The notes under the pieces: model-generated
Database searches by the model: none
What the model saw: only the letters and a program-made list of their open reading frames with translations
Told to the model about the DNA's origin: nothing
Made by a program: the position numbers and the translations under genes
Shown here: piece by piece, positions 1 through 64,000 of the stretch
Layout of the letters: each line of letters begins with the position of its first letter
Position numbering within the stretch: position 1 is the first letter of the stretch
Source: Flavobacterium sp. J27
GTDB lineage: Bacteria; Bacteroidota; Bacteroidia; Flavobacteriales; Flavobacteriaceae
NCBI RefSeq assembly: GCF_004303025.1
Contig: NZ_PJQW01000002.1
Coordinates: forward strand, 344,667-408,666
DNA length: 64,000 bases
Reading direction: 5' to 3'

Positions 1-1
1 T

Positions 2-955
2 ATATTGAATATTTGTGAAGCGTTTCCAAATTATTCTCTACAACCAACAAAAGAGGATATTTTCACAGGAAGCCCGCCATTAGGTTTTACTTTTGGTTTA
101 GGTGGTTTGGTACTATTTCCTATGTATTTTGGAGCATCAACATTTTTAATTGAAAAACCAAGTCCTGACATATTATTGCAAGCCATCGAACAATTTAAAA
201 TTACCATTTGTTTTACAGCACCTACAGCTTGGCGAATCTTAACTAAAAAACTATCAGAATATGATGTTTCTAGCTTAAGAAGATGTGTTTCAGCTGGAGA
301 AACCTTACCTATTCAAGTTTGGGAAGATTGGTACGCTGCTACTGGATTGAAAATAATTGATGGTATAGGTGCTACAGAAATGCTTCATATTTTTATCTCT
401 TCCAATGAAGAAAATAGAATTCCTGGTGCAACAGGTTTACCAATTTTGGGATACGAAGCAAAAATAATTGATGAAAAAGGTAATGAACTACCTGCTAATC
501 AACCTGGCCGATTAGCTGTGAGAGGCATTACAGGATGTAAATATTTAAATCGGGAAGAAAAACAAAAAGCTTATGTTGTGGATGGTTGGAACATTACAGG
601 CGATATTTTTAAAAAGGATGAAAAAGGTTATTATTGGTTTGTAGCTCGAGGCGATGACATGATCATATCTTCTGGTTATAATATAGCAGCAATTGAAGTA
701 GAATCCGTACTTTTAACACATGAAGCGGTTTTAGAGTGTGCTGTTGTAGGACTACCTGATACCGAAAGAGGTATGCTGGTATGCGCCCACATTGTACTCA
801 AAAATAATTTTAAAGTATCAGATGAATTAGCAAAGGCTATTCAATTATGGTTCAAAGGAGTAGCTGCTCCTTATAAATACCCTAGAGTAATTCATTTTAG
901 GGAATGTTTACCCAAAACAGAAACGGGAAAAATACAACGATTTAAGTTGAAATGA
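2..955 (+). CDS. Aryl-CoA ligase (benzoate/2-aminobenzoate-CoA ligase type), 3-prime part
   Basis: The reading frame is already open at the window edge, so the N-terminal part lies outside. The visible part carries the adenylate-forming family signatures: a GATEM motif about one third in, a WNITGD motif, the RGDDMIISSGYNI hinge region, and the C-terminal PKTETGK with the catalytic lysine. The substrate-pocket region resembles benzoate- or aminobenzoate-CoA ligases, which activate an aromatic acid with ATP and CoA in the cytoplasm. It opens the gene string running to 6764, which holds a thioesterase and ring-cleavage-type enzymes, so an aromatic acid substrate fits. The exact substrate cannot be read from sequence. 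A TTG at position 5 could be mistaken for a start. Confidence 0.8.
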   Translation: MLNICEAFPNYSLQPTKEDIFTGSPPLGFTFGLGGLVLFPMYFGASTFLIEKPSPDILLQAIEQFKITICFTAPTAWRILTKKLSEYDVSSLRRCVSAGETLPIQVWEDWYAATGLKIIDGIGATEMLHIFISSNEENRIPGATGLPILGYEAKIIDEKGNELPANQPGRLAVRGITGCKYLNREEKQKAYVVDGWNITGDIFKKDEKGYYWFVARGDDMIISSGYNIAAIEVESVLLTHEAVLECAVVGLPDTERGMLVCAHIVLKNNFKVSDELAKAIQLWFKGVAAPYKYPRVIHFRECLPKTETGKIQRFKLK

Positions 956-996
956 ATTAGTTAATAGTAATTAATAAAGAGTGATTAGTGATTTTC

Positions 997-1030
997 TCAT
1001 TGTCATTCTGAACAAAATGAAGAATCTCAT
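997..1030. repeat. Degenerate REP-like intergenic repeat
   Basis: The gap between the ligase and the thioesterase holds GTCATTCTGAACAAAATGAA followed by GAATCTCAT. This resembles a dispersed intergenic repeat common in Bacteroidota genomes (recalled, not searched). It has weak self-complementarity (TTC/GAA). No function is claimed. Confidence 0.4.
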
Positions 1031-1042
1031 AATTTAGATGAA

Positions 1043-1468
1043 ATGAATAAACCCTTTATAAAACAAGAAAAAATACGCTTTAAGCATATCGATTATGCAG
1101 GAATTGTATTTTATCCCCGCTTTTTAGAAATGTTAAACGATTTAGTGGAAGATTGGTTTGAAGAAGCTTTAGAAAGACCTTTTTCAAAAATGCATGACAC
1201 CAATGGTATTCCTACGGTAGATTTAAAAGTGCAATTTAAAAATGCGGCACGATTAGGCGAAATTTTAAACAAAAAACTTTGGGTAAAGGAACTAAAATCA
1301 TCTTCGGTTAGTTGTGGTTTCCAATTTATCAACAACAAAGAACAACTTGTTTTAGAAGGAGAAGTTACTTTGGTAAACGTAACTATTTCAGAAGACAGAA
1401 ATAGCATAAAATCAGCTCCATTTAATGAAATTATAAAGCAAAAAATTAATAATTATATTATATCATGA
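1043..1468 (+). CDS. Hotdog-fold acyl-CoA thioesterase (4-hydroxybenzoyl-CoA thioesterase family)
   Basis: A 141-residue protein of normal length for a single hotdog domain. Residues about 14-27 read RFKHIDYAGIVFYP, the family active-site motif in which the aspartate is catalytic. It would hydrolyse an aryl- or acyl-CoA thioester in the cytoplasm. It follows the CoA ligase by 87 bp, and its stop overlaps the next gene's start (ATGA at 1465-1468), so it is translationally coupled into the operon. The pairing with a ligase suggests it releases the free acid after a CoA-dependent modification step whose enzyme is not in view. Confidence 0.85.
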   Translation: MNKPFIKQEKIRFKHIDYAGIVFYPRFLEMLNDLVEDWFEEALERPFSKMHDTNGIPTVDLKVQFKNAARLGEILNKKLWVKELKSSSVSCGFQFINNKEQLVLEGEVTLVNVTISEDRNSIKSAPFNEIIKQKINNYIIS

Positions 1469-1821
1469 GAATTTTAGTATTAATCGCTTTTTTCGCTTTC
1501 AATATAAGTTTTTCACAAGAATTACCAACTTATAAAAAAGTGTATCCTTACGATGTGTATCAAAAAGATTGGGCATTGGTAAAAACAATTACAAACACCT
1601 ATGGATTTATTGATAGAAATGGAAATGAATTAGTTTCTCCTATTTATTCTAAAATTTATCCTTTTAAAGAAGAGAAAGACAATAGAAAATATGCTCTAAT
1701 TAAAAATGTAGCAGGTGCTTATGGCTATCTAAACCAAAACGGAGAAGAAGTCATTAAAGCAATCTATTTTAAAAAAGAGGAAGCCAAACAAAAATTAAAT
1801 ATAATTTTAAATGATCTTTAA
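1465..1821 (+). CDS. Secreted WG-repeat protein
   Basis: 118 residues. Residues 1-17 form a clear signal peptide (hydrophobic run ending FNISFS, then QE). The rest contains two WG-type repeats (WALVKTITNTYGFIDRNGNE and YALIKNVAGAYGYLNQNGEE), each ending in the YGFIDxxG-like turn. Such repeats are short beta units with no catalytic role. It overlaps the thioesterase by 4 bp and the nitrilase by 11 bp, so it is co-transcribed with the catabolic genes although no enzymatic link is evident. It is short for the family and may be a fragment or a small periplasmic accessory. Confidence 0.65.
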   Translation: MRILVLIAFFAFNISFSQELPTYKKVYPYDVYQKDWALVKTITNTYGFIDRNGNELVSPIYSKIYPFKEEKDNRKYALIKNVAGAYGYLNQNGEEVIKAIYFKKEEAKQKLNIILNDL

Positions 1822-2791
1822 AAAATTTAAAGCAGCAACAGTACAAACGGCTCCTGTTTTTTTAGATGCTGAAAAAACAATAACAAAAGCGATTTCCTTT
1901 ATTAAGGAAGCTAGTAAAAATGGTGCCCAACTAATTGCTTTTCCTGAAGTGTTTATTGCTGGTTATCCTTATTGGAATTGGATTATGACACCTGTTCAAG
2001 GAAGTGAATGGTATGAAAAATTATATAAAACTTCAGTAAAGACTGAAGACGAAACGATGAAACCTTTATTTCAGGCAGCTAAAGACTATAATATTCACAT
2101 CGTGATTGGACTAAATGAACGTGGTGATTCTTTTGGCGAAATTTACAATACTAACATTATTATTGACAACCAAGGTAAGCTCATTGGTAAACACCGAAAA
2201 TTAGTACCTACATGGGCTGAAAAATTAACATGGACTTCTGGTGATGGTTCTTCTTTAAAAGTATATGATACAGAAGTAGGTCCTCTAGGTACACTAGCTT
2301 GTGGAGAAAACACTAATACGTTAGCGCGTTTTACACTTTTAGCACAAGGTGAATTAGTTCATATTGCTAATTATATTTCTTTGCCAGTTGCTCCACCAGA
2401 TTATAATATGGCAGAAGCAATTAAAATAAGAGCAGCAGCACATTCATTTGAAGGAAAACTATTCACTATTGTATCTTGTTCCACAATTTCTGAAGAAATT
2501 AAAGAAGTCTTACGTAAAGAAGTGCCCAATGTAGACGAAGTTTTAACACGAAAAAATTCGGCTTTCTCTGGTTTTATTGGTCCGAATGGTGCTGTAATTG
2601 GCGAACCTTTAATTGATGATGAAGGTATTATTTATGCCGAAATTGATTTGTCAAAATGTATACAGCCAAAACAGATGCATGACATTCTAGGACACTATAA
2701 TCGATTTGATATTTTTGATTTACGAGTAAATACGGCACCTACAAAAAAAATTACATTCATTAATGAAGCTAATGAATTTTATAAAAAATGA
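1811..2791 (+). CDS. Nitrilase/amidase superfamily hydrolase
   Basis: 326 residues, normal for a nitrilase-branch carbon-nitrogen hydrolase. The catalytic triad is visible: Glu46 in AFPEVFI, Lys130 in KHRKLVPT and Cys164 in LACGENTN. The WAEKLTW segment and the CGEN form fit aliphatic or aromatic nitrilases rather than beta-ureidopropionases, but an amide substrate cannot be excluded. It would hydrolyse a nitrile or amide to a carboxylate. In this operon, beside a ring-cleaving dioxygenase and a maleate-isomerase-like enzyme, a role on an amino-substituted ring-cleavage product is an inference worth testing. Confidence 0.85.
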   Translation: MIFKKFKAATVQTAPVFLDAEKTITKAISFIKEASKNGAQLIAFPEVFIAGYPYWNWIMTPVQGSEWYEKLYKTSVKTEDETMKPLFQAAKDYNIHIVIGLNERGDSFGEIYNTNIIIDNQGKLIGKHRKLVPTWAEKLTWTSGDGSSLKVYDTEVGPLGTLACGENTNTLARFTLLAQGELVHIANYISLPVAPPDYNMAEAIKIRAAAHSFEGKLFTIVSCSTISEEIKEVLRKEVPNVDEVLTRKNSAFSGFIGPNGAVIGEPLIDDEGIIYAEIDLSKCIQPKQMHDILGHYNRFDIFDLRVNTAPTKKITFINEANEFYKK

Positions 2792-3264
2792 AAAAACGAG
2801 GAGCTGTAAACGCAATTTTAATCGTTTATAAAAATACTATTGAATCATTAATCAGAACAATAACTGAAATCACTGAAAAAGAACTAATTCAGATTATTAA
2901 TAACAACCAAAAAGATGAAGATTGTTGTTCTATTCAGAATATTTTAGCTCATGTGGTAAGTTCTGGTTATAGTTATCTTAATTATATTCAAGTGTATCGA
3001 AAGGTTCCTTTTCTAAAACCAGAACGAATGATTCGCTCTTCTATTCAAGCATATCGTGAAGATTTGCATGAATTAATAACACAAACAGAAATCGTATTTG
3101 AAGAAATTTATGACAGAGATTTAGAACGATTTGAAGAAAATGAAAAAATACATACTAATTGGAAACAATATTATGATATAGAACAAATGATGGAACATGC
3201 TATTGTACATGTGATGAGACACGAACTTCAAATTAAAAATATTTTAAAAAATAATTTTAAATAA
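2788..3264 (+). CDS. DinB-fold putative metalloenzyme
   Basis: 158 residues forming a four-helix bundle pattern. The DinB metal triad is present: a histidine in ILAHVVSSG (about residue 55) and the HVMRH pair near the C-terminus, an HxxxH arrangement. DinB-fold proteins include thiol-dependent isomerases such as mycothiol-dependent maleylpyruvate isomerase, and many family members of unknown role. Its start overlaps the nitrilase stop (ATGA at 2788-2791), and it lies just before the ring-cleavage dioxygenase. That position makes an isomerase or thiol-transferase step on the cleavage product plausible, but this is inference. Confidence 0.7.
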   Translation: MKKRGAVNAILIVYKNTIESLIRTITEITEKELIQIINNNQKDEDCCSIQNILAHVVSSGYSYLNYIQVYRKVPFLKPERMIRSSIQAYREDLHELITQTEIVFEEIYDRDLERFEENEKIHTNWKQYYDIEQMMEHAIVHVMRHELQIKNILKNNFK

Positions 3265-3270
3265 AAAATT

Positions 3271-4380
3271 ATGAACGAAAACCATTCAGACGATCAATAT
3301 GGTCGTGCAAGAGTACAAGACTCACCCGAATTAATGGCTTATTACAAAAAGCTTGAAAATCTTGGTGCTGGTGCTTTATGGACCGTTGCCAATGATATTG
3401 AACCTTGGGAACCTAAATCGAATTCGGTTCCTATGCTTTGGAAATATGATGATTTACGAGAATTAGTACTACAATCCTCAGAATTGGTTACCCCTGAACA
3501 AGCTGGAAGACGTGTGGTATATTTAGTGAATGACAAAAGAAAAGACGTTTCTGCAGCAGTAGGTTGGCTGTACACTGGAATTCAAGTTACGAAACCTGGT
3601 GAGTTTACATCTGCTCATAAACACAAAGCTTCTGCCCTACGCTTTATTATGGAAGGAGAAGGTGGTTATACCGTTGTAGATGGCAATAAAATTACTTTTG
3701 AAGTTAACGATTTTGTTATTACACCTAATTCGACTTGGCATGAACATGGTGTAAATGCCAATGGAAAGACTTGTATTTGGCAAGACGGTTTAGATATTCC
3801 CTTAGTGAATGCTTTAGAAGCAAACGATTATGCTGTTTTTGATGGCAAACAACCTTTGGATGTACCTTTAAATTATTCACCCATAAATTATGGTACTGCG
3901 GGTATCATTCCAGCTGATAAAGTTTGGAACAAACCCTATTCTCCTTTATTCAAATTTTCTTGGTCTAAAGTCTATCCTGCTTTGGTTGAAGCTTCAAAAA
4001 GCAATATAATAAATCCTTTTGATGGTATTTTTATGCAATATTCTAATCCTTTAACAGGCGGACATGTTATGCAAACTATGGGTGCAGCCATGCAATTATT
4101 ACCTGCTGGATTTAAAGGAAAAGCACACAAGCATACGGGTTCATTTGTGTACCAATGTGCCAAAGGAAAAGGATATACCATAATTGATGGCAAACGATTT
4201 GACTGGAAAGAGAGAGATATATTCTGTGTTCCAAGTTGGGCATGGCATGAACATCATAATCTATCGGAAACAGAAGATGCTTGTTTGTTCAACTTCAATG
4301 ATTTACCTGTCATTGAAAAACTAGGTCTTTATCAAGGCAAAGAATATTTAGAAAATAACGGACATCAACAATTGCAATAA
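3271..4380 (+). CDS. Gentisate 1,2-dioxygenase-like double-cupin dioxygenase
   Basis: 369 residues with two cupin domains, the family's usual size. The first domain has HKHKASALRFIMEG followed by TWHEHGVN, giving the His-His-His iron site. The second repeats HKHTGSFVYQ and WHEHHN. Family members cleave gentisate, salicylate or 5-substituted aminobenzoates between adjacent ring carbons using Fe(II) and O2. The neighbours (FAH hydrolase, maleate-isomerase-like protein) are what a gentisate-type pathway needs. With a CoA ligase and a nitrilase-family hydrolase upstream, an aminated or CoA-derived ring substrate is possible. Confidence 0.85.
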   Translation: MNENHSDDQYGRARVQDSPELMAYYKKLENLGAGALWTVANDIEPWEPKSNSVPMLWKYDDLRELVLQSSELVTPEQAGRRVVYLVNDKRKDVSAAVGWLYTGIQVTKPGEFTSAHKHKASALRFIMEGEGGYTVVDGNKITFEVNDFVITPNSTWHEHGVNANGKTCIWQDGLDIPLVNALEANDYAVFDGKQPLDVPLNYSPINYGTAGIIPADKVWNKPYSPLFKFSWSKVYPALVEASKSNIINPFDGIFMQYSNPLTGGHVMQTMGAAMQLLPAGFKGKAHKHTGSFVYQCAKGKGYTIIDGKRFDWKERDIFCVPSWAWHEHHNLSETEDACLFNFNDLPVIEKLGLYQGKEYLENNGHQQLQ

Positions 4381-4414
4381 CAATTTCAATAGAAAAAATC
4401 AATTTAAATAAATA

Positions 4415-4443
4415 ACATTGTGCTCCCAAGCGCAGTCGAAGGA
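4415..4443. repeat. Degenerate REP-like intergenic repeat
   Basis: Between the dioxygenase and the FAH hydrolase lies GTGCTCCCAAGCGCAGTCGA followed by AGG. It resembles a dispersed Bacteroidota intergenic repeat of the form GAGCGCAGTCGAAGG (recalled). It sits within an otherwise tight operon. Confidence 0.35.
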
Positions 4444-4457
4444 AAAAATTAATAAAA

Positions 4458-5369
4458 ATGAAACTACTTACCTACCAAACCAAAGATTCAGAACCAAGAT
4501 TAGGCTTCTTACATGATAATTTAGTGGTTGATATGGAAGATTTTGGGAACATTTCCAATTTTCCATTACCAGACAATATGCTCGATTTAATCGATTTAGG
4601 TTTTGAAGTCATTTCGGAAATTACCGACCTAATTGCAGAAACTAGAGCTGTCGATTTTGAAGAAATTAGTTTACCAGCAAATGAAGTTACTTTCTTAGCT
4701 CCTATACCAAAACCTCGTAAAAATATTATCGGTATTGGTTTAAATTATACAGAACATGTAGCAGAAAGCGCACGAACTTTAGATACTTCAAAAGAATTAC
4801 CACAACAACCCGTTATTTTTTCAAAACCACCGACTACAGTAACGGCTACAAATACAAATGTCTTACTGAATAGAAAATTAACCAATCAATTGGATTGGGA
4901 AGTGGAATTAGCAGTTGTTATAGGAAAAAAAGGAAAATATGTTCCAAAATCTAATGCTTTAGATTATGTTTTTGGATATACTATAATTAACGATATTTCT
5001 GCTAGAGATTGTCGTCGTTCTGGGCAATGGATCGTTTCTAAAGGGCAAGATACTTTTGCTCCCATGGGACCTATTTTGGTTACCAAAGACGAAATTGAAA
5101 ATCCCCACAATCTAAATCTGTCTTTAACCGTTAATAATGTAGAAAAGCAAAATTCTAATACTAAATTTATGTTATTTAATATCAATGACTTAATTGAAGA
5201 TTTGAGTACTGTTTTTACATTAGAATCTGGTGATATTATAGCAACAGGAACACCAGCTGGCGTGGGCGCAGGAAGAACACCACAAGAATGGTTACAAGAT
5301 GGTGATGTTGTAAAATGTATGGTTGAAAAAATTGGATTTATAGAAAACACAGTAAAAGAAATAGAATAA
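4458..5369 (+). CDS. Fumarylacetoacetate hydrolase family enzyme (maleyl/fumarylpyruvate hydrolase-like)
   Basis: 303 residues: a small N-terminal domain, then the FAH catalytic domain from about residue 90. Metal ligands are visible as the ExE in DWEVELAVVIG and the aspartate in NDISARD. The family glycine-rich turn reads TGTPAGVGAG. FAH enzymes cleave carbon-carbon bonds of diketo acids using Mg or Ca. Directly downstream of a gentisate-type dioxygenase the natural substrate would be maleylpyruvate or fumarylpyruvate, or an amino analogue. Because a maleate-isomerase-like gene follows, direct hydrolysis to maleate plus pyruvate is the more economical reading. Confidence 0.85.
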   Translation: MKLLTYQTKDSEPRLGFLHDNLVVDMEDFGNISNFPLPDNMLDLIDLGFEVISEITDLIAETRAVDFEEISLPANEVTFLAPIPKPRKNIIGIGLNYTEHVAESARTLDTSKELPQQPVIFSKPPTTVTATNTNVLLNRKLTNQLDWEVELAVVIGKKGKYVPKSNALDYVFGYTIINDISARDCRRSGQWIVSKGQDTFAPMGPILVTKDEIENPHNLNLSLTVNNVEKQNSNTKFMLFNINDLIEDLSTVFTLESGDIIATGTPAGVGAGRTPQEWLQDGDVVKCMVEKIGFIENTVKEIE

Positions 5370-5377
5370 AATTAATT

Positions 5378-6010
5378 ATGAATAAATCACAAAAAGCAAT
5401 TGAAGTATTTAACAGCTATGCAAATCTTTATGAAGAACGATTCATGAATTTCGATTTGTATAATGATACTTTTGATTTATTTTGTGAATCTATTGGAAAG
5501 AAAAATCCAAAAATTTTAGAATTGGCCTGTGGACCAGGTAATATTACTAAATATCTTTTAGAAAAACGACCTGACTTTATCTTTTTAGGTACCGATTTAG
5601 CTCCAAATATGATTAAATTAGCGCAAAAGAATAACCCTTCTGCCGATTTTCAATTGTTAGATTGCAGACATTTTTTACAATTGAATAAAAAATTTGATGG
5701 TATAATGTGTGGCTTTGGATTACCCTATCTTTCAGAAAGTGATTCTGTCCAACTAATTAAAGATGCATCCATTTGTCTCCATCAAAATGGAATCTTATAT
5801 TTAAGTACAATGGAAGAAAATGAGGATAGAAAATCGGGATATAAAAAAGGAAGTACAGGAGACGAAATCTATATTTATTACCATCAAGAGACTTATTTAA
5901 TTAAAGCTTTGCATAAATCGGGATTTAAAATTATTTCAGAAATTCGTAAAAATTTCCCTGAAAAAGATGGAACTTATACTACAGATTTAATATTAATTGC
6001 ACAAAAATAA
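5378..6010 (+). CDS. Class I SAM-dependent methyltransferase
   Basis: 210 residues. The SAM-binding motif I reads ILELACGPGNITKYL (about residues 47-61), the acidic loop is GTDLAPNMIKLA, and motif IV is GIMCGFGLPYL. It is a standalone small-molecule-type methyltransferase. It lies 8 bp after the FAH gene and 1 bp before the maleate-isomerase-like gene, so it is part of the operon. Its substrate is unknown, and no methylation step is required by the canonical gentisate route. Confidence 0.75.
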   Translation: MNKSQKAIEVFNSYANLYEERFMNFDLYNDTFDLFCESIGKKNPKILELACGPGNITKYLLEKRPDFIFLGTDLAPNMIKLAQKNNPSADFQLLDCRHFLQLNKKFDGIMCGFGLPYLSESDSVQLIKDASICLHQNGILYLSTMEENEDRKSGYKKGSTGDEIYIYYHQETYLIKALHKSGFKIISEIRKNFPEKDGTYTTDLILIAQK

Positions 6011-6011
6011 A

Positions 6012-6764
6012 ATGATTAAGAAATATAAAATAGGACAAATTGTTCCTTCATCAAATATTACAATGGAAACGGAAATACCAGCTATTTTTCGTTCCAGAGA
6101 AACTATTTTACCTGAACGTTTTACTTTTCATAGCAGCAGAATGCGTATGAAAAAGGTTACTAAAGAAGAACTGGAAGCTATGGATAAAATGAGTTTAAAG
6201 TGCGCTCAAGAATTGTCCGATGCTCATGTAGATGTTATGGGATATGCTTGCTTAGTAGCTATAATGAGTATGGGAAGAGGCTATCATTGCGTCTCAGAAG
6301 TTAATTTACATCAAGAAACGGTTGCTAATGACTTCCCTACTCCTATTGTAACTTCTGCGGGTGCTTTAATTAATGGTTTAAAGGTTTTAGGTGCGAAACA
6401 AATTTCGATTATTACACCTTATATGCGGCCATTAACAGACAAAGTAGTCGATTACATTGAACATCAAGGTATTAAAGTAAAAGAAAGCATTGCTTTGGAA
6501 ATTCCTGATAACTTAGAAGTGGCAGCTCAAGATCCAATGAATCTCTTGCAAATTTACAAGCAATTGGATTTAACAGATGTAGATGTTTTAGTAGCTTCTG
6601 CCTGTGTACAAATGCCTTCTTTGGAAGCGATTGATTTAATTCAGAAAGAATGTGGTATTCCTGTTACCTCTGCAGCAGTTTGTACTACTTATGAAATGAT
6701 GAAAAAATTAAATATTGAAGCCAAATCAGCTATTGGTGGCCAATTATTAAACGGAAATTATTAA
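6012..6764 (+). CDS. Maleate cis-trans isomerase-like (Asp/Glu racemase superfamily)
   Basis: 250 residues from the ATG at 6012, chosen because the protein then begins MIKKYKIGQIVPSSN, typical for the family; a TTG at 5997 inside the preceding gene is unlikely. Two conserved cysteine contexts are present: GYACLVAIMSMG (about residue 78) and SACVQMP (about residue 197). These match the two catalytic cysteines of maleate isomerase and arylmalonate decarboxylase. Maleate isomerase converts maleate to fumarate, which would feed the TCA cycle. As the last gene of the catabolic operon this fits a final step. Confidence 0.8.
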   Translation: MIKKYKIGQIVPSSNITMETEIPAIFRSRETILPERFTFHSSRMRMKKVTKEELEAMDKMSLKCAQELSDAHVDVMGYACLVAIMSMGRGYHCVSEVNLHQETVANDFPTPIVTSAGALINGLKVLGAKQISIITPYMRPLTDKVVDYIEHQGIKVKESIALEIPDNLEVAAQDPMNLLQIYKQLDLTDVDVLVASACVQMPSLEAIDLIQKECGIPVTSAAVCTTYEMMKKLNIEAKSAIGGQLLNGNY

Positions 6765-6777
6765 ATTTTATAAAAAT

Positions 6778-6836
6778 CGGAATTAGCTTTTAATATGCTA
6801 TTTTTCTTTTGCAATCGATGCATAAAGCTAATTCCG
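6778..6836. terminator. Long inverted repeat between convergent genes
   Basis: Arms CGGAATTAGCTTT and AAAGCTAATTCCG are perfectly complementary over 13 bp and enclose about 33 bp. They sit between the convergent ends of the catabolic operon and the GlxA-type regulator. There is no strong T-run directly after either arm, so it may act as a bidirectional RNA end or an RNase barrier rather than a classical terminator. Confidence 0.5.
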
Positions 6837-6879
6837 TATTATCTGTGAATATTATACAAAAAGAATATTATTAGAGTAT

Positions 6880-7848
6880 TTAATTCAAATTATATTTCTT
6901 TTTATAATCCATGGGCGACATAGACGTATATTTTTTAAAAATTTCTCGAAATGATTTGCTATCAGTATATCCTACTTCATACATGACTTCATTAATGGTT
7001 TTTAATCCATTTTCTAAAGCTTTCTTTGCGGCCTCAATTTTAACACGTTGCACATACTCTATTATCGTGTTGTTGGTCGCTTTTTTAAAACGTCTCTCTA
7101 ATGTTCTTCGAGTTAAATTACTAAAGGTAGCCAACTCTTCAATGCTCATTTTTCTATCAAACTCAGATTCAATATAATCCTGAATTCTTAAAATATCTGG
7201 ATCGTTATGGGAACGTTGTCCTTTAAAAATAGTAAATGCATTCTGACTTCTTCGATTAATATCTAAAAGAAAGAATTTTGAGATTAAAACAGCTGTTTCT
7301 TTATCGGTATATTTTTCTACTAAATGCAATAATAAATTCCAATAAGAAGTAGCTCCACCACTAGTATATAATCCTTTTTCTTCAGTTATAATTAAATCAT
7401 TAACGACATTCACTTCAGGAAAAAATTGTTGCAATGTTTCTACGTACATCCAATGCGTAGAACAGGATTTATCATTTAGCAATCCAGTTTTAGCTAAAAC
7501 AAAAGCCCCAATGCACAAACTAGCAATTTCTGCTCCTTTTTCATATTCCTGAACTAACCAAGGTATCAATTTTTCATTTTGTGCTAGAGCATCAGCCACA
7601 TTCTGACCAATAGGTGGTACAATTATTAAATCGGATTGCGGTTTATCATCTAAAACAAAATCGGTATGTATCGCAACTGTGCCATGATTTAAAAGAACAG
7701 TCTTCGTTTCACCAACTAACTGTATTTTAAAAGGAATTTCTTTTCCATCTTTTATAAAAAACTGATTAATAGATGTAAAAAGATATTGTGAATCAACTAT
7801 AGCAGCTGTAACAGCAGTTTTAGGAACTAAAATACTTATTGTTTTCAT
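6880..7848 (-). CDS. GlxA-family transcriptional regulator (DJ-1/PfpI plus AraC HTH)
   Basis: 322 residues from the ATG at 7848 (MKTISILVPK); an in-frame ATG at 7869 adds seven unlikely residues. Residues about 1-180 are a DJ-1/PfpI-like domain with the elbow ASLCIGAFVLAKTGLL. Residues about 220-320 form the double helix-turn-helix AraC DNA-binding domain ending in GYTDSKSFREIFKKYTSMSP. It is divergent from the 7972-11765 cluster. The intergenic region holds a pair of 22-bp-spaced direct repeats, the geometry expected for an AraC-type protein, so it likely controls that cluster. The inducer is unknown. Confidence 0.85.
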   Translation of the reverse strand: MKTISILVPKTAVTAAIVDSQYLFTSINQFFIKDGKEIPFKIQLVGETKTVLLNHGTVAIHTDFVLDDKPQSDLIIVPPIGQNVADALAQNEKLIPWLVQEYEKGAEIASLCIGAFVLAKTGLLNDKSCSTHWMYVETLQQFFPEVNVVNDLIITEEKGLYTSGGATSYWNLLLHLVEKYTDKETAVLISKFFLLDINRRSQNAFTIFKGQRSHNDPDILRIQDYIESEFDRKMSIEELATFSNLTRRTLERRFKKATNNTIIEYVQRVKIEAAKKALENGLKTINEVMYEVGYTDSKSFREIFKKYTSMSPMDYKKKYNLN

Positions 7849-7880
7849 GATTTGTTTGTTGGTAAACAAATATAAAAACT

Positions 7881-7915
7881 ATTGTCGCAATTAACCAATG
7901 GTATTGTCATAATTA
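7881..7915. promoter_or_regulatory. Candidate AraC-type operator: two direct repeats, 22-bp period
   Basis: ATTGTCGCAATTA at 7881 and ATTGTCATAATTA at 7903 repeat with an exact 22-bp period in the gap between the GlxA/AraC regulator and the divergent cluster. The second repeat ends 28 bp before the -7 box at 7943. Same-face direct repeats about two turns apart are typical AraC-family sites. Confidence 0.6.
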
Positions 7916-7942
7916 CACCTTTTTTAGTATAACAGAACTCAT

Positions 7943-7950
7943 TAATTTTG
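7943..7950 (+). promoter_or_regulatory. Bacteroidota -7 box TAATTTTG
   Basis: TAATTTTG matches the TAnnTTTG consensus of the Bacteroidota primary sigma factor and lies 22 bp upstream of the ATG at 7972. It is the likely promoter of the DoxX-to-MmcQ cluster. Confidence 0.6.
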
Positions 7951-7971
7951 GAATATTGAAAGCAACTAAAA

Positions 7972-8286
7972 ATGGAATACTTTAATTTACAAACAGATAG
8001 CAATGCCTTTTGCGTAACTGCGAACACTTTTCCTGATGGCGTTTTAGAAGCCCATCAAGAGCTACATTCCTTTGTAACCTATAATTCCAATAGGAGTTAT
8101 TTTGGTCTCTCTTATATCAATTCAAAAGGGGGTATTACTTATAAAGCAGTAGCAACAAAACTATTTCCGAATGAAAAAAACGAACATAAAATGGAACACA
8201 TTACGCTTAAAAAGGGAACCTATCGTTGTAAAAAGGTAAATAATTTTAAAATTCTTTTTTTGAATTCCAATGAATTATCATTCTAA
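7972..8286 (+). CDS. Hypothetical protein, first gene of the GlxA-linked cluster
   Basis: 104 residues with no recognised family. It is predicted soluble, with no signal peptide or membrane segment; composition is mixed alpha/beta with aromatic strands (FGLSYINSKGGITYKAV). It begins 22 bp after a good -7 box and is followed by the DoxX-like gene, so it is probably expressed. A truncated GyrI-like effector-binding domain is a possibility but not supported by a clear motif. Confidence 0.55.
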   Translation: MEYFNLQTDSNAFCVTANTFPDGVLEAHQELHSFVTYNSNRSYFGLSYINSKGGITYKAVATKLFPNEKNEHKMEHITLKKGTYRCKKVNNFKILFLNSNELSF

Positions 8287-8313
8287 AATTACCTAACAAA
8301 AAATACATTTCAC

Positions 8314-8682
8314 ATGAAAAAACAAAAAATATTATTTTGGACAGCAACTATCCTAATTGGTCTTTTTGAAGGTGTTATGCCTGCATTAACGTCACAAACT
8401 GAATTAGCAAAAGAAGGAATAAGGCATTTGGGTTATCCTGCTTATTTTGGAAATGCACTAGTTGTTTTTAAAATCTTGGGAGTAATTGCTTTAATTATAC
8501 CAAAAATTCCTTCCCGACTAAAAGAATGGGCTTATGCAGGTTTTACTTTTAATTTCATTTTTGCTATAATTAGCCATGCTGCAATAGATGGTTTTGGAAT
8601 ACAAACCTTTTTCCCTCTAATTGTTCTTTTTGTTTTGGCTATTTCTTACATTTATTATCATAAACTAAACAAACAAAAGTAA
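8314..8682 (+). CDS. DoxX-like membrane protein
   Basis: 122 residues with four hydrophobic segments (about residues 6-24, 45-63, 72-92 and 97-115), the DoxX family layout. The loop ELAKEGIRHLGYPAYFGNAL between helices 1 and 2 is characteristic of DoxX-like inner-membrane proteins. Function is not firmly known; some members are linked to thiol or quinone stress. It is followed after 1 bp by the DUF4287 gene and belongs to the cluster facing the GlxA-type regulator. Confidence 0.8.
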   Translation: MKKQKILFWTATILIGLFEGVMPALTSQTELAKEGIRHLGYPAYFGNALVVFKILGVIALIIPKIPSRLKEWAYAGFTFNFIFAIISHAAIDGFGIQTFFPLIVLFVLAISYIYYHKLNKQK

Positions 8683-8683
8683 T

Positions 8684-8908
8684 ATGTCTTTTCAAGCGTA
8701 CATCGATAACATTAAAGCAAAAACAGGAAAAAGTCCGTATGATTTTAAACAATTAGCTGAAAACAAAGGTTTTATAGAAAATGGCATTCTTGTAAAAACA
8801 GTAAAAGCAACTGAAATTACCAATTGGCTGAAAGAGGAATTTGAATTAGGACACGGACATGCCATGGCTATTTATGCTAGTTTCAAAGGAAAAACAGTTA
8901 ACTTGTAA
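8684..8908 (+). CDS. DUF4287 domain protein
   Basis: 74 residues. The KAKTGKSPYDFKQLAENKGF start and the C-terminal EITNWLKEEFELGHGHAMAIYASFKG are the hallmarks of the DUF4287 family of small soluble proteins. Members commonly sit with SRPBCC, VOC and DUF1801 genes, as here. The biochemical role is unknown. Confidence 0.8.
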   Translation: MSFQAYIDNIKAKTGKSPYDFKQLAENKGFIENGILVKTVKATEITNWLKEEFELGHGHAMAIYASFKGKTVNL

Positions 8909-8920
8909 AATTTAAACAAA

Positions 8921-9775
8921 ATGAAAGAACAAAAAATAACACCCTTCTTGTGGTTCGATGCTCAGGCAAATGAAGCTGCAACCTTTTACACTTCTGTGTT
9001 CCCTAATTCTAATATAGAAAGTACAAACCCATTAGTTACCGTATTTCAGCTCAATAATTTAGAATGTAATGCACTTAATGGTGGACCCATTTTTAAGTTT
9101 ACCAATGCGATTTCTTTATTTATAAAATCAAATAATAGTGATGAAATAGATGCAATATGGAATAATTTAAAGCAAAATGGCACTATCTTAATGGATTTAG
9201 ATGAATATCCCTGGAGTAAAAAATACGGCTGGGTAAATGATAAATATGGTTTGTCTTGGCAATTATTTCTAGATGGTGATCCATTACAAATTGTTCCTAC
9301 ACTTCTTTTTGTCGATGAAAAATTTGGTCAGGCAGAAGAAGCGATTACATTCTATTCTTCTTTATTTTCAGATTCAGAAATCCATTTTATAAGTAAATTT
9401 GATGGAGGTAATCCTAATGCTGCTGGAAAAGTTGAATTTGCAGAATTCACAATGGCAAACCAAAAATTCATCGCTATGGAAAGTCCGATGGAACATCATT
9501 TTGATTTTAATGAAGCTTTTTCTTTCGTAATAAATTGCAAAGATCAAGAAGAAGTGGATTATTATTGGAATGCATTTCTTCAAAATGGAGGTCAGGAAAG
9601 TCAATGTGGCTGGTTAAAAGATAAATTTGGAATATCTTGGCAAATTATACCCGAAATATTACCTCAATTGATGAACGACAAAAATCCAGAAAAAGTTGCA
9701 CAGGTTACACAAGCCATGATGCAAATGAAGAAAATTGATTGTGAGAAACTACAAGAAGCTTATAATAATAAATAA
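8921..9775 (+). CDS. Double VOC (PhnB-like) protein
   Basis: 284 residues made of two tandem PhnB-type vicinal-oxygen-chelate modules. Each starts with the same pattern (TPFLWFDAQANEAATFYTSV at about residue 7, TLLFVDEKFGQAEEAITFYS at about residue 127) and ends with GWVNDKYGLSWQ or GWLKDKFGISWQ. The family name 3-demethylubiquinone methyltransferase in databases is misleading: no SAM site is present. It is likely a binding protein or an enzyme of unknown substrate. It is co-directional with the SRPBCC gene 10 bp downstream. Confidence 0.85.
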   Translation: MKEQKITPFLWFDAQANEAATFYTSVFPNSNIESTNPLVTVFQLNNLECNALNGGPIFKFTNAISLFIKSNNSDEIDAIWNNLKQNGTILMDLDEYPWSKKYGWVNDKYGLSWQLFLDGDPLQIVPTLLFVDEKFGQAEEAITFYSSLFSDSEIHFISKFDGGNPNAAGKVEFAEFTMANQKFIAMESPMEHHFDFNEAFSFVINCKDQEEVDYYWNAFLQNGGQESQCGWLKDKFGISWQIIPEILPQLMNDKNPEKVAQVTQAMMQMKKIDCEKLQEAYNNK

Positions 9776-9785
9776 AAAACAAAAC

Positions 9786-10625
9786 ATGATAGCAAAAAAA
9801 TTTGAAGTAACAATTAACGCTAAAGCTGAAAAAGTTTGGGACGTTTTATGGAATGATTTAACTTACACGCAATGGACAAGTGTTTTTTGTCACGGTTCTT
9901 ATGCAAAATCAGATTGGAAAGAAGGCAGTCGCATACACTTTTATTCTCCTGGAGGAAAAGGAATGTATAGCAATATTACAACTTTAAAACCCAATGTAGA
10001 AATGACTTTTAATCATTTAGGTGAAATTGATGATTTTAAAGAACTACCAAATGATGAAAAGGCATCGGAATGGAGCAATTCGAAAGAACAATATTTACTT
10101 AATGAAAAAAATGGCACTACTCATTTAGTAGTTAACTTAAATACGGTTGAAGAATATGCTACTTATTTTGATGATGTGTTTCCCAAAGCTTTAGCCATAG
10201 TAAAAGAAGTATCGGAGCGAAATTGCATTACCATAACCACAAAAATAAAGGCTCCAATTGAAAAAATATGGGATTATTGGAATCAGCCCGAACATATTAC
10301 AAAATGGTGCAGTGCTTCAGAAGATTGGCATACTCCAAAAGCAGAAAATGATTTTGTTACAGGCGGGAAATTTGTAACAACTATGGCTGCAAAAGACGGC
10401 AGTTTTAGTTTCGATTTTTCGGGTACTTACACAGAAGTAAAAACCAATGAATTGCTTGCCTACACGTTAGAAGACAAACGCATTGTAAGGATAATCTTTG
10501 TTCCTATTGCCGATTCTATTGAAATTATAGAAACCTTTGAAGCTGAAAATCAGAATCCTATGGAAATGCAACAAACTGGCTGGCAAAATATTTTAGATAA
10601 TTTTAAAAAATATGTCGAAAAATAA
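9786..10625 (+). CDS. Tandem SRPBCC (AHSA1-like) protein
   Basis: 279 residues from the ATG at 9786; a longer frame starting inside the upstream gene is unlikely. Two START-like domains are visible. The first runs MIAKKFEVTINAKAEKVWDVL to about residue 135. The second starts at CITITTKIKAPIEKIWDYW and continues to the end. Each has the N-terminal beta strand and W-rich helix of the AHSA1 family, which binds hydrophobic ligands. It overlaps the DUF1801 gene by 14 bp. Ligand unknown. Confidence 0.85.
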   Translation: MIAKKFEVTINAKAEKVWDVLWNDLTYTQWTSVFCHGSYAKSDWKEGSRIHFYSPGGKGMYSNITTLKPNVEMTFNHLGEIDDFKELPNDEKASEWSNSKEQYLLNEKNGTTHLVVNLNTVEEYATYFDDVFPKALAIVKEVSERNCITITTKIKAPIEKIWDYWNQPEHITKWCSASEDWHTPKAENDFVTGGKFVTTMAAKDGSFSFDFSGTYTEVKTNELLAYTLEDKRIVRIIFVPIADSIEIIETFEAENQNPMEMQQTGWQNILDNFKKYVEK

Positions 10626-11040
10626 AGAAACTAAAGCAATACATACTGATAATCAAAAAGTAAGCCAACACATTCAACAATTAAATACAGAAACGGCTGT
10701 TATAGTTGAAAACATAAGACAATTCATTTTGCAAGCTCATCCAGAAATACAAGAAAGAATTAAATGGAACCATCCTTCCTTTTACTTTGCTGGTAAAATG
10801 GAAGATTTTGATCCAAAAGAATATAAAAGAGATATTGCAGTATTTAATTTATTTAAAAATAAGATTATTTTGGTCTTTCCAAATGGTGCTGAAATTGAAG
10901 ACCCCTCAAATATACTAGAAGGTCAATACAAAGACGGTAGAAGATTGCTATATTTTTCAGATTTACAAGACACTCAAATTAAAAAAGATGCATTACAAAA
11001 TTGTATCAAAAATGCAATTGATAACATTAAAAATAAATAA
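10612..11040 (+). CDS. DUF1801 (YdhG/YjbR-type) protein
   Basis: 142 residues. The segment VENIRQFILQAHPEIQERIKWNHPSFYFAGK is the DUF1801 core, followed by the family's second half with FPNGAEIED and the RRLLYFSD turn. It is a small cytosolic alpha/beta protein of unknown activity. Its start overlaps the SRPBCC stop by 14 bp, so translation is coupled. Confidence 0.8.
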   Translation: MSKNKETKAIHTDNQKVSQHIQQLNTETAVIVENIRQFILQAHPEIQERIKWNHPSFYFAGKMEDFDPKEYKRDIAVFNLFKNKIILVFPNGAEIEDPSNILEGQYKDGRRLLYFSDLQDTQIKKDALQNCIKNAIDNIKNK

Positions 11041-11043
11041 ATT

Positions 11044-11451
11044 ATGAAATCAAAAATCTTTATTAATCTACCTATCAGTAATTTAGAAAAATCGGTTGCT
11101 TTTTATACTGCTATCGGTTTTACAAATAACAAGCAATTTTCAGATGAAACAGCCGCTTGTATGGTTTTTAGTGACGAAATTTATGTGATGTTACTAACCA
11201 AACCTAAATTTAGTAACTTCATAACAAAAGAAATTGCAGACACATCAAAAACCGCTGCTGCTATATTATCTTTAGAATTAAAAGATATCTCTTCTGTAAA
11301 TGAAATGGCTGAAAAAGTAATCCAAGCAGGTGGAAAAGAATTTGCAGAACCAAAAGATTATGGCTTTATGTTTCAAAGAAGTTTTGAAGATCTTGATGGA
11401 CACAACTGGGAAATTTTTTACATGGATATGAGTCAATTTCCAACGCCATAA
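11044..11451 (+). CDS. VOC/glyoxalase-like protein
   Basis: 135 residues, one VOC module: it starts FINLPISNLEKSVAFYTAIG and ends DGHNWEIFYMD, the standard glyoxalase/bleomycin-resistance pattern. It is 3 bp after the DUF1801 gene. The final ligand Glu in WEIFYMD is present. Substrate unknown; detoxification is an inference from family and context. Confidence 0.85.
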   Translation: MKSKIFINLPISNLEKSVAFYTAIGFTNNKQFSDETAACMVFSDEIYVMLLTKPKFSNFITKEIADTSKTAAAILSLELKDISSVNEMAEKVIQAGGKEFAEPKDYGFMFQRSFEDLDGHNWEIFYMDMSQFPTP

Positions 11452-11453
11452 AC

Positions 11454-11765
11454 ATGAGTGTATCAATAACTGAGTTTATCCATACCTGTTTATCGTTTGA
11501 TAAAGTTACAGAAGCGCCTCATTTTGAAAAAAAAAGTTTTAGAGTAAAAAACAAAATTTTTGCAACACTAGATGTTACAAATCAAAAGGCAACTATAAAA
11601 CTAAATGAAATACAACAAAGTGTGTTTTGTAGTAACCCTATTTATTTATCACCAGTTCCTAACAAATGGGGAAAACAAGGCTGGACAATAATCCATTTAG
11701 AAAATATACCCAAAGAGATGTGTTGGGACGCATTACAAACTGCTTATCAAATTGTGAGCCAATAA
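11454..11765 (+). CDS. MmcQ/YjbR family protein
   Basis: 103 residues. The pattern VTEAPHFEKKSFRVKNKIFA followed by WGKQGWTIIHLEN is the MmcQ/YjbR fold (CyaY-like DNA-binding or regulatory protein). It is the last gene of the cluster, 2 bp after the VOC gene. Role unknown. Confidence 0.8.
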   Translation: MSVSITEFIHTCLSFDKVTEAPHFEKKSFRVKNKIFATLDVTNQKATIKLNEIQQSVFCSNPIYLSPVPNKWGKQGWTIIHLENIPKEMCWDALQTAYQIVSQ

Positions 11766-11771
11766 AAAAAT

Positions 11772-11841
11772 AATTCAGCTTATGAATAATTTCTAAACTA
11801 TATCTTTTTTTTAAAATTTAGAATTATTTTTGAGCTGAATT
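11772..11841. repeat. Long imperfect inverted repeat before the TPR-LuxR gene
   Basis: AATTCAGCT at 11772 and AGCTGAATT at 11833 are the outer arms. The complementarity continues inward (AATAATTTCTAAA against TTTAGAATTATT), giving arms of about 27 bp with few mismatches. The right arm ends 7 bp before the ATG at 11849, so besides ending the upstream cluster it could sequester the translation start. Confidence 0.5.
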
Positions 11842-11848
11842 TAAAAGA

Positions 11849-13486
11849 ATGACAACTAAAATCTATTTTATAATTACATTTTTTTGCCTTTTTGGGCAAA
11901 TGCAATTGTTTGGTATGGAAACAACTAAACAATGTGATTCTATTATTAAAGAAGGTGTGCAATTAATGTTTAGAAAAGATCATGTTGCTTCTTTAGAATT
12001 GCTTTCCGAAGCGAAAGAAATGGCACAAAAGAACCAATGGTACAAACAGCTTTTTCTGGCACAAAACAACATTGCTAATAATTATTATATGCTTCTAGAT
12101 TATGGAGAAGCTTTAAAACAACACCTCGAAAGTTATAAAATTGCCAGTAAATATTTAGACGATACCCAACTCATGATTGTTCTAAATAACATTGCCATTT
12201 TGTACAGTAAAGAAAAAAAGTATGCAAAAGCGAATGCTTATTTCAACAAAGCTTTTATTCTAGCTGAAAAATATAAAGATTCTTTAAAAATGGGTATGTA
12301 TGCCATGAATTTAGGACTCTTAGCAAATGAACAGAAGCAATTATCACAAGCCAGAAAACATTTAAATCAAGCGTTAGAATTTGCTACTATTCCAGAAGTA
12401 AAGATTCCTACTCTTGTAGGTCTATACCAAAATGATTTTTTACAAGGAAATAATCTACAATCGAGATCTGAAGCTGAAAAATTACTCACAAATTTAAATA
12501 ACGAACCTAATAACGATAACCGTATCGAACTATCTTTGCTTATTGCTAAATGCTATTTAAAAGAAAATAATTTAGCCAAAGCACTCCAATGGGCAAATCA
12601 TACTGTTGCTGAAAAACCAGATTTGGAAAAAAAAATAGAATTATACGATTTGTTTGCAACCATTTATTTCCAGCTTACATCTTACGGAATAGCTTTTCAA
12701 TATAAAGATTCTATCACACTTTCTACTTCAAAATTGAATACAATAAAAAATGGAAAATTATTTGAAAGTAGTGAGGTTAAATTTCAGATTCAAAATTATA
12801 AAGATAAGCTACAAGAAAAAGAAATTAGACTTAAAAGCGAAAGAAAACTCTTTTATACTATTCTTATTATCATTGTTTTTGCGCTCATTATTTTATTATT
12901 GATTTTTAGAAATTATTCGATAAAAACTAAACAAAAAGAACTTATTGCAAAGAGAGAACAACAAGTAACAGCTTTTAAATTGGAAAAAGAAATAGCTGAA
13001 AAATCATTATTAGTTGAAAAAGAAAAAACAGCGCTTTTAGAACAAGAAAGTTTGAAAAACGAAATTCAAATTAGAAACCAAAGAATCTTATCGAGAGCTC
13101 TTTACATTTCTGGAAGAAACCAATTGTTACAAGATATTATAAAATCATTTACTTCATTACCTAATATAAATGAAAACGAAACGATTATCAAGAATATAAA
13201 AGCTTTGGAAGAGCATTTAAAAACAGATGACGATTGGGACAATTATGTTCGCCACTTTGATGAAGTTAATCAAGGTTTTATTCAACGATTAACCCAAAAG
13301 CACCACGATTTAACGGCTACAGATATTCGTTATTTATCATATGTGTATATGAATTTGGACACCAAAGAAATAGCCAATATGCTAAATATTACACCCGTGG
13401 CTTGCAGAAAAAGAAAAGAAAGAATTGAAAAAAGATTAGCATTACCCGACACCATTTCTTTGAATGTATATCTCTTAAGTATTTAA
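11849..13486 (+). CDS. TPR-transmembrane-LuxR-type HTH regulator
   Basis: 545 residues. It has a signal peptide-like N-terminus and about five TPR-type helical repeats between residues 35 and 290, with a periplasmic location implied. A single membrane segment (LFYTILIIIVFALIILLLIF) lies near residue 333-352, followed by a charged coiled coil and a C-terminal LuxR-like helix-turn-helix (LTATDIRYLSYVYMNLDTKE onward). This layout is a known Bacteroidota one-component membrane regulator type. The T9SS cargo gene directly downstream has a repeat-bearing promoter and is a candidate target. Confidence 0.8.
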   Translation: MTTKIYFIITFFCLFGQMQLFGMETTKQCDSIIKEGVQLMFRKDHVASLELLSEAKEMAQKNQWYKQLFLAQNNIANNYYMLLDYGEALKQHLESYKIASKYLDDTQLMIVLNNIAILYSKEKKYAKANAYFNKAFILAEKYKDSLKMGMYAMNLGLLANEQKQLSQARKHLNQALEFATIPEVKIPTLVGLYQNDFLQGNNLQSRSEAEKLLTNLNNEPNNDNRIELSLLIAKCYLKENNLAKALQWANHTVAEKPDLEKKIELYDLFATIYFQLTSYGIAFQYKDSITLSTSKLNTIKNGKLFESSEVKFQIQNYKDKLQEKEIRLKSERKLFYTILIIIVFALIILLLIFRNYSIKTKQKELIAKREQQVTAFKLEKEIAEKSLLVEKEKTALLEQESLKNEIQIRNQRILSRALYISGRNQLLQDIIKSFTSLPNINENETIIKNIKALEEHLKTDDDWDNYVRHFDEVNQGFIQRLTQKHHDLTATDIRYLSYVYMNLDTKEIANMLNITPVACRKRKERIEKRLALPDTISLNVYLLSI

Positions 13487-13520
13487 TTCTTTTTAATAGA
13501 TAATCATTACTTTTTTAGTA

Positions 13521-13557
13521 AATGTCACAATTTGTTTACAACAATGTCACAATTTGT
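13521..13557. promoter_or_regulatory. 22-bp-period direct repeats upstream of T9SS cargo gene
   Basis: AATGTCACAATTTGT occurs perfectly twice, at 13521 and 13543 (period 22 bp, two helical turns). The second copy ends 37 bp before the -7 box at 13594, just upstream of where a -33 element would sit. A similar pair occurs before the other T9SS gene (42734), suggesting activator binding. Confidence 0.6.
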
Positions 13558-13593
13558 CACGCTTTACAAAACCCTTGCTATGCTTAGCCTTGT

Positions 13594-13601
13594 TACATTT
13601 G
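13594..13601 (+). promoter_or_regulatory. Bacteroidota -7 box TACATTTG
   Basis: TACATTTG fits TAnnTTTG exactly and lies 24 bp before the ATG at 13626. Confidence 0.65.
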
Positions 13602-13625
13602 TAAGACACATTTAAAAAAATTGTT

Positions 13626-14501
13626 ATGAAAAAAAATGTACTACTATTCTTTTTGAGTTGCACTTATGCGTTAGTTGCTCAAAATCCACAAATTCAAGGA
13701 GACGTAATGCTTTGTCCATGGACTAATGGAACGGCTTCTGTAACCAATCAAACTTACGATACCTATCAATGGTATTTTAAATATTGGTTTACTTCAGACC
13801 CTTATACTGCTATTGCTGGAGCTACTTCTGAATCTTTCACCTATGATTGGTACACCTATGATCAAGCCCTTTTAAAAGTAGTGGTTACCTCAGGAGGAAA
13901 TACATATGAATCAAATGAAATTCAAATTGATAGCTATGCTTGGACTAGTTTGGTAATTTATAATGAAATGAATTCAACGGTATCTGTCGATGGAAATAAC
14001 GGTAATTTTCTATTGTGCCAAGGTGGTAGCTTCAACAACACGATTAATAGTCCTTATGATACCAATATTCAGTGGTATAAAGATGATGTTGCTATTCCAG
14101 GAGCAAATGATATTTCCTATGTAATTACAGAACCAGGAAGTTATTATGTTGTGGCAGCACCAGAATTTTGCCCAAATAGTAGCAGTAGTAATCAAGGGTT
14201 ACCCATGATTGTGGAATGGGATACTAATTGTAGTTTGAGCATTGAAAACCCTACTTTTTCTAATTTAGTAACTCTTTATCCTAATCCAGTAAAAGAAACA
14301 CTTTTTATATCTGTTTCCGATAATAGTGTTATTCATGACTACACTATTGTAGATAATTTAGGTAAAATTTTAATTCAAAAAACAATTGGAATCTCAAATA
14401 ATACACTTTCTGTTAATACAAATAAATTAGCCGTAGGTTTTTACACACTTATTTTAAATGGAGATTCTGGAAAAGCTATCAAAAAATTTATTAAAGAGTA
14501 A
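13626..14501 (+). CDS. Secreted protein with T9SS type A sorting domain
   Basis: 291 residues. The signal peptide is MKKNVLLFFLSCTYALVAQN. The middle holds two Ig-like/PKD-like modules rich in aromatic residues (TYDTYQWYFKYWF, then NIQWYKDDVAIPGANDISY). The last about 75 residues are a T9SS type A C-terminal domain: LVTLYPNPVKETLFIS, then DNLGKILIQK and LAVGFYTLILNGDSGKAIKKF. It should be exported by the type IX system to the surface or medium. No catalytic motif is visible. It is followed by a strong terminator. Confidence 0.85.
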   Translation: MKKNVLLFFLSCTYALVAQNPQIQGDVMLCPWTNGTASVTNQTYDTYQWYFKYWFTSDPYTAIAGATSESFTYDWYTYDQALLKVVVTSGGNTYESNEIQIDSYAWTSLVIYNEMNSTVSVDGNNGNFLLCQGGSFNNTINSPYDTNIQWYKDDVAIPGANDISYVITEPGSYYVVAAPEFCPNSSSSNQGLPMIVEWDTNCSLSIENPTFSNLVTLYPNPVKETLFISVSDNSVIHDYTIVDNLGKILIQKTIGISNNTLSVNTNKLAVGFYTLILNGDSGKAIKKFIKE

Positions 14502-14530
14502 TAACGCTGCTAAACCAACACACTAAAAAT

Positions 14531-14566
14531 AAAAGCCCTCGCAAATAATTTCTTGAGGGCTTTTAA
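14531..14566 (+). terminator. Rho-independent terminator
   Basis: GCCCTC (14535) pairs with GAGGGC (14555) around a 14-nt loop and is followed by TTTT; the flanking A-run pairs with the T-run, so it can act in both directions between convergent genes. Confidence 0.8.
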
Positions 14567-14588
14567 AGCTAACAACCAAAAACTGTCT

Positions 14589-15431
14589 TTAAGTACCTAT
14601 ATATTGTACAATTCCATTATTCTTTTGCATTTCTTTAAAATTATCGCTAAAACTTACATATAAACCACCATCTTCATGTTCTAATTGCAACATAAAGTAA
14701 GAATGGCTTTCATTCATAGCTTCCTCAAAATCAACATCTTCATCTTCAATATCAAATTCAAAATCTTCATCAAAACCAAACATTTCATCATTTAATAATT
14801 CTTCTTCAAATGGGCGTCCAAAAAAACGACTTTTGGAATGACTTCCAATAAACTCAAATTCTTCTTGTCCCATTGTTTTGGCTACTTTATCTAAAAAAGA
14901 AACTGCTAACGCTTCGTGCAATTCTCTGAAACTATGATAACTGCTTAACACTTCTGGAAAAGCAAAGTAAAAATTTGGTTTGAAAGTAAGTTGGTAAACC
15001 TCATTCGTTAAAGAATGAAGCGCTTTTTTAGGTTTAAATGGATAAGCGGTTTGTACTAATTCACTCGTGTTTTCTACATAAAGCACACTTGAATTTTCAC
15101 AAGTTTCATCAGCAAAAAGATAAAGTATCCCTGTTTTAGGTAATGCCTCTTCAAGATCAGCAAGAGCAACTTCTTGAAAATTAATCTGTGCATAAAAGTA
15201 CTGCTTTTTCGGCCAATTAAATTTTTTAGGCAGATCGGGTTCACCACCAAAACGCGATGTACCTAGTTTAGTTTCTGTAATTTTTTCTTTATTAATTTGA
15301 ATGATAAATTCAAAATTACGAGACAGACTTTCATAATCAATTTCAAGCTGATATTCTTCTTTTAATTGGGCAACCTTATCATCATTTATTTGAAATGAAC
15401 GAAGTATTGTGTCTATTTGTTCTGATAACAT
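14589..15431 (-). CDS. DUF1963 (YwqG-like) protein
   Basis: 280 residues. The segment SRFGGEPDLPKKFNWPKKQYFYAQINF is the DUF1963 signature (substrate-unknown YwqG family), followed by LEEALPKTGILYLFADE. A very acidic stretch at about residues 205-245 (DEDFEFDIEDEDVDFEEA) is the usual insertion. The C-terminus HEDGGLYVSFSDNFKEMQKN fits the family. Soluble and cytoplasmic; function unknown. It ends the minus-strand run before the T9SS gene but is separated from the bpX operon by about 100 bp. Confidence 0.75.
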   Translation of the reverse strand: MLSEQIDTILRSFQINDDKVAQLKEEYQLEIDYESLSRNFEFIIQINKEKITETKLGTSRFGGEPDLPKKFNWPKKQYFYAQINFQEVALADLEEALPKTGILYLFADETCENSSVLYVENTSELVQTAYPFKPKKALHSLTNEVYQLTFKPNFYFAFPEVLSSYHSFRELHEALAVSFLDKVAKTMGQEEFEFIGSHSKSRFFGRPFEEELLNDEMFGFDEDFEFDIEDEDVDFEEAMNESHSYFMLQLEHEDGGLYVSFSDNFKEMQKNNGIVQYIGT

Positions 15432-15534
15432 AGTATCTCTTTTTGCTGAAATGATTTATATAAATTATTTCAGCAAATTTTAGATTTCTATTGAAATAAG
15501 ACATCACTATTTCTAATGATTTTTAGATTTTAAA

Positions 15535-16560
15535 TTACAAATTAGTGTTTTTTCTTTGAAGTAATTTATATTTTAAGACGTCTTTAGTAAAAATAGTATT
15601 TTGTGTGTTCAAGTAATTCAATTCGGTTGCCATGTCTGGTTTTCTATCTATATATTGCGATACAATTTCATAAGAAATATTTCGAATCGTTTTGTTTGTC
15701 TCTTTGTTTCTACCAAATTGTTTTTTTATCACTTGGAAAAAGACTTCTTTATTCGTTACATCTGTTTTTGTATTGTAAACTAATTGAATTTCCTCTTCCA
15801 TTTTTTTTTCTTTTCCTAAATGTTGAAAATAAGTGGTTAAACATTCATTTGCTTGTATTTTTTTATCCCAACCCTCTAAAAGTAACTTTTGAGCTGCTTT
15901 CTTATCTTTTAATTTAGTTCTCAACAATTGTGATGCTTTTATAAATTGTTTACTATTAGTATGTTCTTCTACAGCTTGATTATATGCTTTATCGGCTTCT
16001 ACCCTATTATTCAAACAAACATACATATCTCCTGTCTTTTCAAAATAATTCAACTCCTTATAAAGGTTTAAGGCATCATGATAAGCTTTGCCTTTTTCAA
16101 AACAATCTGCCGCTTTAGGCTTATTTTTTAAATACTTTAGTTGAATTGTTGCTGCTTCTAAATAATATTCTCCTTCATACAAAACATTTGCTGCTGCAAA
16201 ATTATCTTTTAACAGTTTCATATAAATATGAGCCGCTTTTTTATGCTCTTTATTGTTAGTATACTCTTGTGCTAAATCGCGATACTTTTTTTCAATTGTG
16301 TTGAAAACATTATGCTCTAAAAGAGCACTCGATCCCGAATTATTTTTTGTTGCAGAATTTGATTCAAAATTAAATTCTTTTGAAAATGCTCTTAGAAAAA
16401 CGAGTAATAAGAATCCAATAAAAACAGCGCCAAAAAGTGATAAGAAAAAATCACTTGTTGTTAAATATGTAGCAGAAAACAAAGCATAAAATAGTCGAAT
16501 GACTAATAATATGAAAACAACATCAAATACTTTATCTTCAAAAGATTTATTATTTTTCAT
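15535..16560 (-). CDS. Membrane-anchored helical-repeat protein of the MoxR-vWA operon
   Basis: 341 residues. Two membrane segments occupy residues about 12-58, followed by a cytosolic array of TPR-like hairpins (HKKAAHIYMKLLKDNFAAANV, YYLEAATIQLKYLKNKPKAA and similar), about six units. It overlaps the upstream 407-residue gene by 11 bp and is the last gene of the six-gene operon. A membrane TPR partner would suit a scaffold or effector anchor in a MoxR-vWA conflict system, but the function is not known. Confidence 0.65.
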   Translation of the reverse strand: MKNNKSFEDKVFDVVFILLVIRLFYALFSATYLTTSDFFLSLFGAVFIGFLLLVFLRAFSKEFNFESNSATKNNSGSSALLEHNVFNTIEKKYRDLAQEYTNNKEHKKAAHIYMKLLKDNFAAANVLYEGEYYLEAATIQLKYLKNKPKAADCFEKGKAYHDALNLYKELNYFEKTGDMYVCLNNRVEADKAYNQAVEEHTNSKQFIKASQLLRTKLKDKKAAQKLLLEGWDKKIQANECLTTYFQHLGKEKKMEEEIQLVYNTKTDVTNKEVFFQVIKKQFGRNKETNKTIRNISYEIVSQYIDRKPDMATELNYLNTQNTIFTKDVLKYKLLQRKNTNL

Positions 16561-17773
16561 TTTTTTCTTTAAAAATTATTCCATCTCTATTAAAAAGACG
16601 ATAAATTAGTATCGCTATAAAAATAAGAACCAATAGTACATGCCAATTAAAAAGACCAAAAGTGTGATAGAAATAACTCAATAAATAATACACTGTAAAA
16701 ATTAAAATAATTAGCATCAGTATTTTAAAAATGGGTGCAATATTTCCACTTAAATCAAGTTTCGATTGCTGAAACAAACGAAATAAGATCAACCCAATTG
16801 CAATTCCAAAAACAGATAATACAAAAATATCAGACGACTTATTATCTGCGGATTTTAATGATAATTCTTGAAATGAATTAATATTATTTTGTATTAAAAA
16901 ATAAATCAAATAAAAGACTAACGATATAATTATTCCAGAAATAAGCACCATTGTAATTTTATTAACAGCAGATGATTTAGATGGTTGTGATGTATTTTTA
17001 CTGTTCAATGTAAAATCTGAAAAACCAAAAAATCCTGAAAAACCACGATAATCATTAAAAAAACCATGCCCAAATTTAAATGTACCTAATTGATTACCTC
17101 TAGCTGTTCCAAGGGTGTCGAGAGGAATAGCATATTTCATGGCTAATTCTGGGTTTTTATCCATAAATGCTAAAAATTTTTCCATCTCCTTTTTATTTCC
17201 TTCCATCAGTTTTTTCATATTAAAAGGCAAATTGTCTAGTTTTTCTTCGTCTGTTAACGGATTTTCTAGAGATTCTAACAATGCTTCTTCATCATATTCT
17301 ACATGCAGTGATTGTAATTTTTTAGGAATATAAACACTAGTATTTGGTTGTTTAATTTTTACATTAATCTTACGCGTATTGGCTACTAAATCTATCCAGT
17401 TTATGGTTTCAGTTAGTTCTACCAAACCTATTTCTGGATGTAGAAAATGCTTGTTTTCTCCAAAAATTGTAGTCATCTCATCCTTTGTTATAAAAGGGAA
17501 AAGAACCGAAAAACCTGGAATAAAAATTTGTCCTTCATAACATTGTACATACTGGTGTTTGTGTGTCTTTTTGATGGTATCAATTGGCATAACCACCAAA
17601 CATCCATATAATTCATTGGCAATTTTACTCGGAATGGCGTAAGAAGAATACAAACTAATTTCAATATTTAATTCTTGCAAACAAGACAACCATATCAAAG
17701 GAGAATTTCCTTTAATAAGAATACCCGATAAAGGATATTTATTTTGTTTATTAGGCTGTAATGTTAACTTCAT
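16550..17773 (-). CDS. bpX6-like N-terminal domain fused to a membrane domain
   Basis: 407 residues. Residues 1-170 begin KYPLSGILIKGNSPLIWLSC and include PSKIANELYGCLVVMP and CYEGQIFIPGFSVLFP. I recognise this as the bpX6-type domain of MoxR-vWA-beta-propeller ternary systems (recalled family, moderate certainty). A linker rich in Phe and Gly (about 225-265) leads to four predicted membrane helices between residues 275 and 398. It overlaps the vWA gene by 23 bp and the 341-residue gene by 11 bp, so all are coupled. The membrane fusion suggests that the complex acts at the envelope. Confidence 0.65.
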   Translation of the reverse strand: MKLTLQPNKQNKYPLSGILIKGNSPLIWLSCLQELNIEISLYSSYAIPSKIANELYGCLVVMPIDTIKKTHKHQYVQCYEGQIFIPGFSVLFPFITKDEMTTIFGENKHFLHPEIGLVELTETINWIDLVANTRKINVKIKQPNTSVYIPKKLQSLHVEYDEEALLESLENPLTDEEKLDNLPFNMKKLMEGNKKEMEKFLAFMDKNPELAMKYAIPLDTLGTARGNQLGTFKFGHGFFNDYRGFSGFFGFSDFTLNSKNTSQPSKSSAVNKITMVLISGIIISLVFYLIYFLIQNNINSFQELSLKSADNKSSDIFVLSVFGIAIGLILFRLFQQSKLDLSGNIAPIFKILMLIILIFTVYYLLSYFYHTFGLFNWHVLLVLIFIAILIYRLFNRDGIIFKEKNEK

Positions 17774-20291
17774 GATCTAAAATATGTTGTATAAAAGAGA
17801 TATAATACTTGTCGTGAAAATTTTGAGTTTCAATGACTTCTAAATTGCTTCCCTCTGGAAGAAAATAAGGATTACCAGTAAATACTGTATCTGTGGCTAA
17901 TGCGGAAGGCATTTCAATTACAAATGGTATAAATATTTTAGGAATAGTGGTATCACTACTCTTTAATTCTAAAATACCATTATTAACTGTAATACTACTT
18001 CCATCAGAAGAAACAAAATGTGTCGTTTCTATATAACAAGTCGCTCCTAAATTTTCTAAATCTATTTTTATTTTTTCAGCTTCTTCAAAAGTTAAATTTT
18101 CTCTTATAGGAAACATCTCTTTAAAATTGATTTCAGATTTTTTTAAATTCATAACTGTAAAAAAATATTGTACCAATTTTGCTCTATTGGCTCCATATTT
18201 TTTTAAAATTAAGGAAACTCGTCTATCCAATCGTATGTTCTTTGCTCCACGATTTACTTTTGAATAAGAAATAAAAGTATTAGAATATATATGATATCCA
18301 TTGATTACTAAACTAGACGTATAATTATGATCTATTTCTACCGACTTTAGGTTGTTAAAAATGGTATATTTATTATTATTTCGCTTATAATCAGATACAA
18401 ATTGTCGTTTTCTTATTTCATAATTTTTAAAATACCCTTTTACGGTTTCATCAGAAGTTACGATACAATCAAAAGTATCTGTTATTCTATAAAAATGTTC
18501 TCCATCAGTTATATAAATAGTCTCTTGAAAGGTAAAAGGTCGTATTATTTCTTCAGTATGAATTGCTATTTCTTTTGTAATTATATTTTTTTGATTTACA
18601 TCATACAATTGAATAGTATTTTTTTCATGTAACCAATTAACTAAAATTAAATTAGCATTCTTTTTTAAAATAGCATATTCTCCTAAATAAAAAGGAATAT
18701 GATTTCCTAATTTCTCAAATCCTTTTTTAAATTCTTTACTTTCAAATTCATATAAGTTCGTGTTCAAAAAAAGATAAAAAGTTTCTTCATAATGAAAAAT
18801 ATTTTGATAGGTCCTTTCCACCGGATATAAAATAGGTACTCCACTTAAACCATTACGATTTATTCTTTTTCTTGTATTAAGTTTAGGAACATTTCTCCAT
18901 AATTCATCTAATGGTAATTGAATTGTTTTAACATGGTTACGAACTCTATTTTTTATCTTATATGTATTTATAGATCCCACTTCATCTGTTGTTATAATAA
19001 AATTTATTTTGTCATAATTCTCATTAAGAACATTTTGAAATGAAATAGATTCCAAATTTTCATAAGTGGTTAAAATAAATAATTCTACTTCTCCTAAACT
19101 AGTGTATTCGTTATTTAAAAAAAGCTGTAATCCTTCTGTACCATCTAATGCACTACTCAACTGTCCTAAACTTTGGGTAACCTGAAAAACAGAATCCAAG
19201 TTTAAATTGATATAATTGTTTCCAAAAGCATAAACCACACACTCAATATCGGTTTTTGGATGTTTCATAATGGCTAAAGCTGTTGCAAAAGCTATTGTCT
19301 TTGGGTTTCCCCAATTTTTTAAAGAAACATCTATTAAAAGGATTCTTGTTTTCTTGTTATCTTGAGGAGGAATTTCTCTCTGAATAAATAGTGCTTCATT
19401 ATTTGCCAAACGAGATAAAAATAAGGTATCATCATTAGCAAATTCTGATAATAGTAATCTATCAAAATCACCTTTGTTAGTTAAATCCGAAACGCCTCCC
19501 ATTGGCTGTTGACTAGGTACATTATGATGAAAAGGTATATTTAAACCTGACCAAATACGATGAATTAAACTTCCTACATGAAAGGTTGTCATCTCCTGAA
19601 TTAATTCGTCAATAAAATCCGTAGGTTTATTTGATAGTTCTGATTCTGAAGTTATTTCTTCAATTAATTCCTCTTTTTTATCTAGTTCAGGTAAAGCTGT
19701 TAAGGCTTTTAATAATGACTCTTTTGTTGGATATGTTTGCTTTAATAACGCTATGGTTCTAAAATCTTTTACAAAAGTTGCCTCATTAAAGGAAATTTCG
19801 TTTTGTTGTGTGAAAAAGGTATTAGATTCTTTTTTAAAATCATAAATTATTTTTTTTGCCAACTGACTTCCTACTCTATTATGACATTTTTCAAAAATAG
19901 TTTTAAAAAGCAAAATACGTTGATCCCCAGATTTGTAAATTTCAGGTAATTCAGATAAAATCTTTAAAAAGTCGAAAGCAGCTCCTGTGCGATACAAATT
20001 AGCGTTGGGAAATTCACTGGTTCGCTCCTTACTTTTTGCATAATGATGTAACTTAACTAAAGTAGCTTCACTATTTTGATTTGTTGCAATTATAGCTAAT
20101 AACAAAGCACCAAAAGGCGGAATACTTTCATCTGAAAGTAATTCTAAAATTTCGACAACATGATTGGTATAAGCAATTGTAGAACCGTCAAACATTTCAA
20201 TAATTGAATAGTTGTCGTCTAATTCATCTGCAGAATTAGTACAACGCCAAAAGTAATCTTTATGGGGTTGGTAATATTTACTAAAATCCAT
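17751..20291 (-). CDS. vWA/beta-propeller protein of a MoxR-vWA ternary system
   Basis: 846 residues, the largest gene of the operon. Residues about 1-310 are helical. A von Willebrand A-like domain follows (TRILLIDVSLKNWGNPKTIA at about 312), whose MIDAS reads DxSxK instead of DxSxS, so metal binding may be weakened. Residues about 480-660 hold repeated beta-rich units with W/Y ends, consistent with a beta-propeller. Around residues 700-755 a segment ending LTFEEAEKIKIDLENLGA resembles the C-terminal domain of ribosomal protein L7/L12. It likely pairs with the MoxR ATPase two genes upstream. Confidence 0.7.
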   Translation of the reverse strand: MDFSKYYQPHKDYFWRCTNSADELDDNYSIIEMFDGSTIAYTNHVVEILELLSDESIPPFGALLLAIIATNQNSEATLVKLHHYAKSKERTSEFPNANLYRTGAAFDFLKILSELPEIYKSGDQRILLFKTIFEKCHNRVGSQLAKKIIYDFKKESNTFFTQQNEISFNEATFVKDFRTIALLKQTYPTKESLLKALTALPELDKKEELIEEITSESELSNKPTDFIDELIQEMTTFHVGSLIHRIWSGLNIPFHHNVPSQQPMGGVSDLTNKGDFDRLLLSEFANDDTLFLSRLANNEALFIQREIPPQDNKKTRILLIDVSLKNWGNPKTIAFATALAIMKHPKTDIECVVYAFGNNYINLNLDSVFQVTQSLGQLSSALDGTEGLQLFLNNEYTSLGEVELFILTTYENLESISFQNVLNENYDKINFIITTDEVGSINTYKIKNRVRNHVKTIQLPLDELWRNVPKLNTRKRINRNGLSGVPILYPVERTYQNIFHYEETFYLFLNTNLYEFESKEFKKGFEKLGNHIPFYLGEYAILKKNANLILVNWLHEKNTIQLYDVNQKNIITKEIAIHTEEIIRPFTFQETIYITDGEHFYRITDTFDCIVTSDETVKGYFKNYEIRKRQFVSDYKRNNNKYTIFNNLKSVEIDHNYTSSLVINGYHIYSNTFISYSKVNRGAKNIRLDRRVSLILKKYGANRAKLVQYFFTVMNLKKSEINFKEMFPIRENLTFEEAEKIKIDLENLGATCYIETTHFVSSDGSSITVNNGILELKSSDTTIPKIFIPFVIEMPSALATDTVFTGNPYFLPEGSNLEVIETQNFHDKYYISFIQHILDHEVNITA

Positions 20292-20300
20292 TTCTTATTT

Positions 20301-21005
20301 TTAATCATTTACCGTTAGTCTAAACGAACTAATAGTCAAAGGTTTGCAAGCTTCTATTGGTATTGAAAGATATGTATTGTTGTTTTGAAACAAAATAAGC
20401 TGATCATGCTCAGGACATAATTGCTCTTTTATAAAAGGAAATAAAATATCAAATTCCATCGTGTAACCCGTTGGGAATAAAAAATTATCTTTTTTCCAAT
20501 ATGTTTGTGCAGAAATGGGTAATAAAGGTGTTCCTAAAAATAACACACTGTCTTCAATAAGTACCCATTTTAAGTTTTGCAATCGAACTTGTGGTAGTGT
20601 TTCAATAAAACCTTTTACGGCATCTATTTTTGTAATTAAACCAAAGGCTTGTTGTTCATGATCACTTTTTATCATCTGTAACTTAATCTTTTCCTGAATA
20701 CCAAAATAATTCATGTTATATTTTGGTAAAACAATAGGTAAAGCATTACAAATTGGCATCCATAACAAAGCTGATGCTATTTTTTTACTTGGAACCAGTT
20801 TACCAATTCGAAATAACAGATTTTCCTTTAATTCATAGATAATACTGTTCGGTATTTGACTTAAGGTTGCTTCCTGAATTTGAGCAGGAGTAAATCCTTT
20901 TATATAGACAATTTCGTTATAAAAAGCCAAAGTAAGATGACTCCAATGACGTATAGGAGCTAAATATTCTAAATCTTTTTTTTCTATTTCCAAATAATAC
21001 ATCAT
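20301..21005 (-). CDS. bpX-type accessory protein of the MoxR-vWA operon
   Basis: 234 residues, no signal peptide. Beta-rich, with short motifs IRHWSHLTLAFYNEIVYIKG near the N-terminus and FPTGYTMEFDILFPFIKEQL near residue 180. It starts ATGATG, overlapping the MoxR stop by 4 bp (translational coupling), and ends 9 bp before the vWA gene. Its position between MoxR and vWA genes matches the bpX partners of ternary systems; which bpX class it is cannot be said from sequence alone. Confidence 0.6.
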   Translation of the reverse strand: MMYYLEIEKKDLEYLAPIRHWSHLTLAFYNEIVYIKGFTPAQIQEATLSQIPNSIIYELKENLLFRIGKLVPSKKIASALLWMPICNALPIVLPKYNMNYFGIQEKIKLQMIKSDHEQQAFGLITKIDAVKGFIETLPQVRLQNLKWVLIEDSVLFLGTPLLPISAQTYWKKDNFLFPTGYTMEFDILFPFIKEQLCPEHDQLILFQNNNTYLSIPIEACKPLTISSFRLTVND

Positions 21006-22135
21006 GCCATAGTTTTAAGCATTTTTTGCCATAATTGTTCAATTTCATCTTGAACAAATTTTTTCTGCTCAGGATTTTTAATCCAATCGCATCGTGTTTG
21101 TACATAACGAAGCTTATCTTTTATAATATTTTGTTCTTCAAAAGATAAGGTAGTATTGGTCCATTTATCTGATAAATATTTTACTTCTTTCATTACTTCT
21201 TCAGCATCAGGAACTTTATTATAAGTGGCTTGCGGATGCGCTTTTTCACTAGTATCTTTCTCTATAATATGATTCACAATACCTTCCAAGACTTCCATTT
21301 GTTCTTCGGTATCCCAAATGTATTTTAAAACCCATAAATCAGATAAAATAGCACTATTTCTGCCACATATAAAGGCACTAGCTGCAATTAGGTTTTGAAT
21401 TTTAACCGCCCTTCGATCGGAAACACTAATACCTGCATTTCTCAAAGAATGAACTATATCAACATATTCTTTCCTTATGGGTGCTAAATCTACTTTTCTA
21501 GTTTCTACTTGTAGCAAACGGATGTCATCTGCGGCAATAGTTGGTGCATTCTCACGTGTATTATTTTCTAATTTCCAACCGGCTAAAAGTACTTCGTTTA
21601 ACAAATCTGGATCTACATAATCACATTTTATACGAATTAAAAAACGGTCTAATAAGGCATTCAGCGCTTCGTCTTCTGGCAATAAATTACTAGCTCCAAC
21701 AAACATTAAAGCGGGCAATTTTTTGGTTTCTTTACCTCTTCTAAATATCTTTTCATTTAATGCCATTAATAAACTATTTAAAATAGCCGAATTAGCATTA
21801 AAAATTTCATCTAAAAAGACCATTGAAGCTTCAGGCATCATCGCTTCTGTATTAGTAACTAATTCCCCATCTTTTAATTTTCGAATATCAAAAGGTCCAA
21901 AAATTTCATTAGGCTCAGTAAAACGAGTTAATAAATATTCGAAGTTTTTTCCATCTTCAATGCCGTTTGACAAGGCTCTTACAATGGCACTTTTGGCTGT
22001 TCCTGGAGGTCCTAATAAGAAAGCATTTTCTCTGGCTAATAAGCTTATACCAAGTAAATCTACAATTTCATTTTTACCAATGAAGGTTTCTTTTATATGT
22101 TTTAAAAGGGCGTTTAAATTATCTAGTGTGTTCAT
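21002..22135 (-). CDS. MoxR-family AAA+ ATPase
   Basis: 377 residues. Walker A is GPPGTAKSAIVRAL (about residue 38), Walker B MVFLDEIFNANSAILNSLL (about 105), sensor-1 region MFVGASNLLPEDEALNALLDRF and the following arginine finger are present, all typical of MoxR/RavA. The C-terminal extension (about 300-377) is helical and charged. MoxR ATPases remodel partner complexes together with vWA proteins. This one lies between a helical partner (7 bp upstream) and a bpX-like gene (4-bp overlap). Confidence 0.9.
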   Translation of the reverse strand: MNTLDNLNALLKHIKETFIGKNEIVDLLGISLLARENAFLLGPPGTAKSAIVRALSNGIEDGKNFEYLLTRFTEPNEIFGPFDIRKLKDGELVTNTEAMMPEASMVFLDEIFNANSAILNSLLMALNEKIFRRGKETKKLPALMFVGASNLLPEDEALNALLDRFLIRIKCDYVDPDLLNEVLLAGWKLENNTRENAPTIAADDIRLLQVETRKVDLAPIRKEYVDIVHSLRNAGISVSDRRAVKIQNLIAASAFICGRNSAILSDLWVLKYIWDTEEQMEVLEGIVNHIIEKDTSEKAHPQATYNKVPDAEEVMKEVKYLSDKWTNTTLSFEEQNIIKDKLRYVQTRCDWIKNPEQKKFVQDEIEQLWQKMLKTMA

Positions 22136-22142
22136 TTTTATA

Positions 22143-22769
22143 TTATAATTCGTTCCAAAAAAAGGTTTTATAATTACCCATATTCGCTAATAATAAAGGT
22201 TTTAATCGTTCGTGATTGGCTCTATTTCTATCTTTTTTTTCTACTAACCTATCCAAATACAATTGCAATAAACAGGCATCTGATTCAATTAAGCTTGTGT
22301 CTGCTTGTTCAATGTCTAAATCATACCCAATCGCTGAATAGGAAAATAACGTTAAGTAGTGTTCCAAAACAGGAAGTAAAGGATCTTCTGCATCCATCTG
22401 TTGCAACTGAAGCAAGATAGTAGGTAAAAAACGCAAACATAAATCTGTAGAAAGCATGGCAGAAGCTGTTAATTGATTGTTATATATCGGAAATAAGCTA
22501 TCTATTTTACTTTCGGTATCTTTCCTGTTTAAAACTAGTTGTATCGCAAAATAAACCGTTTTACTAGCCCACAAAGCTGCCTTTTCGTCAAATGAAGGAG
22601 CTATAAATGGGTAATTTAATCTTTCTTTTTCATACTCATCTTGTAGAAATTCAATTACTTCTCTAGCTTCTTCCGAGCTAATATCTAATTTCTTGTCATA
22701 GATAATGCCGTGTTCTCTCGTGCGCAAATGATAAATGGTATCTAAAAAGGGTGTTTTTCTATTGGTCAT
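22143..22769 (-). CDS. Helical accessory protein, first gene of the MoxR-vWA operon
   Basis: 208 residues, all-helical and acidic. Notable segments are SSEEAREVIEFLQDEYEKE and LCLRFLPTILLQLQQMDAED. It is the first of the six coupled genes (7 bp before MoxR). Its position and size match a bpX-series or MoxR-adaptor subunit. No catalytic motif is seen. The spacing of only 38 bp to the upstream unknown gene means the operon could begin further upstream. Confidence 0.6.
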   Translation of the reverse strand: MTNRKTPFLDTIYHLRTREHGIIYDKKLDISSEEAREVIEFLQDEYEKERLNYPFIAPSFDEKAALWASKTVYFAIQLVLNRKDTESKIDSLFPIYNNQLTASAMLSTDLCLRFLPTILLQLQQMDAEDPLLPVLEHYLTLFSYSAIGYDLDIEQADTSLIESDACLLQLYLDRLVEKKDRNRANHERLKPLLLANMGNYKTFFWNEL

Positions 22770-22807
22770 TAGGTTCTTTTTCTTAATTTAAGATAATTTA
22801 ATCCCAT

Positions 22808-23389
22808 TTATTTAAATAATACCATCATTTCATTATTCTTTGATTCTTGAGAAAGTCTATTTCCTAATTTCCAAATCTCATTTTCCCAAAACTTCCAATT
22901 GTTATTATTAGGATTATTTACAGTAATACAAGTATGTATATTTGTTGCAATAATTTCATATTCATAGAAAACGCCATCGAGAGTTATTCCTTTATTTGCA
23001 GTAAATAATTCTAAATTTTGGATATTAAATATTGGATCATTAAATTCTTTTGTTTGCTCTTCAAAATAGAACGCTGTAATCTCTCCTTTTCCATCATAAA
23101 GAAAAATACCTTGAACTAATTTTTCAGGATTATTAATTTTACGAAAATGACTCTCTTCAAATTTGATAGTTACTAATCCTCCCCATCCTACAAATGATCT
23201 ACTTATATTTACTATCCAAATATAATCTATACTTATTTCATTATCTCTCCAACCTTTCTCATTTCTAATAGTTTGTTTTCCAGAATAAAGTTCTGTTAGA
23301 TTAAGTTTTGTTGCTAAAGAGCGTTTTAAATTCTCTCTAAATTGCAAATTTTCAAATCTCGTTTCTGTTCTCATCTCTGTTCTATTCAT
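22808..23389 (-). CDS. Hypothetical protein upstream of the MoxR-vWA operon
   Basis: 193 residues, unrecognised. Predicted soluble, alpha then beta: it opens with RTETRFENLQFRENLKRSLA, then strands such as ISIDYIWIVNISRSFVGWGG and ATNIHTCITVNN. It sits 9 bp after the endonuclease V homologue and 38 bp before the MoxR operon on the same strand, so one transcript may carry all eight genes from 23902 to 15535. Confidence 0.5.
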   Translation of the reverse strand: MNRTEMRTETRFENLQFRENLKRSLATKLNLTELYSGKQTIRNEKGWRDNEISIDYIWIVNISRSFVGWGGLVTIKFEESHFRKINNPEKLVQGIFLYDGKGEITAFYFEEQTKEFNDPIFNIQNLELFTANKGITLDGVFYEYEIIATNIHTCITVNNPNNNNWKFWENEIWKLGNRLSQESKNNEMMVLFK

Positions 23390-23398
23390 AACAACTAC

Positions 23399-23902
23399 TC
23401 ACTCTTCTTTCGTAATTTGATCCATCAATTTTAATAAATGTGGTAAACGATACGCACCATACATATTTTGTATTGAATGAGCAGCTTCTTCTTTATCAAT
23501 CCCTATAGCAGAAACAAATAGAGGGTTTTTACTTTCGCCTCTGAAAATTTCTACCACAGTATCTTTGTTACTTTGAAAAGAAGATTTAGCGACACCAATA
23601 ATAGGAAACTTTTGGTCTAACGCTTCAAATAAATAACCACCTAGCCCATATTTACCCTCATTATCAACATAAATATGCCCATCAATAATAATAAGTTTGA
23701 TTGCTTCTAATGTGGTTTCTTGTAAGGCACTTAAAATACAAGGTAACTCTCTTTTATAAAAAGAACCTGGTTCATAAGGTAGCACATCTTCTGTATTGTG
23801 AGTGATTACTTTTGTAGGTGTTTCGCTTTGCCAATTTTCAAAAAAAAGCAAAACAGTTTTAGCATAATCTGCTTTATAATGAACATCTATTGTTACAATC
23901 AT
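23399..23902 (-). CDS. nfi: Endonuclease V homologue
   Basis: 167 residues from the ATG at 23902; an earlier in-frame ATG at 23953 would place the -7 box inside the gene. The family pattern is clear: an acidic start TIDVHYKAD, YKRELPCILSAL, the IIIDGHIYVD core with the second acidic residue, GLGGYLFEAL and IIGVAKSSF, ending with IQNMYGAYRLPHLLK. Endonuclease V nicks DNA or RNA 3-prime to inosine. It is shorter than typical (about 220 residues) and lacks part of the N-terminal segment, so it may be a divergent branch. Gene symbol by family only. Confidence 0.75.
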   Translation of the reverse strand: MIVTIDVHYKADYAKTVLLFFENWQSETPTKVITHNTEDVLPYEPGSFYKRELPCILSALQETTLEAIKLIIIDGHIYVDNEGKYGLGGYLFEALDQKFPIIGVAKSSFQSNKDTVVEIFRGESKNPLFVSAIGIDKEEAAHSIQNMYGAYRLPHLLKLMDQITKEE

Positions 23903-23921
23903 TTCTTTGGGGTTAATACAA

Positions 23922-23929
23922 CAAATATA
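23922..23929 (-). promoter_or_regulatory. Bacteroidota -7 box TATATTTG
   Basis: TATATTTG on the minus strand, 20 bp before the ATG at 23902. It supports that start and could be the promoter for endonuclease V and the genes below it down to the MoxR-vWA operon. Confidence 0.6.
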
Positions 23930-24067
23930 AAAGAATTCCTTCTTTTTATACATGTAATTTAAATTAATAAAAAGACCTTTACCAAAGGAATAGCTCTAAT
24001 TAAAACACTTCGGTAAAGACACATCAAGAGTTTTTTTATTATAGCACTACAAAATACTACAGACTAA

Positions 24068-24616
24068 TCAGCTATTTTTAAGACACCAATGCAAAATTTT
24101 AGCAATATTTTTTGCATCATCTACCCCTCTGTGATGGGTGCCTTCTAAGGGAATACCTAAAATTTCCAGCGCACCATTCATACCTACTTTTTTTCGTAAG
24201 CCTCTCACGTCACTAAACCATTCTTTAACATTAATATGCTGGCTACCCATTGGATAATCTATTTTTCTAAAATGACACTGTTTCTTTAGCATATTTAAAT
24301 CATACTGTCCATAACTAGCCCAAGTATATGTATCGGCTTGGTATTCTTCTTCAAGAATAGCAATGGCTTCGTCAAAACTAACGCCTTCTCTTTCTAATAA
24401 ATCGGATGTTATAGTAGTTAATTCTGTGCAAAAAGGACTCACAGTGGAATATTCTGGCTGAATTAAAATCCCTTTATTTTTACTAATGTTTCCTGTATGT
24501 GTATCTAAAACACAAACTCCTATTTCTATAATTTCATTTACTTGCCCTTTGGGAACAGGTCCGTTCCAGCAAGTAGCTTCTAAATCAATTATAATTATTT
24601 TATCTGTTGTTTTCAT
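24068..24616 (-). CDS. DEDDh 3-prime to 5-prime exonuclease
   Basis: 182 residues from ATG 24616 (MKTTDKIIIIDLEATCW), chosen because the earlier ATG at 24682 overlaps the upstream gene. ExoI is IIIDLEATCW (DxE), ExoII YTWASYGQYDLNMLKK, and ExoIII GTHHRGVDDAKNIAKIL (H and D), so it is DEDDh. Similar to the ERI1/KapD-like subgroup that trims RNA ends. It follows the metallophosphoesterase by 43 bp on the same strand; a joint role in nucleic acid end processing is an inference. Confidence 0.8.
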   Translation of the reverse strand: MKTTDKIIIIDLEATCWNGPVPKGQVNEIIEIGVCVLDTHTGNISKNKGILIQPEYSTVSPFCTELTTITSDLLEREGVSFDEAIAILEEEYQADTYTWASYGQYDLNMLKKQCHFRKIDYPMGSQHINVKEWFSDVRGLRKKVGMNGALEILGIPLEGTHHRGVDDAKNIAKILHWCLKNS

Positions 24617-24659
24617 TGTATTAAATTGAACGAAAATATTCGTTTCTATTTGTATTAAT

Positions 24660-25229
24660 TTAGTCTCTAATTTCTCCTTCAAAAGGAGCTTTCCATTTTT
24701 TTTGAAGCATGATGCTTTTTACTTCTTCGTAGGATAGCGGATAAAAGTTATGACAATCTACTCCTACATCAAATGAACGTGAGGTTTCATCATCTGGTAA
24801 ATGACCATGAGAATGCCCATATAAATGCCAAGTACCTCTAAATGAACTTCTCCACACTTTCATTGCGTAGTGCAATAAAACAATCTTTTGCTTTCCATTT
24901 TGAGCTTCAGAATCTGCTACATTTAATTCATAAAAATCTTTAATCCACTCAAATCGTTTGGGATAAGTTAAGGTAGCTTTATCATGGTTCCCTTTTATTA
25001 AAAATATTTTACCATTTAACTGATTTAGAATGTTTTTTGTTTCTTCAGTTGAAGCTAAACTTAAATCTCCTAAATGGTATACAATAGCCTCTTTTCCTAC
25101 TTTTTCATTCCATCTGCGTATCATTTCTGCATTCATTTCTGCTACCGATGCAAAAGGACGTTCACTATACTTTATAATATTGGTATGCCCAAAATGATGA
25201 TCCGATGTAAAAAATATATTTTGTTTCAT
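24660..25229 (-). CDS. Calcineurin-like metallophosphoesterase
   Basis: 189 residues. Metal-binding motifs: FTSDHHFGHTNII (DxH), VYHLGDLSLAS (GDxx), IKGNHD (GNHD), and LLHYAMKVW with YGHSHGH (H...GHxH). This is the complete set for the phosphatase/phosphodiesterase family; small members of this kind act on nucleotides or RNA 2-prime,3-prime ends. It is just upstream of the exonuclease and downstream of two small ORFs. Confidence 0.85.
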   Translation of the reverse strand: MKQNIFFTSDHHFGHTNIIKYSERPFASVAEMNAEMIRRWNEKVGKEAIVYHLGDLSLASTEETKNILNQLNGKIFLIKGNHDKATLTYPKRFEWIKDFYELNVADSEAQNGKQKIVLLHYAMKVWRSSFRGTWHLYGHSHGHLPDDETSRSFDVGVDCHNFYPLSYEEVKSIMLQKKWKAPFEGEIRD

Positions 25230-25241
25230 TTTATTTCTTTT

Positions 25242-25340
25242 TTAAGAATTGCAACTGATAATAGCTGCAATACATTTTATAATTAGAAGTATAGTTTTGA
25301 TTACTTCTTTTATTTCGATGTTGTTTTCCTCATTTCTCAT
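25242..25340 (-). CDS. Small hydrophobic ORF (32 aa), paralogue-like start
   Basis: The frame encodes MRNEENNIEIKEVIKTILLI then IKCIAAIISCNS: a charged N-terminus and one hydrophobic helix (residues about 14-30). It ends 12 bp before the metallophosphoesterase start. The 21 bp leading to its ATG are nearly the same as those before the 96-residue ORF at 25715 (AAAACTTAGAAATA then ATGAGAAA), so the pair looks like a duplication. Resembles single-pass small membrane peptides; translation unproven. Confidence 0.45.
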   Translation of the reverse strand: MRNEENNIEIKEVIKTILLIIKCIAAIISCNS

Positions 25341-25424
25341 TATTTCTAAGTTTTTAAAAAACATCATCTTATTTACTCTTTACATAGTAACAAAACCAAT
25401 GGTTTCACTGCTCTTAATGATGTT

Positions 25425-25715
25425 TCATTTTATTGCATTTTTGTTCAATTTTTTCTTTTTTATCACTTCTCTAATTATTGAATCAAGATTTACTTTCACT
25501 TCTTTTTGCTTTGAATTAGTATTATTTTGCAAATTTTCTTTAGCCATATGCTGATTTATATTGTTCAAAAAAGCGTTTTTAGTTGTTTTATTTTGTTCCG
25601 AATTTGCTTGGGAAGAAATTAAACTAATTAAACTGAAAGCTAAACCTATAATTTGTATTATATGCACTATGGCAAGTAATTCGGTTTTATTTGAACTTGT
25701 ATTTTCTTTTCTCAT
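25425..25715 (-). CDS. Small membrane protein (96 aa) with duplicated leader
   Basis: 96 residues: MRKENTSSNKTELLAI, one hydrophobic stretch (VHIIQIIGLAFSLISLIS, residues about 17-34), then an Asn/Lys-rich tail with helical KVNLDSIIREVIKKKKLN. No known family. It shares leader and first codons (ATGAGAAA) with the 32-residue ORF at 25340. Both are on the strand of the metallophosphoesterase and exonuclease, perhaps in one unit whose promoter may be near the palindrome at 26142. Confidence 0.5.
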   Translation of the reverse strand: MRKENTSSNKTELLAIVHIIQIIGLAFSLISLISSQANSEQNKTTKNAFLNNINQHMAKENLQNNTNSKQKEVKVNLDSIIREVIKKKKLNKNAIK

Positions 25716-25759
25716 TATTTCTAAGTTTTTTTAAAAACCTCGAAATAATTCAAAGGTTT

Positions 25760-25840
25760 CTATGTTATAAAAGGTTCATTTAATTTTCTTGTACCACTAC
25801 TTAAACAAGAAATTGAAATTTGTTTTATTTTATCTAACAT
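25760..25840 (-). CDS. Candidate very small ORF (26 aa)
   Basis: The frame MLDKIKQISISCLSSGTRKL followed by NEPFIT lies between the inverted-repeat segment and the 96-residue ORF on the same strand. It has no clear ribosome-binding site and no homologue I recognise. It could equally be a chance frame in non-coding RNA. Confidence 0.2.
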   Translation of the reverse strand: MLDKIKQISISCLSSGTRKLNEPFIT

Positions 25841-25883
25841 GATTTTTATATCTATCTTTTCTCTTTTTTTATCTTATAGTGAT

Positions 25884-26093
25884 GTAAAAAACAAGTTGCC
25901 TTTGCGTAACAAGAACGGAAAAAGAAAAGCTATTAAAAGTGCTAAAATGGTTTTCTAGATATGGTAAAAACTAAGGTTTCCAATGTAATAGAAAAGCAAA
26001 ATAACAGTTTGCATAACGTTTGCTAAATCAGGTCTTTGGTCTTGTTTCTTGTTAAAAAGAAAGGGGTACATAGCAAAGACAAGTTGTTTTTAC
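25884..26093. repeat. Inverted repeat bounding a 167-bp non-coding segment
   Basis: GTAAAAAACAAGTTGCCTTT plus GC at 25884-25905 and the reverse complement of 26073-26093 (GTAAAAACAACTTGTCTTTG plus C) match at 18 or more positions. Each arm ends in a CTTTGC that resembles the 3-prime half of a -7 box, both pointing inward. The enclosed stretch has no ORF. It may encode a structured RNA with a long closing stem or be a miniature element. Confidence 0.45.
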
Positions 26094-26141
26094 AAATTAA
26101 AAAAAGAACGTTTATTTTCTGATACAAAAGTTTAAATTACA

Positions 26142-26160
26142 TACGCAATTATTCTGCGTA
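26142..26160 (-). promoter_or_regulatory. 19-bp palindrome, copy A
   Basis: TACGCAATTATTCTGCGTA, arms of 7 separated by TTATT, one mismatch between the arms. It overlaps the last codons of the ATP-grasp gene. On the minus strand a TAAACTTTTG box follows after 7 bp (26125-26134), so transcription into the 25.2-26.1 kb block is the likely target. Same motif as the copies at 46482, 53126, 55205 and 56002. Confidence 0.6.
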
Positions 26161-26976
26161 ATGAATAAATTCTTTATAATTAAACAGTTGATATTCATTT
26201 ATCCAATTAATTACAGTTTCTAAATATACTTCTCTAACTATTTCAAATCGAGTGATATTAGGAATATGATTGACCTCTAAAAGGTATTTTTGACCATTAG
26301 GAGCTACAATATAATCGTTTCCAATCATGTCCATTTGTAACGCCTTTTTTATATGCATTGTGTCTGCTAATAAATCGGCATCAACAGGCATAAAAGTGGC
26401 CGTTTCTGGATGAATTGACTTTAACCATGTAGTTCCCTCTAGTTTAATTTGCCAATGTTTATTTCCCATAACCATGATACGAACGGCTTCTCCTTCAAAA
26501 TAAGGCTCAATAGAAGCTGTATGTTCGCTTTCCCATTCGCCAGTGAACCGATGTTTATTTTCTCCGCAATGCCAATTTCCCCATTTTGCTACCGTATCCT
26601 GTGTTGTTATTACCGTTGCTCCAGCACTTACAAATCCTCTAGGCGCACTAAATTGTGACAATGACAAAGCTTTAATTAAGCAAGGTATCTTAAAGCGACA
26701 ATCTAACATACCCATAGCATTGGGGAAACAAGGTCCGTTCCAAATGGCTAAACCAGAAATAAAATCAAAATCATCATCATAAATCCCATAATACACCACT
26801 TTATCTACTGGTAACATCCCTACTCCATTGGTTTTTTCTATATATAAAATTTGATCTTTAACTACTATTTTGGGTATCGCTAAATGCCAAATAATACTTC
26901 CGGTATAATTCGCTCGTATTACTTCATATTCTTCAGGTTCTATACCTATTAAAGCTATTCTATTATACGTTTTCAT
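26149..26976 (-). CDS. Orphan ATP-grasp-like protein
   Basis: 275 residues. The C-terminal half has ATP-grasp features: SIEPYFEGEAVRIMVMGNKH (the lid and acidic strand), and QKYLLEVNHIPNITRFEIV with the E-x-N metal site seen in RimK-type ligases. The N-terminal part (RIALIGIEPEEYEVIRANYT) looks like a pre-ATP-grasp domain. Such enzymes join a carboxylate to an amine or thiol. No acceptor peptide or partner enzyme is evident, although small ORFs lie downstream. The family is seen as a hypothetical in flavobacteria. Confidence 0.65.
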   Translation of the reverse strand: MKTYNRIALIGIEPEEYEVIRANYTGSIIWHLAIPKIVVKDQILYIEKTNGVGMLPVDKVVYYGIYDDDFDFISGLAIWNGPCFPNAMGMLDCRFKIPCLIKALSLSQFSAPRGFVSAGATVITTQDTVAKWGNWHCGENKHRFTGEWESEHTASIEPYFEGEAVRIMVMGNKHWQIKLEGTTWLKSIHPETATFMPVDADLLADTMHIKKALQMDMIGNDYIVAPNGQKYLLEVNHIPNITRFEIVREVYLETVINWINEYQLFNYKEFIHYAE

Positions 26977-27035
26977 AATGATAATTTTTATTATTCTTGA
27001 TGTGTGTTTTTATTTTTAAGAGTCAGTATATCAAT

Positions 27036-27091
27036 CGTATCAAGAAACTTTCATAGTAAAACTAGTTCTCGATACATTTTTTAAAAAGCAC
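27036..27091. repeat. Dispersed repeat copy 1 (TTCTCGATAC family)
   Basis: CGTATCAAGAAACTTTCATA then GTAAAACTAGTTCTCGATAC and an A/T tail. It aligns over about 50 bp with the copy at 27308-27362. The ends GTATCRAGAA and TTCTCGATAC form an inverted repeat. Part of a mosaic of repeats around the tRNA cluster. Confidence 0.6.
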
Positions 27092-27129
27092 TTGACCAAT
27101 TCTTAATCAATTCCTAAATCCTGAATCTC

Positions 27130-27201
27130 AAACACCAAAAGGAATCGAACCTTTATCTTCAGCATACTTTGCTGCTGCTCTACCTTTTGAGCTATAGCAT
27201 T
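27130..27201 (-). tRNA. Degenerate tRNA-like gene (no valid anticodon loop)
   Basis: A full cloverleaf can be drawn on the minus strand: acceptor AATGCTA/TGGTGTT (three G-U pairs), U8, D arm GCTC-AAAAGGTA-GAGC, T arm AAAGG-TTCGATT-CCTTT. The anticodon arm is abnormal: a 7-nt loop would read AAAGTAT with A instead of U at position 33, and a better stem (CAGCA/TGCTG) leaves only a 5-nt loop. The discriminator base is U. It lies 3 bp after tRNA-Gln. Probably a tRNA pseudogene or a tRNA-like non-coding RNA. Confidence 0.6.
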
Positions 27202-27204
27202 TTG

Positions 27205-27277
27205 TTGATTTGTCAGGATTCGAACCCGAACAAAGAGAGTCAAAGTCTCTTATGCTAACCCATTACATCACAAATCA
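27205..27277 (-). tRNA. tRNA-Gln (TTG)
   Basis: Acceptor TGATTTG/CAAATCA (7 bp, U1-A72 as in many tRNA-Gln), U8, D arm ATG...CAT with GG in the loop, anticodon stem AGAGA/TCTCT and loop CTTTGAC giving anticodon TTG, T arm TCGGG-TTCGAAT-CCTGA. 73 nt. Very low GC for a tRNA. No CCA is encoded beyond the discriminator A. Confidence 0.85.
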
Positions 27278-27307
27278 ATATTCTCCATCTACGTCACTTC
27301 GAGTGCG

Positions 27308-27362
27308 AAGCGTATCGAGAAGTTTTCATTTTAAAACTAGTTCTCGATACATTTTTAAAAAA
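27308..27362. repeat. Dispersed repeat copy 2 (TTCTCGATAC family)
   Basis: Second copy of the repeat at 27036, here preceded by CACTTCGAGTGCGAAG, the fuller form of this flavobacterial intergenic element (recalled). It lies between tRNA-Gln and tRNA-Asp. Confidence 0.6.
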
Positions 27363-27444
27363 ATTGCTGTTCGCATTTTCTAAAAAACACTCGAACTGAC
27401 GTACTGCTAATCACTAAGGACTAACTACTCTTAACCAAACTAAG

Positions 27445-27515
27445 CGGCTTATACGAGAATCGAACTCGTAGCTCCCGAGAGACAGTCGGGAAGGTTACCA
27501 TTACCACAATAAGCC
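27445..27515 (-). tRNA. tRNA-Asp (GTC)
   Basis: Acceptor GGCTTAT/ATAAGCC with discriminator G as expected for Asp, U8, D stem GGT/ACC, anticodon stem CCCGA/TCGGG, loop CTGTCTC giving GTC, T arm ACGAG-TTCGATT-CTCGT. 71 nt. Position 37 is U rather than the usual purine, so this is an unusual or divergent copy. Confidence 0.8.
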
Positions 27516-27565
27516 TAAGTCCTTTCTAAAGACTACTTGTATTTTTAAACGAAACCCGTTTGTTG

Positions 27566-27652
27566 CGGAGAGCAAGGGAATTGAACCCTCATTACCTTGT
27601 GAGTAAACCGATTAGCAATCGGGTGTAACAAACCAATATTTACCTACTCTCC
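27566..27652 (-). tRNA. tRNA-Ser (GCT)
   Basis: 87 nt class II tRNA. Acceptor GGAGAGT/GCTCTCC with discriminator G, D stem GTAA/TTAC, anticodon loop TTGCTAA giving GCT, long variable arm with stem TTACT/GGTAA, T arm GAGGG-TTCAATT-CCCTT. Position 8 is A instead of U and the first anticodon-stem pair is mismatched, so it is divergent like its neighbours. Confidence 0.8.
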
Positions 27653-27664
27653 CAGTTAAAGGCA

Positions 27665-27691
27665 TAAAAAAAGCACCTTTAAAAGGTGCTT
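27665..27691 (-). terminator. Rho-independent terminator of the 46-aa ORF
   Basis: AAGCACCTTTTAAAGGTGCTT hairpin followed on the minus strand by seven T. It lies 25 bp after the stop of the small ORF at 27716 and before the tRNA-Ser gene. Confidence 0.8.
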
Positions 27692-27715
27692 CACATACAA
27701 ATTAAGAATAACTTC

Positions 27716-27856
27716 TTATTGTTTATATTGATGCACCCGCATACCTGTTTTTGCTCCTAAGTCGAAACTTGGTGTAATTACAGCAAAAGACACTAGTACT
27801 GTTGATGAAATATTCATTTTTAATATGTTTTTATATTGTAAATTAAATGATGCCAT
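27716..27856 (-). CDS. Candidate small protein (46 aa) with own promoter and terminator
   Basis: The frame reads MASFNLQYKNILKMNISSTV then LVSFAVITPSFDLGAKTGMR and VHQYKQ: a moderately hydrophobic middle and a basic end. A second in-frame ATG lies at codon 14. A -7 box TATCTTTG at 27931-27938 lies 75 bp upstream and a good terminator follows, so the unit is very likely transcribed. No homologue is recognised; it may alternatively be a leader for the tRNA genes. Confidence 0.45.
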   Translation of the reverse strand: MASFNLQYKNILKMNISSTVLVSFAVITPSFDLGAKTGMRVHQYKQ

Positions 27857-27930
27857 GTTTTACTTTTTTACTTTTTAACTATTAAATAGTTTATAGCTTT
27901 TAATTTTTGTTTTTATCAAAATTTCCGTTG

Positions 27931-27938
27931 CAAAGATA
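27931..27938 (-). promoter_or_regulatory. Bacteroidota -7 box TATCTTTG
   Basis: TATCTTTG with following C on the minus strand; a TTTG sits about 22 bp upstream as a possible -33. It would drive the 46-aa ORF and possibly the tRNAs. The stretch from here to 28265 is A/T-rich with nothing else recognised. Confidence 0.6.
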
Positions 27939-28265
27939 AAGTCAAAAAAAAATAAATTCCAAATATTTTTTTAATTTATTTTATTGATTTTCAGTTTGTT
28001 ATGCTTATTTTTAAACAAAAAAAATCCTGTCCGTTTACTAACAGATACGTTGAAAATGGTCAAATGACTGTCTCTCATTTGTTTAGTTTTCAAGTTTTAT
28101 TTTGTATTATTTTTACTACGCATTAAACATTTTTTATATTTTTTTTCATTTTGTTGTTGTTTACCAATGTTTTTGGTTTGTTTCAACGTCATTATTAATT
28201 TATTTTTAACTTTTTTATGCCTTAAACCCTTCCCAAACTCCTATTTCCTAATTCCAATTTAGCTA

Positions 28266-28298
28266 AACAAAAAAAGCGCCCTCTTTTGAAGGACGCTT
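28266..28298 (-). terminator. Rho-independent terminator of the 37-aa ORF
   Basis: On the minus strand AAGCGTCCT and AGGGCGCTT pair (one G-U) around a 7-nt loop, then a run of seven T. Confidence 0.75.
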
Positions 28299-28328
28299 AG
28301 GTATTTTGGTTGGTATAAATGTAAATTC

Positions 28329-28442
28329 TTAAACCATAGGATACACATGAAACGGCCTAGCTTTTTTAGCAGGAAAAGATCCTACTAAACGGTAGTTACT
28401 ATCTTTTGATAGCATAGCCATATGTTGTCTTTGTGTATTCAT
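28329..28442 (-). CDS. Candidate small protein (37 aa), near-leaderless
   Basis: The frame reads MNTQRQHMAMLSKDSNYRLV then GSFPAKKARPFHVYPMV: soluble, basic, with a well-formed C-terminus. A strong -7 box TATATTTG lies only 7 bp before the ATG, implying an almost leaderless mRNA, or a start at the internal ATG at codon 8. A terminator follows 31 bp after the stop. Defined promoter plus terminator make it likely real, but no family is known to me. Confidence 0.5.
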   Translation of the reverse strand: MNTQRQHMAMLSKDSNYRLVGSFPAKKARPFHVYPMV

Positions 28443-28449
28443 AATAAGG

Positions 28450-28457
28450 CAAATATA
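28450..28457 (-). promoter_or_regulatory. Bacteroidota -7 box TATATTTG
   Basis: TATATTTG followed by C on the minus strand, immediately upstream of the 37-aa ORF. Confidence 0.65.
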
Positions 28458-28495
28458 GGAATTATTTTGAAATATGCTCGTTTTTTTAATTTATT

Positions 28496-28591
28496 CTAAA
28501 AATTTTCAATTGGTACTACATTTTCTTCTCCAAACCATTCTCTTGCTGTTTCTAGAACCTTTTCAGAAGAATTTATATAATATTTCTTTAA
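28496..28591 (-). pseudogene. Possible C-terminal gene fragment
   Basis: A minus-strand frame without a start codon ends SSEKVLETAREWFGEENVVP then IENF and a stop. Its composition (amphipathic helix, then a short ending) looks protein-like, unlike the surrounding A/T-rich spacer. It may be the remnant of a deleted gene. Family not recognised. Confidence 0.25.
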
Positions 28592-28734
28592 ATATAAGAA
28601 AAAGAAGGATATTTTTCTCAAACCTATTTTGAAATTGTGGTTGATGGTTGGTGGTTAATCGTTGTGGTTAAATTTTAATGATTCACACCATATAGTGACC
28701 CTGAGAAGGTCTCATTCGAAAAAATCAATATAGT

Positions 28735-28776
28735 TAAGTTGCTGAAATATGTTCAGCATGACAAGTTGGTCTCATA
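28735..28776. repeat. Degenerate REP-like repeat
   Basis: GTTGCTGAAATATGTTCAGC followed by ATGACAAG: the inner GCTGAA/TTCAGC is self-complementary. It resembles a dispersed Bacteroidota intergenic repeat (recalled). The stretch 28592-28779 holds nothing else. Confidence 0.45.
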
Positions 28777-28779
28777 TAA

Positions 28780-29505
28780 TTACTCCACAGCAGCCCAAAA
28801 AACTATTTTACTACTATCGCTTTCTAAAGGTAAAAAAGCAATCTTATTGTACTTAAAAAAGGCTATTTCTATTAGTGTAAAAAGAGTACCGCTACCCTCT
28901 TTGGGTGGGTCTGGTAAAGAGATACTTACTATTTTAGGTATTTTCGCTTTCTTAAAAAAGGAAATCGTACTACTGTGCAACCAACTTTCATTGGTTTCAA
29001 AATCAAAAAAAAGAAAATGTGTTTTTACACCAATGCAATTAAAAAGCATCGGAAAAATCAGCGCTGTTGTTGAAAAAGAAAGCGTTCCATTCTGTATGGT
29101 TACTGGTTCTAAATCCAACTGGCTCATGGGATTAAAATGGTAATACTGCAACGCTTCTTTTGCTTCAGGTGTTTGTATGGCTTGTGCCAATAGGCGTTTT
29201 CCTTTTTCTGATACAGTATCAAAAGGAAGTAACGCTCGCATTTTCTTGGTAAACGCATTCACAATTTCTAAATTGTTACTTTTCGGTAAAATACCGGTTA
29301 AAGCCACCCGAATGGCTTTGCACTGAGAGGATAATTTTCCAAACTCATGGGCATTTTGTCTGCATTTTTCATATTTTTTCCCCTTTTGTAAAGCAGTGGT
29401 AGTAAAGCCACTAATGGCTCTAATAATCATTTGCCCATTTAACTCATAAATAACATAATTTCCTATTCTTCTGGAGAATGTGCCTTCTACTTCTATTTTA
29501 GCCAT
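28780..29505 (-). CDS. Conserved hypothetical protein
   Basis: 241 residues. The N-terminal half is basic and helical with IGNYVIYELNGQMIIRAISG and YEKCRQNAHEFGKLSSQCKA; the C-terminal half is strand-rich. This pattern (motif RxNxxEFGxxSxxxKxIRxAL) recurs in a Bacteroidota family of unknown function, often in several copies per genome (recalled). No signal peptide. It is transcribed alone; its upstream region has three 11-bp-spaced heptamers. Confidence 0.6.
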   Translation of the reverse strand: MAKIEVEGTFSRRIGNYVIYELNGQMIIRAISGFTTTALQKGKKYEKCRQNAHEFGKLSSQCKAIRVALTGILPKSNNLEIVNAFTKKMRALLPFDTVSEKGKRLLAQAIQTPEAKEALQYYHFNPMSQLDLEPVTIQNGTLSFSTTALIFPMLFNCIGVKTHFLFFDFETNESWLHSSTISFFKKAKIPKIVSISLPDPPKEGSGTLFTLIEIAFFKYNKIAFLPLESDSSKIVFWAAVE

Positions 29506-29533
29506 ACTATTGTTTCTCTATTTTGTTACAGTC

Positions 29534-29562
29534 TTGTTCGAGTTTTGTTCGGGCTTTGTTCG
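29534..29562. promoter_or_regulatory. Three TTGTTCG heptamers, 11-bp period
   Basis: TTGTTCG occurs at 29534, 29545 and 29556, exactly 11 bp apart, 29-58 bp upstream of the hypothetical gene starting at 29505. Regular one-turn spacing suggests cooperative protein binding, or a short tandem repeat. The rest of 29563-29814 shows nothing clear. Confidence 0.45.
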
Positions 29563-29814
29563 GTGTTGTGGTACCCTTTGCTTTGCTACGATAGCTAAAT
29601 AGGCCTAAAAAAAGTGATTATTCTCGAAAAGAAGCCGAGTTAAAACCAAAAGAAACCATAAAAATTGTGCCGTTTTTTAAAAAAACAGTGCTTTTCTAGT
29701 GTTTTTATAAAAGATTACATTTTTTCTATAAACATAGTTAAAATACTGAATTTAAGATTTTTAAAAAAATGTTTTATGTAACTTACCGCTATTAACATTC
29801 AAATTTCATACATT

Positions 29815-29976
29815 ATGATTCAGAAAATTTTAAAATTAGAAGGCGTTACAACATTAGAAAAAAAGCAATTAAAAACAATTCAAGGTGGAAGAATGAAATG
29901 CAAAGATGAATATGGAAATTGCATTAAATTTGGTACAATGTGTGCAGAATTAGAATGCGTATATTTAATTGACTAA
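29815..29976 (+). CDS. Double-glycine-leader cysteine-containing peptide (53 aa)
   Basis: The precursor starts MIQKILKLEGVTTLEKKQLK and ends the leader with TIQGG at residues 21-25, the classic Bacteroidota double-glycine leader cleaved by C39-peptidase ABC exporters. The predicted 28-residue mature peptide begins RMKCKDEYGNC and has four cysteines at residues 29, 36, 43 and 48, suggesting two disulfides. It is followed by a terminator. No exporter or modification enzyme lies nearby in the window. Likely a secreted bacteriocin- or signal-like peptide. Confidence 0.75.
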   Translation: MIQKILKLEGVTTLEKKQLKTIQGGRMKCKDEYGNCIKFGTMCAELECVYLID

Positions 29977-29989
29977 TTTTTTTTCAGTA

Positions 29990-30026
29990 TAAAAAAGGAC
30001 GTTTGAAAACTCAAACGCCCTTTTTA
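29990..30026. terminator. Bidirectional terminator
   Basis: GGACGTTTGA (29997) pairs with TCAAACGCCC (30011), one mismatch, flanked by A-run and T-run. It serves the double-glycine peptide gene and the convergent lipoprotein gene. Confidence 0.75.
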
Positions 30027-30045
30027 ATAAAACCCATTTAACTAA

Positions 30046-31080
30046 CTAATTAATACCTTTGTATGGATTTAAGGTATATGTGGTACTAAAATTGCCTAAG
30101 TTTTTAAAATAATCTGCCACTAATTTTGCTGGATCTGTTGCTAATTCGCCTACACCTGGATTATCGTCTTTATCATCCCAGTTCCATGGTGTGTTTGCAT
30201 TGCCCGAACCTTGTGTGGAAGGAAATGATTTGGCATTGTTTAAAAAAGCAGTGTTAAATCGTCTATCCCAGAAACCATTGGCTTCAAAAATGTTAACTAA
30301 TTTATATTTTACATCACGATCATCATTATTTGCAGGTACTTCTGCTGTAGTTAGACTGGGATAGTATGTAATTCCGTCTCCAATAATTTTATAGGCTGGC
30401 CATGCCTTTAACCCATGTCCTTTTGATTCTTGAGCAGTAACAGGATGTGCTTGATTGTTATAATTTTCATACGAAACAGTGCCATCAATACTTTCATGGT
30501 TGGCTTGTAACGGACTACCAGAAGGCGTAAAAGAATAAAAATCAGAATGTGCCACAGTTACCATTCCTAAAAATTCTCCATAACCATTATTTGCTGTCGA
30601 TTTTTTAACGATTGATAATTGTCCTTCTAAGTCATTTTCGTGATAGTCTAAACCAAAGAAGCAAATGTTTGCCCAATCTCTTGGATGAAAAAATGCATAA
30701 AGTATAAAATAATGTGTATTGGTTTCTACAACCGAATAATAACAGTGTGCTGTAGGAGCAAATCCTTTACTAGGTTCAATATTATTCCAATTATTCGTTG
30801 ATACCCAATCATTATCAAAATTAATCGCTGTAATATAATCGCCTCTTCCACTCATAGAACCACAACCTGCATTATCTACATCTTGATGATGTACAGGTGC
30901 CCAACGCAACACTAAATTGTCATAAAATGCGGTGGTTTGTCTTTGGGTTACTTCTGTTTCGATTGGTTTTGTCGTTTCATCTTCTAAATCAGATGACGTA
31001 CAGCTAACGACTGCAATAGATGCAAAAATGCCAACTAGAAATATGCGCATTTTGCTCTTAAAAAAATACTGTTTTTTCAT
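30046..31080 (-). CDS. Lipoprotein with VPS62/NPP1-like HENDLEG motif
   Basis: 344 residues. The N-terminus has a basic start, hydrophobic run and lipobox VVSC at about residue 27, so a lipoprotein. The mature part includes LRWAPVHHQDVDNAGC, HYFILYAFFHPRDWAN and LDYHENDLEGQLSIVKK. The HENDLEG motif resembles the acidic metal-site region of VPS62- or necrosis-inducing-protein-like domains, but the family call is tentative. Function unknown. Convergent with the double-glycine peptide gene, sharing its terminator. Confidence 0.55.
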   Translation of the reverse strand: MKKQYFFKSKMRIFLVGIFASIAVVSCTSSDLEDETTKPIETEVTQRQTTAFYDNLVLRWAPVHHQDVDNAGCGSMSGRGDYITAINFDNDWVSTNNWNNIEPSKGFAPTAHCYYSVVETNTHYFILYAFFHPRDWANICFFGLDYHENDLEGQLSIVKKSTANNGYGEFLGMVTVAHSDFYSFTPSGSPLQANHESIDGTVSYENYNNQAHPVTAQESKGHGLKAWPAYKIIGDGITYYPSLTTAEVPANNDDRDVKYKLVNIFEANGFWDRRFNTAFLNNAKSFPSTQGSGNANTPWNWDDKDDNPGVGELATDPAKLVADYFKNLGNFSTTYTLNPYKGIN

Positions 31081-31178
31081 GATAGTTTATTTGTTTCCAG
31101 CAAAGTAACTAAACCACGATTAATTTAAGATTTAGAAGATATGATGTAAAAGTTATGCTTTCACTTGTGATGTTAACA

Positions 31179-31216
31179 AAAAATAAAGCCTCTCATTTTT
31201 TTGAATAAGAGGCTTT
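31179..31216 (-). terminator. Rho-independent terminator
   Basis: AAAGCCTCT (31185) pairs with AGAGGCTTT (31208); on the minus strand it is followed by ATTTTTTG. It ends the gene at 31237. Confidence 0.75.
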
Positions 31217-31236
31217 ACGATGTACAAAATAGATAC

Positions 31237-31809
31237 TTAAAATTGAATGCTTCCATTAAAGCTACCTTCGTAAACACTATTTAAGTTAAGAACAGAATAA
31301 ATACTTTCACCAGGTTGTAAAGAAATACTTCCGTTATGTAAAGGCATTTCAACACTGTTTAAAGCAACTGAAACAATGAGATTAGTAGTACAATGTGGAT
31401 TTGTATTATAATGGTAATTACAATCATTTGGATTGTTTGTACGAATCACTATTTCAAGAGTTTCTCTAGTATTTGTCAAATAAGTTACTCTTTCCAGTCC
31501 TCTTCCTAAATTTTCAATAAATGCATCCACCACAACTAAATCCACTCTACCATAACGATGGGTATGATTTACTATAGTTCCTAAACTGTAAAGAATGGTT
31601 TCACAATGTTGTTTTTTCGGTTTATATACTTTTTGTTTTTTAGGAGCTTTGGGAGCAGGCATAGGCTTAGGTTCTTCCTTTACAATAATTACTTTTGGCA
31701 TAGGTAAGTTAATACTAATATCTACGCTACCTCCTATCCTTACTTGTGCCGTTGTCTTTATAAAAAAACTTAGTGCGGCAATAATTATAATTCGTTTAAA
31801 ATTTTTCAT
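31237..31809 (-). CDS. Exported hypothetical protein
   Basis: 190 residues with a signal peptide (IIIIAALSFFIKTTAQ, cleavage after about residue 21). A proline/lysine-rich linker (EEPKPMPAPKAPKKQKVYKP) follows, then a beta-rich domain with three cysteines in NDCNYHYNTNPHCTTN. No recognised family. Probably periplasmic or outer-membrane associated. A perfect palindrome lies upstream at 31837. Confidence 0.5.
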   Translation of the reverse strand: MKNFKRIIIIAALSFFIKTTAQVRIGGSVDISINLPMPKVIIVKEEPKPMPAPKAPKKQKVYKPKKQHCETILYSLGTIVNHTHRYGRVDLVVVDAFIENLGRGLERVTYLTNTRETLEIVIRTNNPNDCNYHYNTNPHCTTNLIVSVALNSVEMPLHNGSISLQPGESIYSVLNLNSVYEGSFNGSIQF

Positions 31810-31836
31810 TTCGTTTGTTTTAGTTTTCTATTTCAA

Positions 31837-31853
31837 CACAAACAAAGTTTGTG
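31837..31853. promoter_or_regulatory. 17-bp perfect palindrome upstream of 31809
   Basis: CACAAACAAAGTTTGTG, arms of 7 with AAA between, lies 28 bp upstream of the exported hypothetical gene and overlaps its probable promoter. Candidate operator. The rest of 31854-32280 is A/T-rich with no gene recognised. Confidence 0.4.
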
Positions 31854-32280
31854 CCAATATGATATTGTTATTAAAAAATAAGACGTAACAAATTAACAGT
31901 CAGATATTTATTTTTAATCGTTTTACAATTCAAAATAAGTTCTAATATGTTAGTTAAGAGTGTTATTCGTTATCTTGATTTTCATTTTTTAAACCAATTT
32001 TAAAAATGATTCTTTTATATTTTTTAAAGCCAAATTTTTTATAACCTATTTCACTGAATTAAAATGAATTATAAATTAGCAACAAGTATTTATACAGTAA
32101 AATACTACATTTTTAATAAAAAAGGCATACTTTTTGAAAACACAAAAAATGAAAAAATATAAGTGATTTTTAACTTGAGAGTAAATAATATTAATTTTAA
32201 GCATTAATTTATATTATGAATTCAAAAAATTAGTATTTTTAAAACATTATCATTAATAACCATCGTTTTTTAGATTGTTA

Positions 32281-32288
32281 TAAATTTG
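32281..32288 (+). promoter_or_regulatory. Bacteroidota -7 box TAAATTTG
   Basis: TAAATTTG matches TAnnTTTG, 40 bp before the kinase start at 32329. Confidence 0.5.
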
Positions 32289-32328
32289 TCGTTTACTTAG
32301 GTTAGAGGTAGTAAAATAAAAGAATTGC

Positions 32329-35300
32329 ATGAGAGATATAGAAAGAGCATACGAAGCGCTTCTAAAGAAAACGAAAGAACAAGAAGAAGAAATTAAAAGA
32401 CTTCATGCAGCCCAAAAGAGCAACATAAATTCGGAGGCAGAAAACGAAGATACTTACAAGAATATCTACCATGCGTTATTAGATAACAACGATAGTATTG
32501 TTATTCTAATGGACGAAAATTTAAATACATTATACAGAAGTAAATCTACTGCCTTAATTACAGGTTGGACCGATGAGTCGCACATAGATGCACCACTACT
32601 AAGCTATATTCATCCTGATTATCTCGATTATGTAGATAACATGATTCAGCTATCCATAGATCAACCTAAAACAGCTATTAATGTTACCCTACAAGTAAAA
32701 CATGAAAATGGAAATTATATTTGGCTAGAAGGTATTATTAACAATCGTATTGATGATAGTAATATTAATGGCATTATCGTAATCCTAAGAGATATTACCG
32801 AACGGAAAAAAATCTTCGAAATTATTACAGAAGAAAAAGAAAAGTTTGATAAGATTGCAGCAACTTCTCCTGGATTAATTTATTCCATGCGACAAAATAA
32901 AGACGGTTCATTAACTTATCCTTATGCTAGTGAAGCTGTGGGAGAAATATATGGTTTTGCTCATGAAGATATTAAAGACAATCCAAACAAGATTTTTGCT
33001 TTAATTCATCCCGATGATTTACAATATGTAATAGATAGTGTTACCGAAACAAAAACAAAATTAGTTCCTCTAAATTGTACGTATCGTTACTTTCACCCTA
33101 AAAAAGGATTAGTATGGCATGAAGTTAATTCGTTACCTGTTGTGGAAGCGGAAGGAACGGTAATTTGTCATGGTATTGCAACCGACATCACAGAGCGAAT
33201 TTTAGCCAAACAAAAAATAGTAAAAGCCAATCGTTTATATCATTTCATTAGTCAAATGAATCAAATGATTGTGCGTGCTACAGATGAAGATACCTTATTT
33301 AAAGAGGCTTGTGCTATAGCTGTAAATATTGGTAAATTTAAAATGGTATGGATTGGCATGAAAGATGAAAGTTCAGATAAAATTGAACCTAAAGTAATTG
33401 CGGGTGAAGACAATGGATATGTAAAAGCCATGCAAACCATTCTTTTAGAAAATAACCAAAATGTAATTGCATCTCGTTGTGAAGCGCTAAAAAGAGAAAA
33501 ATATGTCGTAATCAACAATGTAGCTGATGACTCGATTATGCAACCTTGGAGAGAAGAAGCCTTAGTAAGAGATTTTCAATCGTTAATGATTTTACCAATT
33601 AGAAAATTTGAAGAAACCGTAGGTATTTTCTGTTTTTATTCCAGTGAGGTCAATTATTTCGATGAAGAAGAAATTGCGTTAGTAGAAGAAGCCACTTCAG
33701 ATGTTTCATTTGCTCTAGAAGTTTTTGAAAACGAAAGAATTAAGAAGAATGCTTTAAAAGAAATGATTGAAAGTGAAAACAGATATCATATCTTAACCGA
33801 AATTTCACCTGTAGGTATTTTCCGAACTGACGCGGCTGGTTTTACCACTTATGTTAATCCTAGGTGGTCAGAAATAACAGGAATGCCTTACGAAAAAGCA
33901 TTAGGTAATGGATGGTTAGATGCAGTACATGAAGAAGACAGACTATCGTTACAAAAAGGATGGGAAACCGCGACTGAACATAAGGATTTATCACTCTCAG
34001 AATATCGCTTTATAAAACCCGACGGTACTATCGTTTGGGTTATGGGACATGCTATTCCAGAAAAAAATGCAAATAATGAAGTTGTAGGTTATGTAGGTAC
34101 AACCACAAATATTACAGAACGTAAAAGAGTGGAAGAAGAGTTTAAAAAATCCTATGAAAAACTAGAAGCTATTATAGATGCTATTCCCGATTTATTAATA
34201 GAAATTGATGCAGAAGGACGCATTTTTAATTACCACGCGCACAGAGAAAACTTATTATCGCATTCTACTACTGCTATTATCGGAAAACTATTGGCAGAAG
34301 TATTACCAAAAGCTGCTGGTAAATGTTTTACTGAAGCAATGGAAGACGTAATCAACAAAGGATTTTCAACTGGTAAACAGTATGAATTGCATTTACCTAG
34401 TGGCAAGCACTGGTTTGAATTGTCTATTGCACCTATGGAAGAAAGTAATGCTAATGAAAATCATTTTATTTGTCTTTCCCGAGATATTACTATTGCCAAA
34501 CAATCTGAAATTGAGCTACAAAAAAGTAAAGAACGCTATCAAGAAATTTTAAACAATCTAGATGCTGGAATTATTGTCCAAGGTATCAATGGTTCTATTT
34601 TATTGAACAATGTAAAAGCTGCTGAATTATTAAATATTAAACCATTTGATAAATTGGTTTCTAATTGGATATTTTTAAATGAAGACGGCAGTTTAATGGA
34701 TAAAAATAAGTATCCTATACATCAATTATTAGAAGGTGGAAATCCTATTAAAAATTTAATCCTTGGTGTAGCTAAATCAAAAAAGACGACATGGCTATTA
34801 TTTAATGCTTTCGCTGTAAAAAATGTAAAAGGTCAGATTACAGAAATTGTTTCTAGTTTTATAGATATTACAGAACGAAAGTTAATGGAAATTGAAATTT
34901 TAAAAGGAAAAGATCAAGCAGAAGCAGCCAACAAGGCAAAAACTGATTTCTTGGCCAATATGAGTCACGAAATTAGAACACCTCTAAATGGAATTATTGG
35001 TTTTAGTCATTTATTAATGGAATCTAATTTAGAGAAAACCCATTATCAATATATGTCTACAATTAACGAATCGGCTTCTTCCCTATTAAAAATTGTAAAT
35101 GACATTCTTGATTTTTCAAAAATTGAATCGGGTAAATTTGAATTAAATATTGAGGAAGTAGATTTGTATGAATTGACACAACAAGTAGTCGATTTATTTC
35201 AATACCAAGCGCATCAAAAGAAATTAAATTTGGTACTCAACCGACATAAAGAAGTACCACAATTTATACTGGCCGATTTGGTCCGCCTGAAACAAATTTT

Positions 35301-36072
35301 AATGAACTTATTAAGTAATGCTTTAAAGTTTACTGAATTTGGTGAAATTCAATTAAATATTACTCCAATCAAAGTTTCAAATGATACTGCCGTTTTACAT
35401 TTTTCGGTAAATGATACAGGTATTGGTATTAAAATTGACAATAATGAAAAAATCTTCGATTCCTTTGTTCAAGAAGATACTTCTACCAGTAGAAAATTTG
35501 GAGGAACTGGTTTAGGTTTAGCTATTTCAAATCAATTATTAGCTTTAATGGGTAGTAAGTTAGAACTGGAGAGTAAATATGGAGAAGGAAGTAAATTTTT
35601 CTTTACTATAAAAGTGACTAAAATTCCTAAAAACGACCTCCATTCTAATGCGCTAAAAAAGAATTTAAATCATAATACTAATTCAGATACAGAAGTTCTA
35701 AAACGTTTTAAAGTGTTAGTAGTTGAAGACAATAAAGTAAATATGCTATTGGCGAAAACATTATTACAAAAAATAAATCCGAATATATACATTTTAGAAG
35801 CTTTTGATGGTGTTGAAGCTGTCTCTCTATTTCAAAATGAAGTTATCGATTTAATATTAATGGATGTCCAAATGCCTAATAAAAATGGTTATGATGCAAC
35901 CAAAGAAATCAGACAATTAGTACAAGGTAAAAAAACACCTATTATTGCCATTACTGCAGGTATTTTAGCTCATGAAAGAGAACGTTGTTTTGAAGCGGGT
36001 ATGAATGATTATTTGTCAAAACCTATCATCAAAACAGATTTAGAAGCTATACTTAATAAATGGTTAGTATAA
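32329..36072 (+). CDS. Soluble PAS/GAF hybrid histidine kinase
   Basis: 1247 residues with no membrane segment. A short coiled coil is followed by PAS domains ending in DITERK-type motifs (at about residues 160, 285, 605, 725 and 865), with a GAF domain near 300-460 ([16 protein letters not shown]). The HisKA box is [16 protein letters not shown] with His near 880; the HATPase has [21 protein letters not shown] and [12 protein letters not shown]-terminal receiver has [15 protein letters not shown] (Asp near 1179). It senses cytoplasmic signals through several PAS/GAF sites; no output domain or cognate regulator is adjacent. Confidence 0.9.
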
Positions 36073-36837
36073 ATCTCGTTTTTTATAAATTATATGCGAT
36101 AAAAAATCTCGATAAGCCTCTTTAATCGGTAAGTCATAAGAAACTATTATTTCTTTTCTAATAAATTGAATTTCTGTATTGTCTACTGGATTTATACCTT
36201 TTTTAAGTACGTCTTTAAAGTATAAACCTACGCCTCTTTTTTGCCAAGAAGGCAATTCATTATAGTTAATTCCATGTTGAAATAAGAGTTCGTTTTTATG
36301 TGCAGTAGAAGTTTTTTCAAGTCTTTTTGAAGCTTCAAGATAATCAACCCCATGATTTCTCAAAGTCCAATAACAGTAAGAAGAAAGAGAATTTCTATGA
36401 GCATCTTCTTGTCTCCAAGAAAAATAATCTAAAACCATTTCTTTATTTGGCACGCAAATCGTTCTACAATCTAAAACGGCCAAGTGTTGAAAATACATAC
36501 TAAAAAAAGCACTTGCTTCCCCAGACAATACTGAATTTATTTTTCTAACTTTTCGATTAAAAGTACTATCATTTTTATCGATTAACAAAGAAATCTCATC
36601 ACTTTGTGTATAAGCATAAATAACCTTAAAGCCTATTGTAAGAAGATGTTTCGTCGTCGCAATCATTGCTTCATGAAACTTACTGTCAAAAGGTTTTTCT
36701 AGTGATAATGTTTCTTTTGTTAATTTTGTAAATCCTTTGCCGTCGAGTCGTACTATAATATAATTTTCAGGTAAAACATATTGATCAAAAAGTTTTTCAT
36801 TCTTTCTCATTTTGGCATCCAATGCTTCAAATTTCAT
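36064..36837 (-). CDS. Thg1-like 3-prime to 5-prime RNA polymerase (tRNAHis guanylyltransferase family)
   Basis: 257 residues from the ATG at 36837 ([20 protein letters not shown]). Family signatures: [17 protein letters not shown] (metal-binding Asp), [14 protein letters not shown] (second carboxylate pair), and [17 protein letters not shown] in place of the eukaryotic HINNLYN. Thg1-like proteins add nucleotides in the reverse direction, repairing truncated tRNA 5-prime ends. It overlaps the P-loop kinase gene by 11 bp and so belongs to one operon with it and the MBL hydrolase. A bacterial Thg1 homologue is uncommon and suggests transfer. Confidence 0.85.
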
Positions 36838-37261
36838 AATTATCAATTTTAAAAAAATCATTATTCAAACTCACTTTATACATTTCGTCAAAACCTTCAT
36901 TAAGTTGAGGCAATTCTAGTTGGTTGTATTTCGCTTTTACACCTATTTCTGAAATCTTTTCTTTTCTATGCCCATTTCTCTCCAAAGCATCTTTCAAACT
37001 GCATTCAAAATAGTAGGCTATAATTTTATATTTTTTTTCTTTTAAAAGCGTAATATACTTTGCACGCTCTTCTTTAGAAACGTTAGTATTATCAATTACA
37101 AATTGAGATTGCGTTGTAAAACAATATTCTATTAATTTAGTTTCTTTATTTCTTGTATTTAATAAGTCTAAACTAACTCTAATATGACTATTAAAAAAAT
37201 TTTCTTTGTAGAACGAACTTTTTCCACTAGCTGGAATTCCAATAAACATAATACACTGCAT
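36827..37261 (-). CDS. P-loop polynucleotide-kinase-like protein
   Basis: 144 residues. Walker A is FIGIPASGKSSFY near the N-terminus; a DNTNVSKEERAKYI motif and the lid arginine region RNGHRKEKI correspond to the T4 polynucleotide kinase-like fold. It would phosphorylate RNA or DNA 5-prime ends. Placed between a Thg1-like polymerase (11-bp overlap) and an MBL-fold gene (6-bp gap), a tRNA 5-prime-end repair role is a reasonable inference: kinase first, reverse polymerase next. Confidence 0.8.
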   Translation of the reverse strand: MQCIMFIGIPASGKSSFYKENFFNSHIRVSLDLLNTRNKETKLIEYCFTTQSQFVIDNTNVSKEERAKYITLLKEKKYKIIAYYFECSLKDALERNGHRKEKISEIGVKAKYNQLELPQLNEGFDEMYKVSLNNDFFKIDNYEI

Positions 37262-37267
37262 CTATTC

Positions 37268-38266
37268 TTAATTTATAGTTACCTGAAACTCTTTTAAAAA
37301 ATCTTCTTCAATTTGAATAATATCTTGTTCTACATATTTTCTTGAAAAATGAATAGGAATTGCTTTTTTAACCATTGCATTACGCATAACTTTACCCGAT
37401 TGAGAAGCATAACTATGATAATTTAATAATGCTTTTTCTTTATCTTCATCTTTATAAAAACACTCGATTAAAACTAAGTCACAATTAAAAAATAATTGCT
37501 TTATTTTTGCATGATTTTCTTCATGAAATGCATGATCTAAAATAACTCCTAAAGTGTTTCCTTTTTCAATCTTTAAATAGTGAAACAAATCGTTAGCTAA
37601 ATACTCTTTTTCTTCAATTATTATAATTTCATCACTATTATTTGATAAATACGCTTGCTTGAGTTCTGTTATCCATTTTCCTGGTTGATAAGGAACTTCT
37701 GAAATGAGAATACTAACCGAATCATTTTCTTTAAAATGATAGGCAATAACATCTGTTTTATGATCTAAAATTGTAAAATTTACCACTACCCTTTCATCTT
37801 TATATAAACTTGTTCTTTCATACAAAAATGTTAATTCCCATTCAGCGGGTTTTAATTCATAAACTAATATCTTATGTTCAGAAATAATTTCTCTTATTTC
37901 ATACACAACAGCATCCGCTTCTACTAAATTCCATGTAAAAGACTTTAACTTGGCTTGTACTTGTGACGCTATATTTTTAGGACCACAAATGATGTAACGC
38001 TCTTTTGTGCCTATTTGATGTCTCATAATTTGATCAAAATTTATAAAATGATCTATATGAGTATGAGAAATAAAAATTGCACGCGTTTTTAGGCAATCTT
38101 TTACACTTAAAAGACTCGCTTCACCACAATCTACAATATAGTTCCATTTGCAATTATCGGGGTAAACAACAATACAAATATCTTCACCTAATTTACTTTT
38201 AATTTCTGGAAATAACATGGGCATATAAATGAAATGCAAAGATGCTATTTTTTTAATAATATTCAT
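37268..38266 (-). CDS. RNase Z-like metallo-beta-lactamase hydrolase
   Basis: 332 residues. The MBL motif is AIFISHTHIDHFINFDQIMR (HxHxDH), preceded by the strand aspartate in IVDCGEAS. Later histidines occur in LDHAFHEENHA and the C-terminal PIHFSRKYVE. The overall order resembles RNase Z or the closely related phosphodiesterases that cut tRNA 3-prime trailers. As first gene of an operon with a polynucleotide kinase and a Thg1-like polymerase, it could process RNA ends. Some non-RNase members of this family exist, so the substrate is open. Confidence 0.75.
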   Translation of the reverse strand: MNIIKKIASLHFIYMPMLFPEIKSKLGEDICIVVYPDNCKWNYIVDCGEASLLSVKDCLKTRAIFISHTHIDHFINFDQIMRHQIGTKERYIICGPKNIASQVQAKLKSFTWNLVEADAVVYEIREIISEHKILVYELKPAEWELTFLYERTSLYKDERVVVNFTILDHKTDVIAYHFKENDSVSILISEVPYQPGKWITELKQAYLSNNSDEIIIIEEKEYLANDLFHYLKIEKGNTLGVILDHAFHEENHAKIKQLFFNCDLVLIECFYKDEDKEKALLNYHSYASQSGKVMRNAMVKKAIPIHFSRKYVEQDIIQIEEDFLKEFQVTIN

Positions 38267-38346
38267 GAATTCGACAATTCAACCTTACTATTCCATTTTA
38301 AATATTGAATTTTAAAAATTCGCACCATTATTTCTCAACTATTTTA

Positions 38347-38354
38347 TAATTTTG
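38347..38354 (+). promoter_or_regulatory. Bacteroidota -7 box TAATTTTG
   Basis: TAATTTTG followed by C, 40 bp before the U32 peptidase start. Confidence 0.6.
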
Positions 38355-38394
38355 CAGTTTCCAATACTATTTGGAAAATAAGCATTTTTGAATT

Positions 38395-40287
38395 ATGAAA
38401 CAAAAGGTTGAAATTTTGGCTCCAGCCAAAAACTTGGCACAAGGAATAGCGGCCATTAATGCAGGAGCAGATGCAGTATATATTGGAGCGCCTTTATATG
38501 GAGCACGTACTAATGCTACCAATTCGGTAGAAGATATTGCGGAAATGGTGGCGTATGCTCATTTATTTAAAGCACAGGTTTTTGTGGTTTTAAATACCAT
38601 TTTATATGAAAAAGAATTAGAACCTTGTGAAAAATTAATTCATGAATTGTATGCTATAGGTGTTGATGCTATTATTATTCAAGATATGGCTATCTTAGAA
38701 ATGAACTTACCTCCTATTGTTATTCATGCAAGTACACAAGCTAATAATAGAGACCCAAAACATGTTAAATTCTTAAAAGATGCTGGAATACAACGCGTGG
38801 TTTTAGCTAGAGAATTAAACTTAGATCAAATTCGAGAAATTCATGAGGCTTCTGATGTAGAATTAGAATTTTTTGTTTCCGGTGCGCTTTGTGTCTCTTT
38901 TAGCGGTAATTGTTATATGAGTATTGCTGGTGGAGAGCGAAGTGCCAATAGAGGATCTTGTGCTCAAAACTGTCGTTTACCTTACAATTTAACTGATGGT
39001 ACAGGTAAAACACTTATTTCAAATAGTCATTTATTATCTATTAAAGATTTAGATTTAAGTGATCAATTGCCAAATTTAATTGAAGCAGGTATTACTTCAT
39101 TTAAAATAGAAGGGCGTTTAAAAGATGTGGTTTATGTAAAAAATAATACGTCATTTTTGCGTAAAAAATTAGATGCTTTTTTAGAAGATAATGAGCACTT
39201 TCAAAAAGCGTCATCAGGTAAAACCTTCTATAATTTTGAACCAGAAATGGATCGTAGTTTCAATAGAGGGTATACTGATTATTTTGTGAACCAAAGAAAA
39301 GCAAAAATTGGTAGTTGGGAAAGCCCAAAATCGCAAGGACAATACATTGGTAAACTGATTGAAACGAAAGCCAATGGGTATGTAATTGAAAATGCCGACA
39401 AATTAAACAATGGTGATGGTTTGTACTTTATTAACGAATTAGGAGAAGCAGATGGAACTCAAATTAATATTATCATCAACAATATTGTAGTTCCTAATAC
39501 TTTTAAAACATTACCTGTAGGCACTGAAATTTATAGAAATTCAGATGCAGAGTTTAACAAAATTGTTGAAAAAGAAAATAGTGCTGTTAGAAAAATAAGT
39601 GTTGATTTAGTGTTTACTGAAACGCAAGACGGTTTTATGCTTGTGGCAACTGATGAAGATGGACATACTAGTATTGCTACTTTAGAAACTGAAAAAGAAA
39701 CAGCAAAAAATGGTAATCATACTATTCCGAATATTAAATCCAATCTAGTCAAAACAGGGAATACTCCATTTATGATTGAGAATATTGCAGTTGAGTTTTC
39801 AAAGAATTGGTTTTTACCTATTTCAAAAGTAAACGAAATTAGACGAACGGTTTTAGAACAATTAATCGACATCAGAATTCAAGAATACCATAGAGAAGAA
39901 TTTCAAATAAAGCCAACAAACCATCCTTATCCTGTAGAAGAATTAGATTTTACCTATAATGTTTCTAATAGTTTGGCGAGACAATTTTATAAACGTCATG
40001 GAGTTACTGAAATAGAGAAAGCTTTCGAATTACAATGGGATCCAGGAAAATCTAGAGTAATGGTGACCAAATATTGCGTTAAATATGAATTGGGTAAATG
40101 TGCTCGTTTTCAACGTGATACTATGGGAGAAAAAGTAGTTGAACCTTTAACATTAACCCATGGTGAAAATGCTTATAAATTGAAATTTAATTGTAAGCCT
40201 TGTGAAATGGAAATTTGGGAAAAAGATGCCGAATTAGAATTCATAGACGAAGATGAACAATTTGATTTTATAACCAAGAAGAAATAA
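38395..40287 (+). CDS. U32 family peptidase-like protein (YegQ/TrhP type)
   Basis: 630 residues. The N-terminal TIM-barrel start is EILAPAKNLAQGIAAINAGA, then IHASTQANNRD and the family signature ELEFFVSGALCVSFSGNC. The C-terminal portion has a cysteine cluster (KYCVKYELGKCARFQ and NCKPCEMEIW). Members of this length act in tRNA hydroxylation (TrhP) rather than protein cleavage. Conserved housekeeping in flavobacteria. It has its own promoter and a strong terminator. Confidence 0.85.
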   Translation: MKQKVEILAPAKNLAQGIAAINAGADAVYIGAPLYGARTNATNSVEDIAEMVAYAHLFKAQVFVVLNTILYEKELEPCEKLIHELYAIGVDAIIIQDMAILEMNLPPIVIHASTQANNRDPKHVKFLKDAGIQRVVLARELNLDQIREIHEASDVELEFFVSGALCVSFSGNCYMSIAGGERSANRGSCAQNCRLPYNLTDGTGKTLISNSHLLSIKDLDLSDQLPNLIEAGITSFKIEGRLKDVVYVKNNTSFLRKKLDAFLEDNEHFQKASSGKTFYNFEPEMDRSFNRGYTDYFVNQRKAKIGSWESPKSQGQYIGKLIETKANGYVIENADKLNNGDGLYFINELGEADGTQINIIINNIVVPNTFKTLPVGTEIYRNSDAEFNKIVEKENSAVRKISVDLVFTETQDGFMLVATDEDGHTSIATLETEKETAKNGNHTIPNIKSNLVKTGNTPFMIENIAVEFSKNWFLPISKVNEIRRTVLEQLIDIRIQEYHREEFQIKPTNHPYPVEELDFTYNVSNSLARQFYKRHGVTEIEKAFELQWDPGKSRVMVTKYCVKYELGKCARFQRDTMGEKVVEPLTLTHGENAYKLKFNCKPCEMEIWEKDAELEFIDEDEQFDFITKKK

Positions 40288-40290
40288 AAT

Positions 40291-40328
40291 AAAAAATCCG
40301 AATTAATTTTTAATTCGGATTTTTTATT
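40291..40328 (+). terminator. Rho-independent terminator
   Basis: ATCCGAATTA and TAATTCGGAT form a 10-bp stem with a 5-nt loop, followed by TTTTTATTTT. Confidence 0.85.
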
Positions 40329-40368
40329 TTCTATATACTAATGATTAGAATCTAAACAGAAGAAAACA

Positions 40369-41361
40369 TTAATTTTTCTGATAAGTGTCAAATAAATAAG
40401 CTAAAGTATCGGGAATGTTGTTGGCTTTCATTTTTGGATATACAATTGTACTATTTAGCCAGTTTTCAATCACTTGGTTAAAATCATCTTCTACCTCATA
40501 TTCTACAGGAACACCCATCGCTTTTAATGCGGCTGCATTGCATTCTTGTTCGTAATGAGACTTAATGGGTATGGAAAGTAATTTCTTTTCTAAAAACAAA
40601 GCCTCTGAAGGCGTTTCAAAACCACCACCCGTAATAATACCTTCACAATGAATTAAACTTTGATTAAAATCTTTTTGATTTACTGGAAAATAAGTAATAT
40701 TCTGGATAGTATGTTTTTCCTTAACCGTGTCTAAAAACCAATGAAAATGTACATGAGGCAACGATTGGAAAGCTTTTTCTAAACAATCTTTGTCAAATGA
40801 AGGCAAATATATGGTAATGTGTCCTAGATTAGTGGGTGTCGCTTGTACAATTTCATCTTTAATAATTGGTGGATGAATAAAGGAATCGTAAGGTTGAAAG
40901 TGTAACCCTAAATTTTGAGGTGCAGGAGCATAATTTTTAAAGATAAACTCCCCTACTTTACTTTTGCTATCTGGTCTAGGTGTATTTTCAGATAAAAAAC
41001 TTGCTTGATGACCAAATTGAACCGAATGTACATTTTGTAATTTACATGCTAAGGCAGTTACAGCATCAAAATCATTAATAATAATGTCATATTGATGCAA
41101 AGGCAATTGATTAGCATCTTTATAAATTTGGTACGGCTTAAATTTTTTAGCAATGTTCCAATAGTCTAAACCACCACATTTACTGTAAAATAAACTACAG
41201 CCTTTACTTCTGTAGGCAATTGGAATATTTACATCTAAGGAGGCATTACTCCCGCTCAAAAAAAAGTCAATCTCGCCAAATTTTTGTAAATAAGGAAATA
41301 ATTGTGTAGCTCTACTAATGTGTCCATTACCTGTAGCTTGAACAGCATAAAATATTTTCAT
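40369..41361 (-). CDS. Glycosyltransferase (MJ1255/VC2487-like, GT-B fold)
   Basis: 330 residues. It begins MKIFYAVQATGNGHISRATQ, the nucleotide-sugar glycosyltransferase start with the GxGH loop. The C-terminal half holds GIITGGGFETPSEALFLEKK, the donor-binding GGGxxTxxE motif. Single gene, cytoplasmic or membrane-associated; acceptor unknown. It resembles family 28-type transferases common in flavobacteria. Confidence 0.8.
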   Translation of the reverse strand: MKIFYAVQATGNGHISRATQLFPYLQKFGEIDFFLSGSNASLDVNIPIAYRSKGCSLFYSKCGGLDYWNIAKKFKPYQIYKDANQLPLHQYDIIINDFDAVTALACKLQNVHSVQFGHQASFLSENTPRPDSKSKVGEFIFKNYAPAPQNLGLHFQPYDSFIHPPIIKDEIVQATPTNLGHITIYLPSFDKDCLEKAFQSLPHVHFHWFLDTVKEKHTIQNITYFPVNQKDFNQSLIHCEGIITGGGFETPSEALFLEKKLLSIPIKSHYEQECNAAALKAMGVPVEYEVEDDFNQVIENWLNSTIVYPKMKANNIPDTLAYLFDTYQKN

Positions 41362-41494
41362 ACATGGGTTGTTTTGTGATTTTAATTTGGCAAAATGAAT
41401 ACTACCTTTTTCTTACAAAACGAACCAAAAATAACAATTCATGCCTATTCCTATATACTGATAACACAAACTTAATCATCATTTAAACTATAAT

Positions 41495-41522
41495 TAAAAA
41501 AGGCCATCGTATTGATGGCCTT
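41495..41522 (-). terminator. Rho-independent terminator
   Basis: AAGGCCATC and GATGGCCTT form a 9-bp stem with a 5-nt loop; on the minus strand a T-run follows. It ends the lipoprotein gene at 41551. Confidence 0.85.
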
Positions 41523-41550
41523 ACTATTAGCTATAAGTTCAATGACTTAT

Positions 41551-42480
41551 TTAGGGTTCTAACATAAAATCGTAAATAGCATAGTGAGGTTGTCCAGTAG
41601 CAGCTGTATTTAACAAGAACGTTGGGTTTGATGGTGTACAAGCTGTAATATCAAAGTTATTTGATATAATTCCAGTTGAACTACCCACAACCCATCTTTT
41701 ACAACAATTATCATAATGGAAACCTAATTCTTTCATAGTATAGATATTGTTTGCAGGAAGGTTTTTGTATGAATAACGTCCTACTAAATTTCCGGCTAAA
41801 TCATATTCAAAAATATCACCATAATTAGGAGGACACATTATATTTGTTAAACCAGAAATTACATGTACTTTATTACCAAAGAATGTAAGTCCGTTATACT
41901 GATTTGTAGGTGATGCAGAAGAGAAAGGAGTACAAGCACCTGTACTTACATTTACACGCATAACAGTTGAAGTACCTTCTTTTATAGCTAAGAATAATCC
42001 AGTAGTGCCATAATTTTCTATGTCTTGTAATGGAGCTGCTGTAGGTGTTGCCACTACAGCTGCACCAGATATAATTTGTACTTTTAATAATCTCGATGGA
42101 AAATTAGAATTTACACCAGTAACTGCCCAAGCATAACCTGGTGTTCCTGGCATATCACAAAGTCCTGTTACACTAGTAACTGGTGTTCCTCCAATATTAA
42201 TTGTTGATAAATAATTATAGCCAGTTGGAGATGTACACACATCTACTTTGTAAATATGAGAAGTTAACCCACCTGGAACTGGAGTACTTGTTCCTGCTGA
42301 TAAAACTAAAGCGTACATAGTACCGCATGAGGCAGCTGAGGCACGATCTGTTTCTGGTTTTAATTTAGTAGTTGCATTTGCATTTGTTTCTTCAGTAGTG
42401 TTTTCTTCTGGTGTTTGACACGACCATAAGAGTGCTGCGAAACTAGCTAGAGCCAATTTCTGAAAGGTACTTTTTTTCAT
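41551..42480 (-). CDS. Lipoprotein of unknown function
   Basis: 309 residues with a lipoprotein signal (LASFAALLWSC, Cys at about residue 21) and a Glu/Thr-rich linker. The mature part is beta-rich and low in charge (TMYALVLSAGTSTPVPGG, VTSVTGLCDMPGTPGYAWAV, VVGSSTGIISNNF), suggesting a beta-propeller-like or DUF4394-like fold. No catalytic motif recognised. Probably outer-membrane or surface-exposed. Strong terminator downstream. Confidence 0.6.
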   Translation of the reverse strand: MKKSTFQKLALASFAALLWSCQTPEENTTEETNANATTKLKPETDRASAASCGTMYALVLSAGTSTPVPGGLTSHIYKVDVCTSPTGYNYLSTINIGGTPVTSVTGLCDMPGTPGYAWAVTGVNSNFPSRLLKVQIISGAAVVATPTAAPLQDIENYGTTGLFLAIKEGTSTVMRVNVSTGACTPFSSASPTNQYNGLTFFGNKVHVISGLTNIMCPPNYGDIFEYDLAGNLVGRYSYKNLPANNIYTMKELGFHYDNCCKRWVVGSSTGIISNNFDITACTPSNPTFLLNTAATGQPHYAIYDFMLEP

Positions 42481-42733
42481 GATTTGTGTTTATTTGAATT
42501 TTTTACTACTTAAATTTAAGTAATAAATTCTTACCAAAAAAACACATCTCTATATTAATTATTTGAAAAACAATAATTTATGATTCTTTACATTTTTTCT
42601 ACCTTTTCTTTTAACAAACAAGAAAGATTCTCTGTAATTGATTAACAGTTTTTTAAGAAACACTTACTCATTCTATTCTATAATATTTGAAAAATGAATC
42701 CTTTACAACTAATTATTTTCTCTATTTTAATAA

Positions 42734-42773
42734 AATAATTTACAAATTGTTATGGAATAATTTACAAATTGTT
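42734..42773. promoter_or_regulatory. 22-bp-period direct repeats upstream of T9SS beta-helix gene
   Basis: AATAATTTACAAATTGTT occurs perfectly at 42734 and 42756 (period 22 bp). The second copy ends 35 bp before the -7 box at 42808. The core ACAAATTGT is the reverse complement of the ACAATTTGT core in the 13521 repeats. The remaining part of the 42481-42941 gap is A/T-rich with no gene. Confidence 0.6.
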
Positions 42774-42807
42774 TTGACAACTATTTTTAAAAAAATACTT
42801 CCCTATA

Positions 42808-42815
42808 TACTTTTG
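42808..42815 (+). promoter_or_regulatory. Bacteroidota -7 box TACTTTTG
   Basis: TACTTTTG fits TAnnTTTG and lies about 127 bp before the ATG at 42942, leaving a long leader. Confidence 0.5.
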
Positions 42816-42941
42816 TCCAAATTTATAAAAACAAACAACTTAAAAATAAGTGAGATACAGATTATTGTTCTCCATCTTTACCTCTATAGTTATGAAATAA
42901 ATTGTATTCCACTAATTAAACAAACTTGTAAAACTAAACCA

Positions 42942-44558
42942 ATGAAAAAACAATTAACTTCTTTTTTATTTTTATTATTGATATCAAAAACAATCTTTGC
43001 TACAAACTATTACATTGATCCCGTTAATGGAAATAATTCATATAATGGTCTAACGGAAGTTACTGCAAAACAAACCTTAACATGGTTTTCTTATAATACC
43101 ACTTTTTTGCAACCCGGAGATACAGTTTTTTTAATGAATGGAACATATACCGCTTCTGGCTTTGCAATATTAGCCTTGCGAGCATCGGGTACAACTACTA
43201 ACCCAATCACTTTTAAAAACTATCCAGGTCATACTCCTATTTTACAAATGAATGATTTCCAGTGGCATGCAATTCATTTAGGAGAAGGAATTCATGATAT
43301 TATCATAGATGGCTTGCGAATAAGAGGAAATGCAGCAACAATAGATTTAACTGATGCATTGAATCAACCTGCTAGTTGCGGAAACCCTTCAGGTTCACCA
43401 GATCCTAAATTTAATGGGAATGGAATCACCATAGATGGCAGAACGAATGATGCTTTAGTACATCATATTATAGTTCGTAATTGTGAGATATATGAATGTT
43501 GTGGTGGTGGTATTGCTGCACTTCAAGCAGATTATCTAACTTACGAAAACAATCATATCTATGATAATTCTTGGTATACAATATATGGTGCTAGTGGCAT
43601 TTCAAATCTTAATTCGGTAAACTATGATAATCATACAGAACAAAATTATTCTATGATTATAAGAAATAATGTTCTTCATGGAAACGAGTTATATATACCA
43701 TGGATTGGACCATGCGTTATTTATGATGGAAATGGAATTATAATTGACTCAGAAAATAATGCTACTATTAGTAAACCTGCTTACTCTGGAAAAACTCTAA
43801 TTGAAAATAATGTTGTACATCATAATGGTGGAAGAGGTATTCATGCCTACCATAGTAATGGTATAGATATTATCAACAACACTTGTTATATGAATGGAAG
43901 GTCTCCTGTTATTTCCGATGGAGAAATTACAGTACAAGGCGCAACAAATGTTAAGGTGTACAACAATATAATGTATGCTCGTGAAACAGAACGTGCCAAT
44001 TTCTTAGATGCCGCATCTACTGGTTTTTCTTTTGGAAACAATTTAATTTTCAATGCTATAAATAATCAAATAAGTTACACTAATAGTACAGATAAAGTAG
44101 GACTTGATCCTCTTTTTATTAATCCTAATTTATATAATGGTAATTTTAAAGTAGAAACTACAAGTCCTGCTATTAATGGAGGGAATAATTTAATTTTTGC
44201 CACAACAGATTATGATGGAATATCTCGCCCACAAGGTTCTTCATCTGATATTGGGGCTTTTGAAGCGGCTTCTGCATTAAGTAATTCAACATTTGAAGAA
44301 AGCTTAAATACTGTAATTATTTACCCTAATCCAACTACAGATTTAGTAACTGTTCATTATACTTTAATTCAAAATTCAAATGTAACTATTAATTTATATG
44401 ATTATTTAGGTAAAGAAGTGATTTCAATATACAATGAAAAACAAAATAAAGGAAAGCAAGAGATAGAAATTAAAACAAATTACTTACAAAAAGGGATTTA
44501 TTTATTAAAAATAAATAATGGATTGCAAACCTTAGTAAAGAAAATAATCGTTAATTAG
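42942..44558 (+). CDS. Secreted right-handed beta-helix protein with T9SS sorting domain
   Basis: 538 residues from ATG 42942, chosen because it begins with a signal peptide (MKKQLTSFLFLLLISKTIFA); an upstream in-frame extension from 42687 is A/T-rich leader. The mature start YYIDPVNGNNSYNGL is the DUF1565/polysaccharide-lyase-like beta-helix opening. Parallel beta-helix repeats follow (NGITIDG, HHIIVRNCEIYEC, IIRNNVLHGNE, IENNVVHHNGGRG). The end VIIYPNPTTDLVTVHYTL with GIYLLKINNGLQTLVKKI is a T9SS type A domain. Likely a surface polysaccharide-binding or -degrading protein; catalysis not assigned. Confidence 0.85.
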   Translation: MKKQLTSFLFLLLISKTIFATNYYIDPVNGNNSYNGLTEVTAKQTLTWFSYNTTFLQPGDTVFLMNGTYTASGFAILALRASGTTTNPITFKNYPGHTPILQMNDFQWHAIHLGEGIHDIIIDGLRIRGNAATIDLTDALNQPASCGNPSGSPDPKFNGNGITIDGRTNDALVHHIIVRNCEIYECCGGGIAALQADYLTYENNHIYDNSWYTIYGASGISNLNSVNYDNHTEQNYSMIIRNNVLHGNELYIPWIGPCVIYDGNGIIIDSENNATISKPAYSGKTLIENNVVHHNGGRGIHAYHSNGIDIINNTCYMNGRSPVISDGEITVQGATNVKVYNNIMYARETERANFLDAASTGFSFGNNLIFNAINNQISYTNSTDKVGLDPLFINPNLYNGNFKVETTSPAINGGNNLIFATTDYDGISRPQGSSSDIGAFEAASALSNSTFEESLNTVIIYPNPTTDLVTVHYTLIQNSNVTINLYDYLGKEVISIYNEKQNKGKQEIEIKTNYLQKGIYLLKINNGLQTLVKKIIVN

Positions 44559-44584
44559 CTACCAATATAACTTTAACCAAACGA

Positions 44585-44616
44585 TAAAAGCTGTTTTTTA
44601 GACGGCTTTTATTTTT
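44585..44616 (+). terminator. Rho-independent terminator
   Basis: AAAAGCTGT pairs with GACGGCTTTT (one G-U) around a short loop, followed by a T-rich run. Confidence 0.65.
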
Positions 44617-44619
44617 TAA

Positions 44620-45054
44620 TTAATGAATTAAAAAATCAACTCTATTATCTTGATTTTTTTTAAACTGTAAATTATTAAGAAAGAAAAGAGATTCGTATTG
44701 AGGTTGGCATAAAATAGGCAAATAATCTAATTGAAACCAATAGCAAAGTACTCGTATAATCGTATAGTTTATAATTACATCTTTGGTATCAACCGGAAAC
44801 CAAAAAATGTTATGAATATTGATTTGTAAAATGCCATTAAAATGAGATTTGTAAAATTTATAAAACGTTCTAATTCCATTAAAAGTGGCCTCTTTCCATT
44901 GTTCTTCTATTTGTTCAATATTAAAAGAAACTAATAACATTGTATTTTCGTTAGTTTCAAAAATACAATTTAACGAAAAACCAGCGTAATAACCAATTTG
45001 CTTATCTTGCTTCTTTATTATAAACCTTTTTTCTCCTATAAACATAACCAACAA
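44620..45054 (-). CDS. Hypothetical protein
   Basis: 144 residues, no recognised family. Hydrophobic and aromatic-rich throughout (YYAGFSLNCIFETNENTMLL, FNGIRTFYKFYKSHFNGILQ) without a clear signal peptide or membrane helix; probably a mixed alpha/beta cytosolic protein. It follows the parvulin-like gene by 15 bp on the same strand and may be co-transcribed. Confidence 0.45.
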   Translation of the reverse strand: MLVMFIGEKRFIIKKQDKQIGYYAGFSLNCIFETNENTMLLVSFNIEQIEEQWKEATFNGIRTFYKFYKSHFNGILQINIHNIFWFPVDTKDVIINYTIIRVLCYWFQLDYLPILCQPQYESLFFLNNLQFKKNQDNRVDFLIH

Positions 45055-45069
45055 ATAATATACAATCGA

Positions 45070-45660
45070 CTACTCTATTTCAATATATTGAATTAAATGT
45101 TTTTGTCTATCATCAAATAATTTAAAGACAACATAATACCATTCATTTTTAGGCACATCAATAATAAAAACATCACCTTTTTTATGTTTTTTTACTTCAG
45201 AAATAAAAACGGAATCCACTAAGTCTTCATCAATCCAACCAAAATTTCCACCTGGTTTTATATTTCTATCCATCGTAAATTGATGGACCAATTCATCAGA
45301 AGAAACTCCTTTTTTGTACATATACAATACTTCTGCTCTTCTTTTATTAATTTCCTTTACTGAAATTTCTTTTCCGTTAAAAAAAACATAATTTAATTTT
45401 ATAGCTTTAATTGGTTTATTCACTAATAATTTAGCTTTACCTAAATCTTCTAATTCCTGAATTTTATCAAGAAATAGTGCTAGACTGTCACTTCCTTTAC
45501 TAAGCGTAACACGCTTAAGTTTTGCTTTTACATCTCTGTTTAGAATAATAAAATTTTGAGCATCATCTAATGTATTAATATCTTTTAAATCTTGAGAAAA
45601 TAAGTTACTCACTAACAAACTAAAAAATATAAAAAGTATTTTTATTTTATTTCTTTTCAT
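45070..45660 (-). CDS. Exported parvulin-like protein
   Basis: 196 residues. Signal peptide IKILFIFFSLLVSNLFSQ. The C-terminal part GVSSDELVHQFTMDRN, then GGNFGWIDEDLVDSVFISEV and KGDVFIIDVPKNEWYYVVFK follows the PpiC/parvulin pattern (GGxxGW, then GxV...). The usual parvulin active-site histidines are not obvious, so isomerase activity is uncertain. Periplasmic. Confidence 0.55.
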   Translation of the reverse strand: MKRNKIKILFIFFSLLVSNLFSQDLKDINTLDDAQNFIILNRDVKAKLKRVTLSKGSDSLALFLDKIQELEDLGKAKLLVNKPIKAIKLNYVFFNGKEISVKEINKRRAEVLYMYKKGVSSDELVHQFTMDRNIKPGGNFGWIDEDLVDSVFISEVKKHKKGDVFIIDVPKNEWYYVVFKLFDDRQKHLIQYIEIE

Positions 45661-45676
45661 TTAAAATATTTATTAT

Positions 45677-45847
45677 TTACAAAAATATCACTTTCTTGAT
45701 TTCTTCTGCTCTTATTTTAGCATCATTTATAGAACAATGTAACTCTTTCATAATTAAAGCTGTTGCTAAAGGCAATTTATCCTCTTTTAAAGCTAATATA
45801 ACTTGTAAAAAGATTTCTTGCGTAAAACCTTGCGTTTTCTTTTCCAT
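45677..45847 (-). CDS. Small helical protein (56 aa)
   Basis: The frame MEKKTQGFTQEIFLQVILAL followed by KEDKLPLATALIMKELHCSI and NDAKIRAEEIKKVIFL. It has a helix-turn-helix-helix pattern of charged and hydrophobic residues without membrane segment. Composition is more protein-like than the overlapping opposite-strand frame. It lies 17 bp before the parvulin-like gene start on the same strand, so the two may be cotranscribed. No family recognised. Confidence 0.5.
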   Translation of the reverse strand: MEKKTQGFTQEIFLQVILALKEDKLPLATALIMKELHCSINDAKIRAEEIKKVIFL

Positions 45848-46091
45848 TATAATAATAAATACAAGTGAATCGTTCTTTTTTATACATTGAATATACTGAT
45901 TTGTTTTTGTAAACCTTCAAATAACCAAAATTTTTATCTTAGAAACCTAAACTTTTACGTATAGGAACGTAAAAAATTAGGTTTTTACCACTTATTTATT
46001 GAGGTTTCAATGATTTTATCTACATTGATTGTATTATTAGATTATAAGACAATTTATGATATTAGTGCGATTATTTCAAACTAAAAAACGG

Positions 46092-46388
46092 TCAATTATT
46101 GAGAATCTCAATTACTTTTCCGTATACTTGTTTTGTCCAGCCATTAATATGACCATGATTGTTTCCAATAAGCAAGCCTCTTCTTTCATTTTTACCTTTT
46201 ACCAAATGGGTAAACACAGCACCTCTTACTTTACAATACACAATATCTCCTACTTGACATTCTTGCCAATTTGCGGGTGCTAATCGAACAGCTTGTCTGG
46301 ACTTTAGAATAGGTAACATGCTATTACCTGCTTCTCGAGAAACGATGGTTTCCCCTGCTAATAGTTTTTGAATTTTAATATGATTCAT
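46092..46388 (-). CDS. Small S24/S26-like peptidase-fold protein
   Basis: 98 residues. It carries the Ser-box AGNSMLPILKSRQAV and the strand VGDIVYCKVRGAVFTHLVKG of the LexA/signal-peptidase fold. The second catalytic residue, usually Lys, is replaced or shifted: THLV resembles the His-type of archaeal and ER signal peptidases. No membrane anchor is present, so it is soluble. Similar to standalone UmuD/phage-repressor C-terminal domains. A 19-bp palindrome of the regulon lies 94 bp upstream. Confidence 0.65.
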   Translation of the reverse strand: MNHIKIQKLLAGETIVSREAGNSMLPILKSRQAVRLAPANWQECQVGDIVYCKVRGAVFTHLVKGKNERRGLLIGNNHGHINGWTKQVYGKVIEILNN

Positions 46389-46475
46389 TTTTTAAGTATT
46401 TATTGTTTTGATAATACGCTTTTAACCTATTCTCAAAGCAATACAAACTTGCTATTAGACAATACAAAATAAGAA

Positions 46476-46506
46476 AACCTCTACGCAATAATTTTACGCA
46501 GAGGTG
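46476..46506 (-). terminator. Terminator-like hairpin containing palindrome copy B
   Basis: On the minus strand CCTCTGCGTA and TTGCGTAGAGG pair with two G-U pairs, followed by TTTTCTTATTTT. It ends the DUF4403 gene. The same DNA contains the 19-bp palindrome at 46482. Confidence 0.6.
46482..46500 (-). promoter_or_regulatory. 19-bp palindrome, copy B
   Basis: TACGCAATAATTTTACGCA, same 7-5-7 layout as the other four copies. A TATTTTG box follows on the minus strand after about 10 bp (46465-46471), the same spacing as in copy D. The candidate target is the S26-like gene at 46388. Confidence 0.55.
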
Positions 46507-46557
46507 TAAATTAGATAAAAACAGGCCTTTAATTATTAAGATATAATTGAAATATTG

Positions 46558-48219
46558 TTACCAAATGTTTTTAACATTAATTACAACTCCAGTTGCTAAT
46601 CTAATTGGAATAACAAAATCGTGTTCTTGAATAGCAATGTAAGGAATATCAAAAATCATATCGTTAGTAATTATTTCTATATTATTCATTTTTTGTAATT
46701 GTTCCTTCATTTTTATTTGAATCACATTTTCTGCTCTTTCAAAATCTGGTTTAAGATCTCTTTTTGTTTTTGTGTACACATAATTAGTCAGTTTATTTTT
46801 AAATAAAGTAATCAAAATAGGATATAAATCATTGTCTACTTGAGTGCTAAATTCAATATTTTTAAGTTCAAATTGTTTATTTACTACAGATGGTTTAGCT
46901 GTTAAGTAAAGCATTCCTTTGGTTGATAAAAGTTTTCCTTTTATTTTTGCATCTACTTTTACTCCTATAGTTACACTTTGCCCACTCGGATAGATTTCAA
47001 ATCCCTGTACTTCCACTTTAACCTTATCATTAGCGTATTCTAAACCTTCTTTTTGTAGCATCGTATTCAAATTATTTTGCAATACTTCATACTGAATAGA
47101 AATAGGAACGGTTAAGGCAATTAGATTCTTTTCAAAAGCGTATTTTTCTAAAGGAGGGATTTCATAAGGTTCATTATTATATAACTTTTGAGTGCTTACA
47201 CCTGCCATTAATTTGGTTGCAAATTTTATATTCATATTGGAATCATCAATCATTAAATCTGACAAATAGAATTTTTGTGGATTTACATTTAAATACAATT
47301 GATCTGATACATTAGTTAATTGAATGGATGATGGTTTGATCCATTTTTTAATCTCAGAAGTTAGCTTTGCACATTCTATTTTATTAGCAATTTCATTTTC
47401 TAATTCTTTTTCTATATCATCTAAAGCTAAATTTGCAGGTAATTGTAAGTTTAACCATACTCCACCAACTATTTCAATTTTTGGATCTGAAATCCATCGA
47501 TGACTTATTTTAGATTTTACTATTGGACACCAATTAGAATTAAAAGAAATTTTGGTATCTACATAAAAATCGATTTTTGCTTTAACTTTTTTTTCATCTA
47601 AGGAAAATAATTCAGCTCCATCTCCTCTGAAACCAACACTTCCAGTAATATCTAATGGTATAATTATTCGCAACATATCATTACCAATATTCTCAAATCG
47701 AATTCTTTCCCTTTTTACAATAGAGTAATCATATTGATATCCAACGGTAATACTCACTACATCTGCATAAATCCATTCATTAGGATTATATAAAGGGTTC
47801 TTCGTTTTTATCCATTCGTTAGGATGATATAAAGGATCTTTGGTTTTAATTGTTTTACCAAAAATTCTAACTTTAATCCATTTATTAGGATGATATAAAG
47901 GGTCTTTTGTCTTAATCCATTCTGTTGGATCATATAGCGGATTTTTAGTTTTAGCTTGATATTGCTTGTCAAACGCTCCCGTTTCGCTATCTTTTATAGG
48001 TTTAGAAAACTGCTCATTTACTTTATTTTCAATGGATTTATAATCCACATTTAAATCAAAAGAAAGTAAGCTGGTATCTTGTGCAATAACATTATTAGAA
48101 AAGTGTGATTCTGGTTTAGCTGAAATCTTATTATACTTTCTAAACAAGCTACAACTAGTGAATAAAAAAGAGACTGTTATAAGAAATAATATCTTATGAT
48201 TAAAAATTAATTTTTTCAT
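46558..48219 (-). CDS. DUF4403 family lipoprotein with internal repeat
   Basis: 553 residues. Lipoprotein signal LFLITVSFLFTSC (Cys at about residue 23). The body is DUF4403: FDLNVDYKSIENKVNEQF at about residue 54 and long beta-rich BPI-like domains ending in VVINVKN. Residues 90-150 hold four copies of a 13-residue unit KTK(N/D)PLYxPx(E/K)WI. Predicted to bind lipids in the periplasm or outer membrane; function not established. Divergent from the two-component regulator gene, sharing a region with two palindromes. Confidence 0.75.
   Translation of the reverse strand: MKKLIFNHKILFLITVSFLFTSCSLFRKYNKISAKPESHFSNNVIAQDTSLLSFDLNVDYKSIENKVNEQFSKPIKDSETGAFDKQYQAKTKNPLYDPTEWIKTKDPLYHPNKWIKVRIFGKTIKTKDPLYHPNEWIKTKNPLYNPNEWIYADVVSITVGYQYDYSIVKRERIRFENIGNDMLRIIIPLDITGSVGFRGDGAELFSLDEKKVKAKIDFYVDTKISFNSNWCPIVKSKISHRWISDPKIEIVGGVWLNLQLPANLALDDIEKELENEIANKIECAKLTSEIKKWIKPSSIQLTNVSDQLYLNVNPQKFYLSDLMIDDSNMNIKFATKLMAGVSTQKLYNNEPYEIPPLEKYAFEKNLIALTVPISIQYEVLQNNLNTMLQKEGLEYANDKVKVEVQGFEIYPSGQSVTIGVKVDAKIKGKLLSTKGMLYLTAKPSVVNKQFELKNIEFSTQVDNDLYPILITLFKNKLTNYVYTKTKRDLKPDFERAENVIQIKMKEQLQKMNNIEIITNDMIFDIPYIAIQEHDFVIPIRLATGVVINVKNIW
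47770..47952 (-). repeat. Four-copy 39-bp coding repeat inside the DUF4403 gene
   Basis: DNA encoding KTKNPLYDPTEWI, KTKDPLYHPNKWI, KTKDPLYHPNEWI and KTKNPLYNPNEWI. A nine-residue spacer (KVRIFGKTI) separates copies 2 and 3. Copies are nearly identical, pointing to recent duplication. Confidence 0.75.
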
Positions 48220-48275
48220 ATTTTTATTTAATTGGTTGGTGTTTCAAAGGTATTTATAGAACAGTATATCAAACC

Positions 48276-48293
48276 ATTACCCTTTGGGGTAAT
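48276..48293. promoter_or_regulatory. Palindrome ATTACCC-TTTG-GGGTAAT
   Basis: Perfect 7-4-7 inverted repeat in the divergent region, on the DUF4403 side. A near-identical copy in the opposite orientation lies exactly 100 bp away at 48376. The halves resemble NarL-type heptamers (TACCCnn). Confidence 0.6.
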
Positions 48294-48375
48294 ATTTTAT
48301 GGAATTTTTATAAATCCTTTTTTGTAAGTTTTTTATTAAAATAAGATTTGTATATTTAGCTTAATTTTTATGAAA

Positions 48376-48393
48376 ATCACCCCAAAGGGTAAT
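48376..48393. promoter_or_regulatory. Palindrome copy 2 (ATCACCCCAAAGGGTAAT)
   Basis: Reverse orientation of the 48276 site with one base change. It lies 49 bp before the response regulator start, so autoregulation is plausible. Confidence 0.6.
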
Positions 48394-48441
48394 TGTACGA
48401 GAGAAACTTATTCTTCAATTTTGTAATGAAAATGAAACGAC

Positions 48442-49071
48442 ATGAAAATAACTGTAGCTATAGTAGAAGATGATAAAAATTACAACCAAGCGTTGCAAAA
48501 AATCATTGCCTTTCAAAAAGATATGGAATGCGTAGCCCAGTTTTACAATGGCAAATCAGCTTTATTAGAATTGGAAAATACAGAGCCAGACGTGGTTCTA
48601 ATGGATATTCAATTACAAGATGTATCGGGTATTGATATTGTTTTCCAATTAACCGAAACCATGCCACAAACAAAATTTATCATGTGTACCAGTTTTGAGG
48701 ACGAGGAAAAAATTTTCTCTGCTCTACGAGCTGGTGCTAGTGGTTATTTAGTGAAGGGCGAACCCATGGAAAAGATAATTCAAGCGATACAAGAAGCACA
48801 TTTAGGAGGTGCACCTATGAGTTTTGCCATTGCCAAACGTGTTTTACAACATTTTCAAGAATCTAAAGTAACCGTTCAAAGTATTGCGTTACTTACTGTA
48901 ACAGAAAGAGAAGTACTGGAATTGCTAGCAGAAGGGCTACTTTATAAAGAAATTGCCGATAAAAAATGTGTTGCAAAAGACACGATTAAAAAACATATTG
49001 GTAATATTTATAGAAAGTTGCAGGTAAATAACAAAATTGAAGCAATTAATAAATTAAACCACAAAAACTAG
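48442..49071 (+). CDS. NarL/LuxR-family response regulator
   Basis: 209 residues. The receiver has the acidic pair VEDDKN, phospho-acceptor Asp in DVVLMDIQL (about residue 53), Thr/Ser in MCTS and Lys in LVKGEP. The C-terminal LuxR helix-turn-helix is LTVTEREVLELLAEGLLYKE onward. Pairs with the HisKA_3 kinase three genes downstream. Two 7-4-7 palindromes upstream are likely binding sites. Confidence 0.9.
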   Translation: MKITVAIVEDDKNYNQALQKIIAFQKDMECVAQFYNGKSALLELENTEPDVVLMDIQLQDVSGIDIVFQLTETMPQTKFIMCTSFEDEEKIFSALRAGASGYLVKGEPMEKIIQAIQEAHLGGAPMSFAIAKRVLQHFQESKVTVQSIALLTVTEREVLELLAEGLLYKEIADKKCVAKDTIKKHIGNIYRKLQVNNKIEAINKLNHKN

Positions 49072-49076
49072 AAATT

Positions 49077-49862
49077 ATGGAATACAACCAACAATTGAAT
49101 GAAATTTTATATCTTATTGAAAAAAATTATATAAATAATGTATTAAACAATGATCATTTATCTGAAATACAGAAATTATCAAACAGTTTAGTTAATAAAG
49201 AAAATGAAAATAGTAATTTTAAAAATAATATAAACTTATTACAAGATATTAATTTTTCACCTCTACCTAAGCCAAAAGTCTATTGGGATAAATTTAATAG
49301 AAGTTTTTATAATACAAGATTAGCTAAAATTTTCGTAATTAAATCTACACTTTTTGAAAATTTAATTAAAAATCAAAAAGATATAACATTAAGATTTGTT
49401 CAAATTGATAAATCGTTTGAATTAGCCTTGATAATTGAAAATAAAGCTTATTGGATTGATAATGTCAATGAAAATTTAGTAGAAATAGATCCGCAAATAG
49501 AATTAGAAAAAGAACCAAAAACTCTATATAAAAATTATATAGAAAAATTTGATAATGATCTTGGTAATGATTTAGATTATAATTTTACAATTCTTACTGG
49601 CAATAAAAATGTTATTGATACACGAAAAGTAACTATTCCATTTAATGTCTTGTCAAATTATGATTTTAAAGAAGAAAATTATATTGTGTTTATACCAGGT
49701 ATTATAGAAGATTGCAATTTTAATAATAATAGATTAACTTTAATGATGCATTTTTGTAAAAAAATTAATGGAAGAGTTCATCCTGATACAACTTTTCAAA
49801 CTACACATTACGACACCTTTCAACTTTGTCCACCCTATCCTGTAGGACAAAATCATTGTTAA
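49077..49862 (+). CDS. Hypothetical protein within a two-component operon
   Basis: 261 residues, soluble, Asn-rich, unrecognised. The first half is helical (LNEILYLIEKNYINNVLNND), the second half strand-rich, ending in FQLCPPYPVGQNHC with two cysteines. It sits 5 bp after the response regulator and 4 bp before the membrane protein, so it is part of the two-component operon. Lower GC than its neighbours; could be a lineage-specific insertion or a sensor accessory. Confidence 0.5.
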   Translation: MEYNQQLNEILYLIEKNYINNVLNNDHLSEIQKLSNSLVNKENENSNFKNNINLLQDINFSPLPKPKVYWDKFNRSFYNTRLAKIFVIKSTLFENLIKNQKDITLRFVQIDKSFELALIIENKAYWIDNVNENLVEIDPQIELEKEPKTLYKNYIEKFDNDLGNDLDYNFTILTGNKNVIDTRKVTIPFNVLSNYDFKEENYIVFIPGIIEDCNFNNNRLTLMMHFCKKINGRVHPDTTFQTTHYDTFQLCPPYPVGQNHC

Positions 49863-49866
49863 GAAT

Positions 49867-50457
49867 GTGTTAACTATTACTTATTTCATACTTATTCTGT
49901 TTTGCCTTGGAGTTTCTTTTATAAATAAAGTTTCAAGGCAAAACTTGTTATTTATTTATTTCTTATTTGTTGTCTTTATTGAAATTGCTCATTATGTTAG
50001 ATTAATTCCTACCTCTTTATACTACTCTTCTCCTATATTTTTTATTTCTTTTTTTACTTATTATTTTGGAAACCAAATAAAAAACAATAAAAATAGCATA
50101 TACATTATAGGTATTATTTCTCTTCTCATTGCTTTTTATTTTATTTTATTTAAAGCAAAAGGAAACTACTCTACCGATGCAGGAATTGTGATGAACTTTG
50201 TTTATATTCTTTTTCCTCTTTCTTGGTTATTAACTCAAATTATGGATACTGACGAAAATTCTCTTCTAAAAAAACAAACATTCTGGATTAGTTTTTCACT
50301 ACTCTTTTGGGCTGTTTTTTTCTTTTTTAGGTTAATTCCCATGTATTGGTTAAACAATAATGATCCTGAATTTTTAATTCAAATTAATTTTGGATTTCAA
50401 ATAATCACTATTTTTTCATATCTTTTATTTTTAAGAGGCCTTTTTTGTAGAATATGA
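49867..50457 (+). CDS. Seven-helix-like membrane protein
   Basis: 196 residues from a GTG start. About six to seven hydrophobic segments, strong aromatic bias (SFFTYYFGNQI, LFFFRLIPMYW), no soluble domain. Its stop overlaps the histidine kinase start by 4 bp, so the two are coupled; it could act as the membrane sensor for the kinase, which itself has a single N-terminal helix. No family recognised. Confidence 0.55.
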   Translation: MLTITYFILILFCLGVSFINKVSRQNLLFIYFLFVVFIEIAHYVRLIPTSLYYSSPIFFISFFTYYFGNQIKNNKNSIYIIGIISLLIAFYFILFKAKGNYSTDAGIVMNFVYILFPLSWLLTQIMDTDENSLLKKQTFWISFSLLFWAVFFFFRLIPMYWLNNNDPEFLIQINFGFQIITIFSYLLFLRGLFCRI

Positions 50458-51248
50458 AAGAACTACCTCACGACATAAAAATGGTTTTTATCATTGCTGT
50501 AATTGTAATGCTTCTTTTTGTAGGCTTTATTATTATGGTTGTTTTTATTTATAACAAAAAACAATTAATTCAAAAACAGGAAACCCAAATTAAAGAAACT
50601 GAATTTCAGAATCAATTATTACAAAAAGAATTGGAAAGACAAAAAGCCATTCAAATTGAAAGAGAGCGCATTTCTCGAGATATGCATGATGATTTAGGTG
50701 CTGGAATTTCGGCAATTAAATTACAGGCAGAGTTTTTAAAATATAAAATTCCTACCAATAGTTATACAGAAGATATTGAAGCTATTATTTCTACTTCTGA
50801 AGACATGAATGTCGCCATGAGAGAAATTTTATGGAGTTTGAACTCTCAAAATGATACAATTGGTAACTTTGTAAACTATACTTCTACTTATGCAGAGCGT
50901 TTTTTAGATAAAACAAATTTTCAAATAGTGATTCATACAGAAATTATTAATCCTAATACTAATTTACCTGTTACCGCTAGAAGAAATCTTTTTCTAGTAA
51001 TTAAAGAAGCTATTCACAACATTTATAAACATAGTGAAGCCACTATGATAACACTACGTTTTTATCAAACAGACACTCATTTTAAAATCGACTGTATAGA
51101 TAATGGTATTGGTATTTCCCCATCAATGAAAACAGGCAATGGATTAACCAATATGACATTACGAATGAAAAACATAGGTGGAATATTTGAAATTATAACA
51201 GTAGATAAAGGGACTCATTTGTTTTTCGAATATATTTTTAAAAAATAA
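50454..51248 (+). CDS. NarX/DesK-type sensor histidine kinase
   Basis: 264 residues. One membrane helix near residues 9-33, a coiled coil, then HisKA_3 box ERERISRDMHDDLGAGISAI with the phospho-accepting His near 77. The ATPase domain has VIKEAIHNIYKHS (N box), DNGIGIS (G1) and TGNGLTNM (G2). It lacks a periplasmic sensing domain, so the signal may come through the adjacent membrane protein. Cognate regulator: 48442 gene. Confidence 0.85.
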   Translation: MKELPHDIKMVFIIAVIVMLLFVGFIIMVVFIYNKKQLIQKQETQIKETEFQNQLLQKELERQKAIQIERERISRDMHDDLGAGISAIKLQAEFLKYKIPTNSYTEDIEAIISTSEDMNVAMREILWSLNSQNDTIGNFVNYTSTYAERFLDKTNFQIVIHTEIINPNTNLPVTARRNLFLVIKEAIHNIYKHSEATMITLRFYQTDTHFKIDCIDNGIGISPSMKTGNGLTNMTLRMKNIGGIFEIITVDKGTHLFFEYIFKK

Positions 51249-51319
51249 ATCATAATAACCTCTTTACTCTAAAAAAAAAAATTCTAAAAAAAGTATATCA
51301 GATTTAAAGAAGGCACATT

Positions 51320-51856
51320 TTATAAAAATGTAAAAGTATACCCAAAATTTAGTGTTACCACAGGAGTACCATCATCTGGAAAGTTATAACCATGGTTTAC
51401 GATTTCAATAAATACACTTTGTAGATTATCATTTTTAGTTATATTTCCTAAAGCAATAGTATATTTTCTTAAAAATCCATGTAAGTTTTCAGGACCAATT
51501 TGAAAACTCTTCCCATAACCAAAAGAAAAAATAAGTTTTATTTCATCATCTATTTCTAAAGCTAATTTGCTATTCAAATAAACAGGTAAAATACCCGTTG
51601 TATGTCTAAAATTAGCATCCATACCACTATGCAGTCCTAAAAAGAAAATGTTTTCCTCATCATGAAGTCCAATTCCTCCTCTAAAATTTAATCCACCTGG
51701 TTCATAAAGAGTAGTATTCCCTTCACTATCTTTAATAAAAAATGATGAAACTACTCCTATTTCACCTTCATAATAGATTTTAGCTCCTGTGAATTGTGCA
51801 TTTATAAACTGACTGAAACTGGCAAGTATTATTAAAGAAAGTAAATTTAGTTTCAT
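51320..51856 (-). CDS. Outer-membrane beta-barrel-like hypothetical protein
   Basis: 178 residues with signal peptide (SLIILASFSQFINAQ). The mature part alternates aromatic/polar residues in strands (FRGGIGLHDEENIFFLGLHS, TPVVTLNFGYTFTFL) and ends in an aromatic C-terminal Leu after Phe, typical of outer-membrane barrels. Small barrel; function unknown. Alone, convergent with the kinase operon. Confidence 0.5.
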   Translation of the reverse strand: MKLNLLSLIILASFSQFINAQFTGAKIYYEGEIGVVSSFFIKDSEGNTTLYEPGGLNFRGGIGLHDEENIFFLGLHSGMDANFRHTTGILPVYLNSKLALEIDDEIKLIFSFGYGKSFQIGPENLHGFLRKYTIALGNITKNDNLQSVFIEIVNHGYNFPDDGTPVVTLNFGYTFTFL

Positions 51857-51934
51857 AGATTAATAGTAGGTGTTAATTTAAAACAGCTTTTTTTAAAATA
51901 ATCTTGTTCTTATTTAAATGCTGGCAAAGATAAC

Positions 51935-52735
51935 TTATAAACCAAAAAAATCAAGTGTGTTTTTTACTATTATTTCATTTAAATCAGCAACATCAATTTG
52001 TTTAATTAAAGCCAAATAATCAGCTACATAAGGTAAAAATGCGGGTTCATTTCTTCTTTGGTGTTCCTTTCTTAAGTTTGTTTTAGAAATGTTTTTAGGT
52101 AGCATAAAGGGAGCATCAGTTTCTATCATAATTCTATCCATTGGAACATAATGAAGTACTTCTTTCAAATGCGCAAATCTTTTTTTATCAGTAATTGCTC
52201 CTGTAAAACCGAGATAAAAACCTTTGTCTAAATAAGCCTTTGCCTCACTTATTGATCCTGTAAAACAATGTACTACTGCTTTAGGTAATTGCGATATAAA
52301 ATCGTTTGTAATAGCCATAAAACGAATAAAAGCTGCTCTTTCATGTAGAAAAAGTGGTTTTTGTATTTCACAGGCTAATTCTAATTGAGCTTTATAGCAT
52401 TGCTCTTGTTGTATTCTAGGTGAAAAATCGCGATCAAAATCGAGTCCGCACTCTCCTACTGCAACAACTTCTTTATTTTCTAATAGTTTTCTAAGTTTAG
52501 CTATGCTTTGGTTATCCATACTTTTAGCATCATGTGGATGAATGCCTGCTGTACTGTATAAAATGTTAGGAAAATCTTCTGCAATTCTAAAGGCTTCTTG
52601 ACTACCTTTTACGCTTGTTCCGGTAAGAATTATTTTTGAAACTCCTGCTCTTATCGCCTTATTAATGACAGTTTCTTTATCATTTTGGAATTGCTTATTC
52701 GTTAAGTTGATTCCTATATCTATATAATTATTCAT
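51935..52735 (-). CDS. TatD family DNase
   Basis: 266 residues from ATG 52735 (MNNYIDIGINLTNKQFQ), chosen because an earlier ATG lies in the upstream gene. TatD motifs: AGIHPHDAKS, VGECGLDFDRD, LFLHERAAF, VVHCFTGSISEAK and IETDAPFMLPK. These give the metal-binding His, Asp and Glu set of the amidohydrolase-fold 3-prime exonuclease. It overlaps the upstream small gene by 8 bp and is in the operon following palindrome copy C. Confidence 0.9.
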   Translation of the reverse strand: MNNYIDIGINLTNKQFQNDKETVINKAIRAGVSKIILTGTSVKGSQEAFRIAEDFPNILYSTAGIHPHDAKSMDNQSIAKLRKLLENKEVVAVGECGLDFDRDFSPRIQQEQCYKAQLELACEIQKPLFLHERAAFIRFMAITNDFISQLPKAVVHCFTGSISEAKAYLDKGFYLGFTGAITDKKRFAHLKEVLHYVPMDRIMIETDAPFMLPKNISKTNLRKEHQRRNEPAFLPYVADYLALIKQIDVADLNEIIVKNTLDFFGL

Positions 52736-53093
52736 ATTGGTAATGCCTTCCAGATGGCGTTTTCTTGTTAGTTTTAAATAATACTGTAATAACATTATTC
52801 CTCTTTATCGCATCGTTTAATTGTTTATAAGATCTATAACTGGTATAAACAGAGGAAATTTTGTCATTATGTTCTTTAAATTTTATTTTTACTTTAATAC
52901 TTTTCTTAGGTTTCTTTTTGATTACAGGATTTCTAATTGCATTTGCGTCGTTTTGTTCTAAAGCAATGGCTTCTTCTACAACTACTTCTTCCGTAGCACG
53001 CCATTTTCTATTAGCGATTTTTTTCCAATAAGGACGCAAATGTTTAGCACGTTCATAACCTCGATATGGTCCTTTGTTATAGAGATTTTTCAT
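52728..53093 (-). CDS. Basic hypothetical protein preceding TatD
   Basis: 121 residues, strongly basic with a Lys-rich middle (KKKPKKSIKVKIKFKEHNDK). It begins MKNLYNKGPYRGYERAKHLR; the N-terminus looks nucleic-acid binding. No family recognised. Stop overlaps the TatD start by 8 bp, so translation is coupled. It is preceded by a -7-like box TATATTTTG and the palindrome at 53126. Confidence 0.5.
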   Translation of the reverse strand: MKNLYNKGPYRGYERAKHLRPYWKKIANRKWRATEEVVVEEAIALEQNDANAIRNPVIKKKPKKSIKVKIKFKEHNDKISSVYTSYRSYKQLNDAIKRNNVITVLFKTNKKTPSGRHYQYE

Positions 53094-53115
53094 TTGTTGG
53101 AATTTGACAAATCTT

Positions 53116-53124
53116 CAAAATATA
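53116..53124 (-). promoter_or_regulatory. -7-like box TATATTTTG of the TatD operon
   Basis: TATATTTTG on the minus strand, 23 bp before the ATG at 53093 and one base from palindrome C, which would cover the -33 region. Confidence 0.5.
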
Positions 53125-53125
53125 G

Positions 53126-53144
53126 TGCGCAATTATTTTGCGCT
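53126..53144 (-). promoter_or_regulatory. 19-bp palindrome, copy C
   Basis: TGCGCAATTATTTTGCGCT: same 7-5-7 architecture with TTATT spacer. It lies adjacent to the -7-like box of the 121-residue protein/TatD operon, an operator-like position. Confidence 0.65.
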
Positions 53145-53176
53145 AGATAATTTTTATACAAAAACAACCCCTTACA

Positions 53177-53707
53177 TTATAAATCTAATTGTGGAAAAAC
53201 AACTTCTTTGATATAATCGTCAATAAAACCATATTCGATACCTAATTTTTTAATTTTTTCTTTTCTTTTTAGCAACTCTGGTCTTATCTTTAAAGCTATA
53301 ATCTCTCGTTCATTCTCTTCTTCTTTAGTAATTGTCTCTTCCATAGGAAAACTATAATCGTATAATAAAACACATAAGGTTTCTAAAAGCGTTGCTCTTT
53401 TTGAAAGTAAAAAATCTGAATTATCAATTCCACTTAGCAATAGCTTCAAATGTTTTAATTCTGCCAAAATTATATGTTCATCTTGAGAATAAAAGTGTAG
53501 CCCTTCAGTTTTACCCAATTCATCAAAAAGTATTTCATCATACCATTGTATTGGTCCAAAGGTTGTTCTTAGAAAAATATTTGAATTTCAAAAGGAACAA
53601 TCAAACTTTGTCTCTCTCAATTCTTCAAAAACCATTTCTCTTTTTGTTAAAAATTCTTTAGTAGTTTTATTACATTTTTTACATTGACCTTCTTTTATGT
53701 ATTTCAT
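53177..53707 (-). pseudogene. Zinc-ribbon protein gene interrupted by an in-frame TGA
   Basis: The frame from ATG 53707 is open for 39 codons, meets TGA at 53588-53590, and continues in the same frame for 136 more codons. The first part has CKKC at residues 9-12 and DCSF then TGA at residues 37-40, so the stop falls exactly where the fourth cysteine of a CxxC...CxxC zinc ribbon is expected. The rest is helical and charged (LGKTEGLHFYSQDEHIILAE). A TGT or TGC to TGA change, a sequencing error, or recoding could explain this. A TTG at 53518 could restart translation. Confidence 0.7.
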
Positions 53708-53711
53708 TTAT

Positions 53712-54401
53712 TTACTCATTTAAAAATTGTTCTAAAAAACCAATAAATTGTTTTCCATTACTACTCCAACGCATTCCCTGACCATTTGCTAAACGGATTT
53801 CATAAACCAAACCATGCTTATAATGATAAAAAATGTTCCACCAAGTTGTTTTTTCAAAGAAAATTTCAATTTGAATCTTAATTTTACTTTCTTTAGCTTT
53901 TTGGTTACCTTTTAGTTTTTCAAAAATACTTTCAGGATAACGTCCTACGTGTTTTTCCCATGCTTTTACAACCACAGTTGTTTCTCTGTTTAAAGGTTGA
54001 AAGCAACTTTCTAAAAGAACCGCTTTAAGAGGTGGAATAGCTTCAAAGTCTTGTTTACTTGCTGAAGTAATTCGTTGTCCCATTAACCATAATATTGTTG
54101 AAAAAGGAGTGTTTTCGATTAGATAACAAATCTCTTTTACATCTATATTATTTTCATTGATAAAAACGGTTTTAAATTGAGATACAATTTCAGGATAGTT
54201 ATGCACTATTTCATCAACAAAATAAGGCTGTCTAGAATTATTTGGGATTTCATAAAAGCGTTTTACCAATTCTATTGAAAAAAAATGAAGGATTTCCTCT
54301 TGCAAAAAAGCGGCATATTTTCTTTTCCATTCTAAAGAAAAAAAAGCTTTTGATTCTAGTAGAAGAGCTTCAATTTTTTGTTGAAAACTAGTAGTATTCA
54401 T
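53712..54401 (-). CDS. Conserved hypothetical protein
   Basis: 229 residues, soluble, mostly helical, then beta at the C-terminus. Motifs: LEWKRKYAAFLQEEILHFFS, LWLMGQRITSASKQDFEAIP and the end LANGQGMRWSSNGKQFIGFL. No known family. It sits 4 bp after the DUF434-type gene on the same strand, so it is co-expressed with it, and is followed after 4 bp by the broken zinc-ribbon gene. Confidence 0.5.
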   Translation of the reverse strand: MNTTSFQQKIEALLLESKAFFSLEWKRKYAAFLQEEILHFFSIELVKRFYEIPNNSRQPYFVDEIVHNYPEIVSQFKTVFINENNIDVKEICYLIENTPFSTILWLMGQRITSASKQDFEAIPPLKAVLLESCFQPLNRETTVVVKAWEKHVGRYPESIFEKLKGNQKAKESKIKIQIEIFFEKTTWWNIFYHYKHGLVYEIRLANGQGMRWSSNGKQFIGFLEQFLNE

Positions 54402-54406
54402 CTTTA

Positions 54407-55132
54407 TCAGATCTTTAAATTACTGTTAAATATTACTTTAGAAGTTAGTTTTTGTTCAATTAAATAGCCCGCCAAATTAAACCATAACTTAGCATGATCC
54501 AATACTATTTTATCTGAAGAAACAACAATTGCATCTCTTTCAATTAAAGTTTTATCGGCATTGTCTTCCAAAAAAACACTCCAATTTAAATTATTAAATA
54601 CTGCCACAGCTTCAATTTTTGCTTTTATTCTCCCGCTATTAGAAACTTGTTTATCGAAAATCCATTGAATATTATATAATTTACTTTCCTTAAAGAAATT
54701 GAATACTAAATTAATTGCCTGTTCCGTTTGATTAACCATTTTATAATTTCTATGCACACTAGATAAATCACGATAACAGCCATCTAGTCCTTTAAAAATA
54801 TATGCGTTTGATAAGGCGCTTTCTAATAAAATAAGTAAATTAAACCCATCTATCACTAACTTTTTACAGGCTAAACCTTCATATTGTATTTCGTTCTTTT
54901 TTCTAAGCATTACTTGTTTGTTTGAAGCACTCATGCCTTGCACAGCTTTTTGTTGACGACTGGCTAATTTATACCGATTTCCTACTAAAGACAAAGCATT
55001 TTTTTCAGAATAACCACGCGTTAACAGATAATGCATATCTTTTGTTGCTTCATGAATTGCAATTCTAAATTTTAGTGTTTCAAAAAAGAAATCATCTTTG
55101 GCTTCTTTTCCTCTATTGATTTGTTTAGACAT
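54407..55132 (-). CDS. DUF434/DUF5616 family protein
   Basis: 241 residues from the second ATG at 55132 (MSKQINRGKEAKDDFFF); an ATG at 55141 is three codons earlier. Residues about 15-65 (IHEATKDMHYLLTRGYSEKN and the following basic ALSLVGNRYKLASRQQKAV) are DUF434. The rest (KKLVIDGFNLLILLESAL, then DAIVVSSDKIVLDHAKLW) is the associated PIN-like DUF5616 nuclease-fold. Such proteins recur in RNA-repair neighbourhoods (recalled). It has a -7 box TACCTTTG and palindrome D upstream. Confidence 0.7.
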   Translation of the reverse strand: MSKQINRGKEAKDDFFFETLKFRIAIHEATKDMHYLLTRGYSEKNALSLVGNRYKLASRQQKAVQGMSASNKQVMLRKKNEIQYEGLACKKLVIDGFNLLILLESALSNAYIFKGLDGCYRDLSSVHRNYKMVNQTEQAINLVFNFFKESKLYNIQWIFDKQVSNSGRIKAKIEAVAVFNNLNWSVFLEDNADKTLIERDAIVVSSDKIVLDHAKLWFNLAGYLIEQKLTSKVIFNSNLKI

Positions 55133-55186
55133 TATTATCAAACTTCATGATTTATAAACTGTATTTTTTTACTCTATACTATTTAG

Positions 55187-55194
55187 CAAAGGTA
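55187..55194 (-). promoter_or_regulatory. Bacteroidota -7 box TACCTTTG
   Basis: TACCTTTG followed by C on the minus strand, about 55 bp before the DUF434 start. The 19-bp palindrome D begins 10 bp further upstream, covering the -33 region. Confidence 0.6.
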
Positions 55195-55204
55195 AAATTC
55201 AAAA

Positions 55205-55223
55205 TACGTAATTATTTTACGTA
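55205..55223 (-). promoter_or_regulatory. 19-bp palindrome, copy D
   Basis: TACGTAATTATTTTACGTA: perfect 7-bp arms around TTATT, the best-conserved copy. Positioned over the -33 region of the DUF434 promoter. Confidence 0.7.
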
Positions 55224-55226
55224 CTA

Positions 55227-55910
55227 CTAGTTAAAATATTCAGCATATTGCAAAAGTCGAAAATCAAAAGTATTAAAGTTTGAGTTTTTACTTTTTAAAT
55301 ATTGATATATAGGATTTTTACTAATAGAAATATTTGCAGCTCCAGAAACAGATGTTAAGGAAACTGTTTTGATTATTCTTTCCGTTTTTTCTTTTGAAGT
55401 TTCTGCAACGGGTAAAACAAATTGATGTATTCTGGGTATTTCATTTGAAATCAATTCCAATTTCTGACCATAAGATTTAAGTTGTTTTCTAAAAAAATAC
55501 TCAGGCCCGTTTTTGCTATTTCCCCCAGTAAAAAGTAAGGTTGAGATGTTAGGAAATTCATTTAAATACAGAATTAAATTACGCAAAATAACATTTTTCA
55601 TGCCTAAATCTGAAGCATCAATTTTAGTACGTTCGCAACTTTCAACTATATCACAAACTCCAATTTTATGTTTCATTAAGAATTCTTTTCGTTGCGTTAT
55701 GGCTTCTGTTGAATTGTCATATTTAAGATTCAAATTATGTATTTTATCGATATACAACCATAACGAATTATAATAACTGCCGTAACAAAAATCGACATCT
55801 TTTTCCAATAACACTCCTGTTGAAAATCGTGGAGGTGGTAAAGTGCCTACAATTAATTTTTCTGTATCGGGTTGAATAAAAGGGAGGTAAGGATGTTTAT
55901 GAAGGAACAC
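55227..55910 (-). CDS. Uracil-DNA-glycosylase-superfamily-like protein
   Basis: 227 residues from a GTG start at 55910; a TAA lies four codons upstream. LIVGTLPPPRFSTG resembles motif 1 of the MUG/UDG fold, FCYGSYYNSLWLYIDK the following region, and GVCDIVESCERTKIDASDLG, TLLFTGGNSKNG and FVLPVAETS the later motifs. The catalytic Asp of classical UDG is not obvious. It is likely a DNA base-excision-type or related nucleoside hydrolase fold. Sits in the cluster with DUF434, HD and TatD genes. Confidence 0.55.
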   Translation of the reverse strand: MFLHKHPYLPFIQPDTEKLIVGTLPPPRFSTGVLLEKDVDFCYGSYYNSLWLYIDKIHNLNLKYDNSTEAITQRKEFLMKHKIGVCDIVESCERTKIDASDLGMKNVILRNLILYLNEFPNISTLLFTGGNSKNGPEYFFRKQLKSYGQKLELISNEIPRIHQFVLPVAETSKEKTERIIKTVSLTSVSGAANISISKNPIYQYLKSKNSNFNTFDFRLLQYAEYFN

Positions 55911-56001
55911 AATAAATTCTTTTTAAGCTATTGTTTAATCACAAAATTAATATTTTTCAACAACTTAGGTAGATTACGCTCTCATAAAATGATTTTATTT
56001 C

Positions 56002-56020
56002 TACGTAATTGTTATACGTA
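56002..56020. promoter_or_regulatory. 19-bp palindrome, copy E
   Basis: TACGTAATTGTTATACGTA: same layout with TTGTT spacer. It lies 33 bp before the HD gene start and about 90 bp before the divergent UDG-like gene; a TATTTTTA box at 56036-56043 suggests the HD gene is the target. Confidence 0.65.
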
Positions 56021-56052
56021 GTAAAAAATAAATTGTATTTTTACTAAAAAAC

Positions 56053-56667
56053 ATGTCTTTGTACGCCATTTTTCATAATTTATTGTTACGTATAGGATTT
56101 GATAAGCTTACTATTAACAAGCATTGGGAAACGTTAGAAAAAGCTTATTCTTCTAAAAATAGAAAATATCATAATTTGACTCATTTGGAAAATATGATGA
56201 CGCTTTATAAACGAGATAAAGATAAATTAACACATTCCGATGAAATCGTATATGCACTTTTCTATCATGATATTATTTATAAAGTGACACGAAAAGATAA
56301 TGAGCTTGAAAGCGCAAAATTAGCAATAAAACTACTTCCAGAATTTGCTAAAATTGATAAAGAATTAGTTTTTGAAATGATTTGTGCAACTCAATTGCAT
56401 GAACATCAGGAAAAAGAAACTATCAATTGGTTACTTGATTTTGACTTACAAATATTGGCTTCACCTTGGGAGGAATACTTCATTTATTCTAAACAAATTA
56501 GGCAAGAATATAAAATTTATCCTAATATTCTTTATAACCCTGGACGTAAAAAAGCGCTACAACATTTTTTAGAAAGGGATTTCATTTTTCAAACAGAAGT
56601 TTTTAGAACACAATATGAAACAAAAGCAAGAGAAAATATTAAAAAAGAAATACTTTTATTATTATGA
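56053..56667 (+). CDS. HD-domain hydrolase-like protein
   Basis: 204 residues. HD superfamily pattern: KYHNLTHLENMMTLY (first His), YALFYHDIIYKVTRKDNE (HD doublet), and MICATQLHEHQE (later His). Matches a small HD family of unknown substrate in Bacteroidota and fungi, sometimes misannotated as a receptor subunit. HD proteins hydrolyse phosphates of nucleotides or RNA 2-prime,3-prime cyclic ends. Palindrome E lies directly upstream. It precedes the WYL regulator by 116 bp. Confidence 0.75.
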   Translation: MSLYAIFHNLLLRIGFDKLTINKHWETLEKAYSSKNRKYHNLTHLENMMTLYKRDKDKLTHSDEIVYALFYHDIIYKVTRKDNELESAKLAIKLLPEFAKIDKELVFEMICATQLHEHQEKETINWLLDFDLQILASPWEEYFIYSKQIRQEYKIYPNILYNPGRKKALQHFLERDFIFQTEVFRTQYETKARENIKKEILLLL

Positions 56668-56783
56668 CAAAAAAATCTCAATATAATTTCAATTGTATTT
56701 CTTTCTATTAAGATTACTAAAACTGACGGAATAAGAATACGTTTTAAATTTTTTAAACACAAGTAAACGAACTGAACTAAACT

Positions 56784-57809
56784 ATGGCACAAAATAAAAA
56801 CGCACTCATACGATATAAAACAATAGACAAATGTCTTCAAAACAAATACCGTCAATGGACATTAGATGATTTAATTGAAGCTTGTAGTGAAGCATTATAT
56901 GAATATGAAGGAAAAGAAACATCTGTAAGTAAACGGACGATTCAATTAGATATTCAGATGATGCGTAGTGAAAAATTAGGTTACAATGCCCCAATCGAAG
57001 TATATGATAAAAAATATTATCATTATGCACAAGATGATTTTTCAATTACAGATATTCCGTTAACAGAAACCGACATTAATGTTTTAACAGAAACCGTTTC
57101 TATGCTAAAACAATTTAAAGATTTTTCTTTGTTTCATGATGTATCTGACATTTTACAACGCTTAGAAGATAAAATTTACGCTGAAAAATCGCATACACAA
57201 CCTGTAATTCATTTGGATAAAAATGAAAATTTAAAAGGCTTGCATTTTTTAGATGAAATTTATCAAGCTATCGTTAAAAAAGTAGTTTTAATCATCTCGT
57301 ACAAATCCTTTAAATCTAAAGAAGCCCAACAACTTACTTTTCATCCTTTTTTGCTAAAAGAATTTAATAACCGATGGTTTTTAGTAGGTAGAACCAAAGC
57401 TAGCCAACCCATTACCAATTTAGCTTTAGATCGTATCGAAAAAATCGATTATGACTTTAATTTGTCTTTTTTAGAAGAGGAATTTAATGCGGAAGAATAT
57501 TATAAAAATATTGTGGGTGTTACGGTTAATCAAGGTTTGTATCCTGTGAAAATTGAGCTTTGGATTGATCAAATGAACGCTCCTTATGTCATCACAAAAC
57601 CTTTACATCATAGCCAAAGAATTATTGAAACTCATGAAGACGGGAGTATTGTGGTACATTTATTTTTAATACCAAATTATGAGTTAGAACGTTTATTATT
57701 AGGTTTTGGCAATGGATTAGAAGTTATAAAACCAAATAATTTAAGAAAAAGAATGATCCGCATTATAGAAAAAACCTATGAACGATATCAATCTAAAATA
57801 GCAGAATAA
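56784..57809 (+). CDS. WYL-domain transcriptional regulator (YafY type)
   Basis: 341 residues. N-terminal winged HTH (RYKTIDKCLQNKYRQWTLDD, KRTIQLDIQMMRSEKLGYNA), WYL domain with FHPFLLKEFNNRWFLVG (about residue 185-205), and the C-terminal WCX extension. WYL proteins sense nucleic acid or nucleotides and often control phage-defence or DNA/RNA-repair genes. It adjoins the HD/UDG-like/DUF434/TatD cluster and is the best candidate binder of the 19-bp palindromes. No such site precedes its own gene. Confidence 0.85.
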   Translation: MAQNKNALIRYKTIDKCLQNKYRQWTLDDLIEACSEALYEYEGKETSVSKRTIQLDIQMMRSEKLGYNAPIEVYDKKYYHYAQDDFSITDIPLTETDINVLTETVSMLKQFKDFSLFHDVSDILQRLEDKIYAEKSHTQPVIHLDKNENLKGLHFLDEIYQAIVKKVVLIISYKSFKSKEAQQLTFHPFLLKEFNNRWFLVGRTKASQPITNLALDRIEKIDYDFNLSFLEEEFNAEEYYKNIVGVTVNQGLYPVKIELWIDQMNAPYVITKPLHHSQRIIETHEDGSIVVHLFLIPNYELERLLLGFGNGLEVIKPNNLRKRMIRIIEKTYERYQSKIAE

Positions 57810-57842
57810 AAAAACGGAACTACTATAGTTCCGTTTTTTTTG
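57808..57842. terminator. Bidirectional rho-independent terminator
   Basis: AACGGAACTA and TAGTTCCGTT pair over 10 bp with A- and T-runs on both sides, between convergent genes. Confidence 0.85.
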
Positions 57843-57858
57843 TTAAAAGTAACAGGTA

Positions 57859-58746
57859 TTATTTTAAAACAAAACTTGTTTTAGAAACATTTTCACCTTT
57901 TTCGCTAAATACATTTACAAAATATGTACCCGCTTCAAAGTTGTCTCCTGCTAATTCTTCAGTAACTTGTACCGATTTATTTTCGTACTTAACAGTAGTA
58001 ATAAAACTATATGTTAATGTTTGATCTTCTCCCATTGGAATTGTTTTCTTCTCCCCTAAGATATTTCCTTTAGTGTCCATCACCTGAACATAGTATTTTC
58101 TATCTCCAGAAGAAGCAATTTGATTTTCAGCAATTACAAAACTAATTTTTAATTTATCTGCTCTACTTGCTTTTGTTGTTTCTACTTGTTTTCCAGAACT
58201 TCTTTCTTTAACAGCTAATACATTTAAGTTTAGTACTGCTAATTTAGATGCTTTTTCAATAGTTTTAGTCATGTTGTTGTTTTGAACTAAAAGTGTATCA
58301 GTAAACTTTCTGTTTTCTTCTAAAACAGTATTTGTACTGTCTAAAGAAGTGGTTAAAGAAACATTTTGTTCTTTTAATAATTTGTTTTCAGCTACCAAAT
58401 TATCCATTTCTCTTTTTAAACGGAAATACTCTCCTTTGTATCTTTCCATTGCTTTGGCATCACCTTTAGATTTTTCTAATTCTTCTAAAAGTTTTGTCAT
58501 TTCTTCTTTTTGCTCATCAATCTCGCCTTTTAATGCAGTATTTTCTCCTGACATTGCCTCTAATTCAGCGATTCTAGCTTTGATATCGTCTTCTAAAGCT
58601 GTTTTTTCAGTAGTTAATTCTGTTAACTGTTTTTTATTATCAGAGGTTAATTTATAAATATAACCGATACTACCTAACAACAATAATGCTAATACAACTA
58701 TTGCCGCTTTTAAACCTGAGTTACTCTTTGTGTTTGTGTTTTCTTC
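57859..58746 (-). CDS. Membrane-anchored coiled-coil protein
   Basis: 295 residues from ATG 58746; an earlier ATG at 58782 lies within the -7 box at 58780-58787, so it is rejected. One membrane helix near residues 15-33 (AAIVVLALLLLGSIGYIYKL), a long coiled coil from about 40 to 175 rich in Glu/Lys, then a beta-rich C-terminal domain (AENQIASSGDRKYYVQVMDT). Resembles a Bacteroidota cell-envelope structural protein; function unknown. Confidence 0.65.
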   Translation of the reverse strand, partial: EENTNTKSNSGLKAAIVVLALLLLGSIGYIYKLTSDNKKQLTELTTEKTALEDDIKARIAELEAMSGENTALKGEIDEQKEEMTKLLEELEKSKGDAKAMERYKGEYFRLKREMDNLVAENKLLKEQNVSLTTSLDSTNTVLEENRKFTDTLLVQNNNMTKTIEKASKLAVLNLNVLAVKERSSGKQVETTKASRADKLKISFVIAENQIASSGDRKYYVQVMDTKGNILGEKKTIPMGEDQTLTYSFITTVKYENKSVQVTEELAGDNFEAGTYFVNVFSEKGENVSKTSFVLK

Positions 58747-58779
58747 CATAAATTTTTGGTGATTACTTAATTTTTTAAA

Positions 58780-58787
58780 CAAATGTA
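58780..58787 (-). promoter_or_regulatory. Bacteroidota -7 box TACATTTG
   Basis: TACATTTG on the minus strand, 33 bp before ATG 58746, which fixes the start of the coiled-coil gene. Confidence 0.65.
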
Positions 58788-58868
58788 CAATTTATAAAGT
58801 ATTTATTCAATCTTAGAACGAAAGTTATATTAAAATAGTATTTTTGATGTGAAATTTTTTTAAAAAAA

Positions 58869-59900
58869 ATGGAAAAGATCAACTTATTAACCGTTAAGGA
58901 ATTGGCCAAAATTACCCATCACAGAAGTGGTGAAATAAAATTAGGTGAAAAAGTAATAACTATCCCATCAAATGAAAATATTTGGGAATTTATATCCAAA
59001 TGTGATGCTCAATTTGTTGTTTTTGGGATTCCAGAAGACATTGGTGTCAAAGCAAATTTAGGAAGAGTGGGAACAGCTTCTGCTTATGAAAGTGCTTTAA
59101 AAAGCTTGGTAAATGTACAACATAATAAATTTTGTAAAGGAAACAATATAATTGTATTAGGTCATTTAGAGGTTACTGAAGAACTTCAAGAAGCAAATGA
59201 ACTAAAGATATCAAACAAAGAACACAAAAAGAGGCTTTTTACATTAGTAGAAAAAATAGATAAAGAAGTGTCGCATATTATTCATCAAATTATAAAATGC
59301 GATAAAATTCCTATTGTAATTGGTGGTGGACATAACAATGCTTACGGAAATATAAAAGGACTAGCATTGGCAAAAGGGAAGCCGGTAAATGCTATTAATT
59401 TTGATGCTCATACCGATTTTAGAATTTTAGAAGGTAGGCACTCTGGTAATGGTTTTAGTTATGCATTTGAAGAAGGTTTTCTTAAAAAATATTTTGTCTT
59501 TGGTTTACATGAAAATTTTGTTTCTAAAAGCGTTTTCAATTCTATAAAAGAGCAAGATACGAGGTTAAAATATGTTTCTTATGAAGAAATTGAAGTGAGA
59601 AAACAAAAAAACTTTGCATCTCAATTAGAAGAAGGATTAGCCTTTATAAAGCAAGATCCTTTTGGAATTGAATTAGATTTAGATGCCATTCCTCATATTT
59701 ACTCTAGCGCCATGACTTTGAGTGGCTTTAGTGTACAGCAAGCAAGAGAATACATTCATTACTTTGGGAAACATAAAAACGCAGCTTATTTGCATATTTG
59801 TGAAGGAGCACCAGATCTAGATTTAACAAATAACAATCATTTAACTGGAAAATTAATGGCTTATTTAATAACCGATTTTATAAAAAGTAAAGTTTTGTAA
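58869..59900 (+). CDS. Arginase/formimidoylglutamase family hydrolase
   Basis: 343 residues. Ureohydrolase motifs: IPIVIGGGHNNAYGNIKGLA, AINFDAHTDFRILEGRHSGN, and GIELDLDAIPHIYSSAM, giving the binuclear manganese ligands (His, three Asp plus the DxD pair). The GGGHNNAYG form with Asn is that of the formimidoylglutamase-like/arginase branch in Bacteroidota. Likely in histidine or arginine catabolism; no hut or arg genes are adjacent. Confidence 0.8.
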   Translation: MEKINLLTVKELAKITHHRSGEIKLGEKVITIPSNENIWEFISKCDAQFVVFGIPEDIGVKANLGRVGTASAYESALKSLVNVQHNKFCKGNNIIVLGHLEVTEELQEANELKISNKEHKKRLFTLVEKIDKEVSHIIHQIIKCDKIPIVIGGGHNNAYGNIKGLALAKGKPVNAINFDAHTDFRILEGRHSGNGFSYAFEEGFLKKYFVFGLHENFVSKSVFNSIKEQDTRLKYVSYEEIEVRKQKNFASQLEEGLAFIKQDPFGIELDLDAIPHIYSSAMTLSGFSVQQAREYIHYFGKHKNAAYLHICEGAPDLDLTNNNHLTGKLMAYLITDFIKSKVL

Positions 59901-59937
59901 TCCCATTTTTAATAGCAAAACTCTATTTTCTTTTAAT

Positions 59938-59945
59938 TACCTTTG
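59938..59945 (+). promoter_or_regulatory. Bacteroidota -7 box TACCTTTG
   Basis: TACCTTTG, 15 bp before ATG 59961 of the helicase. It supports the ATG at 59961 over the upstream in-frame codon at 59943. Confidence 0.65.
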
Positions 59946-59960
59946 TACAAAAATTTTGTA

Positions 59961-61226
59961 ATGACATTTAAAGAACTTCATTTAATAAACAATATACAAG
60001 AAGCTTTAGAAGAAGAAGGCTATGTAAAACCTACTCCTATTCAAGAGCAAGCGATACCTGAAATTTTAGCTGAAAAAGATTTAGTAGCATGTGCACAAAC
60101 GGGAACAGGTAAAACAGCCGCTTTTGCTATTCCAGTAATTCAGCTGATTCATAAAATTGTAGGTTCGGCAAAAAAAGTGAAGCGTATTAGAACACTTGTT
60201 ATTACTCCTACAAGAGAATTAGCCATACAAATAGGTGACAGTTTTGATACTTATGGGAAGTATACCAATATTAAAACATTAGTTATTTTTGGTGGTGTAA
60301 ATCAAGTGCCTCAAGTAGATCAATTAAAAAAAGGAATTGACGTACTTGTAGCTACACCAGGACGTTTACTAGACTTATATAAGCAAGGATTTATTGATTT
60401 AAATCACATGCATCAATTAATCTTAGATGAAGCAGATCAAATGCTAGATATGGGCTTTATAAATGATGTAAAAAAAATAATTAAGCTTACTCCAGATAAT
60501 AGACAAACTTTGTTATTTTCAGCTACAATGCCTTTGGCTATCAGAGAATTAGCTGACACCTTTTTAAATAATCCAAAATATATTACCGTTACTCCTGTTT
60601 CTAGTACAGCTGAAAAAGTAAGTCAAAAAGTATATTTTGTTGACAAATCGGAAAAAAGGAATTTATTATACCAACTCATTACAGAAGAAAATTTAAAAAA
60701 TGTTTTGGTTTTTACCCGAACAAAGCATGGTGCAGATAATATTGTTAAAGCTTTAAAGAAAAAAGGTATTGATGCAGGTGCTATTCATGGAGATAAATCG
60801 CAAAGTGCCAGACAACGTATTTTAGAAAGTTTTAAAAATCAAGAAATTCCAATTTTGATTGCTACAGATATTGCAGCTCGTGGAATTGACATTGAAAGCT
60901 TACCTTTTGTAATTAATTTTGATATTCCAAATATATCTGAAACCTATGTGCATCGTATAGGAAGAACGGGTAGAGCTGGTAATACAGGACTTGCTATTTC
61001 TTTTTGTGGTAAAGATGAAAAAAACTACTGGAATGATATTGAAAAATTAATTCGGATTAAAGTAAAAGTAGTTGAAAATCATTCTTTTCCTTGGAAAGAA
61101 GAAGAAGAAAAAAAAGAAGGTGCAAAACCCGACTATAGAAATAAAAACAAATCCAAATCTGATAACAAAAGCAATAATTCCAGAAAATCAGATGGATCGA
61201 AAAAGAATAAAAAAAGATGGTATTAA
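59961..61226 (+). CDS. DEAD-box RNA helicase (RhlE-like)
   Basis: 421 residues from ATG 59961 (MTFKELHLINNIQEALEEEG). All DEAD-box motifs are present: Q motif TPIQEQAIPEIL, I AQTGTGKTAAF, Ia PTRELAIQ, Ib TPGRLLDL, II LDEADQMLDMGF, III SATMP, IV-VI with LIATDIAARGIDIE and HRIGRTGRAG. The C-terminal tail is Lys/Asn-rich and likely RNA-binding. General RNA remodelling such as ribosome assembly or cold adaptation. Own promoter. Confidence 0.9.
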   Translation: MTFKELHLINNIQEALEEEGYVKPTPIQEQAIPEILAEKDLVACAQTGTGKTAAFAIPVIQLIHKIVGSAKKVKRIRTLVITPTRELAIQIGDSFDTYGKYTNIKTLVIFGGVNQVPQVDQLKKGIDVLVATPGRLLDLYKQGFIDLNHMHQLILDEADQMLDMGFINDVKKIIKLTPDNRQTLLFSATMPLAIRELADTFLNNPKYITVTPVSSTAEKVSQKVYFVDKSEKRNLLYQLITEENLKNVLVFTRTKHGADNIVKALKKKGIDAGAIHGDKSQSARQRILESFKNQEIPILIATDIAARGIDIESLPFVINFDIPNISETYVHRIGRTGRAGNTGLAISFCGKDEKNYWNDIEKLIRIKVKVVENHSFPWKEEEEKKEGAKPDYRNKNKSKSDNKSNNSRKSDGSKKNKKRWY

Positions 61227-61238
61227 CCTGAAGAAATT

Positions 61239-63446
61239 TTATTCTTCTTTATTGTTCACATGCAATCGAATCATTTGGAATAATTTTCTAGCATCAAATG
61301 GTTTAGCAATAATATCGTCTATACCCGATTGTTTGGCTTTCAGCTGAACTTCTTCTTTTTCAAAAGCGGTAACAGCAATAATTGGAATGGTAACTCCTTT
61401 CTGACGAATTAATTTTGTAGTTTCAAAACCGTTAATTTTAGGCATATTAATATCCATCAAAATGGCATCAAATTGATGTTTTTCGAGCAATTCTAATGCA
61501 AAGTAGCCATCATCAGCAATTTCACATTGAAACTTGTGGTTTTCCAATAATTTTTTGGTAACAATTTGATTAATTTTATTGTCTTCCACAACTAATATCT
61601 TATAGGTTTTTGGCAACGATAAATCTACTTCAATATTGTTAACAAATTCATTTACTTTATTTTCTCCCGATTCGAAAGGAATCGTAAATGTTACTGTAGT
61701 TCCTTTGTTAACTTTACTTTCTAATTGAATATCTCCTTTGAATAATTCAATTAATTTTTTCACAATAGTTAGTCCTAATCCAGTACCTTGATAATCATCT
61801 TCTTTTCTATCTATTTGGACAAATTTGTCAAATACTTTATCTTGATACTCTTCTGGAATTCCTGCACCTGTATCTATTACTTTAAATTGAATAAAAATTA
61901 AACCATCTTGTTCTTTAACTAAATCTGCTGAGATAGTTACTTTTCCATCATGAGTAAATTTTAAAGAATTACTGACTAAGTTTAAAATAATTTGCGACAA
62001 TCGGATACTATCACCAATAATATATTCTGGAATTTTTTTATCCACTTTAATTAGAAGATCATTATTGTATTTTAAAGCAATATTATCTAACGAATTTTTT
62101 ATCGTTTCTAATTTGTCTTCTAAATTGAATAAGTTATTTTCAAGAACCACTCTATTTTCTTCAAACTTATATACTTTTAAAATATCGTTTACTAATGAAA
62201 GTAAGTAATTTGCTGAAAATTTTAACGCTTTTAAATGAGGGCTATTTTCTAATTCTTGATGCTCAACCTCTATGATATCAGTAATCCCTATAACTCCATA
62301 TAAAGGTGTTCTTAATTCATGACTAATGGTTGAAACAAATTGTGATTTTACTTTAGAAGCTTCTTCTGCTTTTTCCTTAGCTATTTTTAGTTCTTCGTTA
62401 GCTTCTCTTAATTCTTCATTCGATTTTCTTCTAACTCGATTTAATTTTAGTTGAGAATACAATATAGTAAGTGTTGTTAAAAAGATAACACCAATTAATA
62501 TAATTAATATTTTGATATTCAGAAGTTTTTGATCTTGGACGCGTTTATCTGCTTCCATCTTAATTAAATCTCGCTTTACTTCTTCTTTTTCAATTTGTTC
62601 AACTAACCCTTTTACTTTTTCATTTCTTTGTGCTTCATTTTCTAATTCACGAAGAGAATCAGTAGCTAATAAATATTTATAGGCTTTATCGTATTGTTTT
62701 CTACTAAAGTAGAATTCGGCTAAGCTTTTATTCATACCAACTTCGTGAGCAGGATTAAAATTTTTGTATTTTGATTGGCAAATAGCTAATGCTCTCAATA
62801 AGTTATTTTCAGCTATTCCAAAATTACCTTTAAACGCTTCATAATCGCCATTTAAAGAGTAATAAAAAAATTGAGCTTCATATTCTTGTTTTAATGAATC
62901 TATATGTGATCTTACCTCACTTAGATGTACTTTTCCTTCTTCATATCTTTTCTTTTCAAAATAGGTATTTACTAAATTTAATTTATTATAAGTAAATTCG
63001 ATAATATCTACTTTTCTAGCAAATTCTAAAGATTGTAAATAATATTTGATACCTGTTTCGTCATCTCTCTTATTGTAAGAATATACGTTTCCTAAATTAT
63101 TGTATAACCAACTCTTAATTGTATCATTATTTGCATTTGCAGCATGAATTAGAGCTTTATTATAATAATCAATAGCTTTATCAAAATCATAAATTTCAAC
63201 GAAATTTAACCCAATAAAATTATACGCTTTAGCAATAGAAGATTCGTCATTTTTTTTTATGGCTAATGCCAATGCTTTCTTTGCATTTTGCAACGATAAT
63301 TCTGGTTGACTAGAATGCAGATATTTCCCTGATTCATATAAGTATTTTTTAATTGTTTTAGTTTCAGAATTTTGTATTTGAGAAAACGTTACAATTGAAA
63401 AAACGAAGCATAAAATAGGTAATAGTATCTTATGTAAATAACTCAT
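61239..63446 (-). CDS. TPR-containing hybrid histidine kinase
   Basis: 735 residues. Signal peptide ILCFVFSIVTFSQ, then about six TPR-like repeats (residues 40-290), a membrane helix (LNIKILIILIGVIFLTTLTIL, about 308-328), HisKA box QFVSTISHELRTPLYGVIG (His near 377), HATPase with NLVSNSLKFTHDGK, DTGAGIPEEY and GTGLGLTIVKK, and a receiver with AILMDINMPKINGF (Asp near 660). Periplasmic TPR sensor type common in Flavobacteriaceae. Convergent with the helicase gene. Confidence 0.88.
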   Translation of the reverse strand: MSYLHKILLPILCFVFSIVTFSQIQNSETKTIKKYLYESGKYLHSSQPELSLQNAKKALALAIKKNDESSIAKAYNFIGLNFVEIYDFDKAIDYYNKALIHAANANNDTIKSWLYNNLGNVYSYNKRDDETGIKYYLQSLEFARKVDIIEFTYNKLNLVNTYFEKKRYEEGKVHLSEVRSHIDSLKQEYEAQFFYYSLNGDYEAFKGNFGIAENNLLRALAICQSKYKNFNPAHEVGMNKSLAEFYFSRKQYDKAYKYLLATDSLRELENEAQRNEKVKGLVEQIEKEEVKRDLIKMEADKRVQDQKLLNIKILIILIGVIFLTTLTILYSQLKLNRVRRKSNEELREANEELKIAKEKAEEASKVKSQFVSTISHELRTPLYGVIGITDIIEVEHQELENSPHLKALKFSANYLLSLVNDILKVYKFEENRVVLENNLFNLEDKLETIKNSLDNIALKYNNDLLIKVDKKIPEYIIGDSIRLSQIILNLVSNSLKFTHDGKVTISADLVKEQDGLIFIQFKVIDTGAGIPEEYQDKVFDKFVQIDRKEDDYQGTGLGLTIVKKLIELFKGDIQLESKVNKGTTVTFTIPFESGENKVNEFVNNIEVDLSLPKTYKILVVEDNKINQIVTKKLLENHKFQCEIADDGYFALELLEKHQFDAILMDINMPKINGFETTKLIRQKGVTIPIIAVTAFEKEEVQLKAKQSGIDDIIAKPFDARKLFQMIRLHVNNKEE

Positions 63447-63613
63447 TGGGTAGCGTTTGGACCATTTTAAATATTCTCTAACTTGTTAAAAGTACTATTT
63501 TTATATAAAAAAAACTATAAAAAGAAAGAATTGTTCTTTTCTTTATTAAGAAAGTACTGCTATTTTCAATATCCTTAAAGACAAGTATTTTAAAAATAAG
63601 ATTAGTAATAGTC

Positions 63614-63647
63614 ATAAAAAAACCTACTTCAAAATGAAATAGGTTTT
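63614..63647 (-). terminator. Rho-independent terminator
   Basis: On the minus strand AAAACCTATTTC and GAAGTAGGTTTT pair (one G-U) around a 4-nt loop, followed by a T-run. It ends the ABC-F gene. Confidence 0.75.
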
Positions 63648-63681
63648 CTATATTATTGATTAAAAAAGGAAAAGTACATTT

Positions 63682-64000
63682 TTAATTTCGAATCAATTTT
63701 TTATATTTAATTCGAGTAGGCGTTACCTCTTTTCCTAAACGTTTCTTCTTATTTTCCTCATATTCTGAAAAACTTCCTTCAAAGAAATAAACTTGAGATT
63801 CTCCTTCAAAAGCTAAAATATGGGTACAAACTCTATCTAAAAACCATCTGTCGTGAGAAATAATTACGGCACATCCTGCAAAGTTTTCTAAACCTTCTTC
63901 TAATGCTCGTAAGGTATTGATATCTAAATCATTTGTAGGCTCATCTAATAATAAAACGTTGCCTTCTTCTTTCAAGGTCATGGCTAAATGCAAACGGTTT
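63682..64000 (-). CDS. ettA: ABC-F translation factor (EttA-like), C-terminal part
   Basis: Only the last about 105 codons are in the window. Visible are the end of an ABC domain with Walker [20 protein letters not shown], the switch region [20 protein letters not shown], and the C-terminal tail [20 protein letters not shown]. The DEPTNDLD motif and the DRWFLDR element are typical of EttA, which gates early elongation at the ribosomal E site. The symbol is by family; the N-terminal ABC domain lies outside the window. Confidence 0.8.

Follow-up and report, generated by a model that had tools for sequence, protein, structure and literature searches.

The direct repeats that begin at position 13521 of the window, by which we mean the whole 64,000-nucleotide stretch of Flavobacterium sp. 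J27 DNA analysed here, are likely to be the dedicated operator of a three-part cassette, in which a TPR-transmembrane-LuxR-like regulator gene is followed by a tandem TGTCAC operator and then by a gene encoding a T9SS cargo protein. The array, its spacing, its offset from the promoter and its linkage to the regulator and to T9SS cargo are conserved. Because the array was found at 26 of 27 loci ascertained through the regulator protein and a T9SS cargo gene at all 27, the TPR-membrane-LuxR protein is the likely binder of the array. The elements of the cassette in the window are as follows.

11849-13486, + strand: P0001, a TPR, transmembrane, long-helix and LuxR/NarL-like HTH regulator of 545 aa (Pfam and AlphaFold2)
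13522-13536, + strand: operator unit 1, ATGTCACAATTTGTT, with half-sites GTCAC at 13524-13528 and a degenerate GTTTA at 13534-13538 (by comparison with the family consensus)
13544-13558, + strand: operator unit 2, ATGTCACAATTTGTC, with half-sites GTCAC at 13546-13550 and GTCAC at 13556-13560
13594-13601, + strand: TAnnTTTG (−7) promoter box, TACATTTG; the first GTCAC of operator unit 2 starts 48 bp before it
13626-14501, + strand: P0002, a predicted T9SS type A cargo protein of 291 aa (Por_Secre_tail / TIGR04183)

An earlier note on this DNA had described repeats with a period of 22 upstream of two genes for T9SS cargo proteins, those at 13626 and 42942, and both sets are present. The sequence AATGTCACAATTTGT occupies 13521-13535 and 13543-13557 (15 of 15 positions identical), and AATAATTTACAAATTGTT occupies 42734-42751 and 42756-42773 (18 of 18 identical). 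No other exact direct repeat with a length of 15 bp or more and a spacing of 8-40 exists in the 64 kb window, and none arose in any of 30 Markov-1 resamplings. A TAnnTTTG box lies beyond each pair, TACATTTG at 13594 and TACTTTTG at 42808, 36 and 34 bases past the repeat ends, where the note had put the distance at 35-37. The two sites also share the motif ACAAWTTGT, which had been proposed as a common core in opposite orientation; the shared motif holds up, but ACAAWTTGT is almost palindromic, which means that the opposite orientation is not forced, and when the sites are read in the same orientation their registers agree, with box-to-promoter offsets of 48 and 47. Across the whole genome (4,334,998 bases), the pattern ACAAWTTGT-N11-15-ACAAWTTGT was found at these two sites only, and a reversed-pattern control gave no match. 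The single 9-mer was not enriched in the window (70 occurrences with at most one mismatch against 60.1 expected, sd 7.1). The second set of features is listed below.

42734-42773, + strand: second repeat pair, with the same period and promoter offset and without GTC; its relation to the operator is putative
42808-42815, + strand: TAnnTTTG box, TACTTTTG, offset 47
42942-44558, + strand: P0003, a predicted T9SS type A cargo protein of 538 aa with beta-helix / choice-of-anchor Q features (profile matches)

Comparison with homologous promoters changed the identity of the core. The 9-mer ACAATTTGT that had been named as the core is rejected because the promoters of homologues retain GTCAC boxes instead, and the core reads GTCAC...GTC. 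From 26 homologous sites, the window's own included, the unit consensus is ATGTCACRNWWTGTC, present in two copies 21 or 22 bp apart, and in the second unit the GTC and the final C of GTCAC never vary. The full array takes the form GTCAC-N5-GTCAC-N7-GTCAC-N5-GTMRC, with boxes at 0, 10, 22 and 32; the copy in the window (GTCAC aattt GTTTA caacaat GTCAC aattt GTCAC, 13524-13560) matches it at 17 of the 20 box positions. Nothing else in the window had an array score above 13, save a 14 obtained on the minus-strand reading of that same 13524-13560 site. With an operator matrix, which was itself built with the 13524 site, 13524 led the window with 33.0 against 10.9 for the next position. Analysis of the stretch as a possible RNA element gave no structure signal (z −0.01).

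Whether a single activator serves both cargo genes, as the earlier note had suggested, is a separate question. On that proposal 42734 would be a diverged, weaker site for the activator that binds at 13521. The impression of a common geometry was fair: both sites have the period of 22, the offsets of 48 and 47, an exact TAnnTTTG box and ACAAWTTGT in the same register, and they hold the only two ACAAWTTGT pairs in the genome. Against this, GTC, which all 26 sites have in box 2, is absent from all four half-sites at 42734, and under the operator matrix that site reached best scores of only −0.3 and −0.7, ranking 130 of 127,928 positions. Conservation likewise divides the two sites, because the 13521 operator is conserved in relatives and no relative with the 42734 repeats was found: P0003 had no match in five relatives (G346, G309, G220, G242 and G217), and the P0003 homologue in a further genome (G044, 45%) is not preceded by such repeats. 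Among 236 loci, the TTTACAA pair of 42734 was seen at its own site only. We therefore consider a shared activator doubtful. A scan of seven genes within 5 kb of 42942 detected no DNA-binding domain; a hybrid sensor kinase is encoded at 32329-36072.

The regulator itself provided a search in which loci were not chosen by motif or by cargo. When 397 genomes of the family were searched with the TPR-LuxR protein alone (E up to 1e-60), 27 loci were recovered from 21 genomes in 17 genera; at most three candidates were scored per genome, so that numbers of cassettes per genome are lower bounds. The GTCAC pair was scored from −25 to +85 around the regulator stop codon. Two GTCAC boxes at 21 or 22 bp, with no more than one mismatch in ten, followed the regulator stop at 26 of the 27 loci (15 with two exact boxes, 11 with one mismatch), and control windows from the same loci gave that quality in 4 of 7407 cases. 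The exception, L177, has a single box and three mismatches and is the sole locus of its genus, so that the pair is present in 16 of 17 genera. Setting aside the loci that had already been met through P0002 (the window's own, L188 and L189) or through the motif (L190), the count is 22 of 23. Counted instead as the TGTCAC hexamer with up to two mismatches, the pair is present at 24 of 27 loci (22 of 27 before the gene starts of two were corrected). The regulators of the family share 32-43% identity with P0001. Outside the family, the strict pair was present at one of three loci (G1125).

Among spacings of 12 to 34 at the 26 loci, 21 (14 loci) and 22 (11) predominate, followed by 32 (5) and 12 (3), both of which are distances between boxes inside one array, and every other spacing occurs at most once. 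The 21 bp period characterizes 12 of the 14 loci with a pair in the main clade of Sortilin/BNR regulators (among L171-L196), and the 22 bp period is seen at the P0002-type loci, at L171, L173 and L192, and at three of the five FG-GAP loci. A clade-linked array period might help paralogous regulators to distinguish their operators. Autoregulation through the array was rejected, since none of the 26 windows that precede the regulator start contains the pair at this stringency.

At sigma-A promoters, activators are usually found directly before the −33 region. At 21 of the 26 family loci, a TAnnTTTG box with at most one mismatch lies 47 or 48 bp past the second GTCAC, and any other single offset averages 0.37. 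The array loci ascertained through P0002 show the box at 47 or 48, at the same stringency, in 17 of 27 cases and lack it there in 10. TAnnTTTG is given as the flavobacterial sigma-A box, at −12 to −5, in the accessible part of PMC9723704. The predicted promoter at 13594 (TACATTTG) carries this sigma-A −7 box, and if its TAnnTTTG starts at −12, the window's own array would cover roughly −84 to −46 and end shortly before the −33 region.

P0001 matches the Pfam family TPR_12 (E 5.7e-19), and its AlphaFold2 model (mean pLDDT 85) comprises a TPR solenoid at residues 26-275, a long helix at 279-435 and a C-terminal helical domain at 444-544. Judged by eye, the N-terminus is signal-like and a hydrophobic stretch at about 333-354 falls inside the long helix. 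Modelled alone (pLDDT 83), the C-terminal domain aligns with the DNA-binding domains of DosR (Z 8.6), RcsB (8.1), LiaR (8.1), VraR (8.0) and NarL (7.7), with an rmsd of about 2 over about 60 residues, although Z values below 8, or below 13 for helical models, may reflect a common arrangement. The best 50 structural alignments fall within model residues 45-116 and are LuxR/NarL-type by title, some of them to structures that we take to belong to that class of regulators. Foldseek returned no match to the C-terminal domain with an E value below 0.001. The model suggests a GerE-type HTH fold, to be read with the caution that such middling Z values call for.

Profile searches were less specific about this end of the protein. 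The Pfam GerE/LuxR profile did not match P0001 at E values up to 0.1, a threshold at which only TPR families and Sigma70_r4_2 appeared; Sigma70_r4_2 reached 14.7 bits against a cut-off of 25.7, and no Pfam HTH profile exceeded its cut-off. Since the GerE match is absent, we term P0001 LuxR/NarL-like rather than a member of the LuxR/NarL group. No Pfam or NCBIfam model that names the whole TPR-membrane-LuxR-like protein scored above its cut-off. The TPR part resembles Rap, RapI and NprR, and LGN and kinesin light chain score equally well or better. Residues K521, R522, E524 and R525 (KRxER) are invariant in 42 members of the P0001 family, and as array-free paralogues carry them too, the KRxER signature alone does not predict an array. 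The three related TPR-LuxR proteins scored that lack KRxER (L159, L160 and L168) have no GTCAC pair behind the gene. Just before the regulator gene in the window, at 11772-11843, is an imperfect long inverted repeat, noted by eye, which is perhaps the terminator of the upstream genes.

P0002 scores 42.7 bits with Por_Secre_tail (PF18962; cut-off 27) and 39.5 bits with TIGR04183 (cut-off 23), and the C-terminal sorting domain of P0003 scores 57.1 and 46.9 bits with the same two models. At all 27 family loci, the next gene on the strand encodes a predicted T9SS type A cargo protein (Pfam and TIGR04183), of one of three passenger types: Sortilin/BNR (18), FG-GAP (5) or P0002-type (4). The protein at L220 had been taken by eye for a fourth type; it proved to be a 30% relative of P0002 and is one of the four P0002-type proteins. 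Elsewhere, at L164 with L226 (G024:C14), a one-mismatch array precedes the gene for a PKD protein with a CHU_C type IX (type B) sorting signal; the protein behind L161 (GEVED/fn3) had no sorting-domain match, and the sequences of those behind L162 and L163 are incomplete. On a tree of 51 regulators, seven cargo labels required eight changes and 200 of 200 shuffles required more, the tree being a quick one with a midpoint root, one long branch (L154) and some cargo labels assigned by eye. P0002-type cargo falls in two separate regulator lineages of that tree. Some genomes hold several cassettes, at least three in G455 and at least two each in G482, G681, G701 and G785. P0002-type cargo has in places grown by internal tandem duplication, up to 686 aa (L067), and L074 and L076 have a second P0002-type gene copy; these tandem-domain loci and related ones keep the array with no regulator nearby.

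Within Flavobacterium the association is looser. The nearest named relatives of P0002 are in Flavobacterium sp. 9AF (90%), F. profundi (84%) and F. jejuense (68%). At 27 of 31 named P0002-homologue loci, a GTCAC pair spaced 21 or 22 bp apart is present with no more than one mismatch; L078, L080, L082 and L086 lack it. The TPR-LuxR gene lies directly upstream on the same strand at 16 of the 31, with the array in between in all 16 and, in six of them, a single base between the regulator stop codon and the first GTCAC. F. profundi, F. jejuense and F. aquatile are among the species with this adjacent arrangement. A search with P0001 of the 21 Flavobacterium genomes chosen for P0002 yielded 28 loci (E up to 1e-60), of which 26 were examined, leaving out a broken copy (G217:C7) and G149:C1:333029. 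The broken copy, at G217:C7:89290-90847 (L167), is a TPR-LuxR gene interrupted by several stop codons. Fourteen of the 26 have the pair with at most one mismatch: at 11 it falls in the 110-base window and at L144 and L145 a little downstream of it, and L228 is the fourteenth. The 12 without it are L147-L153, L162, L163, L165, L166 and L225, among which L147-L153 are seven paralogues (44-48% identity) that mostly adjoin a PorP/SprF-like gene, and L165 and L166 have GTCGC twice at 22 bp; L230 has no pair. By eye, L147-L150, L152 and L153 adjoin a PorP/SprF-like T9SS membrane protein without a TGTCAC array. From the count of 14 in 26 we take it that the rule holds well across the family and is loosened in one group of Flavobacterium species, which have several paralogues.

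These genus data bear on the proposal that some other transcription factor, for example one of OmpR/PhoB type, binds the array, with the TPR-LuxR protein as a conserved neighbour that perhaps acts upstream. OmpR/PhoB-type boxes read TGTCA-like, and tandem direct repeats of GTCA type close to −35 are reminiscent of Pho boxes. Further points for such a factor are ten Flavobacterium P0002 loci at which the array is present with no regulator within the retrieved flanks, as in F. beibuense-type species, and the 12 of 26 regulator loci without a strict array. Pho-box and OmpR-PhoB operators are, however, direct repeats with an 11 bp period, and the distances between GTCAC boxes (at most one mismatch) are 6, 10, 12, 16, 17, 21, 22, 27 and 32, none of them 11. 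Array and regulator family also go together by genome: the array stands before at least one P0002 copy in 17 of the 21 genus genomes, and a P0001-family protein (E up to 1e-60) is encoded in every one of these; such a protein is missing from three of the four genomes without an array before P0002 (G034, which is 60% complete, G272 and G380) and present in the fourth, G326 (Fisher p 0.003). In G326 an exact pair lies behind the regulator and before a Sortilin/BNR cargo gene (Por_Secre_tail) and none before the P0002 homologue, so that, as judged from these sequences, a change of cargo leaves the array with the regulator. This makes another factor unlikely, and the TPR-LuxR protein at 11849, already put forward as a candidate in the earlier note, is the best predicted binder, given the protein-ascertained loci and the 17 array-bearing genus genomes.

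A few arrays stand apart from these patterns. At L072 the regulator is on the other strand, and in each of G416 and G392 an additional copy of P0002 lacks a strict pair. At L229 (G526:C6), a short contig without a regulator, a GTCAC array precedes another secreted-protein gene, with the regulator elsewhere in the genome and no TAnnTTTG at 47 or 48; this array is a possible target of the regulator in trans.

We favour a model in which the genes and sites are read in their order on the chromosome: regulator, tandem operator, sigma-A promoter at a fixed distance and one gene for a T9SS-exported protein. The regulator would be a membrane-spanning one-component protein, with a predicted periplasmic TPR sensor, one membrane helix and a cytoplasmic LuxR/NarL-like HTH. 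Its operator would be a pair of 15 bp units (ATGTCACRNWWTGTC) spaced by 21-22 bp, and each unit would hold two GTC(AC) half-sites at a distance of 10 bp. Upon a periplasmic signal, two HTH dimers may occupy the two units on one helix face, at about −84 to −46, and the bound dimers would then activate the promoter of the adjacent cargo gene. We infer activation rather than repression, and the HTH binding, the dimers, the membrane topology and the periplasmic sensing are likewise our reading of models, profiles and site geometry. A role of the array as a site for a repressor or for negative feedback is quite improbable, since the units stop short of the −33 region, at a constant 47 or 48 bp from the −7 box, where activators usually bind, and leave the core promoter free. 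A recent tandem duplication or mobile-element scar without function, which the exactness of the copies in the window might suggest, is refuted for 13521, because 16 of 17 genera, with regulators 32-43% identical to P0001, retain the pair at its spacing of 21 or 22 bp.

The proposed regulator of the cassette combines traits of several known systems. Like NarL, DosR, LiaR, RcsB and VraR, it would use a C-terminal HTH of the same fold on two units that lie on one face near −35; P0001 differs in having no receiver or autoinducer domain, with TPRs and a predicted membrane helix in their place. The half-sites of known NarL/LuxR-type regulators are in inverted order, whereas those described here are in direct order. 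CadC and ToxR are membrane-bound one-component activators, and they resemble the arrangement here in the periplasmic sensor (predicted for P0001), the single membrane helix, the cytoplasmic HTH and the position of the gene beside its target. The domain order here is the reverse of theirs, with the sensor N-terminal, the HTH is LuxR-like rather than a winged helix, and the sensor is made of TPRs.

The RRNPP/Rap peptide receptors have TPRs like those of P0001, but they are cytoplasmic, whereas the TPR part of P0001 is predicted to be periplasmic and is fused to a membrane helix and an HTH. TPR domains often bind peptides. In the accessible part of PMC7712824, the T9SS CTD protein PorA of Porphyromonas gingivalis is proposed as a signal relay to PorXY-SigP. 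Taken together, these points make sensing of the neighbouring cargo a bold but testable idea: in a private, secretion-coupled circuit, the periplasmic TPR part might read the neighbouring cargo, or its C-terminal domain, in transit. We regard this as a long shot. The PorXY-SigP system, as far as the accessible parts of PMC4800418 and PMC8265659 describe it, controls T9SS genes in P. gingivalis, and is thus another case of transcriptional control within the T9SS world; it differs in acting on genes for T9SS components through an ECF sigma factor, whereas the cassette involves single cargo genes, TAnnTTTG promoters and a neighbouring regulator.

A broad regulon was also sought by motif. The expectation of a genome-wide T9SS motif failed in the window's own genome, where the TGTCAC pair at 21 or 22 bp occurs once; a TGTCAC pair at 19 bp by another gene of that genome was dropped. 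Across the genus, the pattern GTCAC-N15-18-GTCAC-NN-TTTG matched in 9 of 199 genomes against 14 of 199 for the reversed control, and a broad T9SS regulon defined in this way was rejected; four of the nine matches stand before P0002-type genes (the window's own, L052, L059 and L060). A triple-box pattern matched in 13 of 397 family genomes, with 8 of 397 for its reversed control (190 times in G451 alone). Its 14 places comprise four before a secreted-protein gene in the right sense (L129, L134, L135 and L136), six inside or bordering an ORF, and four (L130, L138, L139 and L140) outside ORFs of at least 90 aa.

A one-component membrane regulator with a tandem operator is a known kind of system, and it is the combination and the link to T9SS that look new. 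In the accessible parts of the open-access literature, to which the search was confined (subscription papers and preprints being outside its scope), we found no description of this regulator type, its operator or their pairing.

As judged from the accessible parts of the papers cited above, PorXY-SigP acts on the secretion machinery, whereas the cassette concerns single cargo genes. Our analysis offers a candidate function for TPR-membrane-LuxR-like proteins and, for 16 genera of one family sample, a practical handle: an operator unit of 15 bp at a set distance from the promoter, together with a defined HTH and identified cargo genes. We are aware of little that explains how individual T9SS cargo genes are turned on. 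Were the secretion-coupled circuit to prove true, the cell would tune the transcription of one exported protein to its own export state, and three or more such private circuits could coexist in one genome. Irrespective of what is sensed, the switch is probably the sign of a widespread mechanism, not described before, by which individual exported proteins are turned on.
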